Source: Spirochaetia bacterium
Lineage (GTDB): Bacteria > Spirochaetota > Spirochaetia > Sphaerochaetales > Sphaerochaetaceae
Reading direction: 5' to 3'
Assembly: GCA_022482625.1 (NCBI GenBank)
Contig: JAKVOU010000001.1
Location: 1,536,784 to 1,600,783, forward strand
DNA: 64,000 bases
Below, piece by piece: positions 1 to 64,000 of the stretch (its first letter is position 1; each line of letters begins with the position of its first letter). Under the pieces are notes generated by a model that did not search any database, was not told where the DNA came from, and saw nothing but the letters and a program-made list of their open reading frames with translations. A program made the position numbers and the translations under genes.

Positions 1-528
1 CAAATCCAAAAACTCAGCTTTATAAGTACATCCCTCATCCACAAATCGATTTCTATTGAAAGAATCAAACATTTTCAATGTACTCTCAGGTAGTTTTTTT
101 TCAGTTGTGCAACAAAAAAATAAATGTACAACCGCATCGCTATCATTTTTTATATCGGTAAATATTTTTTGCAATTCTTTCGAACGCGAATAAGTGCCAG
201 TCTGTAACGCTTCTAGCGGACTATTCAAAAAATAACTTACATCTTCACGCGAAATTGAAGTATTTTCCCCATAGTACTTACTTTGAATAAGAAACAACTC
301 TTTGTCTTCTTTAAAATAGCCAAAACAATCAACACCCTTATCGTTGTATTCCTCGATAAGATCTTTACATTCAGAAATATCCTTATGAAGTAAGTTTATC
401 AATATCCAATAATTAAACGCATATGATGTCCTTGAAAGCTTCGAATCAATCTCACCATATTCTTCCTGAATATCATGAATATCAGTTCCAATTTGTTTAT
501 TAAATAATCCTGGATTATAATCAATCAT
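1..528 (-). CDS. AIPR-like (abortive infection phage resistance) protein, N-terminal part
   Basis: This gene is open from an ATG at 528 to the left edge of the window (176 codons), so only the N-terminal part is seen. The stretch around residues 65-85 reads VDCFGYFKEDKELFLIQSKY. It resembles the restriction-endonuclease-like core (acidic residue, then Q-S-K-Y) found near the N-terminus of AIPR-family proteins linked to phage defence. It follows the Sau3AI-like endonuclease gene on the same strand with a gap of 46 bases, so the two may be co-transcribed. The family call is by motif only. A Mrr-like or other PD-(D/E)XK nuclease is the alternative. Confidence 0.5.
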   Translation of the reverse strand, partial: MIDYNPGLFNKQIGTDIHDIQEEYGEIDSKLSRTSYAFNYWILINLLHKDISECKDLIEEYNDKGVDCFGYFKEDKELFLIQSKYYGENTSISREDVSYFLNSPLEALQTGTYSRSKELQKIFTDIKNDSDAVVHLFFCCTTEKKLPESTLKMFDSFNRNRFVDEGCTYKAEFLDL

Positions 529-574
529 TTTAAATCCCTTCTAATTTTATATTCTAACAACTATTAATATTTGA

Positions 575-1948
575 TTAAATTATTTTTTCAATTATATACT
601 CACGATTAAGCCAGAAACTTCTTTTGCATTCCATTCTTCCAGATGGAGTTTCCTGTTTATCATTACCTTTTCTTGCATGAGTTCGGACATGAGCAATCCG
701 ATGTTCACTAATCTTAGGTAAGTTCCTAAAATCATCTTCGGCAATGCATCGCTTTGCATCTTCCCAGACTCCATGGACAATTTCGAGGTCTTTTTCTGGC
801 ATATTCCAAAACTTCACTTCAGACAAATAATAGTCAGAAGCATCCTTAATCTTTCTGAAAATAACAAAGATAAATTTGCTGACCAGCTCTTGGTAAAAAT
901 CGCTGTCTTCCCACTCCTCATTAACAATGTCAGTATACACGATGGGTCTAAAAGACATATGTTCTCTTATCTTTCCATCCCCTTCGACCCTGATAGTTTT
1001 GACTTGGATGTCTGCTGCATCAAATTCATAAAAGCTCTTGTCACCCTTTTTGTAACCAAGAATTGCCCGCGCAAGCAATGCATAACGGTTCTTTGCCGTC
1101 AAACTGATTTCCAATTCTTCTGCAATATCTTTGAAAGACCTGCCGATATAGGGAGCACACAAATTATTGATGTTCTGCTCAAAAGTGATATTCTTGTTTT
1201 TGACAAAATGAGGAATATTCAACGGAGCCTTTCGTTTTTTCTTCCGTACAGACAATATCTTATAGATATGGTTGATATAGGATTGCTTGAAACAAAGCGC
1301 CCTTCCTCGTGCTTTTACTGATGAATAGGGCTGTGACTGCATAGATGTTGCAGCAGTAGCACCCTTTGTGCAGGCACCTAAATATAATGTATCACCTTCA
1401 GAAATCTCTTCAGCCTTGCCGGCTTTCACTTTGTTGACAATAATCTGCCAATCTTCCCTGATTTGCTCCTCATCCTCTTTTAAACATTCCCACAAATCTA
1501 CCAAATCAACTTTAAGTAACTGTAGCTTTATTCCCCTTTCATAGAAATAAAAAACAAGCAATATGAAAGCATCCTTCATCTTAAAATGGGAAGTTTCAAA
1601 TGTTTCCTTGGCAATGTCAAAATATGTAAAATGATTGAGTACAAGGCGTTCTTTCACGCGTACCTGTCCATTCTTAAGGACTTTCAAGGGTGAAGCCTTC
1701 AACTCTAGGCCGACTTCTTTAAAATCTGGTCTGGATTCAGAATTGTTAGCCAAGCCGAAATACTGTTCCTCAAGAAATTGTCCAAATTGTCCTTTACCCT
1801 TGTATGATTTATAATCCGGGGCAAATTCACCTAAGGGACTGGAACCTTCATAAGTCCCGTATGTACCATTGGTTTCTTCTATGGTATGTCCTTCAAGTCT
1901 TCTTGCATAAGCAATGATAGAGTTTTTGCTTCTAGAATCATATTCCAT
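575..1948 (-). CDS. Sau3AI/MutH-family type II restriction endonuclease
   Basis: This is a predicted GATC-cutting restriction enzyme of 457 residues; Sau3AI is of similar length (about 490). The N-terminal domain carries the MutH/Sau3AI catalytic pattern D75-x6-E82-L-K84 (RPDFKEVGLELKAS), followed by the VRVKERLVLN segment typical of the family. The rest should be the second, non-catalytic MutH-like half that acts in DNA binding. An in-frame TTG at 1960 is possible, but the ATG at 1948 gives the usual MEYDSRSKNS start. The gene is divergent from the cytosine methyltransferase at 2060, which completes a type II restriction-modification pair. Specificity for GATC is inferred from the family. 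Confidence 0.85.
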   Translation of the reverse strand: MEYDSRSKNSIIAYARRLEGHTIEETNGTYGTYEGSSPLGEFAPDYKSYKGKGQFGQFLEEQYFGLANNSESRPDFKEVGLELKASPLKVLKNGQVRVKERLVLNHFTYFDIAKETFETSHFKMKDAFILLVFYFYERGIKLQLLKVDLVDLWECLKEDEEQIREDWQIIVNKVKAGKAEEISEGDTLYLGACTKGATAATSMQSQPYSSVKARGRALCFKQSYINHIYKILSVRKKKRKAPLNIPHFVKNKNITFEQNINNLCAPYIGRSFKDIAEELEISLTAKNRYALLARAILGYKKGDKSFYEFDAADIQVKTIRVEGDGKIREHMSFRPIVYTDIVNEEWEDSDFYQELVSKFIFVIFRKIKDASDYYLSEVKFWNMPEKDLEIVHGVWEDAKRCIAEDDFRNLPKISEHRIAHVRTHARKGNDKQETPSGRMECKRSFWLNREYIIEKII

Positions 1949-2059
1949 TTTTACGTCCAATAGGTTGATCGATTTCCAGGATTCTGATACACTTTATCCT
2001 GCATTGGGTCAAGTATATCATACAAAATGCAAATTATGTTAGGTTAAGTAGGTTGTTTG
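1949..2059. promoter_or_regulatory. Divergent promoter region of the restriction-modification pair, with one GATC site
   Basis: About 110 bases separate the endonuclease and methyltransferase starts. A single GATC lies at 1969-1972, just upstream of the endonuclease start. If the pair recognises GATC, methylation or enzyme binding at this site could tune expression. No controller-protein gene is seen nearby. The regulatory role is speculation. Confidence 0.35.
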
Positions 2060-3247
2060 ATGGAAAAAAATACTGTAGTTGAGCTTTTTGCCGGTGTCGG
2101 CGGATTCCGTCTTGGTTTGGAAACCAGCGGATGGAAAACCATCTACGCAAACCAATGGGAACCAGGACAAAAAAAACAATGGGCATTTGATTGCTACAAC
2201 ACTCGTTTTTCCAAAGGAAACTGGACAAACATAGATATTGCTACGATAGATACAAAGGATATCCCAGACCATACGCTCCTGTGCGGAGGCTTTCCTTGCC
2301 AAGACTATTCTGTGGCAGCGACATTGGCAACTTCAAAGGGAATCCAAGGAAAGAAAGGCGTCCTCTGGTGGGAAATCAGAAGGATTGCAGAAGCAAAACG
2401 GCCCAAGTACATCTTGTTGGAGAATGTTGACCGTCTGCTCAAATCTCCTGCATCCCAGAGAGGAAGGGACTTCGGCATCATCCTGTCATGTCTCAATGCC
2501 CTAGGGTATGCCATAGAGTGGCGGGTTATCAATGCAGCTGAATATGGTTTCCCACAGCGCAGACGTAGGACCTTTATCTTTGCGACCAAAACAGGTGTTG
2601 CAAAAAGAATGTATACAAAGAAACTGACACCTGCAGATATCATTGGAAAGACCGGTCTTTTTGCAAAGGCCTTCCCTGTCCTGCAGGATATTAACCCACA
2701 ACTCCCCTTGATAGATATTCCTGAAAATCTGGTCGAACTATCCAAGTCATTCTCTGCAGAGTTTGAGAACTCAGGCTATTGTAGAAACTTCTTGTGTTAC
2801 ACAGCAAGGACAACTCCTGATTATCATGGCCCGTTTAAATTCCTAGGAGATATTCTTGAGAAAAATGTCGATGACCATTATTACCTCAAAGAACAGGATT
2901 TGGACAAATGGGCATACATGAAAGGTGCAAAAAGAGAAAAGCGAATAACGAAATCAGGCTTTGAGTATAACTATGCAGAAGGACCGATTGCCTATCCCGA
3001 TTATCTGGACCGTCCCAGCAGGACCATGCTCACCTCAGAGTCAAGCAAAAACCGTTCGACCCATGTTGTAAAGGACCCACAGACAGGTAAATTACGTTTA
3101 TTGACTCCTGTCGAATGCGAAAGGCTTGATGGATTCCCTGACAACTGGACTAATACGATGCCAGAAAAGAAACGCTACTTCTGCATGGGAAATGCACTTG
3201 TAGTTGGACTAATTGAAATCATTGGAAAAGAAATCAATAAAATTTAG
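2060..3247 (+). CDS. DNA (cytosine-5)-methyltransferase, partner of the Sau3AI-like enzyme
   Basis: The 395-residue protein transfers a methyl group from SAM to carbon 5 of cytosine in the recognition site and so protects host DNA. All main C5-methyltransferase motifs are visible: motif I FAGVGGFRLGLE at residues 10-21, catalytic PCQ with Cys80 (GGFPCQDYS), motif VI ENVDRL, motif VIII QRRRRTFIFA, motif IX ECERLDGFPDNWT and motif X MGNALVVG. A TTG lies directly before the ATG at 2060, and the ribosome-binding site is weak. The divergent neighbour is a Sau3AI-like endonuclease; M.Sau3AI belongs to this same enzyme class. GATC specificity is therefore likely but not shown by the sequence. Confidence 0.93.
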   Translation: MEKNTVVELFAGVGGFRLGLETSGWKTIYANQWEPGQKKQWAFDCYNTRFSKGNWTNIDIATIDTKDIPDHTLLCGGFPCQDYSVAATLATSKGIQGKKGVLWWEIRRIAEAKRPKYILLENVDRLLKSPASQRGRDFGIILSCLNALGYAIEWRVINAAEYGFPQRRRRTFIFATKTGVAKRMYTKKLTPADIIGKTGLFAKAFPVLQDINPQLPLIDIPENLVELSKSFSAEFENSGYCRNFLCYTARTTPDYHGPFKFLGDILEKNVDDHYYLKEQDLDKWAYMKGAKREKRITKSGFEYNYAEGPIAYPDYLDRPSRTMLTSESSKNRSTHVVKDPQTGKLRLLTPVECERLDGFPDNWTNTMPEKKRYFCMGNALVVGLIEIIGKEINKI

Positions 3248-3459
3248 ACAAACTATGTATTTGGAATTATTTATTTTCCATTCTGAATGTTTTTGTTTCT
3301 TTCCCAGATTGCAGGTTTCTTTTCAAGCTAATGTAAATGATACTTCCAGCACTATGAAAAAATCTCTATTTTGCTCAAGATATACAATTGATTAATAGCA
3401 AAAACTTCATTTACAATTTTAAGTTGCGAACATCATTTTACACTACAAGGGGAGATATT

Positions 3460-3954
3460 ATGAAAAAATATATTTGTAGTTTTATTTTAATTCTTTGTAT
3501 GGCATTTCCAATATTTGCAAATGACGCAGATAATAATCAAATGGATAGTTTTTCTACAGGTTTATACATGGGCCTTCCTTTTGTTGGTGGTGTAGTAACG
3601 TACCAAACATCTATAGTAGAAATAACCAGTATGGTTGGGTCAATGTGGTCATCCGGTACTTTACCCATAAAAGGAAACGCCATTGAAGTGATGCTTGCAG
3701 GTAAACTTTTAAGTAAAGAAAAACAATCAGTATATTTAGGAATATCAATGAGTATTGCTACTTATGATTTGTTTTCTTCTGATGGAGTTCAGAAATTTTG
3801 GGGCACAGTAGCCATACCTATTGGATTTGTTAAATTCTTGGGAAATTCTCCTTATTGGATTGATTTCAAAATTGCACCAACATTATATTATTATTCATAT
3901 GTAGATGGGCTTTATGCTGTTTCTGCTGCAATATCATTTAACAGGAAACTTTAA
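3460..3954 (+). CDS. Small exported protein of unknown function, possibly an outer-membrane barrel
   Basis: The start at 3460 is set by a strong ribosome-binding site (AAGGGGAG) about 8 bases upstream. An in-frame start further up (3388) has none. The 164-residue product begins with a clear signal peptide (MKKYICSFILILCMAFPIFA) ending in an A-x-A-like cleavage site before NDADNN. The rest alternates polar and aromatic residues, with repeated G/Y/F-rich strands and a C-terminal half rich in aromatics. This would suit a small beta-barrel or surface protein. I recognise no family. The gene is A+T-richer than its neighbours, which with the adjacent restriction-modification genes fits an accessory region. 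Confidence 0.65.
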   Translation: MKKYICSFILILCMAFPIFANDADNNQMDSFSTGLYMGLPFVGGVVTYQTSIVEITSMVGSMWSSGTLPIKGNAIEVMLAGKLLSKEKQSVYLGISMSIATYDLFSSDGVQKFWGTVAIPIGFVKFLGNSPYWIDFKIAPTLYYYSYVDGLYAVSAAISFNRKL

Positions 3955-4305
3955 AAAACCATCACAGAAACTCTTGCAATAGCTTTGTGCTATAATGCTT
4001 TTATTTGGTGCCCAGTTAATGCAATAATAATAAAACTAAACCTCTTTCTGACAAAAAAAGAAGCATATAAGCTTCAAAGTTATCATCCTAAGGAGCTTCA
4101 CATGAAGTAATAAACCAAAAATTTTTATTTACCTATTCTTCCTCGGTTCAGTAAAAACGCCATACTCGTTCTTTGTCATTCCAACCCTATGCCACTGACC
4201 TCAACCGGATACAAAAGTACAAGCATACGTAACACTGTCCATTGTATCTGGATAGCTGGCACTTTCCCGATTGCCATTGGACGATAAAAAATATATCCTC
4301 TTCCC
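3955..4305. other. Intergenic region without a recognisable gene
   Basis: No coding pattern was found here. An extended -10-like element (TG-C-TATAAT, hexamer at 3991-3996) could start a plus-strand transcript toward the LysE-family gene, which would leave a leader of about 300 bases. No -35 hexamer at good spacing is visible, so this is weak. Confidence 0.3.
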
Positions 4306-4884
4306 ATGCAGTGGATTCCTTTTCTGACCTATGCCTTTGCCATGGCGTTTTCGCCAGGACCAAATACGTTGCTTGCCCTTTCAAGTGGCAATCGTTTTTC
4401 CACAAGACAGACGTTGATCCTCTTTGCCGGTATGTACAGCGGATTCTTTCTTGTCATGCTTCTCTGTGCCGTTTTTCTTTCCGGACTGAAAGCATTCCTC
4501 CCCGGAGCCGTATCGTTTCTGAAATGGTTCGGAGCCGCTTTCATAGTATATCTGGCTTACCAGATGGCAAAAAGTGGAAATCTTACAGAAGAAAAAAGTC
4601 AAAAATATGAAAAGGGCTATGGTTTCATGAAAGGCTTTCTCCTGCAGTTCCTGAATGTAAAGATTGCCCTCTATGGCGTTACAGCACTTGAAACATATCT
4701 GCTTGGAAACTTTTCCATCCTCTTTTCCTGTTTTCTGCTGACATTGTCAGGATTCCTGGCCGCAATCGTCTGGGGATTCGCAGGAAAGAGCCTTGCCCTC
4801 CTTTTTTCAACACGCGGAGTGTTGATAAACAGGATATTGGCAATAGCCTTATTAGGAGTTGCCGTCAGCCTTCTATTCACGTAA
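4306..4884 (+). CDS. LysE/RhtB-family amino-acid exporter
   Basis: A 192-residue inner-membrane protein with five to six hydrophobic helices. The signature FSPGPNTLLAL-SGNRF near the N-terminus (residues 16-31) is typical of LysE/RhtB exporters, which expel amino acids such as lysine, threonine, homoserine or cysteine derivatives. The N-terminus resembles the EamB-like branch (PGPN then LALSSG), but the substrate cannot be read from sequence. No clear ribosome-binding site precedes the ATG. A short hairpin follows the stop at 4885-4904. The gene stands alone between two unrelated loci. Confidence 0.85.
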   Translation: MQWIPFLTYAFAMAFSPGPNTLLALSSGNRFSTRQTLILFAGMYSGFFLVMLLCAVFLSGLKAFLPGAVSFLKWFGAAFIVYLAYQMAKSGNLTEEKSQKYEKGYGFMKGFLLQFLNVKIALYGVTALETYLLGNFSILFSCFLLTLSGFLAAIVWGFAGKSLALLFSTRGVLINRILAIALLGVAVSLLFT

Positions 4885-4904
4885 ACAGGAAATTTCCTTC
4901 CTGT
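4885..4904 (+). terminator. Weak stem-loop after the LysE-type gene
   Basis: A 7-bp perfect stem (ACAGGAA / TTCCTGT) with a 6-base loop starts directly after the stop codon. The following bases are T-poor, so termination may be weak. Confidence 0.4.
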
Positions 4905-4915
4905 ATTTACAACGT

Positions 4916-5125
4916 TTACTCAGTAGTTTTGCTTCCATCATGCAGAAATCCTCGGACATACCACAGGTATGCCATGCTGTTGTTTTCTTCCTGCCAGTCA
5001 TATGCAAATCCTAGGCTTCCCGCTGTTTCCCGTGAATTTTTCCAAACACAATGAACTTCTTCGCGTCACAATTCCTTGACCCTATGCAGGCCTTCTGCAA
5101 TAGTAACTACATAAGGATGGGAAAT
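4916..5125 (-). pseudogene. Possible remnant of a decayed gene
   Basis: On the minus strand a protein-like reading runs from about 5125 down to a TAA at 4916-4918. It is broken by one in-frame TGA at 5066-5068. The last 49 codons are rich in W and Y and contain segments such as LGFAYDWQEENN and LWYVRGFLHDG, which look coding rather than random. No start codon, ribosome-binding site or family was identified. It may be the 3' end of a lost gene. Confidence 0.25.
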
Positions 5126-5134
5126 TAAAAAAAC

Positions 5135-5704
5135 ATGGAACTAAAAAGATGCAAATGGGCAGACAGCAACCCTTTGCTTATCACGTATCATGACAATGAG
5201 TGGGGAAATCCTGTACATGATGACAGAAAACATTTTGAATACCTTACGCTCGAAGTCATGCAGTGTGGGTTGAACTGGTTGACCGTATTGAAAAAACGGG
5301 AGGCATTCCGCAAGGTATTTGATGATTTTGACTTCTCCAAGATTGCCCGGTATGACGAAAAGAAAATCCAGGAAATAATGGCTGCCAAGGATATAATCCA
5401 TTCAAAGAACAAAATTCAGGCTATAGTAAAAAATGCGAAAGGGTTTATTGCAATCGAAAAGGAATTCGGTACCTTCGATACCTACATCTGGGGTTTTACA
5501 AACGGAAAAACCATTGAATATCCTGGACATGCAACAGGGGAAGTCACCGTTTCAAGGAATGAATTATCGGATCGGATAAGCACAGATTTGAAAAAACGAG
5601 GCTTTTCCTATGTAGGCTCAATTACCATGTATGCCCATTTGCAGGCAGCAGGAATCATCAACGATCATAGGGACTATTGCTTCAAATATAAGTGCCTTCT
5701 CTGA
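5135..5704 (+). CDS. tag: DNA-3-methyladenine glycosylase I
   Basis: Tag removes 3-methyladenine from alkylated DNA, the first step of base-excision repair in the cytoplasm. The 189-residue protein has the usual family length. It shows the N-terminal RCKWADSNPL and YHDNEWG motifs, the CGLNWLTVLKKREAFR helix, and the C-terminal GIINDHRDYC. Cys6, His19 and the terminal His/Cys pair match the zinc-binding residues of Tag. The start has the modest upstream AAGGATGGGA, and no better alternative exists. It is a single gene with no operon partner. Confidence 0.93.
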   Translation: MELKRCKWADSNPLLITYHDNEWGNPVHDDRKHFEYLTLEVMQCGLNWLTVLKKREAFRKVFDDFDFSKIARYDEKKIQEIMAAKDIIHSKNKIQAIVKNAKGFIAIEKEFGTFDTYIWGFTNGKTIEYPGHATGEVTVSRNELSDRISTDLKKRGFSYVGSITMYAHLQAAGIINDHRDYCFKYKCLL

Positions 5705-5900
5705 ATCGAAGTACAATACGCAAAGCTTCATTGAAAAGGAAATGCCTATGTTGGCAAAAAAAAAGCCACTTTCCTGATCAATATGCCTATATAAATTCCG
5801 CCTTGTATCATGATTTGCTAACCTTGGCTTATACAAATTGATTTTGAACTGGACCTGATGTTTGATCAGGAGTAGTATTATATGCAAATCGAGGAAAACA

Positions 5901-6719
5901 ATGCCAGCCGGAAAACCATGGAACGAAAAAGAAACAATACTTGCACTCTGGCTGTATTATTGTATCCCGCCAGGAAAAGTTGATTCAAATAATCCTCAGA
6001 TCGCCGGTCTTGCAAAGCTATTAGGGAGATCATCCAATGCAGTAGCATTGAAAATTGCAAACCTAAAGGCTTACGACCGGAATGCAACAGGAAAAGGCAT
6101 GTCAAACGGAAGCCATTGGGACAGGGAACTGCCGGAAAAGTATTTGCCTGATCCCGAAAAGCTTTTCCAAGACTGCCAAACCATACTTCTGGATGATTTT
6201 CCTCAATCCTGCAACAGTATCCACGATTTTCCTCTTACTGATGCTGAACTACAAAACAACTCATTTACGACTTATCAGGATGACAAGACCGGTCTGATAA
6301 AAATCAGAGAAAGACAACAGGTGTTCCGGCAGATTCTCCTGACAAACTATCACTGGGAATGTTGCCTGTCAGGCATAACCAATCCCGATTTTCTAGTTGC
6401 CAGCCATATCGTCCCATGGGCAGCAGACAAGGCACACAGGGTCGATCCTCAAAATGGCCTGCTTCTCAATACGATGCTGGACAGAGCATTTGACAAAGGT
6501 TACTTTTCCTTGCATCCATCAACATACGAAGTCATGGTAGCTTCCGGCATCAGGGACGAAAAATTAAGGAATTACCTCAATTGTTACAACGGACGGGAAA
6601 TAATGCTCCCGCAAAACAATTTCCGCAAGCCCAAAAAGGAATTCCTTGAATTTCATAACGAAAACATATTTGAACACTTCAATCAGGACGACAGCAACTC
6701 TTTCTTTACATTTTCCTGA
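5901..6719 (+). CDS. HNH endonuclease of the HNH_2 type, putative restriction or defence nuclease
   Basis: The start at 5901 follows GAGG at 5891-5894. An earlier in-frame start (5862) lacks a ribosome-binding site. The 272-residue protein has an N-terminal region with an RSSNAVALKIANL segment, like the DNA-binding part of related proteins. A C-terminal HNH domain follows, with SHIVPWAAD, NGLLLNTMLDRAFDKGYFSL and nearby metal-type residues. This arrangement is common in standalone HNH nucleases annotated as putative restriction endonucleases. No methyltransferase partner is adjacent, so the target is unknown. It lies in the same accessory stretch as the Sau3AI-like system. Confidence 0.8.
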   Translation: MPAGKPWNEKETILALWLYYCIPPGKVDSNNPQIAGLAKLLGRSSNAVALKIANLKAYDRNATGKGMSNGSHWDRELPEKYLPDPEKLFQDCQTILLDDFPQSCNSIHDFPLTDAELQNNSFTTYQDDKTGLIKIRERQQVFRQILLTNYHWECCLSGITNPDFLVASHIVPWAADKAHRVDPQNGLLLNTMLDRAFDKGYFSLHPSTYEVMVASGIRDEKLRNYLNCYNGREIMLPQNNFRKPKKEFLEFHNENIFEHFNQDDSNSFFTFS

Positions 6720-6804
6720 TTTCAGAAAATATCCACACTGCGTTATTCAGTTTCTGAAGGACAAACAGTCCATTTGCAACAGAAAATATCCTTTTCCCTC
6801 AAAC

Positions 6805-7755
6805 TCAAACAACATCCGGAACATCAAACAAGGAAGTTGCACCCTGCCGTACAACCACCTGAGAAGCCAGGCTGTTTCCATCAGCCAACCATTGTCCAGG
6901 TTGGCTGTTTTTTAAAAAGGAAGCAAGGAACCCCGCATTGAATGCATCACCAGCTCCTGTGGTATCGACTACCTGTAGGGCATCTGCTCCTGCATGAAGT
7001 CTTTCAGTATCAGTAAACCTGCTGCCGACAACCGGTTCAAAGTCCTTCCTGACCAGTATGGAAGCCCCGGAAGCCCCTTGCTTTACAGCAATGCAGGGAA
7101 TGCGATGGCTTACAGCCGTCAAACCTTCATCCAGAGAAGATTGCCTGGAAATGATGCCCAGTTCACGCTCATTGGGAAGCAGTACATCAGTAGCCTCAAG
7201 TATATCGTCAATAATAGACGGCGACACAAGGTCAATGGTCGGAGAAGGATCCAAAGCAACGATAACATTATGTTCTTGTGCAATGTGGGCCATCTTAATT
7301 GCAAAAAGAGACTGTCTGGCATCAGTCAGCAAGTAGCCTGAAAGCAGAAGGACCTTTGCTTTTGTTACCGCTGAGATAAGCCCGTTACTCGCGTCTGCAG
7401 ATCCCTCGTTGCTGCCACGGTAGGAAAACATCGTCCTTTCTCCCTGGGCATCGATCATAGTCAAGGTATAGCCGGTCTTTCCGCCATACTGGACACAGGA
7501 ACAATCTACCCCGGCCAGCTGCATCCTGGCAACTATCTTTCTCCCTATGTCGTCTTGGCCAACCCTTCCGCAGAAACTGCTTCCGACCTGCAGGTATGCA
7601 AGGGCAAATGCAGTATTGGCTCCGGAACCTCCAGGGTTCTCACAGTTACGGGAAATAAATACATCTTCACCTGCCGAAGGCATCTTCTGTATCCAATACT
7701 GGTAATCCATCATGGCATCACCGATGACTACGACTTGAGACTGCTGTTTCTGCAT
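6805..7755 (-). CDS. PfkB-family carbohydrate kinase in the pseudouridine operon
   Basis: A 316-residue cytoplasmic kinase of the ribokinase/PfkB fold. It has the N-terminal sugar-binding segment GGSGANTAFALAYLQ and the intact C-terminal DTTGAGDAFNAGFL, whose Asp is the catalytic base and whose GAG forms the anion hole. The start at 7755 is fixed by GAGGAG about 8 bases upstream. It is the last gene of a three-gene minus-strand unit after PsuG and a second PfkB kinase with an HTH domain. It probably phosphorylates pseudouridine or a related nucleoside. A second substrate, such as another modified nucleoside, is possible given the redundancy. Confidence 0.85.
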   Translation of the reverse strand: MQKQQSQVVVIGDAMMDYQYWIQKMPSAGEDVFISRNCENPGGSGANTAFALAYLQVGSSFCGRVGQDDIGRKIVARMQLAGVDCSCVQYGGKTGYTLTMIDAQGERTMFSYRGSNEGSADASNGLISAVTKAKVLLLSGYLLTDARQSLFAIKMAHIAQEHNVIVALDPSPTIDLVSPSIIDDILEATDVLLPNERELGIISRQSSLDEGLTAVSHRIPCIAVKQGASGASILVRKDFEPVVGSRFTDTERLHAGADALQVVDTTGAGDAFNAGFLASFLKNSQPGQWLADGNSLASQVVVRQGATSLFDVPDVV

Positions 7756-7827
7756 AAAGGACTCCTCACACATCTTTGAGAAACATGAACCGACGCACTG
7801 CAGTACGCCGGTAATCCAAAGCAAATA

Positions 7828-8766
7828 TTACTGCCTATCCCCTATCTGTTTCTGATAATCTACAGCTATCTGTGCAGCAAGAGTTGCATTGTTATAGACA
7901 AGATGGATATTGGCATCAAGGCTTTGTCCTGCCGTTTCCTTCTGTATCGCATCCAAAAGGAAGGGTGTCAGTGCTTTTCCTACAATACCTTTCTGATTGG
8001 CTTCTTCAATTGCTTCGTCAATTTTTCTGTTGATATATGCTGCATCCATGGAATATGCCTCAGGAATCGGATCGGCAACAAGGATACCACCTTCAAGACC
8101 AAGCTCCTGCTTAGCCTTTAGTATCGATGCAAACTCCTTCGGAGAATCAACCCGACAGTTTGCCTTGTAGCCGCTTTGCCGGGTAAAGAAAGCAGGAAAA
8201 TCCTCAGTGCCATAAGCAAGCACAGGTACTCCCTTCGTTTCCAGGTACTCAAGTGTCAGCCCTATATCAAGAATAGATTTGGCCCCCGCACAGACGACCA
8301 TGACGGAAGTCTTTGCAAGCTCCTCCAAATCTGCCGAAATATCCATTGTATGGGTTGCTCCACGATGGACGCCCCCGATACCTCCGGTACAGAACACAAA
8401 AATCCCTGCCATATGGGCAATGATCATAGTCGCGGCAACGGTAGTTGCTCCATCACTGCCGGCAGCTACCAGTACGGGGATATCCCTGCGGCTGGTTTTT
8501 GTTACGGCAAGACCCTTTTTGCCCAGATAGTCTATTTCTTCCGGCAACAGCCCTACCTTGAGCTTGCCTCCGATAATGGCAATGGTTGCCGGGACGGCAC
8601 CCTGTTCCCGTATGATACGTTCCACTTCAAGTGCTGTCTGCACATTCTTCGGATACGGCATGCCATGGGAAATAATAGTCGATTCCAATGCAACGACAGG
8701 CTGTCCTTCCTGCATAGCCTTCTTTACCTCAGGTGAAAAATCCAAGACATTTTTATCCATCATCAT
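7828..8766 (-). CDS. psuG: Pseudouridine-5'-phosphate glycosidase
   Basis: PsuG splits the C-C glycosidic bond of pseudouridine 5'-phosphate to uracil and ribose 5-phosphate. The 312-residue protein shows the hallmark ALESTIISHGMPYPKN near residue 30, then GATTVAATMIIAH, FCTGGIGGVHRGA and the C-terminal GKALTPFLLDAI. Three consecutive ATG codons (8766, 8763, 8760) follow GAGGAG, so the start is one of these. It lies between two PfkB kinase genes on the same strand, which is the expected context: a kinase makes the phosphorylated substrate. No pseudouridine transporter is adjacent. Confidence 0.94.
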   Translation of the reverse strand: MMMDKNVLDFSPEVKKAMQEGQPVVALESTIISHGMPYPKNVQTALEVERIIREQGAVPATIAIIGGKLKVGLLPEEIDYLGKKGLAVTKTSRRDIPVLVAAGSDGATTVAATMIIAHMAGIFVFCTGGIGGVHRGATHTMDISADLEELAKTSVMVVCAGAKSILDIGLTLEYLETKGVPVLAYGTEDFPAFFTRQSGYKANCRVDSPKEFASILKAKQELGLEGGILVADPIPEAYSMDAAYINRKIDEAIEEANQKGIVGKALTPFLLDAIQKETAGQSLDANIHLVYNNATLAAQIAVDYQKQIGDRQ

Positions 8767-8869
8767 ATATACACTCCTCAGAAACAAGATATGTTGCATC
8801 TGCTTCAGTCTGTCAGGCACATGCAGCTACCGATACTGTTTTCAATACATTGTTATTATTCTATTTCCA

Positions 8870-9985
8870 TCAGCCAGAAAAACTGAAGGAACCATCTGCT
8901 TCTTTTTGTTTCATCAACGCAAGGAGTTTTTCTTCCGTAAGCGATTGATTTACGGCACCTCTGCCATCTGCACAGATACAGGCACTCGTCAAAGCGGCAA
9001 CAACCGTCTTTTCCACTGAAAAGCCATTGATAAAAGCCCATACCAGTGCTGCAGAAAAGCTATCACGGGTACCAGTCAGGTTGACTATAGGAACCGCCTT
9101 GGAAATCACCGTCAGGATTTGGTTCTTGTCGCCATAGCAGACCATTTCCTGTCCAAGCGTCACATATACATGCTGGACACCTTTTCCTACAAGCAACCGT
9201 ACACTTGCTTCCACAGTTTTCCTATCGATAGCTTTCTTGCCGATAAGCGACTGCAGATCCTCAGCATTCGCCCGCAAGGCATAAAGCTTATCTAAAATCC
9301 TACATAACTTTTTTGCTTTTGTACTCGAAACTGTCTCAGCAAAGACAGGTACCTTGCAGTTGCCTGCAATATATGCCAAGGCAGCTTCACTCAGGTTTGA
9401 TTCCACTACACAGGCACATGATTTGTTGATGACCGGCATCCTTGACTTGATGATGGCAGGGCTGAGTTCTTCCATCGCTTCCATGTCAGAAATCCCATAT
9501 TGCAGTTTTCCATCCTTGCCAATGACAGAAATGTACATTGAGGTCCTCCCGTTGGGGACAACGATGGATCCTGACGTATCCATGCCGACTTCACGGCAAC
9601 TGCCATGGATCTTTTCCGCATTGACATCATCGCCAAAGACAGTCATGAACTTTGTCTGTATACCCAACAGGCAGAGATTTTCTGCCTGGTTCCTTCCTGC
9701 TCCACCAGGAGACATTTCAATATGTCCGGGATTTGAATCATGTGCGATCAAAGGATGCTCGGTACTGCCAAGTATATCCATGTTCACTCCGCCTATAACA
9801 GAAACATACGGATATTCAGGCAAGACATAGCCTTTGCCCAGAATAGCACCTTTTTTCATCAGGTTTGAAATATGTACGGCAACAGACGATCGCTTGATAC
9901 CTGCCCGCTGTGCAATCTCAGCCTGGGAAATCAATGGATTTTCCTTTACCAGCCTGAGTATTTCTTTTTCCCGTTCTGTTATCAT
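8870..9985 (-). CDS. psuK: HTH-PfkB kinase, probable pseudouridine kinase with an altered GAGD motif
   Basis: A 371-residue protein with an N-terminal winged helix (EREKEILRLVKEN, then QAEIAQRAGIKRSSVAVHISNL, residues 4-45) and a PfkB kinase domain starting VSVIGGVNMDILGS. Such HTH-PfkB proteins are typical pseudouridine kinases that may also sense the substrate. The sugar site GGAGRNQAENL is intact. The motif normally reading TGAGD is TGTRD (NLTGTRDSFSAAL): the catalytic Asp is kept, but the anion-hole residues are changed. It is the first gene of the unit with psuG and the second kinase, and has its own likely promoter at 10037-10064. It may now act mainly as a regulator. Confidence 0.82.
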   Translation of the reverse strand: MITEREKEILRLVKENPLISQAEIAQRAGIKRSSVAVHISNLMKKGAILGKGYVLPEYPYVSVIGGVNMDILGSTEHPLIAHDSNPGHIEMSPGGAGRNQAENLCLLGIQTKFMTVFGDDVNAEKIHGSCREVGMDTSGSIVVPNGRTSMYISVIGKDGKLQYGISDMEAMEELSPAIIKSRMPVINKSCACVVESNLSEAALAYIAGNCKVPVFAETVSSTKAKKLCRILDKLYALRANAEDLQSLIGKKAIDRKTVEASVRLLVGKGVQHVYVTLGQEMVCYGDKNQILTVISKAVPIVNLTGTRDSFSAALVWAFINGFSVEKTVVAALTSACICADGRGAVNQSLTEEKLLALMKQKEADGSFSFSG

Positions 9986-10291
9986 ACTGTTCTAAACTTC
10001 TGCTTACATAGATAAACTTTTATTAATACAATGCATAGTGTAGACCTTTTCCGTAAGATGTCAAGTCGTAGCCATTGTAACTCTGTATAAGAAAAGCCGA
10101 CAAACTTCTGAACCAATTGCTACTGAATGGACAATACTATTGCAAAATAATGAAACAATGTCCTATATTCTCATATAAATGCATAAAACAAGCATATAGA
10201 TAAAATATAAGGATACAGATTAGAAGAAGTAAAAATATACCGATACGGTTTATGCTACCCTAAGGAACCATAAGGAAATCATATGGTTTTC
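9986..10291. other. Intergenic region between the chromate transporter and pseudouridine genes
   Basis: About 300 bases without coding pattern. It holds the predicted psuK promoter and, at 10269-10296, an imperfect 10-bp stem (CATAAGGAAA / TTTTCTTATG) that overlaps the stop codon of the upstream transporter gene and may mark its transcript end. The rest is A+T-rich with no repeat that I can support. Confidence 0.4.
10037..10064 (-). promoter_or_regulatory. Predicted sigma-70-type promoter of the pseudouridine operon
   Basis: On the minus strand TTGACA (complement of 10059-10064) is followed after 16 bases by TACACT (complement of 10037-10042). Transcription would begin near 10030, giving a leader of about 45 bases before the ATG at 9985. 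Confidence 0.5.
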
Positions 10292-10837
10292 TTATGAAGG
10301 CAACTTCAGTACAATACCAAGGACTGCTGCAATAGCAATCCAAATGATTGGATGCACCTTCTTGAACTTCACGATAAGGAACAGCATGACCGCAAACATT
10401 CCTGCTTCAATAGGTCTGACACGGTTACCATCAAGTATGGCAAGCACAAAGACTTGGCTACAGGCATACCCTATCAAGGCAATGACCGTCGCCCTGAGTC
10501 CGTAGAATGCGTAATTTACAAATTTATTATCACGGAATCTTTCCAAAGCTCTGGCAACGAGCAGGATGATAATCACGGAAGGTGTCACCAAGCCAAAAGT
10601 TGCTACCAAAGACCCCAACAGTCCGGCTGCCTGATGACCCGCAAAAGTTGCCATGTTGATTCCCATGGGACCTGGTGTCGACTGGCTGACAGCCACCATA
10701 TTGGAAATATCGCCGGCACTGAGCCATGTAGGATTATTTGCCGAAAGCTCAAAAAGGAACGGTAAGGTTGCAAGACCACCGCCGATTGCAAACAAACCTA
10801 TGCGAAAGAAATTGAAAAACAGTTCAAGATAAATCAT
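10292..10837 (-). CDS. Chromate transporter (CHR) family protein, second half
   Basis: A 181-residue membrane protein of the short-chain CHR family. It contains the family motif FAIGGGLATLPFLFEL and SQSTPGPMGINMATFAGH in the first 70 residues, with several hydrophobic helices following. The start at 10837 overlaps the stop of the upstream CHR gene by four bases (ATGA), so the two are translationally coupled. Short-chain CHR proteins work as pairs inserted in opposite orientation and together equal one long ChrA. Family members export chromate, but many homologues have no proven substrate, so the role here is uncertain. Confidence 0.88.
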   Translation of the reverse strand: MIYLELFFNFFRIGLFAIGGGLATLPFLFELSANNPTWLSAGDISNMVAVSQSTPGPMGINMATFAGHQAAGLLGSLVATFGLVTPSVIIILLVARALERFRDNKFVNYAFYGLRATVIALIGYACSQVFVLAILDGNRVRPIEAGMFAVMLFLIVKFKKVHPIIWIAIAAVLGIVLKLPS

Positions 10838-11400
10838 CTGGAGCCTCTCTTTTCTTTCAACAAAGAAAGGACAAGGCCAAGACCAATACCTACGACGACA
10901 AAAATCACCGGGGAAAGGGCATAGAACAGCATTACAAGGAATGTTGCAATGGCAATGATTGCAGTCGGCACATCGACTATGCTCTTCTTCGACAGCTTGA
11001 TGATGGCTGACAGGATCAAGGCACAGACGGCAACCCTGATACCGGAAAAAGCCATCTGCACATATACATTGCTCTGGAAAGCATCCAACACATAAGAAAT
11101 GATGGAAATGATGACCAAAGAAGGAAATACCATTCCAAACGTTGACCAGATGCCACCAAGGTTGCCCCTTTGCTTGTAACCTATGAAAGTGGCAGTATTC
11201 ACCGCTATGATCCCAGGGGTACATTGCCCGACAGCAAAGTAGTCAAGCAACTCATCCTCGGTACACCATTTCTTGTTTTCCACGATCTCCCGCTGCAGGA
11301 TCGGAAGCATTGCATAGCCTCCGCCGAAAGTCATGCCGCCTATCTTTGCAAATGTTATGAACAGGTCTGCAAAAGAAGCATGACCTTTACCGCTTGGCAT
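10834..11400 (-). CDS. Chromate transporter (CHR) family protein, first half
   Basis: The 188-residue first partner of a short-chain CHR pair, with FAKIGGMTFGGGYAMLPIL at residues 14-32 and GQCTPGIIAVNTATFIGYKQRG. It has five to six predicted membrane helices in the inner membrane. Its stop codon overlaps the start of the next gene by four bases. No chrB-type regulator is adjacent, and the neighbours do not suggest chromate resistance. A sulfate- or chromate-like anion is the family expectation only. Confidence 0.88.
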   Translation of the reverse strand: MPSGKGHASFADLFITFAKIGGMTFGGGYAMLPILQREIVENKKWCTEDELLDYFAVGQCTPGIIAVNTATFIGYKQRGNLGGIWSTFGMVFPSLVIISIISYVLDAFQSNVYVQMAFSGIRVAVCALILSAIIKLSKKSIVDVPTAIIAIATFLVMLFYALSPVIFVVVGIGLGLVLSLLKEKRGSR

Positions 11401-11476
11401 TTCCTAGCCTCCAGATATACCGATGATAGCGGGGCATATACGTCCTGTCAACAAACAGTGTATGATCATTGAAACC

Positions 11477-11509
11477 AAAAGAGGGCCGGAAAGTCCCGGT
11501 CCTCTTTTA
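11477..11509 (-). terminator. Intrinsic terminator downstream of the reductase pseudogene
   Basis: A G+C-rich stem pairs GAGGGCCGG with CCCGGTCCTC around a short loop and is flanked by A's on the left and T's on the right of the plus strand. It can therefore act in both directions; on the minus strand it ends the 11527-14342 gene. Confidence 0.75.
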
Positions 11510-11526
11510 GTAGAACAATTTTCCAG

Positions 11527-14342
11527 TTACTTACGTCCGGTACGCCCGAACAATGTCTGGTCATAATAACCAGTAAGCAGGTAAGGCATTACCTTGTCAG
11601 CCTCAAGGTCCATGACCTTGGTTTCTTTCTGAACCGTCAGGTCATTCTTGCTGTAAGCACCTCCGACAATCGTGGTAATCGGCAGTTCTGCCCAAGGGTC
11701 ATCCAGACTCGATTGGAGCTTAAGCTTGGCAAATCCCGGTTTCCAAAGCTTGTAGTCATATTCGCAGAGATTGGTCAGCAACGCAGCATGTTGGAAACGG
11801 GACACTCCCTTTTCGTCAGGAAGACGGTCAAAATGGTAATAGAATCCGCCGCCATACGTTTTCTTACCCGGTTCCGGCGATTGATACAGCAATGCCGTAA
11901 GAGGACTGTTGTATGCACCTATTTCCAGTTCCAGGTCCACCAACTGCGTACCTCTCCTTACAACCGTCGCATGGACATTGTCTCCTTCCTTCCTGATGAC
12001 GAACTCAGCACCAAGTTTCTTGGGCATGCTTCCATTGTCCCGGCCTGCAGCAACAGCCATTTCAGCTCCTTGCCCACCGAGAACAAGAGAAATCGGATAT
12101 AGTCCAAGTTTGTCGCCAAGATAGGCATAGACACCAAGGATAGCTTCATAATAGTTGTCGGCAAATGACGGATCGGCAATATGACAGACGGAAAGCGTAA
12201 CCACAGGAAGTGAGAATGGCTTGAGAGGTGGAGGAAGAATGCGACTGATCGCTTCCGGTTTTGTCAGATACGACATGTACACCCCCTCCTGTTCACGCAT
12301 GACAGAAACAGGGGAAAACTTTTTCACACCTGCTGCATCAAGGTGAAAACTTGTCTCCGGCTTTTTCTCAAAGAGATGGTATACGAGGTCATACGCGGCA
12401 TTGGTAGCTCCGGGGAAATTCCCACCTGCATCAACACAGGCACCGACTTCATATACATTGACAAAGTGCTCTTCCAGTTTTGCCGCCAAGGGTACGCTCG
12501 GGTTTGAGTCCCAGACATAATACCACGGCATCGCAAGGGACCTCTACATTTTCTTTCGTTGAGGTACGGGTCAGCACTACAGAACCATCCTTTATTTCTT
12601 TCAAGGCATGCCCCAGAAGGAAATTCGTACCCTTCGCCTTCAGATGCATGCAGTCATCAAGGACAATGGTCTGGTTTCCGCTGGGAGCAACAGCATCCAG
12701 CATATCGATGATAGTGACTGTACAATCTTTCTCATTGAGATATTCACCGCATTCGAGTCCTACTATACCAGCTCCGATGACGGCAACTTTTTTCCCACTA
12801 AGTCCTGATGTACCATTCAGCACGTCATTGAAAGTATATACATGAGCCTTGTCGATGCCGGGAATCTTCCCAGGGACAATGGGTCCTGCACCGGTAGCAA
12901 CGATGATTGCATCAGGAGCAAGACCCTTGATGACAGTTTCCGTAGCTTCAATTCCCAATCTGACATCGACACCAAGACGTGACAGTTCTTCTTCATACCA
13001 ATCAGTAAGGAACTTGGTATTGCCTTTCAAAGGAGCAGCAGCGGCCACAGGTACCAATCCCCCCAGATGGTCTTCCTTTTCCAACAGCGTAACCTGCATA
13101 CCCCGCAAAGCCGCCGTCCGTGCTGCAGAAAGACCTGCAGGACCGGCCCCGATGATTACGACCTTATGATGCTGGGCATCGTACGGCAGCTCAGGGTACC
13201 AGCTTTCCTTGCACAGCCTGGGGTTGACTGAGCAATGAGGCGGCATGCATACCGGCGCACAGCTCTTGAGGCTGAAGAAACAATTGAGACATCCTATGCA
13301 TTTTCTGATTTCTTTGTCACGTCCCTCAAAAGCCTTGAGTCCCCATTGTGGATCTGCAAGCCAAGCCCTGCCCAGTGCAATGAAATCCTGAGTACCATCT
13401 TCAAGCAACTTTTCAGCAACCTGCGGTTCCTTGATCGCATTGACTGCAATGACAGGAACAGACACATGGTCCTTCACTGCCTTGACAAGGGGTGTCCGCC
13501 ATCCTTGTGGATACGTAACAGGTTCGATTATGGCTGCTCCGGTTTCATAGATGCCACAGCTGACATTGATGGCAGCAGCACCGGCTTTTTCCAATGCCAT
13601 AGCTATTGCTACACCATCCTTGACATGTATGTAATCTTCACTCACTCCTGTCTTATCCAGAAACTCATCTACAGAAACACGCACACTGACAGGAAAATCT
13701 TCTCCGCAGGCTGCATGGATTCCCTTGATGATTTCTACAGCAAAACGCATACGGTTTTCAAAATTTCCGCCATAGGCATCAGTCCTTTTGTTGGTATATG
13801 GAGAAAAAAATTGTCCGATAAGGTAACCATGGGCTCCATGGAGTTCGACACCGTCAAAACCGGATTTCTGAGCCCGAACTGCAGCATTGATAAAATCCTG
13901 TACCAATGACTTGACTTCCTCTGTAGTCAGAGCCCGGGTCTTCTGCTTTTCAAACTTACAGGGAATGGCAGAGGCAGAAACGACCGGCTGTCCACCGATG
14001 AGCGCCGACATGGTCTGCCTGCCTGGATGATGAAGCTGACAGAAAATCTTGGTCCCGTGCCTATGTACTGCGGCTGTAAGTTTTCCCATCTGTGCAATGT
14101 TGCGGTCATGTGTCATAGAAAGCTGGCGAAGCATTGCAACACCGGTAACATCGTTGACCCGACAGACCTCGGTATAGATAAGCCCGGCACCTCCCATGGC
14201 CCGTTCTTCGTAGTAATCGATCATTGCTTCACCGGGGGTACCATCAAGTTCTGCGATACCAACACCCATCGGTGACATGACAAGACGATTCTTGATTCGT
14301 CACATTTCCGATTTTTCCCGGAGTGAACATCTTTTCGTACAT
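11527..14342 (-). pseudogene. Old-yellow-enzyme/FAD reductase fused to an acetoacetate-decarboxylase-like domain, frameshifted twice
   Basis: Read across two single-base insertions, this is one gene of about 937 residues. It starts at 14342 with MYEKMFTPGKIGNVT, then shifts frame at the TT of 14296-14297. Removing one base restores IKNRLVMSPMGVG. It then reads an FMN TIM barrel (HHPGRQTMSAL, GFDGVELHGAHGYL), Cys-rich iron-sulfur segment (CIGCLNC), FAD motif VVIIGAGPAGLSAAR and a second Rossmann motif VAVIGAGIVGLECG. A second shift lies in the GGG of 12490-12492; removing one base restores LKPERTLAAKLEEHF. After the reductase end (GACVDAGGNFPGATNAAYD) comes a domain like acetoacetate decarboxylase (ILPPPLKPFSLP to LDLELEIGAYN). 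The net length fits exactly two extra bases. It may be inactive, or the sequence may contain errors. Confidence 0.8.
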
Positions 14343-14484
14343 AATACAATATTCTCCTTTCCCACCTATTGGAATAAACTACGTCTTATAGTATCTATAG
14401 TAATGTACTGAAAACGAGTTGGAAATGGATTCTATGACAGATTCTATGCTTGATGATTTGTGCACAATGCACTAAATTCATTAT
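14343..14484. promoter_or_regulatory. Divergent promoter region between the reductase and PucR-type pseudogenes
   Basis: It contains a direct repeat ATTCTATG (two copies near 14430-14449) and a 10-bp perfect palindrome TTGTGCACAA at 14458-14467. These are plausible operators for the divergent regulator, but that is inference. An AAGGAG box upstream of 14342 serves the reductase. Confidence 0.35.
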
Positions 14485-15970
14485 ATGGACTTCAAACAAC
14501 TGGTATGTGCCATCGAAAGAGAAATATCCTATCGACTATCCTACACAGTAGACCGAAGCTCATGGCTATCAGGGACATTGCCTTGATTGACGGCACTGAA
14601 CAGACCTATGAGATGACATCCTATACTTTGGCTTGAAAGAAGGAAAATCTGTCCCGCTTCAACGTATCATAACTGTTTCAGAAAGCAATACTTCCGGCTG
14701 TATTGCAAATATTCCTTCTTCCTTTCTCTTTGCTGCATTCAACTTTGCAAGGGAGTTGCTGGACGAGGCAAGCGGACGAAAACTTTACGATGAACTGGTC
14801 AAGACTGCAGATACTAAACAGAGCATTACCGCAGTACTCAATGTAGCATCGCTGTCACTCCACAATCCTTTGATATTCTGCAACACAAACTTCAAGATCA
14901 TCGGCTGTTCCACCGCAATTGCTGTTATTGACCCTTTATGGACTGATAACATCAGAAAAGGCTACTGCAGCTATGAATTCATCAATGCAGTACAGCAACT
15001 GGGACCGGTAAAAAATGCCGTCGATACCTGCGATGCCCTTGAAGTAACCTGCAAGGAATCCCCGTATGCAAAACTTTTCAGCAAGGTTCTTATGCATGGT
15101 TACCAGATAGGGTTCGTACTGTTGATCGCCAGTGAAACAGCAATACAACCGACCTACGCGGGCATGCTGAAAAATGTCAGCCAGGCCCTTTCCTACACTG
15201 TAGGACGATATGCAACCTACCTCTCACACTTTCCGGACCGAATGGAGCATCTGCTCTACGAACTGTTGGTCGGTGCACCGGTCAACGAAGTAGCCTATGA
15301 ATTTCATGACTTGAAGCTTTCTCAACGGATGGCTGCACTATCCATCAAAAGTACGGAGGGCCAAGATCCCTCAGAGCTCCTTGAGACCTTAAGGAACCGA
15401 TTGCCTGATGCGAAGATGGTTTGCTACGAAAATGCAATTGCGGCACTTATGCCTTTGGAACATGACATAGCATTGTCAGTGGCACAAGTTGCACATCTGG
15501 AAGAAACTGCAAGACAATACCGTGCAAACATAGGAATCAGCTACTCATTTTCCCGTATTGAGGAATTCGTTGACCATTACCGTCAGGCTGTTTCAGCCTT
15601 GTCTTTCATAACGACCCATAGCACACTTTCCCAAAGGTTAATGACTTATAAGGACATCATGGTCTATGACCTGCTTTCACGGCTGGATAAAAGGGATTCC
15701 GTTTCCTTATATGTACATCCTACGCTAGGGGTTCTCAGCGAGCACGACAGAAAACATCACACCCAACTGCACAAGACCCTTGCAGTATTCGCAGAGGAAG
15801 GAGGAAGCCTCAAGCATACGGCAGCAAGACTTTTTCTCCATCGTAATTCCCTGATGTATCGCCTTGACTGCATCAGGAAACTTACAGGCCTGGATATCGC
15901 TGATCCATCGATCCTCTTCATGCTCAGGCTTTCCTATTGCATTGAGACCCTTGCAACAAACAAGACATAG
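14485..15970 (+). pseudogene. PucR/CdaR-type transcriptional regulator with two N-terminal frameshifts
   Basis: From 14633 (TTG) to 15970 an open frame of 445 residues reads as a PucR-family regulator, with the C-terminal helix-turn-helix GGSLKHTAARLFLHRNSLMY and the LTGLDIADPSILFMLRLS tail. The N-terminus lies upstream in other frames: MDFKQLVCAIEREISYRLSY from 14485, then MAIRDIALIDGTEQTYE, then DDILYFGLKEGKS joining the long frame. One base appears lost near 14561 and another near 14610. The total then gives 495 codons exactly. It is divergent from the reductase fusion gene and was probably its regulator. Translation from 14633 could still give a DNA-binding protein. Confidence 0.75.
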
Positions 15971-16052
15971 ACAAAGCGATTCAATACATAATTCCGGTAT
16001 TCGTCAGCTAAACCATCGTACAGGTTACTTCCGGCAACACGTTAATTTTTTT

Positions 16053-17530
16053 GGCTCATGCATTTTTCTTGGGGAATAGTTTAGAAGTGAATTGAAAGAG
16101 AGAGGGGTTCTTTTGTACTCTTTTGTTAACGACAACATAAGATAAAAAGGAACGCCCTCTCATGAACGACTATATCATAATACCCTCTGAACTTGAAGGG
16201 TTTAAAAATACTGGAACCAAAGAAGTCCCTACTACGACCAACCGTCGTATGTTCCTGTTGTCAGGGACCCTTGCAAGAACAGAGGAAGATGAGATATGCC
16301 CCTGCTGTGGAGCCAGGATGCATATTCATGATACCTACGATACCAAGCTGAGGCATCTTCCATTTGGGCCTGTCTTCTGTACTGTGCGTTTTGACAGGCA
16401 TCGTCATCAATGTTCAAACAAGGAATGTCGGTGCTATCGACCTCAGGGGATACCTTTCAAGGCTGACAGTCATCGCATTACAAGGGAGCTTGAAACATAT
16501 ACGAGGGATTTGCTTGCCTATGGGCTCACCAATGTACAAGTATCCATGCTGACAGGGCTTGGCCGCAACACTGTGAAAGAAATCGACCTCAGGAGACTCA
16601 AGGACAAATACACTGAAGACGGTGTCCACCTGAAGAAACCGGAAAGGCAGGCAAGGCACCTCGGTATTGATGAGTTCAAACTCCATGACGGGCACCGGTA
16701 TGCCGTAGTGATTATAGACCTCGATACAGGCCATGTGCTGTGGCTTGCCAGGGGAAAGAAGAAACAGACAGTGTTCGACTTCATCGACTTCGTAGGCGAA
16801 GAGTGGATGGATGGGGTTGAGGCTGTCGCTTGTGACATGAACTCGGATTTCCAGGAAGCATTTGAAGTGCGCTGTGAACACATACAGGTCGTATTCGATT
16901 TCTTCCATATCAAGAAGAATTTCGCCGACAAGGTTATCTCTGAAGTACGCAAGGGCTTGCAGAGGGAGTGCATTGCCAACGGGGATGAAGAAGGTGCCCG
17001 CAAGCTCAAGAAGGCAAAGTACATCCTTACTTCTTCAATGGGCACTCTGGAGAAGCATGACAAAGAAGCTGAAGAGCAGAAGATCATAAAGAAGTCCGGC
17101 ACGATATTCGGAGGTGAGGAAGTAAAACGCAAGGGTGGAAAAGTTGCCGGATATAAGGAACTTATGGAGAAGAACGAACTCCTGTTTACTGCCGACCTGG
17201 TGAAGGAAAAGCTCTCTTTTGCATATACCCTGACGGATGAAGCCCTCATGGCAAAGGAAATCACTTCCATCATGGATATCTGCCATGGCACGGGGAACAA
17301 ACACTTCATGTGGTTCGCAAGACTGCCCGACAACCACTTCGAAGGTATCATCGCCCATGCCACTTACAGGATATCATCAGGCAAGGTTGAGGGCTGTAAC
17401 GCGATGATCAAATGTTGCCGAAGACAGGCCTACGGGTACAGAGATGACGATTATTTCTTCCTTAAAATCATGGATGCAAGCAGAAGAGACAGGTCTGCCT
17501 ATAGAAAATCCCCCATTTTTTTCATGAGCT
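16053..17530 (+). mobile_element. ISL3-family insertion sequence
   Basis: The element contains one transposase gene. Its probable ends are imperfect inverted repeats. The left end begins GGCTCATG at 16053 and contains GGGGAAT at 16071-16077. The right end, read inward from 17530 on the minus strand, begins AGCTCATG and continues to GGGGGAT. No clear 8-bp target duplication is seen at these limits, so the boundaries may be off by a few bases or the copy is old. It sits between the decayed PucR-type gene and the ATPase/DUF4276 module. Confidence 0.75.
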
Positions 17531-17577
17531 TATCAATCATAGCAAATGACAATTCACTTTTGTTCAAGAACTTATAG
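16162..17577 (+). CDS. ISL3-family transposase
   Basis: A 471-residue transposase. The N-terminus has a zinc-finger pattern (CPCCGARMHIHD, later CSNKECRCYRP). A helix-turn-helix follows (TNVQVSMLTGLGRNTVKEID), then the DDE catalytic domain with GIDEFKLHDGHRYAVVIIDL and VACDMNSDFQEAF. The C-terminal KVEGCNAMIKCCRRQAYGYR contains the expected Glu. The right inverted repeat lies inside the last 25 codons, so the final residues and stop codon come from flanking DNA. The 3' end overlaps the convergent DUF4276 gene by 14 bases. The frame is intact, so the element may be active. Confidence 0.92.
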   Translation: MNDYIIIPSELEGFKNTGTKEVPTTTNRRMFLLSGTLARTEEDEICPCCGARMHIHDTYDTKLRHLPFGPVFCTVRFDRHRHQCSNKECRCYRPQGIPFKADSHRITRELETYTRDLLAYGLTNVQVSMLTGLGRNTVKEIDLRRLKDKYTEDGVHLKKPERQARHLGIDEFKLHDGHRYAVVIIDLDTGHVLWLARGKKKQTVFDFIDFVGEEWMDGVEAVACDMNSDFQEAFEVRCEHIQVVFDFFHIKKNFADKVISEVRKGLQRECIANGDEEGARKLKKAKYILTSSMGTLEKHDKEAEEQKIIKKSGTIFGGEEVKRKGGKVAGYKELMEKNELLFTADLVKEKLSFAYTLTDEALMAKEITSIMDICHGTGNKHFMWFARLPDNHFEGIIAHATYRISSGKVEGCNAMIKCCRRQAYGYRDDDYFFLKIMDASRRDRSAYRKSPIFFMSLSIIANDNSLLFKNL

Positions 17578-18259
17578 GAAAACTGATGTTAAGCAAAGCA
17601 GAAACCCAATCGTTGAAACAAGAACATCTTGCACGCAAAGTATCCATCCCGATCTTACGTACGATTGTATTGCCGTCTACGATTTTCTTGTATGACGGTT
17701 TTTGCTTCAGGAGAATTTTAGAAGGCGCAGTCAATGTATTGATTTCTTCCGGATCATCTGCATACTTCGCAAGAACAGACTTCAGTCCAGATTCAGGAAC
17801 ATCCAGATTGGATGCAAGAATAGAAATATCTGAGAAAAGCAGTGCTTCAAACTCATGCATAGAAAAATAAGGGACAAAACGATTGGCAACATCAAGTTCA
17901 GGAAAAGATTCTCTAAGGGCTGTAAGAGTTGATTCAACAAGTATCTTCTCAATTTCCAATTTTCCTATTTTTCCTCCAAGTGATTGTTGTTTTGCCTGTA
18001 TATCAGCCATTCCAGGCCACTTGGAATCGAGTCTGAAATAATCCAGCATGGAAGTAACAATTGTACTATCGCGTTGCTTGAACAATGCGCCGGCATTCTG
18101 TACAAATCTTTCAAAAGTAACATTACCCCCCTTATGTCCTGTACGACCAATCAAAACTGGGGAAAGATACTGCTCATGTTCTGATAGAAACACAGCAAGG
18201 CAATCGCGAATAAAGGATTGTTCTGTCGGCCCCTCTACGATTGCATACAGTTCATTCAT
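17564..18259 (-). CDS. DUF4276-family protein, TOPRIM-like partner of an AAA ATPase
   Basis: The start at 18259 gives a 231-residue protein, MNELYAIVEGPTEQSFI. The VEG-x-TE pattern with Glu9 resembles the first acidic motif of TOPRIM nucleases. TSMLDYFRLD, with Asp73 and Asp78, resembles the second, and FEALLFSD follows. Longer starts upstream lie inside the ATPase gene and are unlikely. The gene overlaps the ATPase gene by eight bases, so the two are coupled. ATPase-plus-TOPRIM pairs (OLD-like, PARIS-like and RloA/RloB-like) are common phage-defence modules. That role here is an inference from architecture. Confidence 0.8.
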   Translation of the reverse strand: MNELYAIVEGPTEQSFIRDCLAVFLSEHEQYLSPVLIGRTGHKGGNVTFERFVQNAGALFKQRDSTIVTSMLDYFRLDSKWPGMADIQAKQQSLGGKIGKLEIEKILVESTLTALRESFPELDVANRFVPYFSMHEFEALLFSDISILASNLDVPESGLKSVLAKYADDPEEINTLTAPSKILLKQKPSYKKIVDGNTIVRKIGMDTLRARCSCFNDWVSALLNISFPISS

Positions 18260-19379
18260 GCATGGGGCCTCCAGAAAGAACATTCTTCCGCCATAATTCA
18301 CCAAGGGTATAGTTCTCCAGCCAAGCATCAAGCTCAGAGGCTTCCAAACGGGTGAAAGTAGATTGACCATCCTTTCTGTCACAAACCACTACATCCTCCG
18401 GATCAAAACAATCAATGAACTCAGAAGACTGCGTAGCAAGAACAAGTTGGGTATCGATTGCCCGTGATTTGACCAGCTCCGCAAGAATACTGATTGCATA
18501 AGGATGCAGACCCAGTTCAGGTTCATCTATAAGGATCATCTCTGGATGATGGGGCTGCAGTAGAACAGTTGCAAGACAAATGAATCTCAATGTTCCATCT
18601 GAAAGGGCCTGAGGCTTCAGCGGATAATCAGAACCTTTCTGTTTCCAAAGTAGCCGGATCTTATCGTTTTCTCTTGGTATCAACACAAAATCATCAAAAA
18701 AAGGTGCTACCTGTTGAATAGTCTTTACAATATCAGCATAAGATTGTCTAAGAGACAAAGTACCTTTCAGCTTATACAGGTAACTGGCAAGATTGGAACC
18801 ATCAAAACGCAGGTAGGCATTGTCATCAACATCTTGAAAAGCCTTTATGGGAGACAACCTGCCTGTGTCATGGAAATGATACATCTGCCAACTTGAGATT
18901 GACTCATAGACATAATGGCTGATATTATTTCGACTTAACACTCCAGGCTCATCTTTATCCTCAAGAAGCCCAGGAGTGAAACCATCATGCGATCGTAGGG
19001 AATACCATTTGTCAGTAAAAGAATAATACGTGTGCTCAGAATCAATACGTAACGTATCATCCTGTGTGGGACGAAGAACAATTTGGTAGCCATTCTGGCC
19101 AAAGAGAAGCTTAATTTCAATTTGTTCAGTAACTGCACGTCCATTGAAAAGTAAATCTCCGGCACTGCCGGCATCAGCCACATATTTTTGCAGATCGGTC
19201 TTGTTGAATCCCGGAAGGGGTAGTTGCATCAAAGCTCGCAGGAATTTGAATATTTCGATGAAATTACTCTTCCCTGCCCCGTTTCCTCCGATTACCAGAT
19301 TGATGCTCTTCAAAGGGAAGTCTTCCAATCGGCATATAGACTTGAAACCGGAAATATTCAATTTATCCAACTGAGCCAT
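18252..19379 (-). CDS. AAA-family (RecF/OLD-like) ATPase
   Basis: A 375-residue ABC-type ATPase without transmembrane segments. Walker A is GGNGAGKSN (residues 31-39), the signature-like segment is ALSDGTLRFICLA, and Walker B is MILIDEPELGLHP, followed by VLATQSSEFID. This is the layout of AAA_21/OLD-type ATPases. The start at 19379 follows GGTGG by about six bases. It is the first gene of a two-gene unit with the DUF4276 protein. The pair probably senses or cuts foreign nucleic acid. An endogenous repair role cannot be excluded. Confidence 0.87.
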   Translation of the reverse strand: MAQLDKLNISGFKSICRLEDFPLKSINLVIGGNGAGKSNFIEIFKFLRALMQLPLPGFNKTDLQKYVADAGSAGDLLFNGRAVTEQIEIKLLFGQNGYQIVLRPTQDDTLRIDSEHTYYSFTDKWYSLRSHDGFTPGLLEDKDEPGVLSRNNISHYVYESISSWQMYHFHDTGRLSPIKAFQDVDDNAYLRFDGSNLASYLYKLKGTLSLRQSYADIVKTIQQVAPFFDDFVLIPRENDKIRLLWKQKGSDYPLKPQALSDGTLRFICLATVLLQPHHPEMILIDEPELGLHPYAISILAELVKSRAIDTQLVLATQSSEFIDCFDPEDVVVCDRKDGQSTFTRLEASELDAWLENYTLGELWRKNVLSGGPMHE

Positions 19380-19584
19380 GTATACCACCTTTTCTACAAT
19401 CAATCACAGAGTAGCACACTTTTTTCTTCCGTTCAATTAACTCCTGTTGCAGGAAAAAGACTGGATAGCCAGGAAATATAACTTATGCATGCAACACCTG
19501 TATATATTCCATACATATAAAGCTCCCAACCAGTTGCCTTGAAGAATGGACCACTGCACTTTTCTTTCTGTCTGCTCCGGCATA

Positions 19585-20385
19585 TTACTTACATTGGTCA
19601 ATTTTATGAAGCCAATCAGAAGGACTCATGTTTTCCATGCGTCTGAAGACTTTGCAGTATTGCTGGGGACGCAGGAACCCACTTTGGTGCGCCGTTTCTG
19701 CAATATTCATTTTTTTGTTAAACAAGATTTCCTTGGAATATTCGACACGTGTCCTATTCAGGAAATGCAATGGGGTTTCATTGGTAAATTCCTTGAACTG
19801 TGAACAGAAATAATTATAAGACAGCCCGGCTTCCATGCTGATTTCCTTTATTGTCAGATTCGGTCTCTTGAATTCCTGAAGGATATATCTTATTGCTTTT
19901 GAGAAAACATGGTAGTTGACCTGTCCGGGAACTTCTGTTTGGATTTCTGCAGCATTTGATGATATCGATATGAAATAACCAATCAACGTATGTACCAACC
20001 CATTGATTATTTCCTTGGATGCCTCTCTGTGCTTGGTCCATATCTTAACAAGCAGGCGTACCAAATGATTGATTTCCGGAATCAATTCAGGGGGAAGCAC
20101 GGTTATGTCATTAAGGACAAGGTTATCAAGCGAATGAGACAGATCATAGAAATGAACGACGACCATGTCAACGTCAACAAGCCTTGTCAATGCATGCAGG
20201 TTATTCGGCTCAATCAGGATAAGTGAATTTTCAGCTATCTGATACATCCGGTTGTTTACCTGATAGGTAAATGATCCTGAAAGAATAACATGCAGTACAT
20301 ATTCTTTATCTATGAAAGAACCCGAATAGACAATGTCCTTATCCCTTCTGACTTTTTGAGTTTCTATTTCCATTTCATTCAACAT
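19585..20385 (-). CDS. AraC-family transcriptional regulator of the mannoside operon
   Basis: A 266-residue regulator. The N-terminal half is a cupin-like sugar-sensing domain (residues 25-130). The C-terminal half carries the two AraC helix-turn-helices, with LTIKEISMEAGLSYNYFCSQFK and IAETAHQSGFLRPQQYCKVFRR. It is divergent from the dehydrogenase-transporter-mannosidase operon that starts at 20683, so activation of that operon by a mannoside is the likely role. The start codon is uncertain. The ATG at 20385 is preferred; a good GGAGG lies a little too far upstream. Confidence 0.85.
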   Translation of the reverse strand: MLNEMEIETQKVRRDKDIVYSGSFIDKEYVLHVILSGSFTYQVNNRMYQIAENSLILIEPNNLHALTRLVDVDMVVVHFYDLSHSLDNLVLNDITVLPPELIPEINHLVRLLVKIWTKHREASKEIINGLVHTLIGYFISISSNAAEIQTEVPGQVNYHVFSKAIRYILQEFKRPNLTIKEISMEAGLSYNYFCSQFKEFTNETPLHFLNRTRVEYSKEILFNKKMNIAETAHQSGFLRPQQYCKVFRRMENMSPSDWLHKIDQCK

Positions 20386-20682
20386 CCATATCAGATAGAA
20401 TATATTCCTCCGGCTCTGAAAACAAGGCAACCTTATGCCTTTTGGGAAAGTATAGTTACTAAGAAAATTTGACCTTACTTATCCGCATGCATCTTTGGTT
20501 ACTTTCTGAAGTCCTTCCCAGAACCTTAGGTAAAACAAAGAAACCAATTCTTTTTATGACATCCATGATACAATGTAGCCATAAATTTTTTAAAATAATT
20601 TTGGATAATTATTCATAGATAGTTTTTATTGACCATCTACCTTTTGTGAAAGACAATTTACGTATTGATGGGAGAAATAACA
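20386..20682. promoter_or_regulatory. Divergent regulatory region of the AraC gene and mannoside operon
   Basis: This 297-base A+T-rich region separates the AraC regulator from its presumed target operon. No operator repeat could be assigned with confidence. A GGGAG ribosome-binding site (20669-20673) fixes the start of the first operon gene. Confidence 0.35.
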
Positions 20683-21654
20683 ATGAAATGTATTAGTTTT
20701 GAAAAACCTTGGTCAGCTTGCCTAGTAAATAAGGATAAGTATGCTAATGGTGATATTCTGCAAAATCTGTATTCAGTCATCAGTGCAGGCACAGAATTGG
20801 CAATTCTATCAGGAAAAGAATCTTGGGCGCCGCTTCCTTTCGTGCCAGGATACGGGGCAGTAGGCAAGATGGTCAACATTGCCCCGGAAAGCCCATATGA
20901 AGAGGACAAGGTATATTTCACCTACGGGAAACATCAGGAATTCATCAGACCGGAAACCATTTGCCTTCCCATGGACAGCCAAATGAATCTGATGCATGCG
21001 GTCTTTGCCCGGATGGCAGCTGTATCGATCACCTCCATACGTTGCTCCAACATAAGTCTCGGAGATTCCGTCGCTGTTGTCGGAGGGGGGTTGGTAGGTA
21101 ATTTCGCAGCACAGCTTGCGAGGCTGTCAGGAGCTACGGTGTCATTGATCGACCCATTTGCTTCCAGAAGGCATATAGCACAGCAATGCAATATCACAGA
21201 TACATTCAAGGACAGCAACGAAGCAATTGAAGCAAAAGGCATAGATCTGTTTGACACAGTAATCGATGCTACAGGCGTACCCTCCGTTGTCATGGATTCG
21301 TCACGGCTTGTCGGAAAACACGGAGAATTGATCATATTGGGATCTCCCCGAGGCTCATATACAGCCGATATAACTCCATTCCTTAACCGGAGCCATCTCA
21401 GTCCTACGAACATGACAGTAAAAGGTGCACATGAATGGCGCTATCCACTTCATGCAGATACGCAAAAGACATATAAGTTTTCCATTGAGGGAAACCTGAA
21501 CTATCTGTTCAACGCCATCATAAAAAAAGAATTGCTTATCGAACCTGTCATTACACATGTGATAAAGCCAAGTGAAGCACCCAGAATCTATATTGATTTG
21601 AAAAATAATCCTGATGCTTATCTCGGGATAGTCATAGATTGGAGTAAAAAATGA
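20683..21654 (+). CDS. Zinc-type alcohol dehydrogenase (MDR) family sugar or polyol dehydrogenase
   Basis: A 323-residue medium-chain dehydrogenase with an N-terminal GroES-like domain (SVISAGTELAILSGK, FVPGYGAVGKMV) and a Rossmann NAD(P) site VVGGGLVGNFAAQLARLSGA near residue 145. The usual structural zinc cysteines are not apparent. It is the first gene of the mannoside operon and overlaps the next dehydrogenase gene by four bases. Its substrate is probably a hydroxyl group of the imported sugar, but sequence does not show which. The GGGAG box eight or nine bases upstream supports this start over the ATG at 20668. Confidence 0.82.
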   Translation: MKCISFEKPWSACLVNKDKYANGDILQNLYSVISAGTELAILSGKESWAPLPFVPGYGAVGKMVNIAPESPYEEDKVYFTYGKHQEFIRPETICLPMDSQMNLMHAVFARMAAVSITSIRCSNISLGDSVAVVGGGLVGNFAAQLARLSGATVSLIDPFASRRHIAQQCNITDTFKDSNEAIEAKGIDLFDTVIDATGVPSVVMDSSRLVGKHGELIILGSPRGSYTADITPFLNRSHLSPTNMTVKGAHEWRYPLHADTQKTYKFSIEGNLNYLFNAIIKKELLIEPVITHVIKPSEAPRIYIDLKNNPDAYLGIVIDWSKK

Positions 21655-22643
21655 AAAAAGCAACATTGGGAATTATAGGAGCCGGATGGATCGGAGATTG
21701 GTATTTTGATGCTTATTCAAGATGTACAGACAGATTTCATTTGGTAGGAGCAGCCGGAAATCCTTCACCGGAAGGATTTGCCCGTTTGGAAAAGAAATGT
21801 GCAAAATGGGGTAATATACGACCGTATGCAACGGCAGAGGAACTGATAGCTGATCCTTCGATCCAGGCCATTGCCGTTTTTTCGCCCAATTCCCTTCATT
21901 TTGAACAAGTCAAAATGGCCTTGGAAGCCGGAAAACATGTATTGGTGGAAAAACCTGTCACACTGGATGTAAAGCAAGATCTGGAACTTGAAAAACTTGC
22001 AGAAAAAAAAGGATTGATCGTATTTCCCGGACATAATTTTGTATATCGGCCCGTAGACGTAGAAGCGAAGAAAATAATTGAAAGCGGCAGATTGGGAAAC
22101 ATTTCCTATGGCTCTTTCCGGGCTTGTCATTTCATTCCTCCGGAACATTCAGCCGGTTGGAGAAAACAAATGCCACTTGCCGGAGGCGGCGCGATGATGG
22201 ACAGCGGCACACATTTGGTCTATCAATCAATCTACCTGCTCGGCCTGCCAAAATATATCAGTTGTTTCAGCACGAAGAAACATTACCTTGAAATGGACGG
22301 TGAGGACACCTGCCTGATTACAGTCCAATATGCATCAGGAACCGTTGCCCAGATATTCCAGTCATGGAGTACCGCAGATGACAGCGCCGCAGAAGTACGT
22401 ATACAAGGTGACAAGGGTGTCTTGCTGATCAGCGATGCACTGTACTTCAATGGAAAGAAAATCACGGATGACTGTTCATATGCCAATTCTTTTTATCATA
22501 CGCTTGAAGCATTTTACAACAGCATCGAAACCGCTGAAGCGCCTGTATCAACCATACATGACGCGGCAAACACACTTTCAATGATACAAACAGCTTATCA
22601 GGTATCCGGTACAAGAAAAATTGCCGAATACAAGCCTATATAA
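21651..22643 (+). CDS. Gfo/Idh/MocA-family oxidoreductase
   Basis: A 330-residue NAD(P)-dependent sugar oxidoreductase. The N-terminal Rossmann motif is GIIGAGWIGDWYF, the conserved catalytic EKP occurs in LVEKPVTLD (near residue 105), and a His-containing GGGAMMDSGTHLVYQS follows. Enzymes of this family oxidise, reduce or epimerise sugar hydroxyls, and some act on intact glycosides. The ATG overlaps the preceding stop codon. Together with the MDR dehydrogenase and the beta-mannosidase it suggests redox processing of a mannoside before or after cleavage. Confidence 0.88.
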   Translation: MKKATLGIIGAGWIGDWYFDAYSRCTDRFHLVGAAGNPSPEGFARLEKKCAKWGNIRPYATAEELIADPSIQAIAVFSPNSLHFEQVKMALEAGKHVLVEKPVTLDVKQDLELEKLAEKKGLIVFPGHNFVYRPVDVEAKKIIESGRLGNISYGSFRACHFIPPEHSAGWRKQMPLAGGGAMMDSGTHLVYQSIYLLGLPKYISCFSTKKHYLEMDGEDTCLITVQYASGTVAQIFQSWSTADDSAAEVRIQGDKGVLLISDALYFNGKKITDDCSYANSFYHTLEAFYNSIETAEAPVSTIHDAANTLSMIQTAYQVSGTRKIAEYKPI

Positions 22644-22684
22644 AGCATGAAATAAAAAACTTAATCAAAGAAAAGGAGGAATCT

Positions 22685-23986
22685 ATGAGAAAAGTTTTTG
22701 TTGCCCTTTCAGTTCTTCTGATAATACCTGCTATGGTATTTGCAAACGGTACAACGGAAAGTACAAAGGAAAATGATAACAATTCTGTTACCATGTTGCA
22801 TTTCAGCAGCCCTGACGTTGCCCATGGCGATGCCAATGCAAAAGCCTTCGCTGCAAGTATGGCTACTTTCCGGAAAGAAAATCCGACCATAACTATCAAT
22901 GACGAATATATTCATCATGATAATTATGAAATGAAGCTAAAGACTATGATTGCTTCCCAGAGCCTGCCTGATGTGTATTATTCGAAACCGGACCAATTCA
23001 GTGTACTTCAGGAAAACAAATTGATTCAGCCAATAACAGACTTGTTGGATGATGACCCTCAGTTCAAGGCAAAATTCAAGGACGGAGCATTCAACGACTT
23101 CACTGTTGACGGACAGATATGGGCCATACCATTCCAACTGTCATCAAACCATGTAATCTACTATAACAAGAAACTGTTGAAACAAATCGGCTATGATTCT
23201 TTTCCAACCACCATGGATGGTTTCATAGAAATGGGGAAAAAACTTAGGGCGGCAGGAATCGTGCCATGGGTACTTGGAAACAAAGCAGGATGGCCGGCAC
23301 CTTCCTGTATCCTGAACACCTTGGTATATCGCTATTGTGATGCTTCATGGTTTGACAGCCTCTATCACAATACGGGAGCAAAGTTTACTGATGCATGTTT
23401 CGTCAATGCAGCAAAAAAAATGAAAGAGTTCGTAGATGCGGGTCTGTTCAATGCTGATATGAATTCCCTCACTACCAATGATCAGCAGTCAATGTTCAAC
23501 AACCAAAAGGCGGCAATGTTTGTTGAAGGAGTCTGGGCACTTACACCTGTCATCCAAGGTTTTTCCGGAGATCTCAGTGATGTCGGACTGGCAATTCTGC
23601 CACCGGTCAAAGGATATGAAAAATATGGGAACATCGTCGCCGGCGGTGCTGGTTGGGGCGTCTGCATGAATGCACAGATGACGGATGCACATAAGAAAGT
23701 AGTCTGGGACTTCATCAAGAAAATGTACAACAGTGAATATGCCCAGGTATCTGCCAGCAATGGAGGTTTCCCTGCAATGAAGGTTGATCTTGACTCCTTG
23801 GATGTAAATCCACTGATTGCTGAAATCAACGAGATGGATGTCAAAATGGCTCCGATATTCGATGTCCAATTCACAGGGACAATAGTCGATGTATACTACA
23901 ATGATTTTCAAAGTATGTTACTTGGCATGATTACTCCTGATGAATATGCAGAACACTGTGAAAAAGCACGATTATCTACCCTTTAG
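22685..23986 (+). CDS. ABC transporter sugar-binding protein (CUT1 type)
   Basis: A 433-residue periplasmic binding protein of the extracellular solute-binding family 1. The signal peptide (residues 1-20) ends AMVFA, and the mature protein begins NGTTES without a lipobox cysteine, so it should be free in the periplasm. AAGGAGG lies just upstream of the ATG. Typical features are the VYYSKPDQF region, WAIPFQLSSNHVIYYNKK and a GGAGWGVCMNAQ stretch. It is third in the mannoside operon and is followed by a perfect 12-bp stem-loop before the permease genes. The ligand is probably a beta-mannoside. Confidence 0.9.
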   Translation: MRKVFVALSVLLIIPAMVFANGTTESTKENDNNSVTMLHFSSPDVAHGDANAKAFAASMATFRKENPTITINDEYIHHDNYEMKLKTMIASQSLPDVYYSKPDQFSVLQENKLIQPITDLLDDDPQFKAKFKDGAFNDFTVDGQIWAIPFQLSSNHVIYYNKKLLKQIGYDSFPTTMDGFIEMGKKLRAAGIVPWVLGNKAGWPAPSCILNTLVYRYCDASWFDSLYHNTGAKFTDACFVNAAKKMKEFVDAGLFNADMNSLTTNDQQSMFNNQKAAMFVEGVWALTPVIQGFSGDLSDVGLAILPPVKGYEKYGNIVAGGAGWGVCMNAQMTDAHKKVVWDFIKKMYNSEYAQVSASNGGFPAMKVDLDSLDVNPLIAEINEMDVKMAPIFDVQFTGTIVDVYYNDFQSMLLGMITPDEYAEHCEKARLSTL

Positions 23987-24003
23987 CATAGGGGTATCCA
24001 ACA

Positions 24004-24030
24004 CCCGTATGCGAGCAACTCGCATACGGG
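24004..24030 (+). promoter_or_regulatory. Perfect 12-bp intercistronic stem-loop after the binding-protein gene
   Basis: CCCGTATGCGAG (24004-24015) pairs fully with CTCGCATACGGG (24019-24030) across a 3-base loop. No T-run follows, so it is more likely an mRNA-stabilising or attenuating element between the binding protein and permease genes than a full terminator. Confidence 0.75.
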
Positions 24031-24043
24031 AAGGAGAATAAAG

Positions 24044-24937
24044 TTGAGTCAAGTATTAAAGACACCAAAGAAAAGTATCCTGATCAGGGTTTTCGCGCCG
24101 ATACTTATACTTTATTTTTTTGTATTTGTATTCCCTATTTTTTTCTCATTGCGATTCAGTTTCCTGAATTGGACCGGTGGAAGCCGGAAAGATTTCATCG
24201 GACTGAAGAACTATGCTGTTTTATTCAAGGACAAGGGTTTTTGGTCTTCCGTCCTGATTACCCTGAAAATTACTGCCATTGTAACTATCGGCCAGGTAGG
24301 TCTCGGCCTTATCGTTGCCATACTTCTGGTTACGATGTACGTAGCATGGGGTAGCTTCCACAGGACTGTCATCTTTCTGCCTGTCGTCATCTCACCGGTT
24401 GTCGTCGGTTTGGTCTGGTCAATCATCTACAACCATCGTTTCGGTGTACTGACAGCAATATTGACGCATGTATTGCATATACCGGTAGATGCAATTCCCC
24501 TATGGCTTGACAACCCTTCCCTGGTCCTATATTCAGTGTGCGTTCCGGTAATCTGGCAATATGTCGGCCTCTATATGATCATGTTGCTGGGAGCCTTGGA
24601 AAGCATCCCCAAATCCATCCTGGAAAGCGGACAGATCGATGGCACAAATCAATGGCAGCTGTCTTTCAAGATCATGCTCCCATGTATTTACCCGACTTTC
24701 AAGGTTGCCGTCATACTTTGTGTATCAGGGACTTTAAAGATATTTGACCATATTTTCGTCTTGACCGGTGGTGGACCAGCACAAAAGACAATGACTATGT
24801 CGCTTTACAACTATCGGCAAAGTTTTGATATGATGAAATTAAGTTACGGCTCGGCCATGGCAATAATCATGATCATCATTTCACTTGCGATAACCTATCT
24901 GACCCTGAAAGGCTTGGGAGGGAAACGCTATGAATAA
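24044..24937 (+). CDS. Sugar ABC transporter permease (MalF type)
   Basis: A 297-residue inner-membrane permease with about six helices. The cytoplasmic EAA loop reads ESGQIDGTNQWQLSFKIMLP, which contacts the ATPase. Translation starts at a TTG (24044), supported by AAGGAG eight bases upstream. It overlaps the second permease by eight bases. No ATPase gene is in the operon, so a shared MsiK/UgpC-type ATPase encoded elsewhere is expected. Confidence 0.92.
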   Translation: MSQVLKTPKKSILIRVFAPILILYFFVFVFPIFFSLRFSFLNWTGGSRKDFIGLKNYAVLFKDKGFWSSVLITLKITAIVTIGQVGLGLIVAILLVTMYVAWGSFHRTVIFLPVVISPVVVGLVWSIIYNHRFGVLTAILTHVLHIPVDAIPLWLDNPSLVLYSVCVPVIWQYVGLYMIMLLGALESIPKSILESGQIDGTNQWQLSFKIMLPCIYPTFKVAVILCVSGTLKIFDHIFVLTGGGPAQKTMTMSLYNYRQSFDMMKLSYGSAMAIIMIIISLAITYLTLKGLGGKRYE

Positions 24938-25760
24938 AAGATTTTCATTGTCAAAGCTGATAATCAACATTCTGGTCTTTGCCTTTTCACTATCGTGCCT
25001 GTTCCCGATAGTCTGGATGGGGTATACCTCATTGAAGACAAACAAGGAATATATCGCAAGCAGCCTTGCTCTACCAAAGAAGCCAATCATAACCAACTAT
25101 CAGGAAATATTGGTACAGGCAAAATTCGGACGATACTTCAAGAACAGTTGTATCACAGCCAGCATTACCATCGTCGCTGTCTTGCTCCTGGCTTTTCTTG
25201 CCGGTTACTTCTTGTCTCGTTATAGGTTTTCGGGCAGGCGGTTTATTTACGGTTTCTTCATGCTCGGATTGGTAGTACCGACATATGCATGGCTGCTCCC
25301 TGTTTTTATCCAGTTCAAGCAAATGGGATTGCTCAACCACTATTGGACACTTTCCCTGCCGTACACTGCGTTTGCATTACCTACCTCGATATTTCTTATC
25401 GACAGCTTCGTCCAGAGCATACCCTGTGAGATGGAAGAAGCTGCAATGATCGAGGGAAGCAGCATTTTCCATACAATCCTGGCCATAATATTTCCTTTAT
25501 GTAAGCCGATTTTGGTAACGGTACTTATACTGACATTCAATAGCTCCTGGAATGAACTGCCTTTCGGACTTGTCCTCATCAACTCAGACAGACTGAGAAC
25601 CGTTCCCGTTGCGCTGACAATGTTTTCAGGTACGTATACCATTGACTATCCTTATCTGGTCACAGCTCTGGTCATTGCAGTATTTCCTGTGATTATTTTT
25701 TACTGTTTCTTTTCAAAAAAGATAATGGAAGGCATGACTGCTGGTGCAGTTAAAGGGTAA
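24930..25760 (+). CDS. Sugar ABC transporter permease (MalG type)
   Basis: A 276-residue inner-membrane permease, the partner of the preceding one. Its EAA loop is EEAAMIEGSSIFHTILAIIFP, and the C-terminus ends MEGMTAGAVKG, as is usual for MalG-like subunits. It is followed after 20 bases by the beta-mannosidase gene with an AGGAGGG site. Confidence 0.93.
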   Translation: MNKRFSLSKLIINILVFAFSLSCLFPIVWMGYTSLKTNKEYIASSLALPKKPIITNYQEILVQAKFGRYFKNSCITASITIVAVLLLAFLAGYFLSRYRFSGRRFIYGFFMLGLVVPTYAWLLPVFIQFKQMGLLNHYWTLSLPYTAFALPTSIFLIDSFVQSIPCEMEEAAMIEGSSIFHTILAIIFPLCKPILVTVLILTFNSSWNELPFGLVLINSDRLRTVPVALTMFSGTYTIDYPYLVTALVIAVFPVIIFYCFFSKKIMEGMTAGAVKG

Positions 25761-25780
25761 TATAATCCATAGGAGGGAAA

Positions 25781-28198
25781 ATGATTACGCAAAGCCTTGA
25801 CGGAATTTGGACCATGCATCCATTGGACAAACCAGAAGAAGTTACCACCGGTACCATACCAGGATCAGTATATTCATTCCTCCTGGATGCAAAGAAAATG
25901 GCGGATCCTTTTTTCAGGGACAATGAATCGGAAGCACTGCACTTGATGCAGGAAGATTATGTCTTCGACTGTTCCTTTCATTTGGAAGAAGCAATAAGCC
26001 AGTGCAAAAGAAAATTCCTTGTCTGTTACGGCCTCGATACCCTTTGTGATATCTATATCAATGGCAAACAGGCAGGAAAAGCCGACAATATGCACAGAAC
26101 CTGGAAATTTGAAATTTCCCGTTATGTACTTCCAGAAGAAAACACTATTTCAATCGTATGCCATTCCCCTGTCAAATATATCCAGCAACAAGACAGGAAG
26201 AAACACTTCGGAGGTAGCCTCGAAGCTATGCGGGGATTCCCGTATTTGCGAAAAGCCCATTGCATGTTTGGTTGGGACTGGGGACCTCGCTTGCCTGATG
26301 CAGGAATCTGGCGCAGTATCTGTCTTATCGGAGAAAATTCTTCTTCCATCAAGGACATGACGATCAAGCAAAGGCACAGGGCAGGACAAGTCTTTGTTTC
26401 CGTAGCGGTAGAACAAACAGGGAATTCATCAATCCAGATTTCTCTTGCGGATCCGGAAGGAAAGACCTTCTCACTCAAAAACAAGGAATGGTTCTGCATT
26501 CAAAATCCACAGCTATGGTGGCCAAATGGACTCGGATCCCACCCACTGTATACCGTAACAGCTGAACTGAAGGAAGATGGAAATGCAGTAGCTTCTGCAT
26601 CCAAACGAATAGGACTGAGGACCCTGTATCTGAAAAGGAAAAAGGACCGATGGGGCGAAAGTTTCTGTTTTTGTGTCAACGGTGTAGATTTTTTTGCAAT
26701 GGGAGCCGATTATATCCCTGAAGATTCGATCTTCAGCAGGATGACGGATGAACGGACCAGATGCCTGCTGACACAATGCATACAAGCCAATTTCAATTCA
26801 ATCCGTGTGTGGGGGGGAGGGATATACCCTTCGGATGGATTCTATGACGCCTGTGATGAACTGGGGCTCGTCGTGTGGCAGGATTTTATGTTTGCCTGTG
26901 CAAATTATCCCTTTGACACTGAATTTGAAAACAACATAACACACGAAATCGAAGACAACGTAAAAAGGATCCGTCATCATGCATCCTTGGGCCTCTGGTG
27001 TGGGAACAATGAGATGGAAATGTTCGAAGCCCAGGGTGGCTTTGAAAGCAATGACGAAACCCGGGCAACCTACATCAAGATGTATGAATATCTCATCCCC
27101 CACATACTGCAGGAACTGGACCCTGTGACTTCCTACTGGCCAGCATCCCCCTCTTCAGGAGGAAGCTTTGACAAGCCCAATGATCCAGACCGGGGAGATG
27201 TCCATTACTGGGAAGTCTGGCATGGGAACGTACCATTTACAGAGTTCAGGAAATATTGGTTCCGATTCGTTTCCGAATTTGGATTCCAATCATTTCCTGA
27301 TGAAAGGACCGTCGAATCCTTCACTTTGCCGGAAGATCGTAATATTTTCTCCCGGATTATGGAAATGCATCAACGAAACGGCAGTGCAAACAGTAAGATA
27401 TTAGCTTATATGTCAAAGGAATTCCTGTATCCTCATTCACTGCCGATTTTTATTTATGCTTCCCAGATATTACAGGCAGAAGCAATCAGGTACGGGGTCG
27501 AACATTGGAGACGTAACCGTGGCCGGTGCATGGGGGCTATATATTGGCAGCTGAATGATATCTGGCCTGTAATTTCATGGGCTTCAATAGATTACTATGG
27601 ACGTTGGAAGGCCTTGCATTATTTTGCAAGAAGATTCTTTGCTCCGGTATTGCTCAGCTGTGAAGAAAAAGGAGAAAGAGAAGTATTGTCCAGTCCTGTC
27701 GATGAACATGAAGGGAATATTCCTGCAACGGTACATCTGTCAGTTGCAAATGAAACACGGCATGACATAGAAACTTCCATCAGATGGTATCTGCGTGATG
27801 CACAATCAACTATATCGAAGGAAGGAACAGAAAATGTTTCTGTACCGGCGATGTCTGCAAAATGGTTTTCCAAGATTGATTTCACGGGCATTGATATCTA
27901 TCAATATCATTTTCACTATGAACTCCTGCAGGAAGGCAAGACCATATCTGCTTCTACGCTGTTCACAGAACCAAAATATTACCAGTTCCAGGATCCCCAT
28001 CTGAAAATCGAACGGCATGGGAATGATATCTTCATCAGTGCGGAGGCATATGCAAAGTATGTGATGGTCTATAGCACGGATTCAGATTTTTTGCTTGATG
28101 ACAATTTCTTCGATATGGAATGTGGCACAAGGCAATTGAAGATCATAAAAGGTAATCCAAGTACAATCCAGGCAAGGAGTGCCTATGATATCCATTGA
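25781..28198 (+). CDS. Glycoside hydrolase family 2 beta-mannosidase
   Basis: A cytoplasmic 805-residue enzyme (no signal peptide) that should release mannose from the non-reducing end of imported beta-mannosides. The N-terminal jelly-roll domain includes CYGLDTLCDIYINGKQAG and FGWDWGPRLPDAGIW. The TIM barrel carries the acid/base Glu in LWCGNNEMEMFE (near residue 409) and the nucleophile Glu in FRFVSEFGFQSFP (near residue 499). This is the classical GH2 beta-mannosidase pattern, with the usual family length. It is the last gene of the AraC-controlled operon and defines its likely substrate class. Confidence 0.93.
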   Translation: MITQSLDGIWTMHPLDKPEEVTTGTIPGSVYSFLLDAKKMADPFFRDNESEALHLMQEDYVFDCSFHLEEAISQCKRKFLVCYGLDTLCDIYINGKQAGKADNMHRTWKFEISRYVLPEENTISIVCHSPVKYIQQQDRKKHFGGSLEAMRGFPYLRKAHCMFGWDWGPRLPDAGIWRSICLIGENSSSIKDMTIKQRHRAGQVFVSVAVEQTGNSSIQISLADPEGKTFSLKNKEWFCIQNPQLWWPNGLGSHPLYTVTAELKEDGNAVASASKRIGLRTLYLKRKKDRWGESFCFCVNGVDFFAMGADYIPEDSIFSRMTDERTRCLLTQCIQANFNSIRVWGGGIYPSDGFYDACDELGLVVWQDFMFACANYPFDTEFENNITHEIEDNVKRIRHHASLGLWCGNNEMEMFEAQGGFESNDETRATYIKMYEYLIPHILQELDPVTSYWPASPSSGGSFDKPNDPDRGDVHYWEVWHGNVPFTEFRKYWFRFVSEFGFQSFPDERTVESFTLPEDRNIFSRIMEMHQRNGSANSKILAYMSKEFLYPHSLPIFIYASQILQAEAIRYGVEHWRRNRGRCMGAIYWQLNDIWPVISWASIDYYGRWKALHYFARRFFAPVLLSCEEKGEREVLSSPVDEHEGNIPATVHLSVANETRHDIETSIRWYLRDAQSTISKEGTENVSVPAMSAKWFSKIDFTGIDIYQYHFHYELLQEGKTISASTLFTEPKYYQFQDPHLKIERHGNDIFISAEAYAKYVMVYSTDSDFLLDDNFFDMECGTRQLKIIKGNPSTIQARSAYDIH

Positions 28199-28300
28199 AA
28201 CATACATTTACGGCAGAAACCAACCTTCGTATCCCATCGGCTTTCCATAAGAAAAGTCCTTCAATCAAATTTTCCTTTTCATCCGGCAACAAGACATCTC

Positions 28301-29089
28301 TCAGGTTTCCTGCGCCACATCAAGGTCAACCGCAACTGAGACATCCACCTTGCTTCCTGCTTCAAGGACAAGTTCCTTTATCTCTTGGAACAGTTTCTCA
28401 ATCTGCGGGACTTTTCCCTTTGAATGGTCAGAAAAGGTCCGCAGAAGCTTTATGTATGCCTCAGCGTCATAGACAAATACATGGGGAAACAACTGATGAG
28501 CCACAAGCTTGAAATATCCGCTGCACCCTATTTCATCCATTCGTCTCTGCATGTTCTCTTTCTGGATTTCTTCGACAGGTTCATCATAGACTTGCATACC
28601 GTGGCGAACATACACTTCTTCCACAACATCCTGCATGTTCTCATCTTTTAGCTTGAAATTGTTCCAATACATAGCCAACAGGCCATTATCTTTCAATAAT
28701 GAGGCAGCCTTTTCATATTTTACTCCAGGATCAATCCAATGAAATGCTGTTGCAGAAAAAATACTGTCAAACAATTCCGTGGTTTCAAAATCTTCAAATC
28801 TTGTCTTGACCAGTTCAACGTTCCGATAGGTACGAAGACGTTCTTTCGCCTTCGCAATCAGATGGTCACCTGGTTCAAGTGCAGTTATCCTTGCTTTCCA
28901 GAAATCAGCAATTTCCCTTGTTGCTATGCCTGTTCCGCTTCCGATCTCCAATATATCGGAATCACGGCCATATGGTTTCAGAGTATGTATATAGGCATAC
29001 ACATCAGTACCATATCCTGGCCTGACATCATCATATACTCCTGCAATTCCATCGAACGATTGTCCATCAAAATCAAACTGAGACATCAT
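28301..29089 (-). CDS. Class I SAM-dependent methyltransferase
   Basis: A 262-residue cytoplasmic methyltransferase. The SAM-binding motif I is ILEIGSGTGIATREIA (near residues 45-60), followed by ALEPGDHLIAKAK and FSATAFHWIDP, as in the methyltransferase-11 group. The substrate cannot be predicted. Two ATGs (29089 and 29086) follow an AGGAGC site that overlaps the end of a small upstream open frame (29095-29223), so the two may be coupled. It is convergent with the mannoside operon. Confidence 0.8.
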   Translation of the reverse strand: MMSQFDFDGQSFDGIAGVYDDVRPGYGTDVYAYIHTLKPYGRDSDILEIGSGTGIATREIADFWKARITALEPGDHLIAKAKERLRTYRNVELVKTRFEDFETTELFDSIFSATAFHWIDPGVKYEKAASLLKDNGLLAMYWNNFKLKDENMQDVVEEVYVRHGMQVYDEPVEEIQKENMQRRMDEIGCSGYFKLVAHQLFPHVFVYDAEAYIKLLRTFSDHSKGKVPQIEKLFQEIKELVLEAGSKVDVSVAVDLDVAQET

Positions 29090-29094
29090 TGTCT

Positions 29095-29223
29095 TCAGCT
29101 CCTGATACTATGCTGTATCGTCATGCACTTATACTTCGTTTTCAGCCCTGCGGCAAGACTCTTGATGAAATTCCCTCTTGTACGATAAACCTGTTTTTCC
29201 AAGTCAGATATCGTTTCCTTCAT
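29095..29223 (-). CDS. Possible 42-residue small protein upstream of the methyltransferase
   Basis: This short frame starts MKETISDLEKQVYRTRGNF and ends at a TGA five bases before the methyltransferase ATG, with the methyltransferase ribosome-binding site inside its last codons. That arrangement is typical of coupled genes. The peptide is basic and helix-prone, without a known family. It has no strong ribosome-binding site of its own and could be the remnant of a larger gene, because an open frame continues upstream for about ten codons. Confidence 0.35.
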   Translation of the reverse strand: MKETISDLEKQVYRTRGNFIKSLAAGLKTKYKCMTIQHSIRS

Positions 29224-29454
29224 TCCAAGAACATCGCATGACGAAAAAAAACAGTCAAGGGTCGTTCCGGGCAAAATATATCCAGAAAGATGACAACATA
29301 AAAAATCGGAAAACAGATGAAGATTTTCCCCAAGTTTCTAAAGTCATAGTGCAAAGGAACAGGCATAAGGAAGACTCACCTATCCCCAGCCTTTTTTGAC
29401 TATTGACAAACTGCATTCTTTTTCTTACGCAGATACGATCCTTGAAATTGGATT
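29224..29454. other. Intergenic stretch, no recognisable gene
   Basis: About 230 bases between the small frame and the radical SAM gene. An 8-bp perfect stem (CTTGAAAT / ATTTCAAG) near 29432-29451 lies just downstream of the radical SAM gene on the minus strand and may mark its transcript end. No T-run is seen. Confidence 0.35.
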
Positions 29455-30417
29455 TCAAGCAAATACCCCATAAATCTGAGCACCGCAGGAAACACAATGG
29501 CCGCTTGCATCAAGATTCTTTCTAAATTCCAGGCCGGCGCTCCCGTCATAGCCATGGTCAGATGCAAGCATCTTGTGGCACGAAGGACAGTATGTTGCCG
29601 TCGTTCCACTGGTGTTGCCACCGTAGACAAACGGAATTCCAGCTCCTCTCGCCACTTTGAGCATATCAGCAAGGAAAGACTCGCTTGTTGCATGACGATC
29701 CTGCATTTTGTACATAGGGAAAAACCTGGACAGATGCCAGACTTGCACACCACGTTGATAAAGCTCTTTGCCAAGTCTGCTTACCATAGCCGCATCGTGG
29801 ATACCTTCGACCAGCAATGTCGTCACTTCGACATGACATTTCTGTGCAACCAAGTAGGCAATCCCATCCAGTACAGGGGCAAGCTCTCCCTTGCAGATTG
29901 TCCGATAGTAATTTCCATCCCCCTTAAGATCAATGTTAAAAGCATCAATGAGCCTTGAAATCATAGGAAGCGTTTCAGGAGAAAAGCTGCCGTTGGTAAC
30001 CATGACTGTCCGCAATCCCTTGGCTTTTGCCAATACGGCACAGTCAAGCATATAGTCTTGCCATACAATCGGTTCACTATAGGTAAAGCTGATGGAAGGA
30101 ACTTGCTGCTCGATTGCAAGATCAACCAGTTTCTGAGGAGCAACAAACGTTGCCCCAGCAGCTCTTTCTTCCTGTGACAATTGCCAATTCTGACAAAAAT
30201 CACAAGAAAAATTACAACCGGGTTCTGCAACTGAAAGAGTTCTGGTACCAGGTAGGAAATGATAGAGTGGCTTCTTTTCCATCGGGTCTACTGACAAAGC
30301 TTCCAGATAACCATAATTGATACTTACAAGTTTCCCCGCACGGACCTGACGGACCTTGCAGAAACCTCTTCCTTTTTCAGGGATACTACAATGCCGAAAA
30401 CAAAAATTGCAATTCAT
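29455..30417 (-). CDS. amrS: AmmeMemoRadiSam system radical SAM enzyme
   Basis: A 320-residue radical SAM protein. The cluster motif CNFSCDFCQNWQ (C-x3-C-x2-C, near residue 70) binds the [4Fe-4S] cluster that cleaves SAM. An N-terminal Cys-rich segment (CNFCFRHC) and C-terminal CPSCHKML plus a last CVSC are family features. The start at 30417 overlaps the AmrA stop by four bases and has GGAGG upstream. It is the last gene of the conserved three-gene AmmeMemoRadiSam unit, whose function is not established but is thought to involve modification of an unknown target. Confidence 0.92.
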   Translation of the reverse strand: MNCNFCFRHCSIPEKGRGFCKVRQVRAGKLVSINYGYLEALSVDPMEKKPLYHFLPGTRTLSVAEPGCNFSCDFCQNWQLSQEERAAGATFVAPQKLVDLAIEQQVPSISFTYSEPIVWQDYMLDCAVLAKAKGLRTVMVTNGSFSPETLPMISRLIDAFNIDLKGDGNYYRTICKGELAPVLDGIAYLVAQKCHVEVTTLLVEGIHDAAMVSRLGKELYQRGVQVWHLSRFFPMYKMQDRHATSESFLADMLKVARGAGIPFVYGGNTSGTTATYCPSCHKMLASDHGYDGSAGLEFRKNLDASGHCVSCGAQIYGVFA

Positions 30418-30938
30418 GAAAAAACCTCCGCAGTGAATGTCTGGAAAATGGCATTCCTGCTTTTCCATGCATCAGCAGGCAAACCCGCCTTTCTGCTTAA
30501 GGCATCAAGCATTTCCTGCTTTGACCACCCTGTCTCATCGGCAACCTGAGGAAGAAATACGGCACGATACGAACCGACTGTCAGAATAATGCCGTCCCGG
30601 TGCAAGACGAATTCATCCAGTTCTGCAATTGTTCTGGGTACGGAAAGAATCGAAATCTCGAATGACAGAAGGGAATACTCTTCTTTTCTGACAGGGGGGA
30701 ACCTCGGATCAGCAAAGGCAGCTTCTACGGCAAGCATGGGAATCTGCTTATACAGCGGCTTGATACCGATGATGTACCCGATACACCCTCTCAGGTCCTT
30801 TCCCTCATTGAGTGTCACGAAAGCTCCCCTTTTCTCTTCCAAGCCTTTGATCTCAGGCTCTTTGAAGGGCAATCCCAAGTGTTCTTTCACGGCATTCCTT
30901 GCAAGTTCAAGCAATACCTTTCTTTCCTCCGTCGTCAT
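30414..30938 (-). CDS. amrA: AmmeMemoRadiSam system protein A (AMMECR1 domain)
   Basis: A 174-residue single-domain AMMECR1 protein with the invariant core LRGCIGYI (after GKD), then AVEAAFADPRFPPV and FEISILSVP. The GGAGG at 30942-30946 (minus strand) selects the ATG at 30938 over the upstream GTG. It overlaps both neighbours by four bases, so the three proteins are made together. AMMECR1 is conserved from bacteria to humans with no settled biochemical role. Confidence 0.92.
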   Translation of the reverse strand: MTTEERKVLLELARNAVKEHLGLPFKEPEIKGLEEKRGAFVTLNEGKDLRGCIGYIIGIKPLYKQIPMLAVEAAFADPRFPPVRKEEYSLLSFEISILSVPRTIAELDEFVLHRDGIILTVGSYRAVFLPQVADETGWSKQEMLDALSRKAGLPADAWKSRNAIFQTFTAEVFS

Positions 30939-31753
30939 GCATGCCTCCACAGAATCGTTACGTACGATACGAAGTTGTTTTCACTACCGGATTTTTCCAA
31001 TGAATCAGCCTGACCGGCGACCTGTCCCTCGTAACCGGCAAGTCTCGCAATTTCCGATACCACCAGCATCGGTGCAATGCCACAGATAGTAGAATGCTGT
31101 TTCTTGGCCAAGGAATAGGCACTGAGACCTTCACCTCTGCAAAACCGTTCTGCCATATCCCTGTCATACTCCCGTACCCGTTCCTCAACCTGTCCGTTGA
31201 CCGTATTTCCATAGGGGACATAACCGAAGTTGATCCCATAGTGGGTAAAATCACTGCTTGCAAGTACAGCCGTATGTGTATCAATGGCAGCAAGAATTTT
31301 CTCAGCATATCCAGTCGCAATGGCAGCATCAGTGAAATCATTGACATGGGCAACACAGAGAAACAGCTTTCCCCTTGCCACTGCAAAGGGAAGAATCATC
31401 TCCACAGCATGTTCGGCCGCTGTCACTTCTTCATAGCCACCATCAAAACAAGAAAGAGAAAAACCCTCTACATATCCTAACGGAGTCTCAAAAGCGCTGA
31501 AACTGCCGCTACCAAGGATATCAGACGGCAGTGCAAAATAATGGGAAGGAGCAATGACTACCAATTTGTCTATGTCACTTTCCAATGCAGAAAAAAACAA
31601 ACGAATCAACGGAGCCGAATAGAAAAGCCCTGCATGGGGAACAACACCAAAGCGTACTTTCGGGTCTTCCACTGCATCCAAATGTGTTATCTTTTCCAAC
31701 GAAGCCCTATCACGAGGATACCACGTACCGGCAAATCTTTGTTTTCGTATCAT
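30935..31753 (-). CDS. amrB: AmmeMemoRadiSam system protein B (Memo family)
   Basis: A 272-residue Memo-family protein, structurally related to class III extradiol dioxygenases. Seen are the N-terminal IRKQRFAGTWYPRD, VVPHAGLFYSA, IAPSHYFAL, LASSDFTHYG and HSTICGIAPM, which carry the His and Asp residues that would hold a metal. It is the first gene of the AmmeMemoRadiSam unit and is divergent from a TetR-family gene. The ribosome-binding site before 31753 is poor. Confidence 0.9.
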   Translation of the reverse strand: MIRKQRFAGTWYPRDRASLEKITHLDAVEDPKVRFGVVPHAGLFYSAPLIRLFFSALESDIDKLVVIAPSHYFALPSDILGSGSFSAFETPLGYVEGFSLSCFDGGYEEVTAAEHAVEMILPFAVARGKLFLCVAHVNDFTDAAIATGYAEKILAAIDTHTAVLASSDFTHYGINFGYVPYGNTVNGQVEERVREYDRDMAERFCRGEGLSAYSLAKKQHSTICGIAPMLVVSEIARLAGYEGQVAGQADSLEKSGSENNFVSYVTILWRHA

Positions 31754-31860
31754 GCAGGCAGTATACCACAAAATGTACAGACAAGAGCAAAAAGACCTAA
31801 GCAATTTACCGTACAAGACAAAAACTTTCTCCATAAGATTGCCGATTCAATTTTTTGTTG

Positions 31861-31900
31861 GTATTTTGGGAATACACGACTGTATCTACATTTGTATACA
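31861..31900. promoter_or_regulatory. Two inverted repeats upstream of the TetR-family gene
   Basis: GTATT-N5-AATAC lies at 31861-31875 and TGTAT-N10-ATACA at 31881-31900, in the divergent region between the Memo operon and the TetR-family gene. They are plausible operators for autoregulation and for control of the AmmeMemoRadiSam operon. Confidence 0.4.
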
Positions 31901-31921
31901 TATTCGTAAAAAAGGGACATC

Positions 31922-32491
31922 ATGAGAAAAAACGATATAAGATTGGTCAAGACACAGAAAGCTATAAGACTGGCTTTATTCCGATTGTTGGATAAGAAGC
32001 CAATTGAAAAGATTACCATAACTGAACTTACGGCAAAGGCCGGTATCTGTAGAAAAACCTTTTATCTGCATTTTCATTCAATCGGAGAAGTCCTGGAAGA
32101 TTTCAACGCAGAACAACTGAAGAACATAGAAGACAGCATCAAGGAAATTCCTTTTACTGACCTTAGATCATTCCTTGTCAAGCTTGCAGAAAGCATTACC
32201 TCTGCGCCCCTTGATCTCGATTATATGCGAAACATTGCCGCTACAGCACAAAGTTATCGCTTGGAATTCAATCTTGTCGCTGCCACAGCCGACAGTGTTG
32301 CAGTGAAACTGAAAGAAGCCCTGCCGGTAGCAAAAAGAGAAGAAGCTGAACGCTATGCCCTGTTCATCAGTTCTACCATCAGTCTCATCATACTTTCATG
32401 GTTGAGACAACCATACGCTGCAGACAGCCTTGAAGAAACAGCACAGACAGCTATCGACCTTTGCTTAAATGGATTGCATGACAGATTTTAA
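31922..32491 (+). CDS. TetR/AcrR-family transcriptional regulator
   Basis: A 189-residue repressor. The N-terminal helix-turn-helix is KITITELTAKAGICRKTFYLHF (residues 35-56). The C-terminal domain resembles the group found in DhaS-like TetR proteins. It is divergent from the Memo operon and upstream of ftsH. The ligand is unknown. A short stem (CAGAAAG / CTTTCTG, near 32510-32530) follows the gene. Confidence 0.85.
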   Translation: MRKNDIRLVKTQKAIRLALFRLLDKKPIEKITITELTAKAGICRKTFYLHFHSIGEVLEDFNAEQLKNIEDSIKEIPFTDLRSFLVKLAESITSAPLDLDYMRNIAATAQSYRLEFNLVAATADSVAVKLKEALPVAKREEAERYALFISSTISLIILSWLRQPYAADSLEETAQTAIDLCLNGLHDRF

Positions 32492-32580
32492 TCTGTAAAA
32501 TATAACATAACAGAAAGTTTTTTCTTTCTGAAAATCACGTCTAGGAGGTTCTGGCAGGAAAATTTTTCTGTCATACGGCC

Positions 32581-34485
32581 ATGAATGAAGTAAAGAAGCC
32601 TGACAACAACAAACTTATCAGATACTACATATGGGTACTGTTCGTAATCCTGCTGCTCAATCTGCTGGTTGTACCTATGGTAGCACAGCGCAATATAGAG
32701 ACAGTTGACTACGGGACTTTCCTTTCAATGCTCAACAAAAAGGAAATCCAGACTGTACAGGTAGAAGAGAACGAAATCTATTTTACCAGCAAGACAGATA
32801 CAAATTTGTCCGGAGTCCAATCAGATACCACAAAGCTCTACAAGACAACGACCTTTGAAGATCCTACACTGGTAGACCGGCTCTATGCCTCAGGCTGTTC
32901 CTTCGGCAGGGTAGCTCCAAAAGAACTTTCACCCCTTGCTTCTTTCCTGCTTACATGGATCTTCCCGATTCTCCTTTTCATCTTCATCGGAAGAATGATG
33001 GCAAACCGTATGGGCGGCATGGGAGGTCTTGGCAATGCCATGCAATTCGGAAAAAGCAATGCAAAGGTCTATGTCCCTTCCAGCACAGGTATCAAATTCA
33101 AGGATGTCGCAGGCGAAGAAGAGGCAAAGGATCTGTTACGGGAGATAGTTGACTTCCTTGAGCATGGTGACAAATACCGGGCAATAGGAGCAAATCTACC
33201 GAAAGGAGCTCTGCTGGTAGGACCTCCTGGAACCGGTAAGACAATGCTTGCAAAAGCTGTTGCAGGGGAAGCAAACGTACCATTCTTCTCCATAAGTGGC
33301 TCTGAATTCGTTGAAATGTTCGTTGGTATGGGTGCAGCGAAGGTAAGAGACTTGTTCAAGCAAGCCAATGAAAAAGCTCCTTGTATTGTCTTCATTGACG
33401 AAATCGATGCAATCGGACAGAAAAGGAACGGTGGCGGCCTGGGCGGTAACGATGAACGTGAACAGACTTTGAACCAACTGCTTACTGAAATGGATGGATT
33501 TGATCCATCCAAAGGTGTCGTCATCCTGGCTGCAACGAACCGTCCTGAAAGTCTCGATCCCGCCTTGCTGAGGCCTGGCCGTTTCGACCGAAGGATTCCT
33601 GTGGAATTGCCGGATCTCATCGGCCGTGAAGCCATTCTGAAAGTCCACGCCCAGCATGTGCATCTTGCTTCCGAGGTAGACCTCAAGGCAATAGCATTGG
33701 CAGCAACAGGAATGAGTGGTGCAGAACTTGCAAATATCATCAACGAAGCAGCTCTCAGAGCCGTAAGGAACAAACGGAATGAAGTCTGCCAACAGGATCT
33801 TGAAGAAAGCATTGAAGTTGTAGCAGCCGGTTACCAAAAGAAGAACAAAGTACTTTCGGATGAAGAAAGAAAAATCGTTTCTTATCATGAAATCGGACAT
33901 GCACTTGTTGCTGCGCTTCAGACCAACAGTGCCCCTGTATCGAAAATTACAATAATACCACGGACCAGCGGGGCACTGGGTTATACGATGCAGGTTGATG
34001 AAACCGAACATAACCTGATGAGCAAGGAAGAACTTGAAAACAAGATCGCAACACTCACAGGCGGCAGGGTAGCTGAGGAAATCGTCTTCCATTCCATCAC
34101 CACAGGAGCCTCAAATGATATTGAGCAGGCAACGAAACTTGCAAGGGCAATGATCACCAGATTCGGTATGAGCGATGCATTCGGCATGGTAGCCTTGGAA
34201 ACCGTCACCAACCAATATCTAGGAGGAGATACCTCCCTTGCCTGTTCCGCTGATACAGCAGCTCAGATTGACAAGATGGTCATCGCAGAAGTACAGAAAC
34301 AATATGAGAAGGCAAAGCAGCTACTTGCTTCCCATAGGCAGAAACTTGATGAACTTGCTGCTTATCTGCTGAAAGAAGAAACGATAACAGGCAAGCAGTT
34401 CATGGAAATTCTCAACAAGGAAAAGGAACTGCCGGATACAGAAGTCTCAGACAAGGCGCCTACGACCAAAGAAGAAGAGGCATAA
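32581..34485 (+). CDS. ftsH: ATP-dependent zinc metalloprotease FtsH
   Basis: A 634-residue membrane-bound AAA protease that degrades misfolded and regulatory proteins. Two membrane helices (about residues 18-36 and 118-138) flank a periplasmic segment. Then come Walker A GPPGTGKT, Walker [13 protein letters not shown], the second region of homology ([20 protein letters not shown]) and the zinc site His436-Glu-Ile-Gly-His440. The usual HEAGH is HEIGH here. AGGAGG lies 32 bases before the ATG, too far for a normal start, and no better start codon was found. A terminator follows at 34517-34571. Confidence 0.96.
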
Positions 34486-34516
34486 ATTCTCCTACTGCCA
34501 GAAAACATCTGGTTAT

Positions 34517-34571
34517 CTCATTCTGCCGTGTATTCCGACATGAAAATCCCACTGCAGAATGAGTTTTTTTT
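34517..34571 (+). terminator. Terminator after ftsH
   Basis: CTCATTCTGC (34517-34526) pairs fully with GCAGAATGAG (34554-34563), followed by eight T's. The loop is long (27 bases), but the stem and T-run are strong. Confidence 0.75.
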
Positions 34572-34693
34572 ATCTGGACATATCCTAGACATTGAAAATT
34601 TTCTAGTAGATTTTACTCAGTATAGCCAATATTTTTTCATAGTTTATACGTAAAAGTATTGATTTTTTGATAAAAGACCGTATGCTTGGCAGT

Positions 34694-35662
34694 ATGATCG
34701 GTGTAAAAGAAATTGCAAAGCTTGCAGGTACTTCACCTGCAACAGTCTCAAATGTACTCAATGAGAAATCAAATGTCAGCAAAGCAATGAGAGAAAAAGT
34801 CCTGTCCATTTGCCGGGAAAATGGCTACAACCAAAGCAAAAACGGACGGCTTGCAAAAAAAGGAAAAACAAGGACCCTGCTCTTTACTTTCAGTGATTTC
34901 GATCGTTCCTTTTACCTTGAAGTCATCCATGGCATCCATGACTATGCATACGCCCATGATTATGAACTGCTCATCTGTACAGGACGGGTATGTGAAAAAT
35001 ACATGGAACCGTCCATGACCAGCGGGTGCATAGCCTTGGATGGCAAACTACCTTCACAGATCCTGGAGCGAAAAGCAAATGAAACATATCCTGTGGTAGT
35101 ACTGGACAGGACATCTGCAAGTCCTTATATAAAGAGCATATTGGTGAATAATTATGATTCCATGTATGAGCTGGTCAATACACTTGCCAAACGGGGGCTC
35201 AAGACTTTTTCCTTCTTGGGAGGTATCGAAGGCAGTGAAGACAACAAAGAAAGATTTCAAGCATTTATCGATGCTCTCAAAGACAATGGGATCACTTTTA
35301 CACGAGATGGATACATTGCCGGTGATTGGCATGAAAACAGCGGCATCAGAGCCGCGCAGATTCTTCTGCTGACAGAAAATCCGCCGGATGTGCTTGTCTG
35401 TGCCAATGACAACATGGCCATGGGAGCCATCAAGACATTCAATCAGAATGAACTGATAGTCGGCAAAGATATATCTGTCACAGGTTTTGATAACAACCTT
35501 ATTGCAGAATACAATGATATTACGACAATAGATATTCCTGATTACGAACGTGGTTACCTGGCTGCACAAGCATTGGTAGGGAATATTGAAGGTGCCATGA
35601 ACAGAGATACATTCCGAATAAAAGCAAAACTTATCTGGCGTGGTTCTACTACAAAACGTTAA
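34694..35662 (+). CDS. LacI-family regulator of the alpha-glucoside operon
   Basis: A 322-residue regulator with the LacI helix-turn-helix VKEIAKLAGTSPATVSNVLN at the N-terminus and a periplasmic-binding-like sensor domain (SGCIALDGKLPS, VLVCANDNMAMGAIKT, ISVTGFDNN). It lies 274 bases upstream of the transporter-phosphorylase operon on the same strand and probably represses it. The start is uncertain, because 34682 and a TTG at 34667 are also in frame and no good ribosome-binding site exists. The protein has the usual LacI length from 34694. Confidence 0.87.
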   Translation: MIGVKEIAKLAGTSPATVSNVLNEKSNVSKAMREKVLSICRENGYNQSKNGRLAKKGKTRTLLFTFSDFDRSFYLEVIHGIHDYAYAHDYELLICTGRVCEKYMEPSMTSGCIALDGKLPSQILERKANETYPVVVLDRTSASPYIKSILVNNYDSMYELVNTLAKRGLKTFSFLGGIEGSEDNKERFQAFIDALKDNGITFTRDGYIAGDWHENSGIRAAQILLLTENPPDVLVCANDNMAMGAIKTFNQNELIVGKDISVTGFDNNLIAEYNDITTIDIPDYERGYLAAQALVGNIEGAMNRDTFRIKAKLIWRGSTTKR

Positions 35663-35869
35663 TCGAAGTATAGAACAATCCTTTTTTATAATTAATTCTA
35701 TTCTATATATAGAGTAGAGTATAAAATCTCTCATTATGTAGTAAAATATCATATATTTGTTTTTCTTACATAACATTAATTTTACATAAAATATTTATTT
35801 ATTTTATAATAAAATTACATAAATATAGGCTGTAAAAGCAAGTAAATTGAATTAATCTCCTTTTTTCAC

Positions 35870-35897
35870 TTGACAGTATGTTAAATCAAGTTAAAAT
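35870..35897 (+). promoter_or_regulatory. Predicted promoter of the alpha-glucoside operon
   Basis: TTGACA (35870-35875) and TAAAAT (35892-35897) are separated by 16 bases. The leader would be about 35 bases and ends in an AAAGGAG ribosome-binding site for the binding-protein gene at 35937. Confidence 0.7.
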
Positions 35898-35936
35898 GAA
35901 AGTAAATTTTTATCAACATAAAAGGAGTTTTGGCAT

Positions 35937-37181
35937 ATGTTAAAAAAGTTATATCTAATTTTACTTGGATTGCTGACCGCAGGCTTCCTGTTTGCCCAAG
36001 GTACTCAGGAAACAACATCAACAAGCGAAACATCCCAGCAGGAAAACCAAAAAATAATCATCTTCCAGTCCAAGGTAGAGATTACTGACCAACTGCAGGC
36101 AGCAGTCAAGGACTTTACTGCAGAAACCGGCATACCAGTAGAAATCTGGGAAACTTCAGGAGACAGCTATGTGACACAGCTTCGCCTGAAACTTGCAGGA
36201 GATGAAGTACCGACTATCTTCACTGTGACTCCGGGTGTCCAAGCAGACCAGCTCAAGGACTATCTGGCCGATATCAGCAGCAGCAAGGTACAGCAATATA
36301 TTCCGGACTCTTTGTCCCTGAAGGAAAATGGCAAGAATGTAGGAGTGCCATATAATGTAGAAGGTTTCGGCTTGGTAGTAAATGACAGCATGGTCAGCGA
36401 TGATGACCTTGCATCCCAAGACGCATTCTTCAAAGCGATTAACAGACTTGCCGCTGAAGGAAAGAATCCACTCGGATTAAGCCAAGAATCTTATTTCCTT
36501 ATCGGACATATTCTCAACACCCCGTTTGCCATTATGGACGATCCCGATGCTTTTATCGCCAAATATGAGAAAGGCGGCGTAAGACTTGCAGATCAAAAGG
36601 AATTCCAGGCCTTTGCAAAACTTATGGAACTGATCCGCAGCAAATGCACAAATCCGATGGAAATCAACTATGATCGCTCATGCGGAGACTTCGCTACCGG
36701 CAAGACAGCAATGATCCACCAAGGCAACTGGTGCTATACCATGTTCAAGGATTACAATGTCAACTTCAAGATGGACCTCAAGGCCTTGCCGTTGCTTGGC
36801 AACAAGAAACTTGCGGTTTCCGTCCCATACTATTGGGTTGTCAATTCCCAGGTCTCCGAAACAAAGCAAAAAGAGGCCCTGCAGTTCCTTGATTGGCTCT
36901 ACACTTCCAAGAAAGGTATGGACTACGTAGTCAACCAGTTCAAGTTCGTTCCGGCTATGTCTAATATACCGACTGATTCACTTGATCCACTGAGTGCCGA
37001 TGTTGCAAAGGCTGCTGGCTCAGGAAATACCATCCCCTGGGTACTCAATGATTGGCCGATGAATATCATCAATTCTGACTTTGCTCCGCTTACCCAAGAG
37101 TTCCTGACTGACAAGAGCATGAGTGGAATTGATTTTGTAAACAAGCTTGATGATGCATATCAGGCTCGCCTCAAGAAATAA
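35937..37181 (+). CDS. ABC transporter sugar-binding protein (CUT1 type)
   Basis: A 414-residue periplasmic binding protein. The signal peptide ends GFLFA, and the mature chain begins QGTQET without a lipobox cysteine. Typical solute-binding-family-1 features follow (VPYNVEGFGLVVNDSM, FATGKTAMIHQGNWC, PYYWVVNS). Strong AAAAGGAG precedes the ATG. The following permeases, GH65 phosphorylase and beta-phosphoglucomutase suggest an alpha-linked glucose disaccharide as ligand. A terminator-like stem-loop separates it from the permeases. Confidence 0.9.
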   Translation: MLKKLYLILLGLLTAGFLFAQGTQETTSTSETSQQENQKIIIFQSKVEITDQLQAAVKDFTAETGIPVEIWETSGDSYVTQLRLKLAGDEVPTIFTVTPGVQADQLKDYLADISSSKVQQYIPDSLSLKENGKNVGVPYNVEGFGLVVNDSMVSDDDLASQDAFFKAINRLAAEGKNPLGLSQESYFLIGHILNTPFAIMDDPDAFIAKYEKGGVRLADQKEFQAFAKLMELIRSKCTNPMEINYDRSCGDFATGKTAMIHQGNWCYTMFKDYNVNFKMDLKALPLLGNKKLAVSVPYYWVVNSQVSETKQKEALQFLDWLYTSKKGMDYVVNQFKFVPAMSNIPTDSLDPLSADVAKAAGSGNTIPWVLNDWPMNIINSDFAPLTQEFLTDKSMSGIDFVNKLDDAYQARLKK

Positions 37182-37194
37182 ATCTTTCAGTTCG

Positions 37195-37222
37195 ACCCGC
37201 CCCGTGCGAGGCGGGTCTTTTT
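37195..37222 (+). terminator. Intercistronic terminator-like stem-loop after the binding-protein gene
   Basis: ACCCGCC (37195-37201) pairs with GGCGGGT (37210-37216), followed by CTTTTT. It looks like a partial terminator that would give more binding-protein mRNA than permease mRNA. Confidence 0.75.
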
Positions 37223-37250
37223 CCCCATTAGTTTTTCCGGAGCATGACCT

Positions 37251-38135
37251 ATGATGGTAACAAACAAGAAACAGGAAAAATTCTGGTATTTCCTGTTCGT
37301 CTTTCCTGCATTGTTTGCATTTATTTTTGTTGTAATCATACCGTTCTTCATCGGTATCGGATATTCCTTCGTCTCTTGGAATGGACTGGCAACAAGCAAG
37401 ACTACCTTCGTAGGATTGCAAAACTACCGACAACTGTTCTCTGATGTACGTTTCGGCAGCAGTGCCGTCCATACAATCATCTTCACGGTACTGTCAGTCC
37501 TGTTCATCAACATCCTCGGTCTATTGTTTGCCCTCATGGTAACGACAAAACTGAAAATCAACACAGTAGCCCGTACGCTTTTCTTCATGCCAAACCTGAT
37601 CGGTGGCCTGATCCTCGGCTATATCTGGAAATTCATCCTTTCAGATACCTTCAAGGCAATAGGGGAACAAACAGGATGGACAAAACTGTTCTTCAACTGG
37701 TTGCTCGATCCCACGGCATCACTGTGGGCATTGGTCGTTGTCATTACATGGCAGATGGCAGGATATGTCATGATTATTTACATTACAGGTATCCAATCCG
37801 TACCTGATGAAGTCATAGAAGCCTCCATCATAGACGGAGCAGGCAGAGTACGGCGTTTTTTCTCCATCACATTGCCTCTGATCATGCCATCGGTAACCAT
37901 CTGTACATTCTATACGCTTTCGAATTGTTTCAAGATGTATGATACCAACCTCTCACTTACAAACGGAGGCCCCGGTACTTCTACAGAACTCTTTGCCATG
38001 AACATCTTCAATGAAATATTCTCCTTCAGCCATTTCGGCTATGGGCAGGCAAAAGCTATCATCTTCTTCCTGTTTATCGCAGCTATAACACTTACACAGG
38101 TAGCAATTACCAAGAGAAAGGAGGTACAGCTATGA
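37251..38135 (+). CDS. Sugar ABC transporter permease (MalF type)
   Basis: A 294-residue inner-membrane permease with about six helices. The EAA loop is EASIIDGAGRVRRFFSITLP. The start is one of two adjacent ATGs (37251 or 37254), with CGGAG upstream. The stop overlaps the next gene by four bases. The operon lacks an ATPase gene. Confidence 0.92.
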   Translation: MMVTNKKQEKFWYFLFVFPALFAFIFVVIIPFFIGIGYSFVSWNGLATSKTTFVGLQNYRQLFSDVRFGSSAVHTIIFTVLSVLFINILGLLFALMVTTKLKINTVARTLFFMPNLIGGLILGYIWKFILSDTFKAIGEQTGWTKLFFNWLLDPTASLWALVVVITWQMAGYVMIIYITGIQSVPDEVIEASIIDGAGRVRRFFSITLPLIMPSVTICTFYTLSNCFKMYDTNLSLTNGGPGTSTELFAMNIFNEIFSFSHFGYGQAKAIIFFLFIAAITLTQVAITKRKEVQL

Positions 38136-38980
38136 CACGGTCACAACGGAATTTCGGGAAAATCATGTACTCCATATTCGTACTTGCCCTTGGTATTCTG
38201 TTCATTTATCCACTTTTCATCATGGCCATCAATTCATTCAAGAACCGTGCTGAACTATACATGAATCCGATTGCTCTCCCACATCATGCCCTATGGAAAA
38301 ACTATGCAGAAGCAGCAAGAAAAATGAGTTTTCTCAACGCATTGGGAAATTCAGTCTTCATTACTGTCATTTCTTTGCTATTCATCATTACGTTTTCCGC
38401 CATGTGTGCATGGATGATCACAAGGAAAAATACCAAGCTAAGCCGCTTCCTGTTCTTTCTCTTTGTTGCCACTATGCTCATTCCATTCCAGACACTTATG
38501 ATGCCACTGGTACAGATGATGAAATGGTCAAAGCAATTCCTTGGACTCCGTGTATTGAACACATACCGAGGCATCATTTTCATGTACATAGGATTCGGTA
38601 TGTCCCTGGCAGTTTTTCTCTATAGCGGTTTCGTCAAGACCATTCCCGTTTCCCTGGAAGAAGCAGCAACCATCGATGGTTGTTCCAGTTTTTCCGTATT
38701 TTGGAAAATTGTCTTTCCAATGCTCAAGTCAACTACCATCACCGTCATGATCCTCGATATCATCTGGATATGGAATGATTACCTCCTGCCTTCCCTGGTG
38801 CTGAATGACAAAGCTTTGAGAACCATTCCTCTTTCCACAAGTTCATTTTTCGGTGTCTTTACCATCCAATGGAACGAAGCCATGGCAGGTTTGACCATGA
38901 CCATCATCCCTGTCATCGTGTTCTACTTCTGTGCACAGAAATACATCGTAAAAGGCATCGTTACCGGAGCTGTGAAATGA
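38132..38980 (+). CDS. Sugar ABC transporter permease (MalG type)
   Basis: A 282-residue inner-membrane permease with EAA loop EEAATIDGCSSFSVFWKIVFP and the usual terminal IVKGIVTGAVK. It has four-base ATGA overlaps with both the preceding permease and the following phosphorylase gene, which indicates tight translational coupling. Confidence 0.93.
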   Translation: MTRSQRNFGKIMYSIFVLALGILFIYPLFIMAINSFKNRAELYMNPIALPHHALWKNYAEAARKMSFLNALGNSVFITVISLLFIITFSAMCAWMITRKNTKLSRFLFFLFVATMLIPFQTLMMPLVQMMKWSKQFLGLRVLNTYRGIIFMYIGFGMSLAVFLYSGFVKTIPVSLEEAATIDGCSSFSVFWKIVFPMLKSTTITVMILDIIWIWNDYLLPSLVLNDKALRTIPLSTSSFFGVFTIQWNEAMAGLTMTIIPVIVFYFCAQKYIVKGIVTGAVK

Positions 38981-41265
38981 AACGACATATATTTCGGAAA
39001 AGACAGGGAAAGCTCGACCAGAAAGAACTGGAGCTGGAAGAAACGTTGTTTCACAATGCCAACGGGTATCTGGGAGTCCGGGGTTCCATGGAAGAAGGGA
39101 GTTTTCATGAGACACTCAGGGGAACCTATCTCAACGGTGTATATGATATAGTCGATATGCCTCAGGCCGAACCACTCTATGGCCTGGCCAACAAAAAGGA
39201 AACTCTTGTAAATATTGCCGACATACAGACCGTCAGGTTATATGCGGACGGAGAACTCTGTACTCCGTCTACTGCTGCAGATTGGCATGGAGAACGATCG
39301 TTGGATATGGACGGAGGTTTTACCAAACGGACACTCACATGGAAAAGCAAGGCTGGCAAAAAAGTCAATGTAGCTGTAACCCGCATGGCATCGTTTACCC
39401 GGCTTCCTCTTTTTGTCCTTCAATATCGTGTCATCTGCGACCAGGCAACGCTTTTCCGCTTTGAGACAGAGCATGACTGCAACGTACATAATTTCAGTGA
39501 TCCTGATGACCCACGCCTTGCATCAGTATCTGTCCAGCATATGCTGCCGCAGGAAGTCACCTACAAAGACGGCTTGTCCAAGATTGTCACCAGTACAGCA
39601 AGAAGTGGCATTACAGTAGCAACGATTGTATATGATACCTTCTCACTGCCGATTCTTTCTTCCACGGAAAAGGAAAGTACTGCTGCAATTTCGCGTGCTG
39701 TTTCCTTCAGTGCCAAGAGTAATGAAGAGTTACTGTTGACACGTCTGGTAGTATGTACTGACAGCCGTCGCTGGAAAGATCCCCTAAAAACTGCCGAAGC
39801 ATTTCTCAGTGATGCCAGGCAGGCTGGTATTCCACAGCTCTTTGCGGAACAAAAGGCATACCTCTCCGCCTTCTGGAAATATTCTTCCTGCGAAATCGAA
39901 GGCAACGAAATCCTTGACGAAGGCTTGAGTTTCAATCTTTATGAACTTCTGCAGTCTGTCGGTAAAGACGGCATATCGCATCTTGCTGCAAAAGGACTTT
40001 CAGGCGAAGGCTATGAAGGCCATTACTTCTGGGATACGGAAATGTTCGTACAGCCGCTCTTTACGCTCACTCAGCCAAAGATTTCGAAGAATTTACTGGA
40101 ATATCGATACACCATCCTGAACAAGGCAAGGGAGAATGCACGGTTCCTTGGCTATTCCAAGGGGGCCTTGTATCCCTGGAGAACCATCAACGGAGAAGAA
40201 TGCTCAGGATTCTTTCCCGCAGGGACAGCTCAGTATCATATCAACGGAGCGGTTGCCTATGCATTGATTCTGTACTACCTTGTTACAGATGATATAGACT
40301 TCATGCAGGAAAAAGGTCTGGAAATGCTCCTGGAAATAGCTCGTTTCTGGTATGAGCTCGGCAACTTCTTCAAGGGACAGTTCATGATCAACTGCGTGAC
40401 AGGTCCTGATGAATATACCTGTCTGGTAAACAACAACTATTATACAAATGTATCTGCGAAGTATGATTTCCACTGGGCGGTAAAGCTGTATCGTATGCTG
40501 TCCAAGGAAGGAAAGGCAACGGCAGCCATAGCGGCTACAGGTATCTGTGAAGAAGAAATAGCTGCATTCGAAAAAGCTGAACAGGCTATGTTCCTGCCTT
40601 ATGACAAAGATCTGGATATCAACCTGCAGGACGATAGCTTCCTGCAAAAAAAACAATGGGATATCAAGGCTACCCCCAAGGAAAAGTTTCCCCTGCTGCT
40701 GCACTACCATCCGTTGACTTTGTACAACCACCAGGTCTGCAAGCAGGCTGATACAGTCTTTGCACATTATCTCTATGAAGAATACACAAGCTATTCCACC
40801 ATGCTCCATTCATACGATTACTACGAACGTCTGACCACGCATGATTCTTCGCTTTCACCCTGTATCTTCAGCATCATGGCATCCCGGCTTGGGTTACATG
40901 AAAAAGCCTATGCCTATTTCAAGGATTCGATCGAAATCGATATCCACAATACCCACGGGAATACAAAGGATGGTATCCATACTGCGAACATGGGGGGCAG
41001 TTACCTTTGCATCGTCTTTGGATTCGCCGGTCTGCGTATCAAGGAAACAGGCATATACCTGTATCCATACCTGCCGACAGCATGGAAGGGATATGCATTC
41101 TGCCTTACGCTACGGAACTTGCATATGCATGTCCATATCCATCTTGATGAAATAGCTCTCTGGTTGGAAGAAAAAACAATTCAGAAGATTTTCCTTTATG
41201 ACAAGGAAAGGACAATCACTGAAAAGAAAATTTCCTTTCAGCTTCAGCAAAGGAGCAACAAATGA
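38977..41265 (+). CDS. Glycoside hydrolase family 65 disaccharide phosphorylase
   Basis: A 762-residue cytoplasmic enzyme that should split an alpha-glucosyl disaccharide with phosphate to beta-glucose 1-phosphate and glucose. Family features are the N-terminal ETLFHNANGYLGVRGSMEEG, the FWDTEMFVQPLF motif, YPWRTINGEECSGFFPAGT, and the general acid Glu479 in TGPDEYTCLVNNNYYTN. The start at 38977 overlaps the permease stop; a longer frame from 38869 is not supported. Maltose, kojibiose, nigerose and trehalose phosphorylases all belong here, and sequence alone does not decide. The adjacent beta-phosphoglucomutase confirms that beta-glucose 1-phosphate is the product. Confidence 0.92.
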   Translation: MKRHIFRKRQGKLDQKELELEETLFHNANGYLGVRGSMEEGSFHETLRGTYLNGVYDIVDMPQAEPLYGLANKKETLVNIADIQTVRLYADGELCTPSTAADWHGERSLDMDGGFTKRTLTWKSKAGKKVNVAVTRMASFTRLPLFVLQYRVICDQATLFRFETEHDCNVHNFSDPDDPRLASVSVQHMLPQEVTYKDGLSKIVTSTARSGITVATIVYDTFSLPILSSTEKESTAAISRAVSFSAKSNEELLLTRLVVCTDSRRWKDPLKTAEAFLSDARQAGIPQLFAEQKAYLSAFWKYSSCEIEGNEILDEGLSFNLYELLQSVGKDGISHLAAKGLSGEGYEGHYFWDTEMFVQPLFTLTQPKISKNLLEYRYTILNKARENARFLGYSKGALYPWRTINGEECSGFFPAGTAQYHINGAVAYALILYYLVTDDIDFMQEKGLEMLLEIARFWYELGNFFKGQFMINCVTGPDEYTCLVNNNYYTNVSAKYDFHWAVKLYRMLSKEGKATAAIAATGICEEEIAAFEKAEQAMFLPYDKDLDINLQDDSFLQKKQWDIKATPKEKFPLLLHYHPLTLYNHQVCKQADTVFAHYLYEEYTSYSTMLHSYDYYERLTTHDSSLSPCIFSIMASRLGLHEKAYAYFKDSIEIDIHNTHGNTKDGIHTANMGGSYLCIVFGFAGLRIKETGIYLYPYLPTAWKGYAFCLTLRNLHMHVHIHLDEIALWLEEKTIQKIFLYDKERTITEKKISFQLQQRSNK

Positions 41266-41921
41266 ACAAGGCATGGATCTTTGATCTGGACGGGGTCATC
41301 TGCCATACTGATGAATTCCACTTCCAAGCTTGGAAAAGGATATCCGATGAACTGCACCTGGATTTTGATCGGACACTGAACGACAAGCTACGTGGAGTAA
41401 GCAGACGCAACAGTCTGGAAATCATTCTTGAGGCAAATCACCGTCAATTGCCAGAGTCATCACTTGAAGAAGCCATGGAAAAGAAAAATGGGTACTATCG
41501 CGCATCCCTCATGCAGCTTACACCAGCAGATCTTGAACCAGAAGTCAAACACACATTGGGATCATTCCGATCAGAAGGACGGAAAATGGCCATCGGTTCC
41601 TCAAGTAAGAATGCCAGGCTTATTCTCGATCGACTGGAAATTACGGACCTGTTTGATGCCATCGTAGACGGTACCATGATCAGCAAGAGCAAACCGGACC
41701 CTGAAGTATTCCTCATTGCTGCTCATCTGCTTGGTTATCTTCCATCTGATTGTTTTGTAGTCGAAGATGCCGTAGCAGGTATCCAGGCAGCCCTAAGAGG
41801 CGGCATGCTTCCTATTGCCTATCGACTCCATGAAAAAGAACTGCCCAGAGATATACAGCATGCTGAATCATTTGCCGACATTCTTTCAATCGATAGCAAA
41901 TTTTCCGCATTGAATTCATAA
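41262..41921 (+). CDS. pgmB: Beta-phosphoglucomutase
   Basis: A 219-residue HAD-family mutase that turns beta-glucose 1-phosphate into glucose 6-phosphate. The nucleophile/acid-base pair lies in FDLDGVICHTDEFHF (residues 6-20). The substrate-specific R-G-V-S-R-R, GSSSKNA and KSKPDPEVFLIAA segments and VVEDAVAGIQAA match the family. The start overlaps the GH65 stop by four bases. It completes the phosphorolytic route of the operon. Confidence 0.94.
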   Translation: MNKAWIFDLDGVICHTDEFHFQAWKRISDELHLDFDRTLNDKLRGVSRRNSLEIILEANHRQLPESSLEEAMEKKNGYYRASLMQLTPADLEPEVKHTLGSFRSEGRKMAIGSSSKNARLILDRLEITDLFDAIVDGTMISKSKPDPEVFLIAAHLLGYLPSDCFVVEDAVAGIQAALRGGMLPIAYRLHEKELPRDIQHAESFADILSIDSKFSALNS

Positions 41922-42052
41922 TATTGACATCAATACCCATTATTGAGCCATTGCACTTATGGCAGGATATCTTTGTCTTTGTAAATTACCAGCTATATAG
42001 TACTGTATAGCCCAAAGAAAAAGGCAAACGGCTCTAGCTATCAAGTCATAAA

Positions 42053-42085
42053 TTGTAAATAAATTTATAATATTTTTGTTTACAA
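42053..42085. promoter_or_regulatory. BirA-like biotin operator upstream of the ECF transporter genes
   Basis: TTGTAAAT (42053-42060) and GTTTACAA (42078-42085) form an inverted repeat with 17 bases between them. Extended arms are AAATTGTAAA and TTTACAATTT. The sequence and spacing resemble known BirA repressor boxes (TTGTWAAC, spacer, GTTWACAA). A TATAAT hexamer (42066-42071) lies between the half-sites, so binding would block a promoter. This points to biotin control. Confidence 0.65.
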
Positions 42086-42135
42086 TTTAGCAAAATCTAC
42101 TTGGACAGTCACGGGCAGCATGCTATAGTAGTCGC

Positions 42136-42888
42136 ATGTCCCAGATAATCTTGGAAACCAAAGACTTATCCTTTGGTGTCAACAAAGGCACGTTGTTGCT
42201 ACGTCACATAGACCTACATATTGAAAAAGGCAAGTGCTACATACTTGCAGGCTTGAACGGTTCAGGAAAGAGCCTCCTGCTCAAAAACATAAAAGGCCTG
42301 CTGAATCCGACATCAGGCAAAATATTCATCGAAGGACAGGATCTGACTCACTCTCCCAGTAAACGAAGAGCTCTTGTCGGACTTGTCTTTCAAGATGCAG
42401 ATAGCCAAATCATTGGGCAAACAGTAGAAAAAGATATCCTGTTTGGCATGGAAAACATCGGAACTGCCCTTACGACACAACAAGACAGGTTAAAAGAAAC
42501 AGCAAGATTTATGGGACTTACCGAAAAGCTTAGCCAAAGACCCCGGACACTGTCAGGAGGAGAAAAACGACGTCTTGCCATAGCAGGAATAATAGTCATG
42601 GAACCACAGATCATCCTTATGGATGAGCCTTTCTCAAACCTTGATTTTCCAGGGATAAGACAGGTGATCAAGACCTTGCTGCAACTGAAGCAGCAAGGAT
42701 ATACCTTGCTGATAGTCAGCCATGAAATTGAAAAGTTCGCGGCACATGCCGACCGTATTCTCTTGTTGGAACATGGTATGCTGGCCTTTGACAAGCCTCC
42801 TAAGGAAGCCGTAGAGCTTTTGCCTTCCCATGATATCTATGTACCGGCATCCATTCCGGTAGAGGAAATGACATGGCTGAGGCAATGA
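42136..42888 (+). CDS. ECF transporter ATPase, probably for biotin
   Basis: A 250-residue cytoplasmic ATPase of the CbiO/BioM group: Walker A LAGLNGSGKSLLLK (residues 34-47), Q-loop GLVFQDADSQIIGQTV, signature LSGGEKRRLAI and Walker B IILMDEPFSNLD. The Q-helix DADSQIIGQTVEKDI is typical of ECF ATPases. It overlaps the T-component gene by 16 bases. The upstream BirA-like operator suggests a biotin system (BioMN) whose substrate-binding BioY is encoded elsewhere. There is no clear ribosome-binding site. A second promoter-like pair (TTGGAC 42101, TATAGT 42124) would start RNA almost at the ATG. Confidence 0.87.
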   Translation: MSQIILETKDLSFGVNKGTLLLRHIDLHIEKGKCYILAGLNGSGKSLLLKNIKGLLNPTSGKIFIEGQDLTHSPSKRRALVGLVFQDADSQIIGQTVEKDILFGMENIGTALTTQQDRLKETARFMGLTEKLSQRPRTLSGGEKRRLAIAGIIVMEPQIILMDEPFSNLDFPGIRQVIKTLLQLKQQGYTLLIVSHEIEKFAAHADRILLLEHGMLAFDKPPKEAVELLPSHDIYVPASIPVEEMTWLRQ

Positions 42889-43589
42889 TATTCCACTACA
42901 GGGTCTCAGGATCCTTATTGTCAAGGTGCAATCCGCTGATCAAACTTGGGAGCCTGATAACCCTGTGCATCCTGTTGCAGCAGGCTACCTTGACGGCCAC
43001 AGTATTCTTTTCCCTGTGCATAGCAGCATTGATGCTGCAAGCAAAAATGCCGATCCGACGTCTTATACCTGAACTCATGTTTTTCCTGATCCTTACGGCC
43101 ATAATTTTCCTGTCAGTCTATCTACCGCATAAGGAATTGCAGAAAAGCATGGAAAAATCAGCATCTTTCCTTGTTGCAGTACTGGGAAGCCTGCTGTTTG
43201 CCGATACTACCGATCCTTCAGATCTTGCAAGGTCATTGGGCAGTTTCCTTCACCGCCTGCATTTCAAGGACGGTTGGAAATTTGCCAATCAAGTTGAACT
43301 AACACTCACCTGTATTCCCCTTATCTATGACACCTATGCCCATGTCAGGGATGCGCGCAGAGCTCGTCTTGCATATATGGGGAAACATCCTATAAGATCG
43401 ATATACATGTTTTCAAAAGAACTGATGGAACAGTTGCTGGACCAAATAGATGAAATGGCTTATGCCATGGACGCACGAAGCTTCGATGAAAACAAGCCGC
43501 GGGCCAGTCTTCCTTACGGATGGGCAGACCTGATGCTTGTCTGTGGGATGGTCATCTCAGCAATATTCGGGAGGATGCTGCCATGCTAA
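42873..43589 (+). CDS. ECF transporter T component (CbiQ/BioN family)
   Basis: A 238-residue inner-membrane coupling protein with about five helices. The two Ala-Arg coupling motifs that contact the ATPases appear as DARRARLAYMG and AMDARSFDENKPR in the C-terminal half. It forms the energizing module with the preceding ATPase. No S component lies adjacent. Its 3' end overlaps the next gene by seven bases. Confidence 0.87.
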   Translation: MAEAMIFHYRVSGSLLSRCNPLIKLGSLITLCILLQQATLTATVFFSLCIAALMLQAKMPIRRLIPELMFFLILTAIIFLSVYLPHKELQKSMEKSASFLVAVLGSLLFADTTDPSDLARSLGSFLHRLHFKDGWKFANQVELTLTCIPLIYDTYAHVRDARRARLAYMGKHPIRSIYMFSKELMEQLLDQIDEMAYAMDARSFDENKPRASLPYGWADLMLVCGMVISAIFGRMLPC

Positions 43590-44182
43590 GCAAGAAAGAA
43601 GCACGCTTGATATGCCGAAAACGACAGGCACCTGTACATCCTGATTATACCGACGATGACAGGAAAACCTGTGAAGCCATAGCTTCAAGCACCATCTGGA
43701 AAGAAAGTTCTTTGGTCATAGCCTACCTGCCGATGCCGACAGAAACAGATATCACACCTTTATTAGATCTTGCAATTAAAGAAAAGCGGTTGCTCGCAGT
43801 CCCCATTACTGATAAGAACACAACAGGAATCATGCATTTCAGGCTATTGGAAACAAACTGGAGAAAAACAATTGGAAAAGGGCCATGGAACCTTCAGGAA
43901 CCTCGTATCACAGAAACCAGGGCAATAGATGTCTGGAGCCAACAAGGCAATATTATCGTATTGGTCCCTTCCCTGGGAATTGATCGATATGGGAACAGGC
44001 TTGGACATGGGGGGGGATATTATGACAGGTTCCTTGCGATGAAAACCCCTGCTACCAGTACTGTCGCCCCATGCAGGGATTATCAACTTATAGAAGACTT
44101 CAAACCTGACAAGACAGACTGCAGGATTGATTTTCTTGCCACTGCAAACGGCTTCAAAAAGACTGACGTGCCAATTCTCTAA
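43583..44182 (+). CDS. 5-formyltetrahydrofolate cyclo-ligase
   Basis: A 199-residue cytoplasmic enzyme that converts 5-formyl-THF to 5,10-methenyl-THF with ATP. Family motifs are KKEARLICRKRQ at the N-terminus, AYLPMPTETDITPLL, and the nucleotide-binding LVPSLGIDRYGNRLGHGGGYYDRFL. The start at 43583 overlaps the T-component gene, so it is expressed with the ECF genes. The 3' end overlaps the convergent PTS EIIA gene by 29 bases. Confidence 0.92.
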   Translation: MLSKKEARLICRKRQAPVHPDYTDDDRKTCEAIASSTIWKESSLVIAYLPMPTETDITPLLDLAIKEKRLLAVPITDKNTTGIMHFRLLETNWRKTIGKGPWNLQEPRITETRAIDVWSQQGNIIVLVPSLGIDRYGNRLGHGGGYYDRFLAMKTPATSTVAPCRDYQLIEDFKPDKTDCRIDFLATANGFKKTDVPIL

Positions 44183-44624
44183 GTAAATCCTCACTCCGTT
44201 TCGGTTCAAAACCCGGGGCAAAGAGTGACAATACTTCCTTACGGATATCTGTGTCCCTGACATTACGCAGAATTGTAGCCAAGGCTTTTATATACTGTAC
44301 CTGTATGCCAGGTGATGAAGCAATGACAAAGAGAATATGGACAGGCAATCCATCCTTTGCAGCAAACTCAACGCCATTTGCACTGATGCCAAGCCCTATC
44401 CTCACTTTGTCGATAGGAGGAATCTTGCCGTGGGCAATGGCTACTCCATGTCCGATTCCGGTCGTATCTATCAGTTCCCGTCGATGCACGGCTCTTCTGA
44501 AGCGCTCTTTATCCTTCAGTTCATTAAAAATGGTACAGCCATCTATTACTTCATCAATTGCCTTGAACTTATCGACTTCACAAATTGGACAAGCGGCAAA
44601 TCCGAACAACAAATCCTTATTCAT
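44154..44624 (-). CDS. PTS EIIA (fructose/nitrogen type) domain protein
   Basis: A 156-residue single-domain EIIA protein. The phosphorylation site is the His in GVAIAHGKIPPIDKV (near residue 66), preceded by the family segment RRAVHRRELIDTTGIGHG. Such stand-alone domains work as PtsN-like regulators or as parts of a sugar PTS. No EIIB or EIIC is near, so a regulatory role is more likely. It overlaps the convergent cyclo-ligase gene at the 3' end by 29 bases. Confidence 0.85.
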   Translation of the reverse strand: MNKDLLFGFAACPICEVDKFKAIDEVIDGCTIFNELKDKERFRRAVHRRELIDTTGIGHGVAIAHGKIPPIDKVRIGLGISANGVEFAAKDGLPVHILFVIASSPGIQVQYIKALATILRNVRDTDIRKEVLSLFAPGFEPKRSEDLLRELARQSF

Positions 44625-44746
44625 CTACTATACTTTCCAATGAAAATTCTCCGATAACAGATTATGGAAGGCAAAGGGTCCCACATGTGCCTTGTTCCCC
44701 TCTGAGACCAATATATCAGAATAACCTTCCAATAGCAAGAAACCGG

Positions 44747-46054
44747 CTATTTGCTGCAATATGTCCCATAAATCTCTGCAATAAGGCGAACACCATCCTC
44801 TACTTCCTTGTCAGGGCCCGCATAATTAAGACGAAGACATTTGTCAAAATGAGGGTGAGGATAAGGCAAACCATGTTTCTGGTCCTCATGTCCAAAGAAA
44901 GAATACTCTCCCGGTACGGTAATGACTCCATGATCCTTGAGCACCTTATAGAACTCTTTGGTCGGAATGGAAAGATCTGGTAAACAAAGCCAGATGAAAA
45001 TAGATCCTTCACTCCTATGATAGCAATAGTTCATTCCAGCAAAATACTTTCTGATATACTGTTGCATCCTGAGGGACTTCCGTGCATAGAACGGCTGCAC
45101 GAAATCATCTGCAAGCCGTACAAGTTCTCCACTTTCAATCATCGGACCAGCAAGAGCCTGTCCCATTGATCCAGAAGCCAATGCTGCAATGGCGTTGATA
45201 TTGGAAAGGTCTTCGATGATTTGGGGAGCTGCCACTACGATACCTGTACGAACCGATGGAAGACCGATCTTCGACAAGCTCATCGACAGGATGATATGTT
45301 CGTTCCATATCGGCGTTGCATCAGCTGTAAATACAATATTGGGAAAAGGAACTCCGTAGGCGTTGTCTATGACCAACGGGATATCATAAGCTGCTGCAAG
45401 ATCCGAAAGCCTGTTGATTTCAGCATCGGTAAGGACATTGCCTGAAGGATTTGTCGGCCTTGTTACACAAAGCGCACCGACTTGCCCATCTATCCCGGCC
45501 TTGCAATGGAGCTCCAAATAATTCTCAACTGCCGGAAAATCTATTGCATACTTGAATGTATGATCAGGAAAATATGTACAGACAGACGGTACGCTGACGA
45601 ACATATCAGGGAAAATACCTTGGTCAGCATATCCTATATACTCAGGCATCAAAGGAAACAGTACGGTTTTGCAGCAACCATCATCAAATGGACCTGCAAG
45701 TAAATTGAACAGGTAAAACATGGCACTCTGGCTACCATTTGTAATGGCTATGTTTTTATCTTCCACTTGCCAACCATAGGTCTTTGCAAGGAAAGCCGCG
45801 ACAGCATGGACAAATTCCATCCGTCCCTGCGGGGCATCATAGCGAGCAATCGTCTGCTCAAAGGCATCACCATCTGCCAGCATCTTTTCAAGCTGCCTGC
45901 GATAAGCCTGTTCAACTTCTGTTATTCTTGCAGGATTGCCACCTCCAAGACCATAGGAAGGCAAATCAGAGGAAATAGGTTTACCCAAGTCATCCATCAA
46001 CTGCAGGATACCTGACCGCTGGGTAAGCTTTTCTCCAAATTGCGATATTTTCAT
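44747..46054 (-). CDS. avtA: Valine-pyruvate aminotransferase
   Basis: A 435-residue PLP-dependent class I/II aminotransferase. Seen are the N-terminal FGEKLTQRSGILQLMDDLG and LGGGNPARI typical of AvtA, ARYDAPQGRMEFVHAVA, ITNGSQSAMFYLFN, and the PLP Lys in LSMSLSKIGLPSVRTGI (near residue 245). It would exchange amino groups between valine or alanine and keto acids. The start at 46054 follows GAGG by seven bases. It is separated from the upstream nfn genes by a terminator. Confidence 0.92.
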   Translation of the reverse strand: MKISQFGEKLTQRSGILQLMDDLGKPISSDLPSYGLGGGNPARITEVEQAYRRQLEKMLADGDAFEQTIARYDAPQGRMEFVHAVAAFLAKTYGWQVEDKNIAITNGSQSAMFYLFNLLAGPFDDGCCKTVLFPLMPEYIGYADQGIFPDMFVSVPSVCTYFPDHTFKYAIDFPAVENYLELHCKAGIDGQVGALCVTRPTNPSGNVLTDAEINRLSDLAAAYDIPLVIDNAYGVPFPNIVFTADATPIWNEHIILSMSLSKIGLPSVRTGIVVAAPQIIEDLSNINAIAALASGSMGQALAGPMIESGELVRLADDFVQPFYARKSLRMQQYIRKYFAGMNYCYHRSEGSIFIWLCLPDLSIPTKEFYKVLKDHGVITVPGEYSFFGHEDQKHGLPYPHPHFDKCLRLNYAGPDKEVEDGVRLIAEIYGTYCSK

Positions 46055-46095
46055 AGAAAGCCTCAATGATAAAAAGAGTTCCCTTTACCATACAA

Positions 46096-46122
46096 AGGGC
46101 TCCTGCAAAATGCAAGAGCCCT
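46096..46122 (-). terminator. Terminator after the nfn genes
   Basis: On the minus strand AGGGCTCTTGCA pairs with TGCAGGAGCCCT (one mismatch) around a 3-base loop, and is followed by TTTG. It separates nfnB from avtA. Confidence 0.7.
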
Positions 46123-46154
46123 ATCTTTTGACAAATCAGCTTGTTGCCCTGATA

Positions 46155-47642
46155 TCAGAGCTTTGCAAGATACTCGTTCATTGCCTTGGCAGCCTTACGT
46201 CCCTGACCCATTGCCAGGATTACCGTTGCTGCTCCCAACACGATGTCCCCGCCGGCATAGACTCCTTTGAGCGTAGTCTCACAGGTATCTTCATTGACGA
46301 TGAAATTACCACGTTTGTTGGTATCAATGCCTTCTGTCGTCAGCTTGATCAACGGATTGGAAGTATTTCCGATGGAAACCACAACGGTATCGAACGGATA
46401 TACTTTCTCAGTTCCGGGAATTTCCACAGGACTTCTTCTGCCGGAAGCATCAGGTTCGCCAAGCTTGCAGGTAATTACCTTGACACCGGTTACCCTTCCC
46501 TTCTCATCTGCAACAATCTCATGGGGCTGATGCAAAAGCATGAATTTTACGCCTTCTTCCTTGGCATGCCCGACTTCTTCCTTCCTGGCAGGCAATTCGG
46601 TTTCACTTCTGCGATAGATAACCGTAACTTCCTTGGCACCAAGACGAAGTGCAGTACGGGCCGCATCCATTGCAACATTGCCACCACCGAAGATGGCAAC
46701 CTTTTCACTCTGCCATTCGGGAGTCATGCTATGTTCGGCATCATAGGCCTTCATCAGATTACTGCGGGTCAGATATTCATTGGCACTGAATACACCGACA
46801 TTGTTCTCTCCGGGAATACCGAGGAATTTCGGCAAACCGGCGCCAGAACCGATGAATATCGCCTCAAAACCATCCTTTTTCATCAAATCTTCGATGGTCT
46901 GGGTACGTCCGACAAGAAAATTCAAATTGATTTCAACGCCCATCTTGGTCAAACCATCCAATTCTCTCTGAACCAGTTTTTTCGGTAGACGGAATTCAGG
47001 AATCCCATAGACAAGCACACCGCCGGCCTTGTGCAAAGCTTCGAACATAACCACTTCATGTCCGGCACGTCTCAAATCCGCCGCAGCAGAAATGGAAGCA
47101 GGACCAGAACCGACGACAGCTACCTTATGCCCAGAAGAAGGAGCAACTTCAGGAGTAACATCACAGTCATGTTCCCTGGAGTAATCAGCAACAAAGCGTT
47201 CAATCCTGCCGATTGCAACTGCCTGGTCCACATCCTTGTGCAATTTGCCCATGGTACAATACTTCTGGCATTGGTTTTCCTGTGGGCAGACGCGTCCGCA
47301 GATAGAAGGCAACAAGCTGCTTTCCTTGATTACTGCATTGGATCCCTTGAAATCACCTTCACTTGCCTTCATTATGAAAGCAGGGATATCAATACCGACA
47401 GGACAACCCTGTACACACGGCTTGTTCTTGCATTGCAAGCAACGCATGGCCTCGACCTTGACCTGAGCTTCGGTATAGCCCTCTGCGACTTCATTCATAT
47501 TGTGGATCCTCACACCTGGATCCTGCGTAGGCATCTGCTGCACAGGTATCTCAGCCCTCATCTTGGGGGTAAGTGCAAGGTCTTTATATTTTTTAAGCAA
47601 ATCCTGCGCCGTCTTGTCCAGTTCCTCTCTTGTCTGATACAT
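46155..47642 (-). CDS. nfnB: NADPH-binding flavoprotein subunit of an NfnAB-type transhydrogenase (GltA-like)
   Basis: A 495-residue protein with N-terminal iron-sulfur cysteines (AMRCLQCKNKPCVQGCPVGIDIP, ICGRVCPQENQCQKYC) and the FAD site VAVVGSGPASISAAADLRRA. A second nucleotide site follows (KVAIFGGGNVAMDAARTALR), and the C-terminus reads GVYAGGDIVLGAATVILAMGQG. This is the GltD-like fold of NfnB, which binds NADPH and the bifurcating FAD. It follows nfnA with a gap of three bases. Databases often call it glutamate synthase small subunit, but no GltB is present and the neighbour indicates NfnAB. Confidence 0.87.
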   Translation of the reverse strand: MYQTREELDKTAQDLLKKYKDLALTPKMRAEIPVQQMPTQDPGVRIHNMNEVAEGYTEAQVKVEAMRCLQCKNKPCVQGCPVGIDIPAFIMKASEGDFKGSNAVIKESSLLPSICGRVCPQENQCQKYCTMGKLHKDVDQAVAIGRIERFVADYSREHDCDVTPEVAPSSGHKVAVVGSGPASISAAADLRRAGHEVVMFEALHKAGGVLVYGIPEFRLPKKLVQRELDGLTKMGVEINLNFLVGRTQTIEDLMKKDGFEAIFIGSGAGLPKFLGIPGENNVGVFSANEYLTRSNLMKAYDAEHSMTPEWQSEKVAIFGGGNVAMDAARTALRLGAKEVTVIYRRSETELPARKEEVGHAKEEGVKFMLLHQPHEIVADEKGRVTGVKVITCKLGEPDASGRRSPVEIPGTEKVYPFDTVVVSIGNTSNPLIKLTTEGIDTNKRGNFIVNEDTCETTLKGVYAGGDIVLGAATVILAMGQGRKAAKAMNEYLAKL

Positions 47643-47645
47643 GGC

Positions 47646-48494
47646 TTAGGCTTCTCCTTCCGGGATATGCAACCCGATATGGCATTTATGATGGGCTTCC
47701 TGCTCCTGCGGCTTATAGGTACCCAACCTGGTAAGCATGTTGTTCCAATCAACCTGATGTCCATCAAAATCAGGTCCATCTACACAGACGAACTTTGTCT
47801 TTCCACCAATGGATACACGGCATCCACCACACATACCGGTTCCATCGATCATAATCGTATTCAATGATACGACGGTTTTGATTCCATATGGCTTGGTCGT
47901 AAGGGCACCGAATTTCATCATTATCGGAGGACCGACAATGAAGACATAATCAGGCTTCCAAGTCTCGCAGAGTTCCTTCAGAGGTTCGGTAACAAGACCT
48001 TTGCGTCCAGCTGACCCATCATCGGTCATAAGAATCAATTCGTCGGCTAAGGCAGCCATCTCATCCTTCATGACATAAAGGTCCTTGTTCCTGGCACCCA
48101 TGATGATTTTCACTTCATTACCGAGTTGTTTCAGTTTCTTGGCAATTGGATACAGGGGAGCTACACCAATACCACCTCCGACACATACACATTTACCGAA
48201 CTTCTCCAATTCGGAAGGCTGGCCTAGCGGGCCAAGAAGATTTGCTACGTAATCCCCTTCCTTGAGCATGGCAAGTTTATGAGTCGTAGCTCCGACCGCC
48301 TGGAAAACAATGGTAATCGTTCCCTTTTCAGGATCCGAATCAGCGATGGTCAGAGGAATCCTTTCATTGAAATCTCCACCAAGCTGCAGGATTATAAACT
48401 GTCCAGGTTTATGTGCTTCAGCAATAAGGGGTGCTTCAATGACCATTTTGAAAACTTCACTTGAAAGTTTTTGCTTAAAAATAATCTTGTTCAC
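47646..48494 (-). CDS. nfnA: NADH-binding FNR-like subunit of an NfnAB-type transhydrogenase
   Basis: A 282-residue ferredoxin-NADP-reductase-like protein. It has the FAD segment FNERIPLTIAD, the NAD site CVCVGGGIGVAPLYPIAKKL and a C-terminal [2Fe-2S] site (DGTGMCGGCRVSIGG, then FVCVDGPDFDGHQVDW). The start is a GTG at 48494 preceded by AAAGGAG; the longer ATG frame to 48533 has none. With NfnB it should couple NADH and reduced ferredoxin to NADPH formation in the cytoplasm, typical of anaerobes. Confidence 0.87.
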   Translation of the reverse strand: MNKIIFKQKLSSEVFKMVIEAPLIAEAHKPGQFIILQLGGDFNERIPLTIADSDPEKGTITIVFQAVGATTHKLAMLKEGDYVANLLGPLGQPSELEKFGKCVCVGGGIGVAPLYPIAKKLKQLGNEVKIIMGARNKDLYVMKDEMAALADELILMTDDGSAGRKGLVTEPLKELCETWKPDYVFIVGPPIMMKFGALTTKPYGIKTVVSLNTIMIDGTGMCGGCRVSIGGKTKFVCVDGPDFDGHQVDWNNMLTRLGTYKPQEQEAHHKCHIGLHIPEGEA

Positions 48495-48616
48495 GACTGC
48501 TCCTTTGCTTATACTATAGAGGTATATAGTCAAGCAAATAAAAATACTTTATAGCTTTTTTTTGCCAAACATTGACTTTATTACAACAAACATACTCTAA
48601 TAGGGAGGAAATTTCA

Positions 48617-48961
48617 ATGATTATTCATGAAAAAACCATGTCATTATCACAAAAACAGAACATGAGGGGAGGAAAAGGAACAATCCTGCTCAAGGATCTC
48701 ATGGAAAAAGGAACAGTAGCTCACTGCAGGCTCTTCAGTCAGATTACCATCAGACAGGGTTGCTCCATCGGGCAGCATGATCATGTTGATGAAACTGAAT
48801 ACTATTGGATCCTCAAGGGAGAAGGCATTGTAACTGAGGCTGATGGCGAAAAGCAGGTAGCTGCGGGAGACATGGTCGTGACAGGTGGCGGAGCCAGCCA
48901 TGCAATTCGCAACGACAAGGAAGAAGATCTCGTCCTGATGGCCCTGATCATCCTCGACTGA
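48617..48961 (+). CDS. Small cupin-domain protein
   Basis: A 114-residue single-domain cupin with the metal-binding pattern GCSIGQHDHVDETEYYWILKGEG (motif 1) and MVVTGGGASHAIRN (motif 2). The His residues and Glu would hold a metal ion. GGGAGG before the ATG at 48617 fixes the start. The function is not predictable: small cupins may be isomerases, dioxygenases or sensors. It is a single gene followed by a strong bidirectional terminator. Confidence 0.82.
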   Translation: MIIHEKTMSLSQKQNMRGGKGTILLKDLMEKGTVAHCRLFSQITIRQGCSIGQHDHVDETEYYWILKGEGIVTEADGEKQVAAGDMVVTGGGASHAIRNDKEEDLVLMALIILD

Positions 48962-48982
48962 AAGTAACTGAGTATATACGAC

Positions 48983-49021
48983 AAGGGCCGCAGGCACCTT
49001 CTCAGGTGTCTTGCGGCCCTT
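48983..49021. terminator. Bidirectional terminator between the cupin and heat-shock genes
   Basis: AAGGGCCGCA (48983-48992) pairs with TGCGGCCCTT (49012-49021), and an inner stem GGCACCT / AGGTGTC extends it. It lies between convergent genes and can serve both. Confidence 0.75.
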
Positions 49022-49043
49022 GGACCGGACATCTTATGTCTGT

Positions 49044-49463
49044 CTAGTCAGTCTCAATCTCAATCTTGATATCCCGCGGCTGGGCTGCAGGCACTTTCGG
49101 AATGGAAACGTTTAGGATTCCATCAGCGAAATTTGCCTTGATACCTGCTTCGTCAGCATCGCCAGGCAACTGGAATGATCTGGAAAACTGGCTTCTGCCA
49201 TGGGATTCCTTCACCAAGTAATTTCGCTCTTCCTTCTTTTCTTTGTTATCCTTCTTATTGAAGGCATCGCTTGTAGCAAGTTTGAGCGTATGCTTTTCAA
49301 CCTTGACGTCTACATCCCCATTGTCATATCCAGGAAGAATAACATCCAGCTGATATCCGGATTCACCTTCCGTTACATCGACCTTAGGCCATTTTCCAGC
49401 CTTGGTATTTGAATAAAAATCAAAAAAGTCATTCATCATCGAACCAAAATCATTAGCCATCAT
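49044..49463 (-). CDS. Small heat-shock protein Hsp20 (third gene of a three-gene operon)
   Basis: A 139-residue alpha-crystallin-type chaperone that holds unfolding proteins in the cytoplasm. The alpha-crystallin domain spans residues 27-125 (GYQLDVILPGYDNGDVDVKV, FSRSFQLPGDADEAGIKANF, DGILNVSIPK), and the C-terminal I-x-I motif is DIKIEI. A GAGGAG site precedes the start. It is the last gene of an operon with two other Hsp20 genes on the minus strand. Confidence 0.93.
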   Translation of the reverse strand: MMANDFGSMMNDFFDFYSNTKAGKWPKVDVTEGESGYQLDVILPGYDNGDVDVKVEKHTLKLATSDAFNKKDNKEKKEERNYLVKESHGRSQFSRSFQLPGDADEAGIKANFADGILNVSIPKVPAAQPRDIKIEIETD

Positions 49464-49492
49464 AACTCTATCTCCTCTTCTTTTCTTACTAT

Positions 49493-49900
49493 TTACTTGA
49501 TATCAATCATCTTCGGCTTCGCTTCTTCAGCTTTCGGAATCCGAATGTTGAGAATACCTTTGCTCAACTTTGCCTGAACTTTGTCGATATCAATACGTGA
49601 AGGAAGCTGGAAAGATCTGGAAAAGCTCATCTTCTGATCACATTCGCAGTAATGGCGGACGACATCATCATGCTCTTCCTGCTTTGCAAGTTCCTTATCA
49701 AATTTCTCTGAAGTGGAAATCGTCAGGACTTCTTTTTCCAATTTGAGCTTCAGATCATCAAGCGAATATCCTGGTACTTCAGCTTCAAGGGTAAATCCAT
49801 CCTTGTCTTCCCAGATTGTCACAGGTGGAACTTTTGTTCCGCTGATCGGTGAGTAATCATTGAAAAAATCATCCAAAAGTGAATCTAATCCGTAATACAT
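49493..49900 (-). CDS. Small heat-shock protein Hsp20 (second gene of the operon)
   Basis: A 135-residue alpha-crystallin-domain chaperone: GFTLEAEVPGYSLDDLKLKL, MSFSRSFQLPSRIDIDKVQAKL, KGILNIRIPK and a terminal MIDIK. An unusual central loop holds HYCEC, two cysteines close together. Start at 49900 with GAGGAG upstream, rather than the longer frame. It is only moderately similar to its neighbours, so the copies are not recent duplicates. Confidence 0.92.
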   Translation of the reverse strand: MYYGLDSLLDDFFNDYSPISGTKVPPVTIWEDKDGFTLEAEVPGYSLDDLKLKLEKEVLTISTSEKFDKELAKQEEHDDVVRHYCECDQKMSFSRSFQLPSRIDIDKVQAKLSKGILNIRIPKAEEAKPKMIDIK

Positions 49901-49956
49901 AATCCATATCTCCTCTTCTCGAATTTTATTAGTTATATGCAACTCCTAACGGAGCA

Positions 49957-50343
49957 TCATGCAATTTCAATTTCCCGCGGTTGTGCAACTTCTTTCTTGG
50001 CTATCAGTACAGTAAGCACACCTTTCGCCAGGCTTGCTTTGATGTTTTCTTCATCAGCATCATCCGGCAATACAAGGCTTCTTTCAAACATTACCTTCGG
50101 ATCTGCTTCCCTTAATACGGTCAGGCCATTGTCTGTAGGATTCTCAAACCTATCACTGGTTGCAAGCTCCAACTTATGGTCCTTGACTTGCATTGTGATC
50201 TCATCTGGTTTATAGCCCGGAAGCTCAACAGACAAACCGTAGCTGTCTTTGCCTTCCCATACATCCATCGGCGGAACCTTTGCTGTACAAGCATCAAAAT
50301 ATCCATCTCTTATCAGTGCATCTATATCTGTCAAGTAGTTCAT
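49957..50343 (-). CDS. Small heat-shock protein Hsp20 (first gene of the operon)
   Basis: A 128-residue alpha-crystallin-domain chaperone with YGLSVELPGYKPDEITMQVK, VMFERSLVLPDDADEENIKA, KGVLTVLIAKKE and C-terminal PREIEIA. Start at 50343 with GAGGAG upstream. It heads the three-gene operon and lies about 40 bases downstream of the predicted start of a sigma-54-like promoter at 50391-50410. Confidence 0.92.
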   Translation of the reverse strand: MNYLTDIDALIRDGYFDACTAKVPPMDVWEGKDSYGLSVELPGYKPDEITMQVKDHKLELATSDRFENPTDNGLTVLREADPKVMFERSLVLPDDADEENIKASLAKGVLTVLIAKKEVAQPREIEIA

Positions 50344-50390
50344 TCTTTTCTCCTCTACCATTTCTTTCCTGGTCTTTTGTCATAAACAAT

Positions 50391-50410
50391 ATTGCACATA
50401 CCATGCCAAC
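50391..50410 (-). promoter_or_regulatory. Sigma-54-type promoter of the hsp20 operon
   Basis: On the minus strand the sequence reads TTGGCATGGTATGTGCAAT. The invariant GG and GC are separated by exactly ten bases, as in RpoN (-24/-12) promoters (TTGGCAC-N5-TTGCA). Transcription would start near 50383, giving a 40-base leader to the ATG at 50343. A matching element precedes the other hsp20 gene. Confidence 0.65.
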
Positions 50411-50693
50411 TTTTTAAAACAGCAAAGAAGCAAACCTATATTACATTATTAGTTTGGAATATATTTATTTATATATAAAATAATTAAAAATTTTATCAAC
50501 TATGAATCAGAATTAATATTCCTAGTCAAAAGAAAGAAAAAATAATCTAAAAAAGACAATCAGATGGTTCCTTTTCAAAGAGAACAAGGGTCAATCCTGA
50601 CCCGTTGTAAAATCAAAGGCATCATATTGTGTCAAAATGACACGTATGAGTCTTCATTACCCTATACATGTGGAAATTTGGGACAGAAATACT
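50411..50693. other. A+T-rich intergenic region upstream of the hsp20 operon
   Basis: No gene was seen. An imperfect inverted repeat (CAAACC and GTTTG arms around 50430-50460) could be a binding site for an enhancer-binding activator of the sigma-54-type promoter, but it is weak. The part nearest 50694 is downstream of the methyltransferase gene. Confidence 0.3.
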
Positions 50694-51509
50694 TCAAATA
50701 GCTTTTGTCCAGTCGATCATTGCCATCTTGTTCGTACTTGGCAACAACAACTTGCCTGTAACCGGATCTTTTTCCAGATGCTTCTCAAGATACTTCCCGA
50801 TTATCGCATAGGAATCCTGACCTTCAGCCAACGGCCCAAGGTTGGACTTCACAGAAAGGATGGCTTGTCCAACAGAATCATAGACAGCAACGGATGTATG
50901 ATCAAAAATCTTGACATCGGCAAAAATTCCCATTTGATGAAGTATATTGACGATATAGATGTAGTCAGGATTGCTTCGATAGGGCTCGTTGCAAAGCAAT
51001 TCCCACAGATTACGAAGATGGGTCCTACGATTTGCAAAGCGAAACAGATATACATGTTTTTTTGCCAAACTATCCATCTTTTCCAATGCAGAATGCATAT
51101 CCGGCATTATAAGGCATTGGTAAGCCACGACAATATCATGAGGTATGACTACAGCATCTTCCCACAGGGCATTGACACTTGCAATATTGGTAATCCGTTC
51201 CGCTTTTGCGCGCTCTTGAAGGAAATCAAGCATCTGGTCTGCTGCGTCTAGTGCTGTTACAGACCGTGAAGTCTTTGCAAGCGGAATAGTCAGGGTTCCT
51301 GGCCCACATCCGATATCCAATATTGTGTCGGAAGCAGCATGGATAATCATTGATAGGATCTTTTCAATCGTCGGTTCTTCAAAACAAAGGGCATCCATGT
51401 AACCTTTGGCCCTTTTGTTCCAACATCCTGCGATATCAGTATCGTAACGGCGGACAGAGGCCTCCAGCATATCCTTTTCCCATTTTTTATTCCAATCAAT
51501 ATCCGTCAT
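50694..51509 (-). CDS. Class I SAM-dependent methyltransferase
   Basis: A 271-residue cytoplasmic methyltransferase. SAM motif I is ILDIGCGPGTLTIPLAK (near residues 65-81), followed by VTALDAADQMLDFL. The N-terminal DWNKKWEKDM and CWNKRAKGYM segments resemble methyltransferases found near metal or cofactor uptake genes, but no such neighbour is present. Start at 51509 was chosen over upstream options. It lies between two hsp20 loci on the same strand and is separated by a terminator from the upstream one. Confidence 0.82.
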   Translation of the reverse strand: MTDIDWNKKWEKDMLEASVRRYDTDIAGCWNKRAKGYMDALCFEEPTIEKILSMIIHAASDTILDIGCGPGTLTIPLAKTSRSVTALDAADQMLDFLQERAKAERITNIASVNALWEDAVVIPHDIVVAYQCLIMPDMHSALEKMDSLAKKHVYLFRFANRRTHLRNLWELLCNEPYRSNPDYIYIVNILHQMGIFADVKIFDHTSVAVYDSVGQAILSVKSNLGPLAEGQDSYAIIGKYLEKHLEKDPVTGKLLLPSTNKMAMIDWTKAI

Positions 51510-51566
51510 ACCAGAAATAGTCCTCCCTGTTTCTGGTACTTTACATATATCCTTACAACAAAACAA

Positions 51567-51592
51567 GGCCACTGCTTTCGCAGTGGCCGAGG
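51567..51592 (-). terminator. Terminator after the lone hsp20 gene
   Basis: GGCCACTGC (51567-51575) pairs fully with GCAGTGGCC (51580-51588) around a 4-base loop. On the minus strand it is followed by TTGTTTTG. It ends the hsp20 gene at 51629-52048. Confidence 0.8.
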
Positions 51593-51628
51593 GGTCAGTA
51601 CATTGTAATGTTATCTTCTATCGAAATC

Positions 51629-52048
51629 TCAATTACCTGCTTTCGTTACTTCAATCAGTTTCGGAGCTTTTGCCTTGGCTTCAGGCTTCTTAGGCAGTAC
51701 TATCTTCAGTACGCCATCATCAAGTTTTGCAGTGATACCGTCCTCATTGACATCTTCTCCCAAGGAAACAGATCTGCTAAAACTACGTCTGGTGCTTTCC
51801 TTGACCAGGTATTTCTTGGACTTATCTTCCTTTTCTTTCGATTGGTCGGAAGACACAGTGAGCAAGTGTTTATCCAATTTGATGGATACATCCTTTATAT
51901 TGACACCTGGCATTTCAAGTTCTACTTCATAGCCATCATTATTCTCTTTGATGTTCATCGGAGGGAATTTATCCTGAAAACCAGTAAAATTGTCCCATGC
52001 AGTATCCAATAACGTATCAAAATCTCTGTTCATCAAATAGTTCATCAT
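51629..52048 (-). CDS. Small heat-shock protein Hsp20 (separate fourth copy)
   Basis: A 139-residue alpha-crystallin-domain chaperone with YEVELEMPGVNIKDVSIKL, FSRSVSLGEDVNEDGITAKL, DGVLKIVLPKKPE and a C-terminal LIEV motif. Start at 52048 follows GGAGGT; the longer frame from 52102 is unlikely. It is transcribed alone, from a sigma-54-like promoter at 52107-52126, and is the most divergent of the four copies. Confidence 0.92.
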   Translation of the reverse strand: MMNYLMNRDFDTLLDTAWDNFTGFQDKFPPMNIKENNDGYEVELEMPGVNIKDVSIKLDKHLLTVSSDQSKEKEDKSKKYLVKESTRRSFSRSVSLGEDVNEDGITAKLDDGVLKIVLPKKPEAKAKAPKLIEVTKAGN

Positions 52049-52106
52049 AATTTCTACCTCCAACTCATTGATTTCTTTTATTGCCCTTTCGGGTTGCGAC
52101 AAACAT

Positions 52107-52126
52107 AATGCACAAAGCGTGCCAAC
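52107..52126 (-). promoter_or_regulatory. Sigma-54-type promoter of the lone hsp20 gene
   Basis: On the minus strand the sequence reads TTGGCACGCTTTGTGCATT, with GG and GC ten bases apart and the full TTGGCAC half. It matches the RpoN consensus better than the operon copy. The predicted start lies near 52098, about 50 bases before the ATG. Confidence 0.7.
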
Positions 52127-52443
52127 CTTTGTAAGAATTGTAAAAATAACACATAAGTATTTACTCTAAAAGCAATTGATGAACAAATAGTAAATCAATA
52201 CGGCCTCTAGACTCTATCAATATTTTAATTTCTTTTCGACAAGGAATGTCCAATTGACACATGAAATCGTGGTATATTGGCCGTTGCGTATCATTATGAC
52301 CCAATATTTTGAGTGCAATCATTATCCATGGGACAACAGAAACACAAAGAGGGCAAACTTGCGTTTTTCCATAATCTACCAAAGCTTATTTAGCTGATTA
52401 TACCAATTGATTATCCTGTCATAGACTTTTTTTATTGTTTCAC
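52127..52443. other. Intergenic region without a supported gene
   Basis: A 73-codon TTG-initiated frame (52161-52382, minus) was considered but lacks a ribosome-binding site or family. Activator sites for the adjacent sigma-54-type promoter may lie here; no clear repeat was found. Confidence 0.3.
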
Positions 52444-52472
52444 TTGACATGTTTGTCGAAACACTGTAGGTT
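52444..52472 (+). promoter_or_regulatory. Promoter of the initiator tRNA gene
   Basis: TTGACA at 52444-52449 is followed after 17 bases by TAGGTT at 52467-52472, which places the start of transcription about ten bases before the tRNA. Confidence 0.55.
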
Positions 52473-52488
52473 ACCTCTTGTACTTCGA

Positions 52489-52561
52489 CGCGGGGTAGAG
52501 CAGTTGGCAGCTCGTCGGGCTCATAACCCGGAGGTCGCAGGTCCGAGTCCTGTCCCCGCTA
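52489..52561 (+). tRNA. Initiator tRNA-fMet (CAT anticodon)
   Basis: The 73-base gene folds into a cloverleaf. Anticodon loop CTCATAA sits on three consecutive G-C pairs (GGG / CCC), the mark of initiator tRNAs. The acceptor stem CGCGGGG pairs with CCCCGC, while the first base C faces T, so the 1-72 pair is a mismatch as expected for tRNA-fMet. The D-arm GAGC/GCTC and T-arm GCAGG/CCTGT are present. The CCA end is not encoded. A promoter lies upstream and a terminator downstream. Confidence 0.95.
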
Positions 52562-52568
52562 TAGTAAA

Positions 52569-52607
52569 AACGGTTTCTAGATAATAACACTAGAGACCGT
52601 TTTTTTT
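52569..52607 (+). terminator. Terminator after the tRNA gene
   Basis: AACGGTTTCTAG (52569-52580) pairs with CTAGAGACCGTT (52590-52601; one mismatch), followed by a run of T's to 52607. Confidence 0.85.
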
Positions 52608-53041
52608 GATAGTTACAGCCTCTTGCCAAGGCATTTTCAAACAAGCAACCTATTTCCTCCGGCTAAATATCTGAACATATGACAACTTACTGAAAATTTT
52701 ATTTGGTTGCAGATTTATTATTTTAAACGTCAACATGTTAAAGTTAAGTTCCTAAAAAGGATTGATACAATTAACTAAATTATATACAAGTATTAAACAA
52801 ATATATTTTCTAAATTATATAATTAAACTATCTTTATTTGTGCTATATTCTTACTTTGCTATTCGAAAAAAGAAAAAGACATATATCCATCACGTAGAAG
52901 AAAAAACAAAGTTTTATGAAAAACTCTATGCTGTAGAGTATAGCGAAACAAGCAGGAGCTATTAAATACCATCTGTTTCTGTTTTTATTTAAAGAAACAT
53001 ATAGTAAACCAGATGTTTTATCCCATGGTTTTTTCCAAAAA
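52608..53041. other. A+T-rich intergenic region, no recognisable gene
   Basis: About 430 bases between the tRNA terminator and the LacI gene. A 67-codon frame (52762-52965) of low complexity, rich in Lys, Tyr and Ile, is not convincing. The region is distinctly A+T-rich. Confidence 0.3.
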
Positions 53042-54046
53042 TTATTGTGGTGTGCTTTTTCTTACCACCATAGAACCACCGACTTTGATTTTGACACAAG
53101 CAGGTTGATCTCCTTCTATTTCGTCAAGAAGCATCATGGTGGCCATCTTGCCAATCAAAGTGCGATATACATGGAAAGTAGAAAGAGGCGGAGCAGCAGT
53201 CTGGGCCAAGTAAATATCATCAAATCCAAATACAGCGACATCCTCGGGAACTCTGATATCAAATTCCGCCATTGCTTTTACTGCCCCGATGGCAATTATA
53301 TCATTGTCAGAAAAAACCAACCGAGGCACTTTCGCACCGGACTCAAGGTAGGCCTTCATTTTCTGATAACTCAAAGAAATTGAAGGAACCAACATAAAAC
53401 GGTCGGTTGTCTCATCATAGGAAAGTCCAAAGTCTTCTATAGCCTTTTTGAGCCCCTGTCCACGTTCAATAAAATTCTGAGTAGTCAGTCCTCCGCAAAA
53501 ATAGCCAATTCTTTTTTCATTGGTCGATGCAAGATACTTTACAGCCTCATAAGCCATTTCTTCGTTATTCATTGTAATTGAATTACAGTCGAAATGGGAC
53601 ATAGAATTATCTATGACAACATATGGGACAGTAATGTGATCCAAGATAGAATAGTCAGCCACCTCAAGTTCTGTACCTAATACAAAGACTCCACAAAGTT
53701 TATGATACTCAACAGCAGCAAGTGCATGATCAAAATTTCCATGAACAACTTGTATCTGCAAAGAATATCCTTTGCCATTGCATTCCGCCTGAATCGAATC
53801 CATAATTTTTGCTATGAATCCTGCATTTTCATCTACAAGATATCCAGATTTTACCAGCTTGATAAAAAGCAAAGTTTTATTACCACTGCAACGAACTCTT
53901 CGTTTTTCCTTGTCAAAACCGATATCGTCCAGCAATGAAAGTATCTGGCGCCGTTTTTTTTCACCTACACCTGGTTTATCATTCAATACCAACGAAATAG
54001 TAGCAGGAGAAACTTTTGCAATTTTTGCAAGTTCACGTATAGTCAT
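53042..54046 (-). CDS. LacI-family regulator of the DhaK/DhaL sugar operon
   Basis: A 334-residue repressor: helix-turn-helix TIRELAKIAKVSPATISLVLN at the N-terminus and a periplasmic-binding-like sensor (CGVFVLGTELEVADY, RLVFSDNDIIAIGAVKA, VAVFGFDDIYLAQ). It is divergent from the transporter-kinase operon that starts at 54293. A perfect 15-bp palindrome at 54075-54089 lies just upstream of its own start, and a near-copy lies over the ribosome-binding site of the operon. Both suggest repression of itself and the operon until an inducer sugar binds. Confidence 0.9.
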   Translation of the reverse strand: MTIRELAKIAKVSPATISLVLNDKPGVGEKKRRQILSLLDDIGFDKEKRRVRCSGNKTLLFIKLVKSGYLVDENAGFIAKIMDSIQAECNGKGYSLQIQVVHGNFDHALAAVEYHKLCGVFVLGTELEVADYSILDHITVPYVVIDNSMSHFDCNSITMNNEEMAYEAVKYLASTNEKRIGYFCGGLTTQNFIERGQGLKKAIEDFGLSYDETTDRFMLVPSISLSYQKMKAYLESGAKVPRLVFSDNDIIAIGAVKAMAEFDIRVPEDVAVFGFDDIYLAQTAAPPLSTFHVYRTLIGKMATMMLLDEIEGDQPACVKIKVGGSMVVRKSTPQ

Positions 54047-54074
54047 TTTATATTGTTTCCTTTCATACTGGCAA

Positions 54075-54089
54075 TTGTTTACTAAACAA
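54075..54089. promoter_or_regulatory. Palindromic operator near the LacI gene start
   Basis: TTGTTTACTAAACAA is a perfect 15-bp palindrome with a central C, 29 bases upstream of the regulator's ATG. It has the size and symmetry of a LacI-family operator. Confidence 0.7.
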
Positions 54090-54201
54090 TAAACCTAGAC
54101 AAAAGTTTTGTCAATAAAATAAATATCAAAATAATACACATTAATCCAATAATATGTAAATTTATAAATATAAATAAAACTAAAAAAATGAAAACTTTTC
54201 A

Positions 54202-54231
54202 TTGACAGCTGAAAAAAACCAACTGTATACT
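54202..54231 (+). promoter_or_regulatory. Predicted promoter of the DhaK/DhaL sugar operon
   Basis: TTGACA (54202-54207) and TATACT (54226-54231) are 18 bases apart. The leader of about 55 bases contains the second operator copy. Confidence 0.6.
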
Positions 54232-54267
54232 AGTTCCTGATAACAAAACTAAACAAACAAAATATAA

Positions 54268-54282
54268 TTGTTTAGTAAACGG
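54268..54282. promoter_or_regulatory. Second LacI-type operator in the operon leader
   Basis: TTGTTTAGTAAAC followed by GG repeats the palindrome at 54075 with two changes at the end. It lies downstream of the promoter and abuts the GGAGG ribosome-binding site, so the repressor could block elongation or initiation. A half-site (ACTAAACAA) lies at 54248-54256. Confidence 0.65.
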
Positions 54283-54292
54283 AGGTATAAAA

Positions 54293-55318
54293 GTGAAGAA
54301 ATTATTGTCTATGATTCTTGCCATTTCATTGGCAGCAACTTCATTTGTAGTTGCAAATGGTACAAGTGAAAGCAACACTGCAGGAAGCACTTCTAGCAGT
54401 AAAAAGGATTATAAGATTGCTGTAGTACCTAAACTGACAAGCATCAGTTGGTTCCAGAGAATGGAAGTAGGTGTAAAGGAGTATGCAAAAGATACTGGCG
54501 TCGATGCATTTTATACAGGTCCCTCAGAGGGTGACGGTGCATTGCAAGCCCAAGTAATAGAAGATTTGATAAGCCAGGGCGTTGATGCTATCTGCGTTGT
54601 CCCTTTCTCGACCGAATCGCTTGAACCTGTCCTAAAGAAAGCAAGGGATGCAGGTATTGTCGTTATCACACAGGAAGCTTCAGGAATGAAAAACATTGAT
54701 TACGATGTAGAAGCCTTCGACAATGCTGCTTACGGAAGACATTTCATGGAAAAATTGGGTAAACTGACAGGAGGACAAGGTGATTATATCCTAGAAGTAG
54801 GTTCTTTGACTTCTGAATCACATAACCAATGGGTCGATGCAGCAAAAGCACTGCAATTGAAAGAATTCCCCGGCATGCATCAATATGGAGATAAAATTGA
54901 AACAGCTGACAATCTCAACAATTCATACAACAAGGTAAAGGAAGTTTTAACAGCTAATCCGAACTTGAAAGGCATTGAAGGGTCAGCTATGTCAGATATT
55001 GCAGGAGCTGCATTGGCAGTGGAAGAACTTGGTTTGTCTGGAAAAGTGTCTATTGTTGGAACTTCTCTTGTTTCAGTTTCTGGGAAATACATCAAAGATG
55101 GCACAATTGCAATGGCTTCTTTCTGGGATCCGGCAGTTGCTGGGAAAGCAATGATACAGCTGGCTCTGAAAGTATTGAACAAAGAACCAATCGAAAATGG
55201 TTGCAATTTGGATGTCGCTGGTTATGACAATCTCGAGCTAAATGGAAAAGTCCTTAGCGGTCAGGCATGGATTGATGTCACAAAAGATAATGTAGATGAT
55301 CCATCAATCAACTTTTAA
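54293..55318 (+). CDS. ABC transporter sugar-binding protein (CUT2/RbsB type)
   Basis: A 341-residue periplasmic binding protein of peripla_BP_4 type. It starts with GTG (54293) after GGAGG. The signal peptide ends TSFVVA, and the mature chain begins NGTSES without a lipobox cysteine. Features include YKIAVVPKLTSISWFQRMEVG, GVDAICVVPFSTESLEPVLKKA and IVGTSLVSVSGKYIKDG. It resembles binding proteins for small sugars or polyols. Two stem-loops follow it. It defines the first step of the locus, import of an unknown small sugar. Confidence 0.9.
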   Translation: MKKLLSMILAISLAATSFVVANGTSESNTAGSTSSSKKDYKIAVVPKLTSISWFQRMEVGVKEYAKDTGVDAFYTGPSEGDGALQAQVIEDLISQGVDAICVVPFSTESLEPVLKKARDAGIVVITQEASGMKNIDYDVEAFDNAAYGRHFMEKLGKLTGGQGDYILEVGSLTSESHNQWVDAAKALQLKEFPGMHQYGDKIETADNLNNSYNKVKEVLTANPNLKGIEGSAMSDIAGAALAVEELGLSGKVSIVGTSLVSVSGKYIKDGTIAMASFWDPAVAGKAMIQLALKVLNKEPIENGCNLDVAGYDNLELNGKVLSGQAWIDVTKDNVDDPSINF

Positions 55319-55319
55319 T

Positions 55320-55372
55320 CAATTTTAAACAACTAAAATTGTATTCAAGAGAAGTACAGACTACTTCTCTTG
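55320..55372 (+). promoter_or_regulatory. Two consecutive perfect stem-loops after the binding-protein gene
   Basis: CAATTTTA pairs with TAAAATTG (55320-55341). CAAGAGAAGTA pairs with TACTTCTCTTG (55346-55372) in an 11-bp perfect stem. No long T-run follows. They probably protect or attenuate the transcript between binding protein and ATPase genes. Confidence 0.7.
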
Positions 55373-55385
55373 GATACAGAGCTAC

Positions 55386-56909
55386 ATGGAGAAACAGCTG
55401 ATGCCACAGGAATTCATCCGTTTGGAAAACATAACTAAGACTTTCACAGGTGTACACGCTCTCAAAGGCGTAGATTTTTCCATTAACTATGGAGAAATCC
55501 ATTGTTTGGCAGGAGAAAACGGATGTGGTAAGTCTACCTTGATCAAAGTAATTTCCGGGGCTCATCATCCCTCAGGAGGTAAAATTTTCTTCGAGGGTAA
55601 GGAAATATCCAATCTTTCACCGATTGACTCGATTCATCTGGGTGTTCAAGTCATCTATCAGGATTTTGCAGTCTTTCCTAATCTAAGTGTTGCTGAAAAT
55701 ATTGCCATGAACAAAAATCTCATGGAAAATAAAAAGAAAATGGATTGGGACAAAGCCCGGGAACTTGCACTCGAAGGCATGGCAATGATAGGAGCTAAAA
55801 TTGATCCGGATGTCTGTGTTGAACGGCTTAGTGTATCAAACAAACAAATGGTTGCAATATGCAGGGCATTGGTCAATGATGCAAAATTGCTCATCCTGGA
55901 TGAACCGACCACAGCATTGACTGCCTGCGAAGTCGGAATGTTAAACGAGACACTTAGAAAACTCAAACAAAAAGGAATGGCAATAGTCATAGTCAACCAT
56001 AAGATTGACGAAATCTTTGATATTGCCGATAGGCTGACCATACTCAGGAATGGTGAAAATGTAGCAACAGGACTTATTAACGAATTTGATCGTAAACGTT
56101 TCATTTACTGTATGACAGGGAGAGAAATCAAAGATACTATCTATACTCCTGAACCAAGTGAGGAAATTGTATGTGAAGTTAATGACCTGAGTTTGAAAGA
56201 CCACTTCCAAAAACTCAGTTTTACTCTTGCAAAAGGTGATGTACTAGGAATTACCGGTTTGTTAGGATCAGGGCGGAGTGAAATAGGAGAATCATTGTTC
56301 GGCATTACACCTGCAACTACAGGTTCTGTTACAATCAGAGGTCGAAAGCAATATATACACTCAATAACCGATGCAGTCAAGCACAGAATCGGTTACGTCC
56401 CTGAAGATAGACTTACACAAGGTCTGTTTCTATCCAAATCCATCAGAGACAATACAATTGTCGCCTCTTTAAAGGAATACATGGAAAAAGGCAAACTTAA
56501 TCTAGAAAAAATGGATAAGGTTACCGCGGCATGGATTAAAAGAATCGGGTGTGTTGCTGCTTCTACAACAGTACCCATCAAAACACTATCAGGGGGCAAT
56601 GCTCAGAAAATGGTAATTGCTAAATGGCTGAACACCCATCCTCAATTGCTTATTTTGAATGGTCCCACTGTAGGTGTCGATATTGGTTCAAAATCCGATA
56701 TACATGCAATACTCCACAAACTGGCAAAGGATGGGATGGGCATTATCATTATTTCAGATGACCTGAGTGAACTCTACTATAATTGCAACAAGTTGATAAT
56801 CATGAGCAATGGCAAAAGTTCTGGCGTTCTCAACATGTGCGATTTCGATGAAAATGATATTACAACTCTGATTCGCCAAGCAGCATCAACGGAGAACACA
56901 GATGACTAG
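55386..56909 (+). CDS. Sugar ABC transporter ATPase (RbsA type, two nucleotide-binding domains)
   Basis: A 507-residue cytoplasmic ATPase with duplicated domains. Domain 1 has Walker A LAGENGCGKSTLIK, signature RLSVSNKQMVAICRAL and Walker B LLILDEPTTAL. Domain 2 has the degenerate P-loop GLLGSGRSEIGES and signature LSGGNAQKMVIAKWL. Its Walker B reads LLILNGPTVGVD, where both the Asp and the catalytic Glu of DEPT are replaced, so domain 2 probably cannot hydrolyse ATP. Start is 55386, or 55401, which has a better ribosome-binding site. It overlaps the first permease by eight bases. Confidence 0.92.
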   Translation: MEKQLMPQEFIRLENITKTFTGVHALKGVDFSINYGEIHCLAGENGCGKSTLIKVISGAHHPSGGKIFFEGKEISNLSPIDSIHLGVQVIYQDFAVFPNLSVAENIAMNKNLMENKKKMDWDKARELALEGMAMIGAKIDPDVCVERLSVSNKQMVAICRALVNDAKLLILDEPTTALTACEVGMLNETLRKLKQKGMAIVIVNHKIDEIFDIADRLTILRNGENVATGLINEFDRKRFIYCMTGREIKDTIYTPEPSEEIVCEVNDLSLKDHFQKLSFTLAKGDVLGITGLLGSGRSEIGESLFGITPATTGSVTIRGRKQYIHSITDAVKHRIGYVPEDRLTQGLFLSKSIRDNTIVASLKEYMEKGKLNLEKMDKVTAAWIKRIGCVAASTTVPIKTLSGGNAQKMVIAKWLNTHPQLLILNGPTVGVDIGSKSDIHAILHKLAKDGMGIIIISDDLSELYYNCNKLIIMSNGKSSGVLNMCDFDENDITTLIRQAASTENTDD

Positions 56910-57900
56910 TATACACAACAACAAACTGACAACAAATGAAGCTATCGTTACTTATACGATACTTATTCTCTGTACCTTGATTGGTATCGTAAATCCGGCA
57001 TTTCTCAGTTTTTCGACAATAATTACCCTCTCACGTGCAATGTTGATAACATTGATCTTTGCTGGCATTGAAATGCTGGTAATCATAAGTGGTGGCATTG
57101 ATGTTTCATTTCCTGCTATTGCCTGTTTTGCTTCTTATGCATCAATTAAACTGATACTCAAATATAATATTGATAGCATCCTTTTCTTCTATCTCTTTGC
57201 TTCTGTTTTGGGATTCGGCTTTGGATGTCTCAATGCCTTTCTTATTGCAAGGAGACATATGCCACCCCTGATTGCAACCCTTGGTGTCAGCAATATCGCA
57301 AACGGAGCAACATTGGCATTCCTAGGTACCAAAGAACTTTCTAACATCCCCACACATATAGACAGCCTTTCAAAGGCCTATCTTTTTTCCTTTACAAATA
57401 AAAGCCATATTACCTATGAAATGACTTCCCTGATATTAATTCCAATTATTTTCTTGGTAGTTTTGGCTTTTTTCCTCAAATTCACAACATTGGGCCGAGG
57501 AATCTATGCCATAGGAGGTGACAAAAACGCCGCAAGAATAGCGGGCTACAATGTAAAGAAGATACAATCCCTTGTCTATATCGCAGCGGGAGTGCTGGCA
57601 GCCGTCGGAGGTGTTACCTATACGATCCTCATGCGCCAGGCAAGTCCCCAGAACCTAATGGGATCAGAAATGATGGTCATCGCTGCTGTAGTTGTCGGTG
57701 GCACAAGGATTACAGGAGGCCATGGTACGGTTATCGGAAGTGTCTTGGGAGTCCTGTTGATTGCCATAGTCCAGAACAACCTGGTAATGGTCGGTGTACC
57801 GACACATTTCCAAACTTTTGTCGTCGGCCTGATAATTGTCTTGGGTACAAGCGTTACTTCAATTCGAGCAAAACATATTGCCAACAGTGCAAAGCTTTAG
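56902..57900 (+). CDS. Sugar ABC transporter permease (RbsC type), first
   Basis: A 332-residue inner-membrane permease with 8-10 hydrophobic helices. Family segments are VIISGGIDVSFPAIACFASY, FTTLGRGIYAIGGDKNAARIAG and GGTRITGGHGTVIGSVLGVLL. It overlaps the ATPase gene and is followed after 18 bases by a second, different permease, so the transporter probably uses a heterodimeric channel. Confidence 0.92.
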   Translation: MTSIHNNKLTTNEAIVTYTILILCTLIGIVNPAFLSFSTIITLSRAMLITLIFAGIEMLVIISGGIDVSFPAIACFASYASIKLILKYNIDSILFFYLFASVLGFGFGCLNAFLIARRHMPPLIATLGVSNIANGATLAFLGTKELSNIPTHIDSLSKAYLFSFTNKSHITYEMTSLILIPIIFLVVLAFFLKFTTLGRGIYAIGGDKNAARIAGYNVKKIQSLVYIAAGVLAAVGGVTYTILMRQASPQNLMGSEMMVIAAVVVGGTRITGGHGTVIGSVLGVLLIAIVQNNLVMVGVPTHFQTFVVGLIIVLGTSVTSIRAKHIANSAKL

Positions 57901-57918
57901 GAAAAGGAAGACAGTATC

Positions 57919-58878
57919 ATGAAATATGACAAGATAAACAAAAACAATGCGATGCTGCTGCTTCTGGGCATACTCATCTTTGTAATCATGGGCATACTCC
58001 AACCACGATCTTTTCTAAGATCAGCAAATATCAGAGGTATGTTCATTCAGTTGCCGGAATATGGCATCCTTTGTTATGGGATGATGTTGGCCATGATTTC
58101 AGGAGGGATTGATCTCTCTTTGGTCGGTATAGCTAATTTTGCCAGTATAGTCGGCGCAACCGTCATGATTGCCAATGGCAATACAAGTTTTTCCATCATG
58201 TTGGGTATTCTTGCCGCATTGGTCGTTGGCATCGGTTGTGGCTTGTTCAATGGATTTTTAATTGGTTACCTAAAGATTCCGGCAATGTTGGTAACACTTT
58301 GCGGTCTACAATTGTATCAAGGTCTTGGCCTTGCAATCACGAAGGGACCTGCATTAACAGGTCTTCCAAGCAACTTTGCCAAAATTGCAAATAATAATTT
58401 TTTGGGAATTCCTATCCCATTCTACGTATTCATCGTTTCAACGTTGGTTATTGCCTATTTGATGAAATCGACTGTATATGGACAACAAGTCAAATTCCTC
58501 GGAGCAAATGAAACAGCTTCACGATATTCAGGAATCAACAATTTGAAAGTTACGTTGCTAACATATATGTTCAGCGGTATCTTAGGTGCCGTAAGTGGTA
58601 TTTTGATTTCCTCCCATTACAATTCAGCAAAAAGCGATTATGGAAAGTCCTATACCTTACTTACCCTTCTTATTGTAGTGTTAGGTGGAACAAATCCTGA
58701 TGGCGGTGAGGGAAATATCCTAGGAGTAGCTTTGGCAGTTTTTGTCCTTCAACTAATTTCAAGTGCCTTCAATATCCTGCGAATCAATTCTTTCGTAAAA
58801 ACATTCGTCTTCGGTATAATCTTAATCGGCACTTTATTAGTTTCTGAATATCTTGATGAGAAAAAACAGAAGGAATAA
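57919..58878 (+). CDS. Sugar ABC transporter permease (RbsC type), second
   Basis: A 319-residue inner-membrane permease with the same fold as the first: AMISGGIDLSLVGIANFASI, TVYGQQVKFLGANETASRYSG and VVLGGTNPDGGEGNILGVALA. It differs clearly from the first permease, as in other two-permease CUT2 systems such as autoinducer or rhamnose type. A strong AAGGAG follows it for the cupin gene. Confidence 0.92.
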   Translation: MKYDKINKNNAMLLLLGILIFVIMGILQPRSFLRSANIRGMFIQLPEYGILCYGMMLAMISGGIDLSLVGIANFASIVGATVMIANGNTSFSIMLGILAALVVGIGCGLFNGFLIGYLKIPAMLVTLCGLQLYQGLGLAITKGPALTGLPSNFAKIANNNFLGIPIPFYVFIVSTLVIAYLMKSTVYGQQVKFLGANETASRYSGINNLKVTLLTYMFSGILGAVSGILISSHYNSAKSDYGKSYTLLTLLIVVLGGTNPDGGEGNILGVALAVFVLQLISSAFNILRINSFVKTFVFGIILIGTLLVSEYLDEKKQKE

Positions 58879-58887
58879 GGAGTAAAC

Positions 58888-59367
58888 ATGAAAAAGATAA
58901 AGGCAAAGAAACTTTCAGTGGAAGGATTCAGCAATTTCGGCAGCTATTACAATCTGATTGATGTACAAGGAAATAATTTAGGCGATTTTTTTCCTGACCA
59001 CATACTGAATCCGACTGAAGGAACTGTAACTGGTTTTTCTGCATTGAAAGTATATAAAAAAGAAAAAATGATTATTGAGGCAGTAGAATTCCATAACCAT
59101 ACAGGAGAAATCATATTGCCTCTTGACTCGGATATTGTCATTCATGTAGCACCGCCAAATATAAAACCAATACTTAATCAGACAGAGGCTTTTATTGTGC
59201 CAAAGGGTACTATAGTCAGACTCAATGTAGGTGTTTTCCATCTGGCACCTTTTTCGATTGAAAAAGAAACCGGACATGTAATGATTGCTTTGCCTGAAAG
59301 AACTTATATAAATGATTGTACTGTCATCACATATGACGAAAATTCAAAGATTGAAATCACATTGTAG
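58888..59367 (+). CDS. AllA-like cupin (ureidoglycolate-lyase fold) of unknown substrate
   Basis: A 159-residue cytoplasmic protein. The N-terminal KKLSVEGFSNFGSYYNLID, the central VEFHNHTGEIILPLDSDIVIHVAPP and VPKGTIVRLNVGVFHLAPFSIE resemble the beta-barrel of ureidoglycolate lyase (AllA) and related cupins. The His residues of HNHTGE and VFHLAPF could bind metal or substrate. It sits between transporter and kinase genes with AAGGAG upstream and no purine-breakdown genes nearby. It therefore probably acts on the imported sugar as isomerase, epimerase or lyase. That role is inferred from position only. Confidence 0.75.
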   Translation: MKKIKAKKLSVEGFSNFGSYYNLIDVQGNNLGDFFPDHILNPTEGTVTGFSALKVYKKEKMIIEAVEFHNHTGEIILPLDSDIVIHVAPPNIKPILNQTEAFIVPKGTIVRLNVGVFHLAPFSIEKETGHVMIALPERTYINDCTVITYDENSKIEITL

Positions 59368-59375
59368 GAGTAAGC

Positions 59376-60386
59376 ATGAAAAAAATCATCAATAAACCGG
59401 AAAATTATGTCAAAGAGATGCTTGAGGGCCTATACGTTGCTCATCCCGATCTCATTACTTATACAGCAGGGGACCTTCACTGTCTCGTAACTGCCAACAA
59501 AAAGGAAGGAAAAGTCGGTATAGCTACAGGCGGTGGTTCAGGGCATCTTCCCCTGTTCTTGGGCTATGTAGGCAAAGGTATGCTTGATGCATGTTCAGTG
59601 GGTGACGTATTTCAAAGTCCAAGTGCAGAGCAAATGCTTGCCTGTACAAAATATATCAACAGTGGTGCTGGGGTATTGTACATTTATGGAAATTATAACG
59701 GAGATATCTTCAACTTCGATATGGCAGCAGAACAAGCAGATTTTGAAGAAGACATACGAGTTGAATCCGTTGTCGCAGGTGATGATGTTGCTTCTGCAGC
59801 ACCCACGAAGCCAGGAGAAAAAAATACCAGAAGAGGTGTCGCTGGCATAGTCTTTGTCTATAAATGTGCCGGTGCTGCAGCTGATGCAATGCTGGATTTG
59901 GATGAAGTCAAACGTATAGCACTGAAGGCCTGTGCAAATGTACGGACCATGGGAGTTGCTCTTACACCATGTATTGTACCTAGAGTCGGCAAACCTGGTT
60001 TCTCCATTGCAGATGATGAAATGGAAATAGGTATGGGCATTCATGGTGAAACAGGTATCCGTCGTGGCAAACTGGAACCAGCAGATCAAATTGCAGAAGA
60101 AATGGTTGTCAAGATTCTGGCCGATATACCATTCTCCCAAGGAGATGAAGTTGCAGTCATGGTCAATGGCCTTGGCGCTACCCCGCTTGACGAACAATAC
60201 ATAATCGTCCGGAAGGTAGATGAATTACTCAAGAAAGCAGGTCTGAAAATACATAGATATTATGTAGGAGAATATGCCACGTCTTTGGAAATGGCCGGGA
60301 TTTCCATCAGTCTATTAAAACTGGATGAAGAATTGAAAAAATATCTTGATGCGCCAGCCCAGACACCTTTCTTTGTACAGCTTTAG
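59376..60386 (+). CDS. dhaK: DhaK-type dihydroxyacetone/ketose kinase, substrate-binding subunit
   Basis: A 336-residue DhaK. The substrate forms a covalent hemiaminal with a conserved His, seen here as His223 in MGIHGETGIRRG. GGGSGHLPLFLGYVGKGM carries the second His. Other family motifs are YGNYNGDIFNFDMAAEQA, SVVAGDDVASA and RRGVAGIVFVYKCAGAAAD. The usual GSGHEP is GSGHLP here, a Glu-to-Leu change near the substrate. With the adjacent DhaL it should phosphorylate dihydroxyacetone or a related ketose such as erythrulose. No DhaM gene is present, so ATP is the likely donor through DhaL. Confidence 0.9.
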   Translation: MKKIINKPENYVKEMLEGLYVAHPDLITYTAGDLHCLVTANKKEGKVGIATGGGSGHLPLFLGYVGKGMLDACSVGDVFQSPSAEQMLACTKYINSGAGVLYIYGNYNGDIFNFDMAAEQADFEEDIRVESVVAGDDVASAAPTKPGEKNTRRGVAGIVFVYKCAGAAADAMLDLDEVKRIALKACANVRTMGVALTPCIVPRVGKPGFSIADDEMEIGMGIHGETGIRRGKLEPADQIAEEMVVKILADIPFSQGDEVAVMVNGLGATPLDEQYIIVRKVDELLKKAGLKIHRYYVGEYATSLEMAGISISLLKLDEELKKYLDAPAQTPFFVQL

Positions 60387-60396
60387 GAGAACAGAT

Positions 60397-61014
60397 ATGG
60401 ATGCAACACTGATAAAGAACTTCCTGAATACGACAGCAAAAGTAATGATGGAGGAAAAAGACCATCTGATTGAAGCTGACAGTATTGTCGGAGACGGGGA
60501 CCTAGGCCTGACAATGAGTGATGGATTCACAGCAGCTTCAGATGCCATTAAAGAAAATCCCATTCAAGATTGTGGCAAACTCCTTTATACCGCAGGCAAA
60601 GCCATGAGTACAGCAGTTCCATCAACAATGGGTACGTTGATGGCTTCCGGCCTCATGTCAGCGGGCAAAACGCTCAAAGGTAAAACTGAGCTGACCAGAG
60701 AAGATATCCTGTCACTTTTCGATGCATTTTTATCTGGGGTAATCCACCTTGGCAAGGCAAAACAGGGTGAGAAAACCTTCATAGATGGGTTTGCGCCAGG
60801 TTGTGATGCATTGCATGCAACAGCCGATGTACAACTGAAAGAAAGCGCAAAAGCAGCTGCAGATGCATCAATGAAAGGATATCTGGGAACAAAAGGAATG
60901 CTGGCAATTCATGGGCGTGCAGCAACCAGAGGAGAAGCTTCCAGAGCATTGTTGGATCCTGGTGCCTATGTAGGAGCTCTGCTGTTCAAGGGTTTTTATC
61001 TATCGCTAGAATGA
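60397..61014 (+). CDS. dhaL: DhaL-type nucleotide-binding subunit of the ketose kinase
   Basis: A 205-residue DhaL that binds ADP/ATP with magnesium. The metal-binding aspartates lie in EADSIVGDGDLGLTMSDGF (Asp28, Asp33, Asp35). The usual GDGDHG is GDGDLG here. Other family segments are VPSTMGTLMASGLMSAGK and GRAATRGEASRALLDPGA. Start at 60397 with TAGGAGA upstream; the longer frame is unlikely. It is the last gene of the operon, followed by a terminator at 61065-61107. Confidence 0.9.
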   Translation: MDATLIKNFLNTTAKVMMEEKDHLIEADSIVGDGDLGLTMSDGFTAASDAIKENPIQDCGKLLYTAGKAMSTAVPSTMGTLMASGLMSAGKTLKGKTELTREDILSLFDAFLSGVIHLGKAKQGEKTFIDGFAPGCDALHATADVQLKESAKAAADASMKGYLGTKGMLAIHGRAATRGEASRALLDPGAYVGALLFKGFYLSLE

Positions 61015-61064
61015 AGCAACAAGAAAGAAACAGAATCCCCTACATATAACATTGCATAAATCTT

Positions 61065-61107
61065 ATCTATTGCATAACGGTAATACCTTGTCATGCAATA
61101 GATTTTT
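61065..61107 (+). terminator. Terminator after the DhaK/DhaL operon
   Basis: ATCTATTGCAT (61065-61075) pairs perfectly with ATGCAATAGAT (61093-61103), and the stem is followed by T's. The loop is 17 bases. Confidence 0.8.
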
Positions 61108-61170
61108 AATCCAAGGGATATCAAGCCAGTGGATATTCTCCCCCCAAGAAAATTAGTTCTCCAGCTTACA

Positions 61171-63057
61171 TCAAAGGTATTGATGGGAAGTCATGATAAG
61201 ACCAAGACCCGGCGTAACTTCCCAATCTGTAAACAGATCCTTGTACGTCCCTACCAAGCAATCTGTGTAGACCCTTTCATCAGCATCACTGAAACTGGCA
61301 AAACACAGCAGTTCATGCCCTTGGAAAGTCCTTCTGACAAGCAGGACCTTGTCATTATGACAGTCCAACGTAGATACCTGCGCCTCAGTTAGGAAGCATA
61401 AATTGCTACATCTCATTCGCATCAAATCAGACAATCTTTCAAAAGGTTTCTGCTGATAAGTTTCTTTTTTATGTCTTAATTCAGCCTTTTCCCAATCAAA
61501 ATGGCTCCTATGGATATTCCTGCTGTCATCGCACCGCAAAGGATCGTCCCTATATGACCAGTCGTTAAGTTGCCCGATTTCATCTCGGAAACCTTTGTGG
61601 AATACATTGCGCTGTGAAGCATAAGATTGCGTTGAATGCTTTCGCCGGTCAGAGCGGCATCATGCAACCAGACTCCTTTCTCAATGCCACATAAGCTTGG
61701 CAGCCGTACCACAGGTCCTCGCATCCTGTGAAACAGGATCATAGTTTTACAGTGCACCCAATGCATAGCCATAAGGAAATTCTCCTTCAAAAAAATGATA
61801 GACGAACTTCTTATGTTCAAGGGGATCAATACCGAATTCACGCTGTATGTTATCATCCATTGCCCAGCCAATATCATCATGACAGCGTAGGTAATAATTT
61901 ACAAAATCACAGTGAGGTAGCAAACTGTCAATTGCGTTGAGCTGCCGTACCAAGAACCGAACATCCTGACTGGCAAGGGAATCCCAAAAGTTCGCCATGG
62001 TAGCAGCATTATAAAGAAGATGGCACTCAGGGTGTCCGGGAGTACCGAAATAAGCCTGCAACTCATTCGGAGCCATAACGACTTCACCTTTCAGGATCGT
62101 AGCAGGACAGACACTCTCCATCAGCAGACGTATCATCCGTATCAGCATATGCGCTTCAGGTAAATTCCTGCATTTTGCCCAGAGTTTTTCCATATATAAG
62201 GAACGGAATCCAATCGAAAAATCTCACAACCCCAATTTGCAAGATACAGCATACTGCATACAATTTCATTGGAAAAAGAGGGATTCGCATAGTCAAGGTC
62301 CTATTGGAACGGATAAAACGAAGTAAGGACCCACTGATTGATCTCATCACACCAAGTAAAATTACCAGGAGCTGTAGAGGGAAACACCTGAAGAACCATC
62401 GCATCATAGACATCGGGTATGGTCCTGTCCGGGAAAAAGTGTAAAAACCCATTGCCTTGCGGTTTCCTTTTTTTGCAGCCATAGCCCAAGGATGTGTACT
62501 TGCCATATGATTCATGACAAAATCCATGCAAAGGGAAATCCCGTTTTCACGCAATGCGGCTGTAAGATCGGCCAAGTCAGATACAGTTCCAAAACACGGG
62601 TCAATGGATTTGAAATCATCCACCGCATAGCCACCGTCGTTGTCAGGATGCGGCATCCTGAGCATAGGCATAAGATGCAAATAAGTGATACAAAGTTTCT
62701 TCAGATAAGGAATTTTTTCCCTGAGCCCTGCAAGGTCGCCTGCAAACAAATCTGTATACAAGGTAAGACCGGGCATTTTTGGATCAAGATACCATAACGG
62801 AGCAGCAAGCCGTTGCCGGTCAAGGGCCCGACGCTCCCCAGATATGCTTGCCTGGCTATTGACTTCAGCTCCTGGAACTTTGCCTCATCAGGGTATAGTC
62901 CCATATAAAGCGCATCAAGCTCCGGCTCTTTTTTGGCAATTTCTGCACAAACTCCATATTCTGCTCCTATCGAAGGCAACTGTATCCTCACACAATGATA
63001 CAGCCCCCCCCCGACAATGATGATTCCAGGTATCAGGAACTGCGTCAAGAAAAACAA
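61171..63057 (-). pseudogene. Amylosucrase-like GH13 gene, broken by several frameshifts
   Basis: The fragments, read in order on the minus strand, give a nearly full-length amylosucrase-like protein (about 630 residues). They are an N-terminal helical part (ARQAYLG), then PGLTLYTDLFAGDLAGLREK, DGGYAVDDFKSIDPCFGT and CMDFVMNHMASTHPWA. These are followed in other frames by FPSTAPGNFTWCDEIN, EIFRLDSVPYIW, YLRCHDDIGWAMDD, RDEIGQLNDWSYRDDP and CDDSRNIHRSHFDWEKAE. At least four frame changes are needed, between about 62840 and 61540. Amylosucrases make glucan from sucrose or hydrolyse it. The gene is probably non-functional. A run of nine C's lies near its start. Confidence 0.8.
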
Positions 63058-63120
63058 ATCAAAAATCCTGATACTTTTGCTGACAATCAGCCTTCAACAA
63101 AGAGCAAACATCCAAGCAAT

Positions 63121-64000
63121 CTATATACCAAGCCTCTGGTACTGTTCCGAAGGAGCATCATCTTCTTCCATCAGTCTGCGCATCAGTTTCAGCATCCGCT
63201 GCTCTACGGCAGAGTCTTTGATCGGATGTTCCTGCTTCGGATCGGTGACCAAGTCATATAGGACGGTCCCGGCATTGTCAGACAAGGCCAAGTCTGCTTT
63301 TCCTGACAAAGTGCTGCAGGATATTTCCATGACTGGACATTCCTTGGTAAAGGAAAACGGCTCATGCCATTTCATTGTCTTCATCTCATCTACAGAGAAC
63401 ATGGACCGCATATGGGTAGGCATGAGCGTATAGTTGTTCAAAGGAGCATTGTCCTTGCCGAAACCCCGCATATAGACATATCGCCCATCCGTTACATTTA
63501 CCTGTCCGCCATGCATACCGAAAAGACAGGCTTCACGTACAGGGATATCAGTGGCTATGGTAGTTGCAAGATCCTTGCCCTCCATATCCTTCGGTACATT
63601 GATCCCAAAGAAATTCAACAAGGTCGGTGCAATATCTACGGAAGACTGGACCAAAGCCTTTCTCCTTTCCCCTTTTCTGCCAGATCTGGGATCCCAGACA
63701 AAGAAAGGAATATGCGCTACTTCATCATAGAAAGGATGGACACATTTTGCCCAGCAGTCATGTTCCCCAAGCAGGAAACCATGGTCGGTATTCACAATGA
63801 GCATCGTATCCTTCCACATGTCGTATCGGTCCATGTAGTCAATGATCTTGCCTAAATTGGCATCACACATGCTGAGCAAGGCTGCATACTCATACCTGAC
63901 ATGCCTGACCGCATCCTCGGGTTCATCGACTTTCTTGTAATCAGGCCAGTCAAACTGAGGACCGTCATAATGATGAGGATACAGCTTCTTATAGGCATCC
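63121..64000 (-). CDS. Sulfatase, C-terminal part (cut by the window edge)
   Basis: The frame is open to the right edge, so the N-terminus and the catalytic Cys/Ser motif are outside the window. The visible 293 residues show RYEYAALLSMCDANLGKIID, MLIVNTDHGFLLGEHDCWAK (metal-binding Asp-His), HIPFFVWDPRSG and SSVDIAPTLLNFFG, all typical of arylsulfatase-type enzymes. No signal peptide can be judged. It is upstream of the amylosucrase-like pseudogene on the same strand with a gap of about 60 bases. The likely role is removal of sulfate from a sulfated glycan or glycoside. Confidence 0.88.
   Translation of the reverse strand, partial: DAYKKLYPHHYDGPQFDWPDYKKVDEPEDAVRHVRYEYAALLSMCDANLGKIIDYMDRYDMWKDTMLIVNTDHGFLLGEHDCWAKCVHPFYDEVAHIPFFVWDPRSGRKGERRKALVQSSVDIAPTLLNFFGINVPKDMEGKDLATTIATDIPVREACLFGMHGGQVNVTDGRYVYMRGFGKDNAPLNNYTLMPTHMRSMFSVDEMKTMKWHEPFSFTKECPVMEISCSTLSGKADLALSDNAGTVLYDLVTDPKQEHPIKDSAVEQRMLKLMRRLMEEDDAPSEQYQRLGI

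Follow-up and report, generated by a model that had tools for sequence, protein, structure and literature searches.

Which sugar does an operon serve that places a small cupin between a CUT2-type ABC transporter and a DhaK/DhaL kinase pair, and what does the cupin do there? The question arises from a locus in a 64,000-nucleotide stretch of spirochaete DNA, the whole of which is referred to as the window. DhaK-type kinases with roles outside glycerol metabolism have been little explored, and for the AllA/DUF4867 cupins of sugar pathways structures are known but no activity has been proven. The operon is a compact system of one transporter, one cupin and one kinase in which cupin and kinase can be tested on one substrate, and what is found there would extend to the other such operons of spirochaetes, clostridia and proteobacteria.

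Gene content, regulation and conservation of the operon

The following features were identified.

53042..54046, minus strand: LacI-family repressor, divergent from the operon (Pfam LacI 1.5e-7, Peripla_BP_3 2.6e-23)
54074..54090, no strand: perfect operator-like palindrome ATTGTTTACTAAACAAT (motif search)
54202..54231, plus strand: candidate sigma-70-type promoter TTGACA-18-TATACT (11/12, consensus match only)
54268..54280, no strand: second operator-like site TTGTTTAGTAAAC, immediately upstream of the binding-protein gene (motif search)
54293..55318, plus strand: CUT2-type sugar-binding protein, 341 aa, GTG start (Peripla_BP_4 8e-61; 50% identical to 5BRA)
55386..56909, plus strand: double-domain ABC ATPase, 507 aa (two ABC_tran stretches)
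56902..57900, plus strand: permease 1, 332 aa (BPD_transp_2 1.7e-34)
57919..58878, plus strand: permease 2, 319 aa (BPD_transp_2 2.8e-32)
58888..59367, plus strand: AllA/DUF4867-family cupin, 159 aa (Pfam Ureidogly_lyase 1e-7, DUF4867 2e-7)
59376..60386, plus strand: DhaK-like substrate-binding kinase subunit, 336 aa (Dak1 5e-122)
60397..61014, plus strand: DhaL-like nucleotide-binding kinase subunit (Dak2 3.1e-36)

All eight genes, lacI and the seven genes of the operon (54293-61014), are intact and tightly packed at these positions, in the order LacI on the minus strand, then binding protein, double ATPase, two permeases, AllA-fold cupin, DhaK and DhaL on the plus strand. For DhaL, the ATG at 60397 is a likelier start than the TTG at 60346 given in the mechanical ORF list. 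The LacI-controlled gene set described in the earlier note was thus recovered in full, together with two operator-like sites. The 64-kb window contains the motif TTGTTTA(C/G)TAAAC twice, at 54075-54089 (inside ATTGTTTACTAAACAAT) and at 54268-54280, both between lacI and the binding-protein gene, while 0.2 matches with at most one mismatch are expected by chance. These paired sites independently support control by LacI, whose relatives (46-51% identity) occupy the same place in three other loci (L035, L161 and L162).

The neighbourhood comparison that the earlier note had called for found the same seven genes at no fewer than 15 loci, which belong to spirochaetes, clostridia and one candidate-phylum bacterium; the cluster is therefore not a chance neighbourhood but real and conserved. 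The cupin gene lies either before DhaK or after DhaL in the conserved operons. The literature searched, from which the main papers on the pathways for tetruloses and apiose were apparently absent, contains no description of a cupin-DhaKL cluster. As the earlier note had stated, the operon has no dehydrogenase and no DhaM, and the EIIA-Man domain of DhaM (PF03610) has no match in the whole genome. Its description as a complete uptake-and-kinase pathway holds for uptake and kinase; completeness is not established, since the operon contains no isomerase, aldolase or other step that would lead the kinase product to central metabolism. Taken together, the sequence evidence supports the identities of transporter, kinase and regulator, the absence of DhaM, the conservation of the operon and the cupin-transporter link described below, and points to a LacI-regulated uptake-and-kinase operon for a small sugar.

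Transporter and binding-protein pocket

A Peripla_BP_4 binding protein, a double ATPase and BPD_transp_2 permeases together identify the transporter as CUT2 type. The binding protein carries the pocket signature K47, E128, S176-H177 and S231-A232, which is common to all 18 DhaKL-linked binding proteins and differs from that of deoxyribose-type proteins (8/8) and of AI-2 receptors. It is a practical handle for finding the substrate by ligand screening.

Apart from the DhaKL-linked proteins, the nearest kin of the binding protein are deoxyribose-type transporters (47-50%). The alphaproteobacterial operons of this type encode a 5BRA-type binding protein, an ATPase, two permeases, an aldose 1-epimerase, a ribokinase-like protein and DeoC. 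Transporter, mutarotase-like enzyme and kinase follow one another as they do in the window, where, however, DhaKL stands in place of ribokinase and DeoC, and the cupin in place of the epimerase. Deoxyribose uptake, suggested by 5BRA and its operons, was rejected because the pocket differs (H177 and S231-A232 instead of Q and (A/G)-P) and DeoC is missing; neither DeoC, ribokinase nor the SQ...(A/G)P pocket is found in the window operon. These transporters were kept as the nearest kin.

The cupin and its proposed role in ring opening

The modeled cupin has the fold of ureidoglycolate lyase AllA (PF04115; 2BDR, 1XSQ; TM 0.8, and 0.82 to 2BDR by structural comparison) and scores above the PF04115 gathering score (32.2 vs 23 bits), which bears out the fold assigned in the earlier note. 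However, it shares only 18-22% identity with AllA, falls far below the cut-off of the NCBIfam AllA equivalog (22.6 vs 230 bits) and has no allantoin genes in its neighbourhood. It also matches PF16161 (DUF4867) above the gathering score (31.2 vs 28.7 bits), a partial match covering residues 62-142.

The nearest described relative is SqvB/SftX (DUF4867; PDB 9GYY), an AllA-type cupin of sulfoglycolysis clusters for which a ring-opening role on sugars has been proposed (PMC9594981, PMC11968277). Like SqvB/SftX, the window cupin adjoins sugar-processing genes and has the same four metal-ligand positions: the predicted ligands E67, H69, E74 and H118, which do not vary among 25 relatives, map onto E97, H99, E103 and H150 of SqvB, H118 being aligned by sequence and E74 matched by pattern, since it lies one residue further along than E103. 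Unlike SqvB/SftX, it has a shorter chain, is only 16% identical in a structural alignment and belongs to another pathway; no sulfoglycolysis gene is found beside it in the operon, and a role in sulfoglycolysis was rejected on this ground. The earlier note had held the cupin step to be unfamiliar from described pathways; the DUF4867 proteins of sulfoglycolysis clusters provide a precedent.

Among 40 loci sampled with DhaK alone, an AllA-family cupin was found in six of the eight with this transporter and in none of the other 32 (Fisher p about 7e-6, uncorrected for relatedness), which suggests that the presence of the cupin tracks the imported sugar and its transporter and not the DhaK kinase. 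Neighbours of related DhaKs without a cupin include aldolases (DapA family, HpaI family, class II, fructose-6-phosphate aldolase), which would free an open-chain product inside the cell. A cupin search in plasmids gave one weak match only.

In the best reading of these data, about evenly poised between right and wrong, a small sugar is imported, its ring is opened by the cupin and the open-chain form is phosphorylated with ATP. LacI would keep the operon repressed until the sugar or one of its derivatives appears, and the CUT2 transporter would take up the free sugar, probably of four or five carbons, which would arrive mostly as a ring. The cupin, as a metal-dependent enzyme, would open or mutarotate this ring; DhaK may then bind the open-chain carbonyl form covalently as a hemiaminal on H223, and DhaL-bound ATP, the probable donor, would phosphorylate and trap it without DhaM. 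Enzymes encoded elsewhere would carry the phosphate into central metabolism. Ring opening is favored by the deoxyribose-type operons, in which a gene for aldose 1-epimerase or a DUF4432 protein directly follows the permeases of the nearest related transporters, and by cupins of this clade that adjoin xylulokinase, ribulokinase, fucose-isomerase-like proteins or arabinofuranosidases. We tentatively suggest, with rather more doubt than confidence, that small AllA/DUF4867 cupins, as metal-dependent enzymes, make up a third class of sugar ring openers beside GalM and RbsD/FucU, and that the cupin here supplies open-chain sugar to a DhaK-type kinase that binds only open-chain carbonyls. If true, this would be a kinase pathway whose single ligand is conserved across spirochaetes, clostridia and proteobacteria.

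Several observations speak against the ring-opening reading. SftX, in the sole published test of a DUF4867 relative, did not accelerate mutarotation of SQ or SF; the metals used in that test were all non-paramagnetic (PMC11968277). Two loci (L183 and L185) have this transporter and DhaKL yet lack the cupin, and many cupins of this clade lie away from sugar genes (L036, L037, L039, L063 and L065). Nor would a ring-opening enzyme have work to do if the imported sugar were a tetrulose or apulose, which are incapable of stable rings.

The cupin could instead interconvert aldose and ketose, an isomerase activity known from other metal cupins, and turn an imported aldose into a ketose for DhaKL. The operon has no other isomerase, kinases of the DhaK family act on ketones, and a cupin sugar isomerase (3kmh, 3mpb) is among the weaker structural matches. 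However, AllA and DUF4867 are the nearest in fold, the isomerase being far weaker (TM 0.50, rmsd 16), and cupins of this clade co-occur with dedicated fucose-isomerase-like enzymes (L068 and L050), suggesting that the cupin itself is not the isomerase. We consider this role unlikely.

Kinase signature and candidate substrates

Like E. coli DhaKLM, the window kinase comprises the DhaK and DhaL families and retains the catalytic residues (H57, D110 and H223, corresponding to His56, Asp109 and His218 of E. coli DhaK). It differs in that L58 and G105 replace E57 and K104, in its separate branch of the tree and in the lack of DhaM, which rules out a PTS-dependent dihydroxyacetone kinase, as the genome has no EIIA-Man domain. 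The window DhaK has the motifs GGGSGH-L-P and Y-GNYxGD, whereas dihydroxyacetone kinases linked to DhaM or GldA have GGGSGH-E-P and KNYxGD; GHEP/KNY is found in 9/9 DhaM-linked loci and GHLP/YGNY in all cupin operons. DhaM- or GldA-linked DhaKs retain their signature even at similar overall identity to the window DhaK, which itself falls below the cut-off of the NCBIfam equivalog TIGR02363 (390.9 vs 406.25 bits). These comparisons support the view that the window DhaK is unlike kinases of free dihydroxyacetone.

They also bear on a three-carbon substrate, dihydroxyacetone or glyceraldehyde, which could enter the cell directly or in the form of a cyclic dimer or conjugate to be split by the cupin. 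The product would be a triose phosphate, so that no further enzyme would be needed and transporter, cupin and kinase would be enough; moreover, related DhaKs (55-65%) adjoin aldolases, such as the fructose-6-phosphate aldolase in L173 (250.9 bits vs the curated cut-off of 214). Such a substrate is nevertheless rather improbable, given that DhaK departs from the dihydroxyacetone kinase signature at two positions adjoining catalytic residues and the binding protein comes from a pentose-type family. To our knowledge, there is no natural source of a cyclic dimer. For the dihydroxyacetone conjugate listed in the earlier note, the data speak neither for nor against.

Operons for erythrulose and for apulose or apionate (LerK, DerK, AplK) combine a DhaK-type kinase with a CUT2 transporter and carry genes for RpiB, a LerI-like protein or transketolase. 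A tetrulose or apiose operon of the kind known from Mycobacterium and Rhizobium, in which DhaKL would phosphorylate erythrulose or apulose, would agree with the 47% identity and shared YGNYxGD motif between the window DhaK and that of the R. etli locus encoding the 3-oxo-isoapionate-4-phosphate decarboxylase OiaX, and with the RpiB and ribokinase-like genes that follow the operon in one relative (L035). The window operon and most relatives, however, have neither RpiB, present only in L035, nor a LerI-like protein or transketolase, and the window DhaK lies outside the RpiB- and OiaX-linked branches. The tetrulose suggested in the earlier note loses ground accordingly: the operon lacks the hallmark genes (RpiB/DerI-like, TIM-barrel LerI-like), and a second DhaKL set in the genome, beside RpiB and a fucose-isomerase-like protein, fits better. 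This assignment appears improbable.

An Lsr-like operon for uptake and phosphorylation of autoinducer-2, brought up by public records that name relatives 'autoinducer 2' binding proteins, by the two unlike permeases and by a distant match between the binding protein and LsrB (27%), is very improbable and was ruled out on contact residues, as only one of six LsrB AI-2 contacts is kept (K35; D116, D166, Q167, P220 and A222 are replaced by E, S, H, S and M) and LsrK, LsrF and LsrG are missing from the operon.

A ribokinase-like gene lies alongside four of the conserved operons (L031, L035, L038 and L092) and is not accounted for by ring opening. Since a second kinase (ribokinase-like, FGGY or PTS) recurs in these four, in L105 and in enterobacterial plasmids, we also considered a scheme, not needed in the window, in which DhaKL would act on one end of the sugar and the second kinase on the other, yielding a bisphosphate for an aldolase.

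Operon content and predicted regulation

The genes considered here are:

53042-54046, minus strand: lacI, divergent from the operon
54293-61014, plus strand: operon of binding protein, double ATPase, two permeases, AllA-fold cupin, DhaK and DhaL

All eight genes were intact and in the order described in an earlier note, with family assignments well above threshold; DhaL most likely starts at the ATG at 60397. The LacI control claimed there is backed by two operator-like sites, as TTGTTTA(C/G)TAAAC flanks the lacI-operon intergenic region in two copies, one within a perfect 17-base palindrome, and no further copy was found in the window. L035 and L031 likewise have paired TTTANTAAA cores in the gap from lacI to the binding-protein gene (L-numbers denote loci from other genomes, except L029 and L030, which are from the same genome as the window). 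Although the AT-richness of all three genomes is a caveat on motif evidence, these repeated motifs support the predicted control. The reported absence of DhaM extends to the whole genome, where no EIIA-Man domain was found, so that DhaK and DhaL (DhaKL) probably use ATP directly.

Conservation of the gene set

Two separate searches, one of 84,980 species genomes by cupin and one of Spirochaetota and Bacillota sampled by DhaK, recovered the same gene set in at least 15 loci, many from metagenome assemblies. The operon cupins range down to 27% identity with the window cupin, and those tested all belong to PF04115.

Position of the cupin gene in the operons

Before DhaK: window, L033 (Clostridium MAG), L034 (Treponema sp. 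Marseille-Q4130), L035, L038, L161, L162, L031, L092
After DhaL: L027, L163, L164, L101 (UASB270), L181, L182

That gene order shifts while the partners stay points to a functional link. A ribokinase-like gene recurs in L031, L035, L038 and L092, and RpiB accompanies the operon in L035 only; both are absent from the window, and in the relatives they hint at pentose chemistry. DhaKL operons in L027, L163, L164 and L184 adjoin an FGGY kinase, a BtpA-family protein and peptidase-like proteins (M42 in L184 and L185), a neighbourhood recalling the E. coli sgc cluster.

Association of the cupin with the transporter

When DhaK similarity was the sole criterion, 40 loci were retrieved, some on contigs ending close to DhaK; eight of them encode the transporter's binding protein. 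The cupin is present in six of these eight versus none of the other 32 (Fisher p = 7e-6, kinship ignored), which ties it to the imported sugar. In those 32 loci, DhaK is accompanied instead by DapA-type aldolases together with tripartite tricarboxylate transporters, by class II aldolases, by a fructose-6-phosphate aldolase, by DhaM or by other transporters. The cupin is missing where an aldolase likely frees the DhaK substrate inside the cell, already open-chain, as would be expected of a ring opener; an isomerase role is also compatible with this pattern. In L168, L169, L186 and L187, tripartite tricarboxylate transporters adjoin DhaKL, usually with a DapA-family aldolase; here DhaK-type kinases have a distinct and uncharted use, probably in sugar-acid breakdown.

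Binding protein and ligand

With 5BRA, the nearest solved structure, the binding protein shares 50% identity, as it does with counterparts in alphaproteobacterial operons for a ribokinase-like kinase, an aldose 1-epimerase and DeoC; we read these as putative deoxyribose operons. At the equivalents of what we take to be the LsrB residues that contact AI-2, (S/T)-H and S-A occur in all 18 DhaKL-linked binding proteins. Deoxyribose is disfavoured as ligand by the S-Q and (A/G)-P found in 8/8 deoxyribose-type proteins, and AI-2 by the D-Q and P-D of LsrB itself. Since the DhaKL-linked proteins do not form one branch in the tree, recent common ancestry alone does not account for the signature, which suggests for DhaKL-linked transporters one conserved ligand that is neither deoxyribose nor AI-2. 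Public records label the deoxyribose-type proteins of L070-L072 and L201-L204 autoinducer 2 binding proteins; they keep two of six LsrB contact residues and adjoin deoC, and the name looks wrong.

Structure and relatives of the cupin

The AlphaFold2 model of the cupin is confident (mean pLDDT 93) and best matches AllA proteins (2BDR, TM 0.82; 1XSQ), followed by SqvB (9GYY), a DUF4867 protein of sulfoquinovose metabolism. The four SqvB metal ligands correspond to E67, H69, E74 and H118, predicted ligands that are invariant in 25 relatives; E74 is paired by pattern, offset by one residue, and phmmer places H118 opposite the SqvB histidine provided that the SqvB chain has a 20-residue tag, as we infer. 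Sugar-ring opening has been proposed for DUF4867 proteins (PMC9594981; PMC11968277), and the single test, on SQ and SF with paramagnetic metals left out, was negative (PMC11968277). Cupins of the same clade adjoin xylulokinase, transketolase and a fucose-isomerase-like protein (L068), arabinofuranosidases (L052), ribulokinase (L040) or an FGGY kinase (L047); others occur in unrelated surroundings (L036, L037, L039, L063, L065). The window's genome encodes a second DUF4867-like cupin (L029 9479-11613; G000:C1 about 2129500-2131600), which is longer and adjoins both a fucose-isomerase-like gene and a regulator of LacI type, possibly another sugar or sulfosugar locus.

The DhaK-type kinase

The window DhaK retains H57, D110 and H223, equivalent to E. 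coli His56, Asp109 and His218, whose roles we take as established, and has L58 and G105 where E. coli has E57 and K104. All DhaKs adjoining DhaM or GldA keep GHEP and KNYxGD, even nine DhaM-linked ones 51-56% identical to the window DhaK; all cupin-operon DhaKs carry GHLP and YGNYxGD. In the tree, the latter belong to a group of 14 rows (95/93) that is separate from E. coli DhaK and from the GldA- and RpiB-linked DhaKs. DhaKs of other contexts are found there too (enterobacterial plasmids with PTS and aldolase; other CUT2 operons), so that group membership alone does not identify the substrate. On the Klebsiella and Citrobacter plasmids (L069, L107), a DhaK 65% identical to that of the window neighbours galactitol-type PTS genes, a class II aldolase, DhaL, an HPr protein and a second DhaKL pair; some of these plasmids are conjugative and one is IncN. 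The second DhaKL set of the window's genome (L030, G000:C1:2540000-2556000) lies with an HpaI-family aldolase, tripartite tricarboxylate transporter genes, a fucose-isomerase-C-like protein and, below cut-off, an RpiB related to D-erythrulose-4-phosphate isomerase.

Proposed pathway

The best-supported scheme is that a small free sugar would be taken up by the transporter, its ring opened by the cupin and the open chain phosphorylated by DhaKL with ATP. Uptake plus phosphorylation is very probable, while ring opening by the cupin is an evenly balanced proposition; a four- or five-carbon substrate has roughly an even chance. Parallels to the transporter-mutarotase-kinase order are ribose with RbsD, rhamnose with RhaU and fucose with FucU.

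Other features of the window

49957-52102, minus strand: methyltransferase-like gene between two Hsp20-family small heat-shock genes
61171-63057, minus strand: GH13-type glucosidase gene, apparently split over several reading frames

GH13 models match in different frames at 62159-62776 and 61750-62193, reflecting either a decayed gene or assembly errors.
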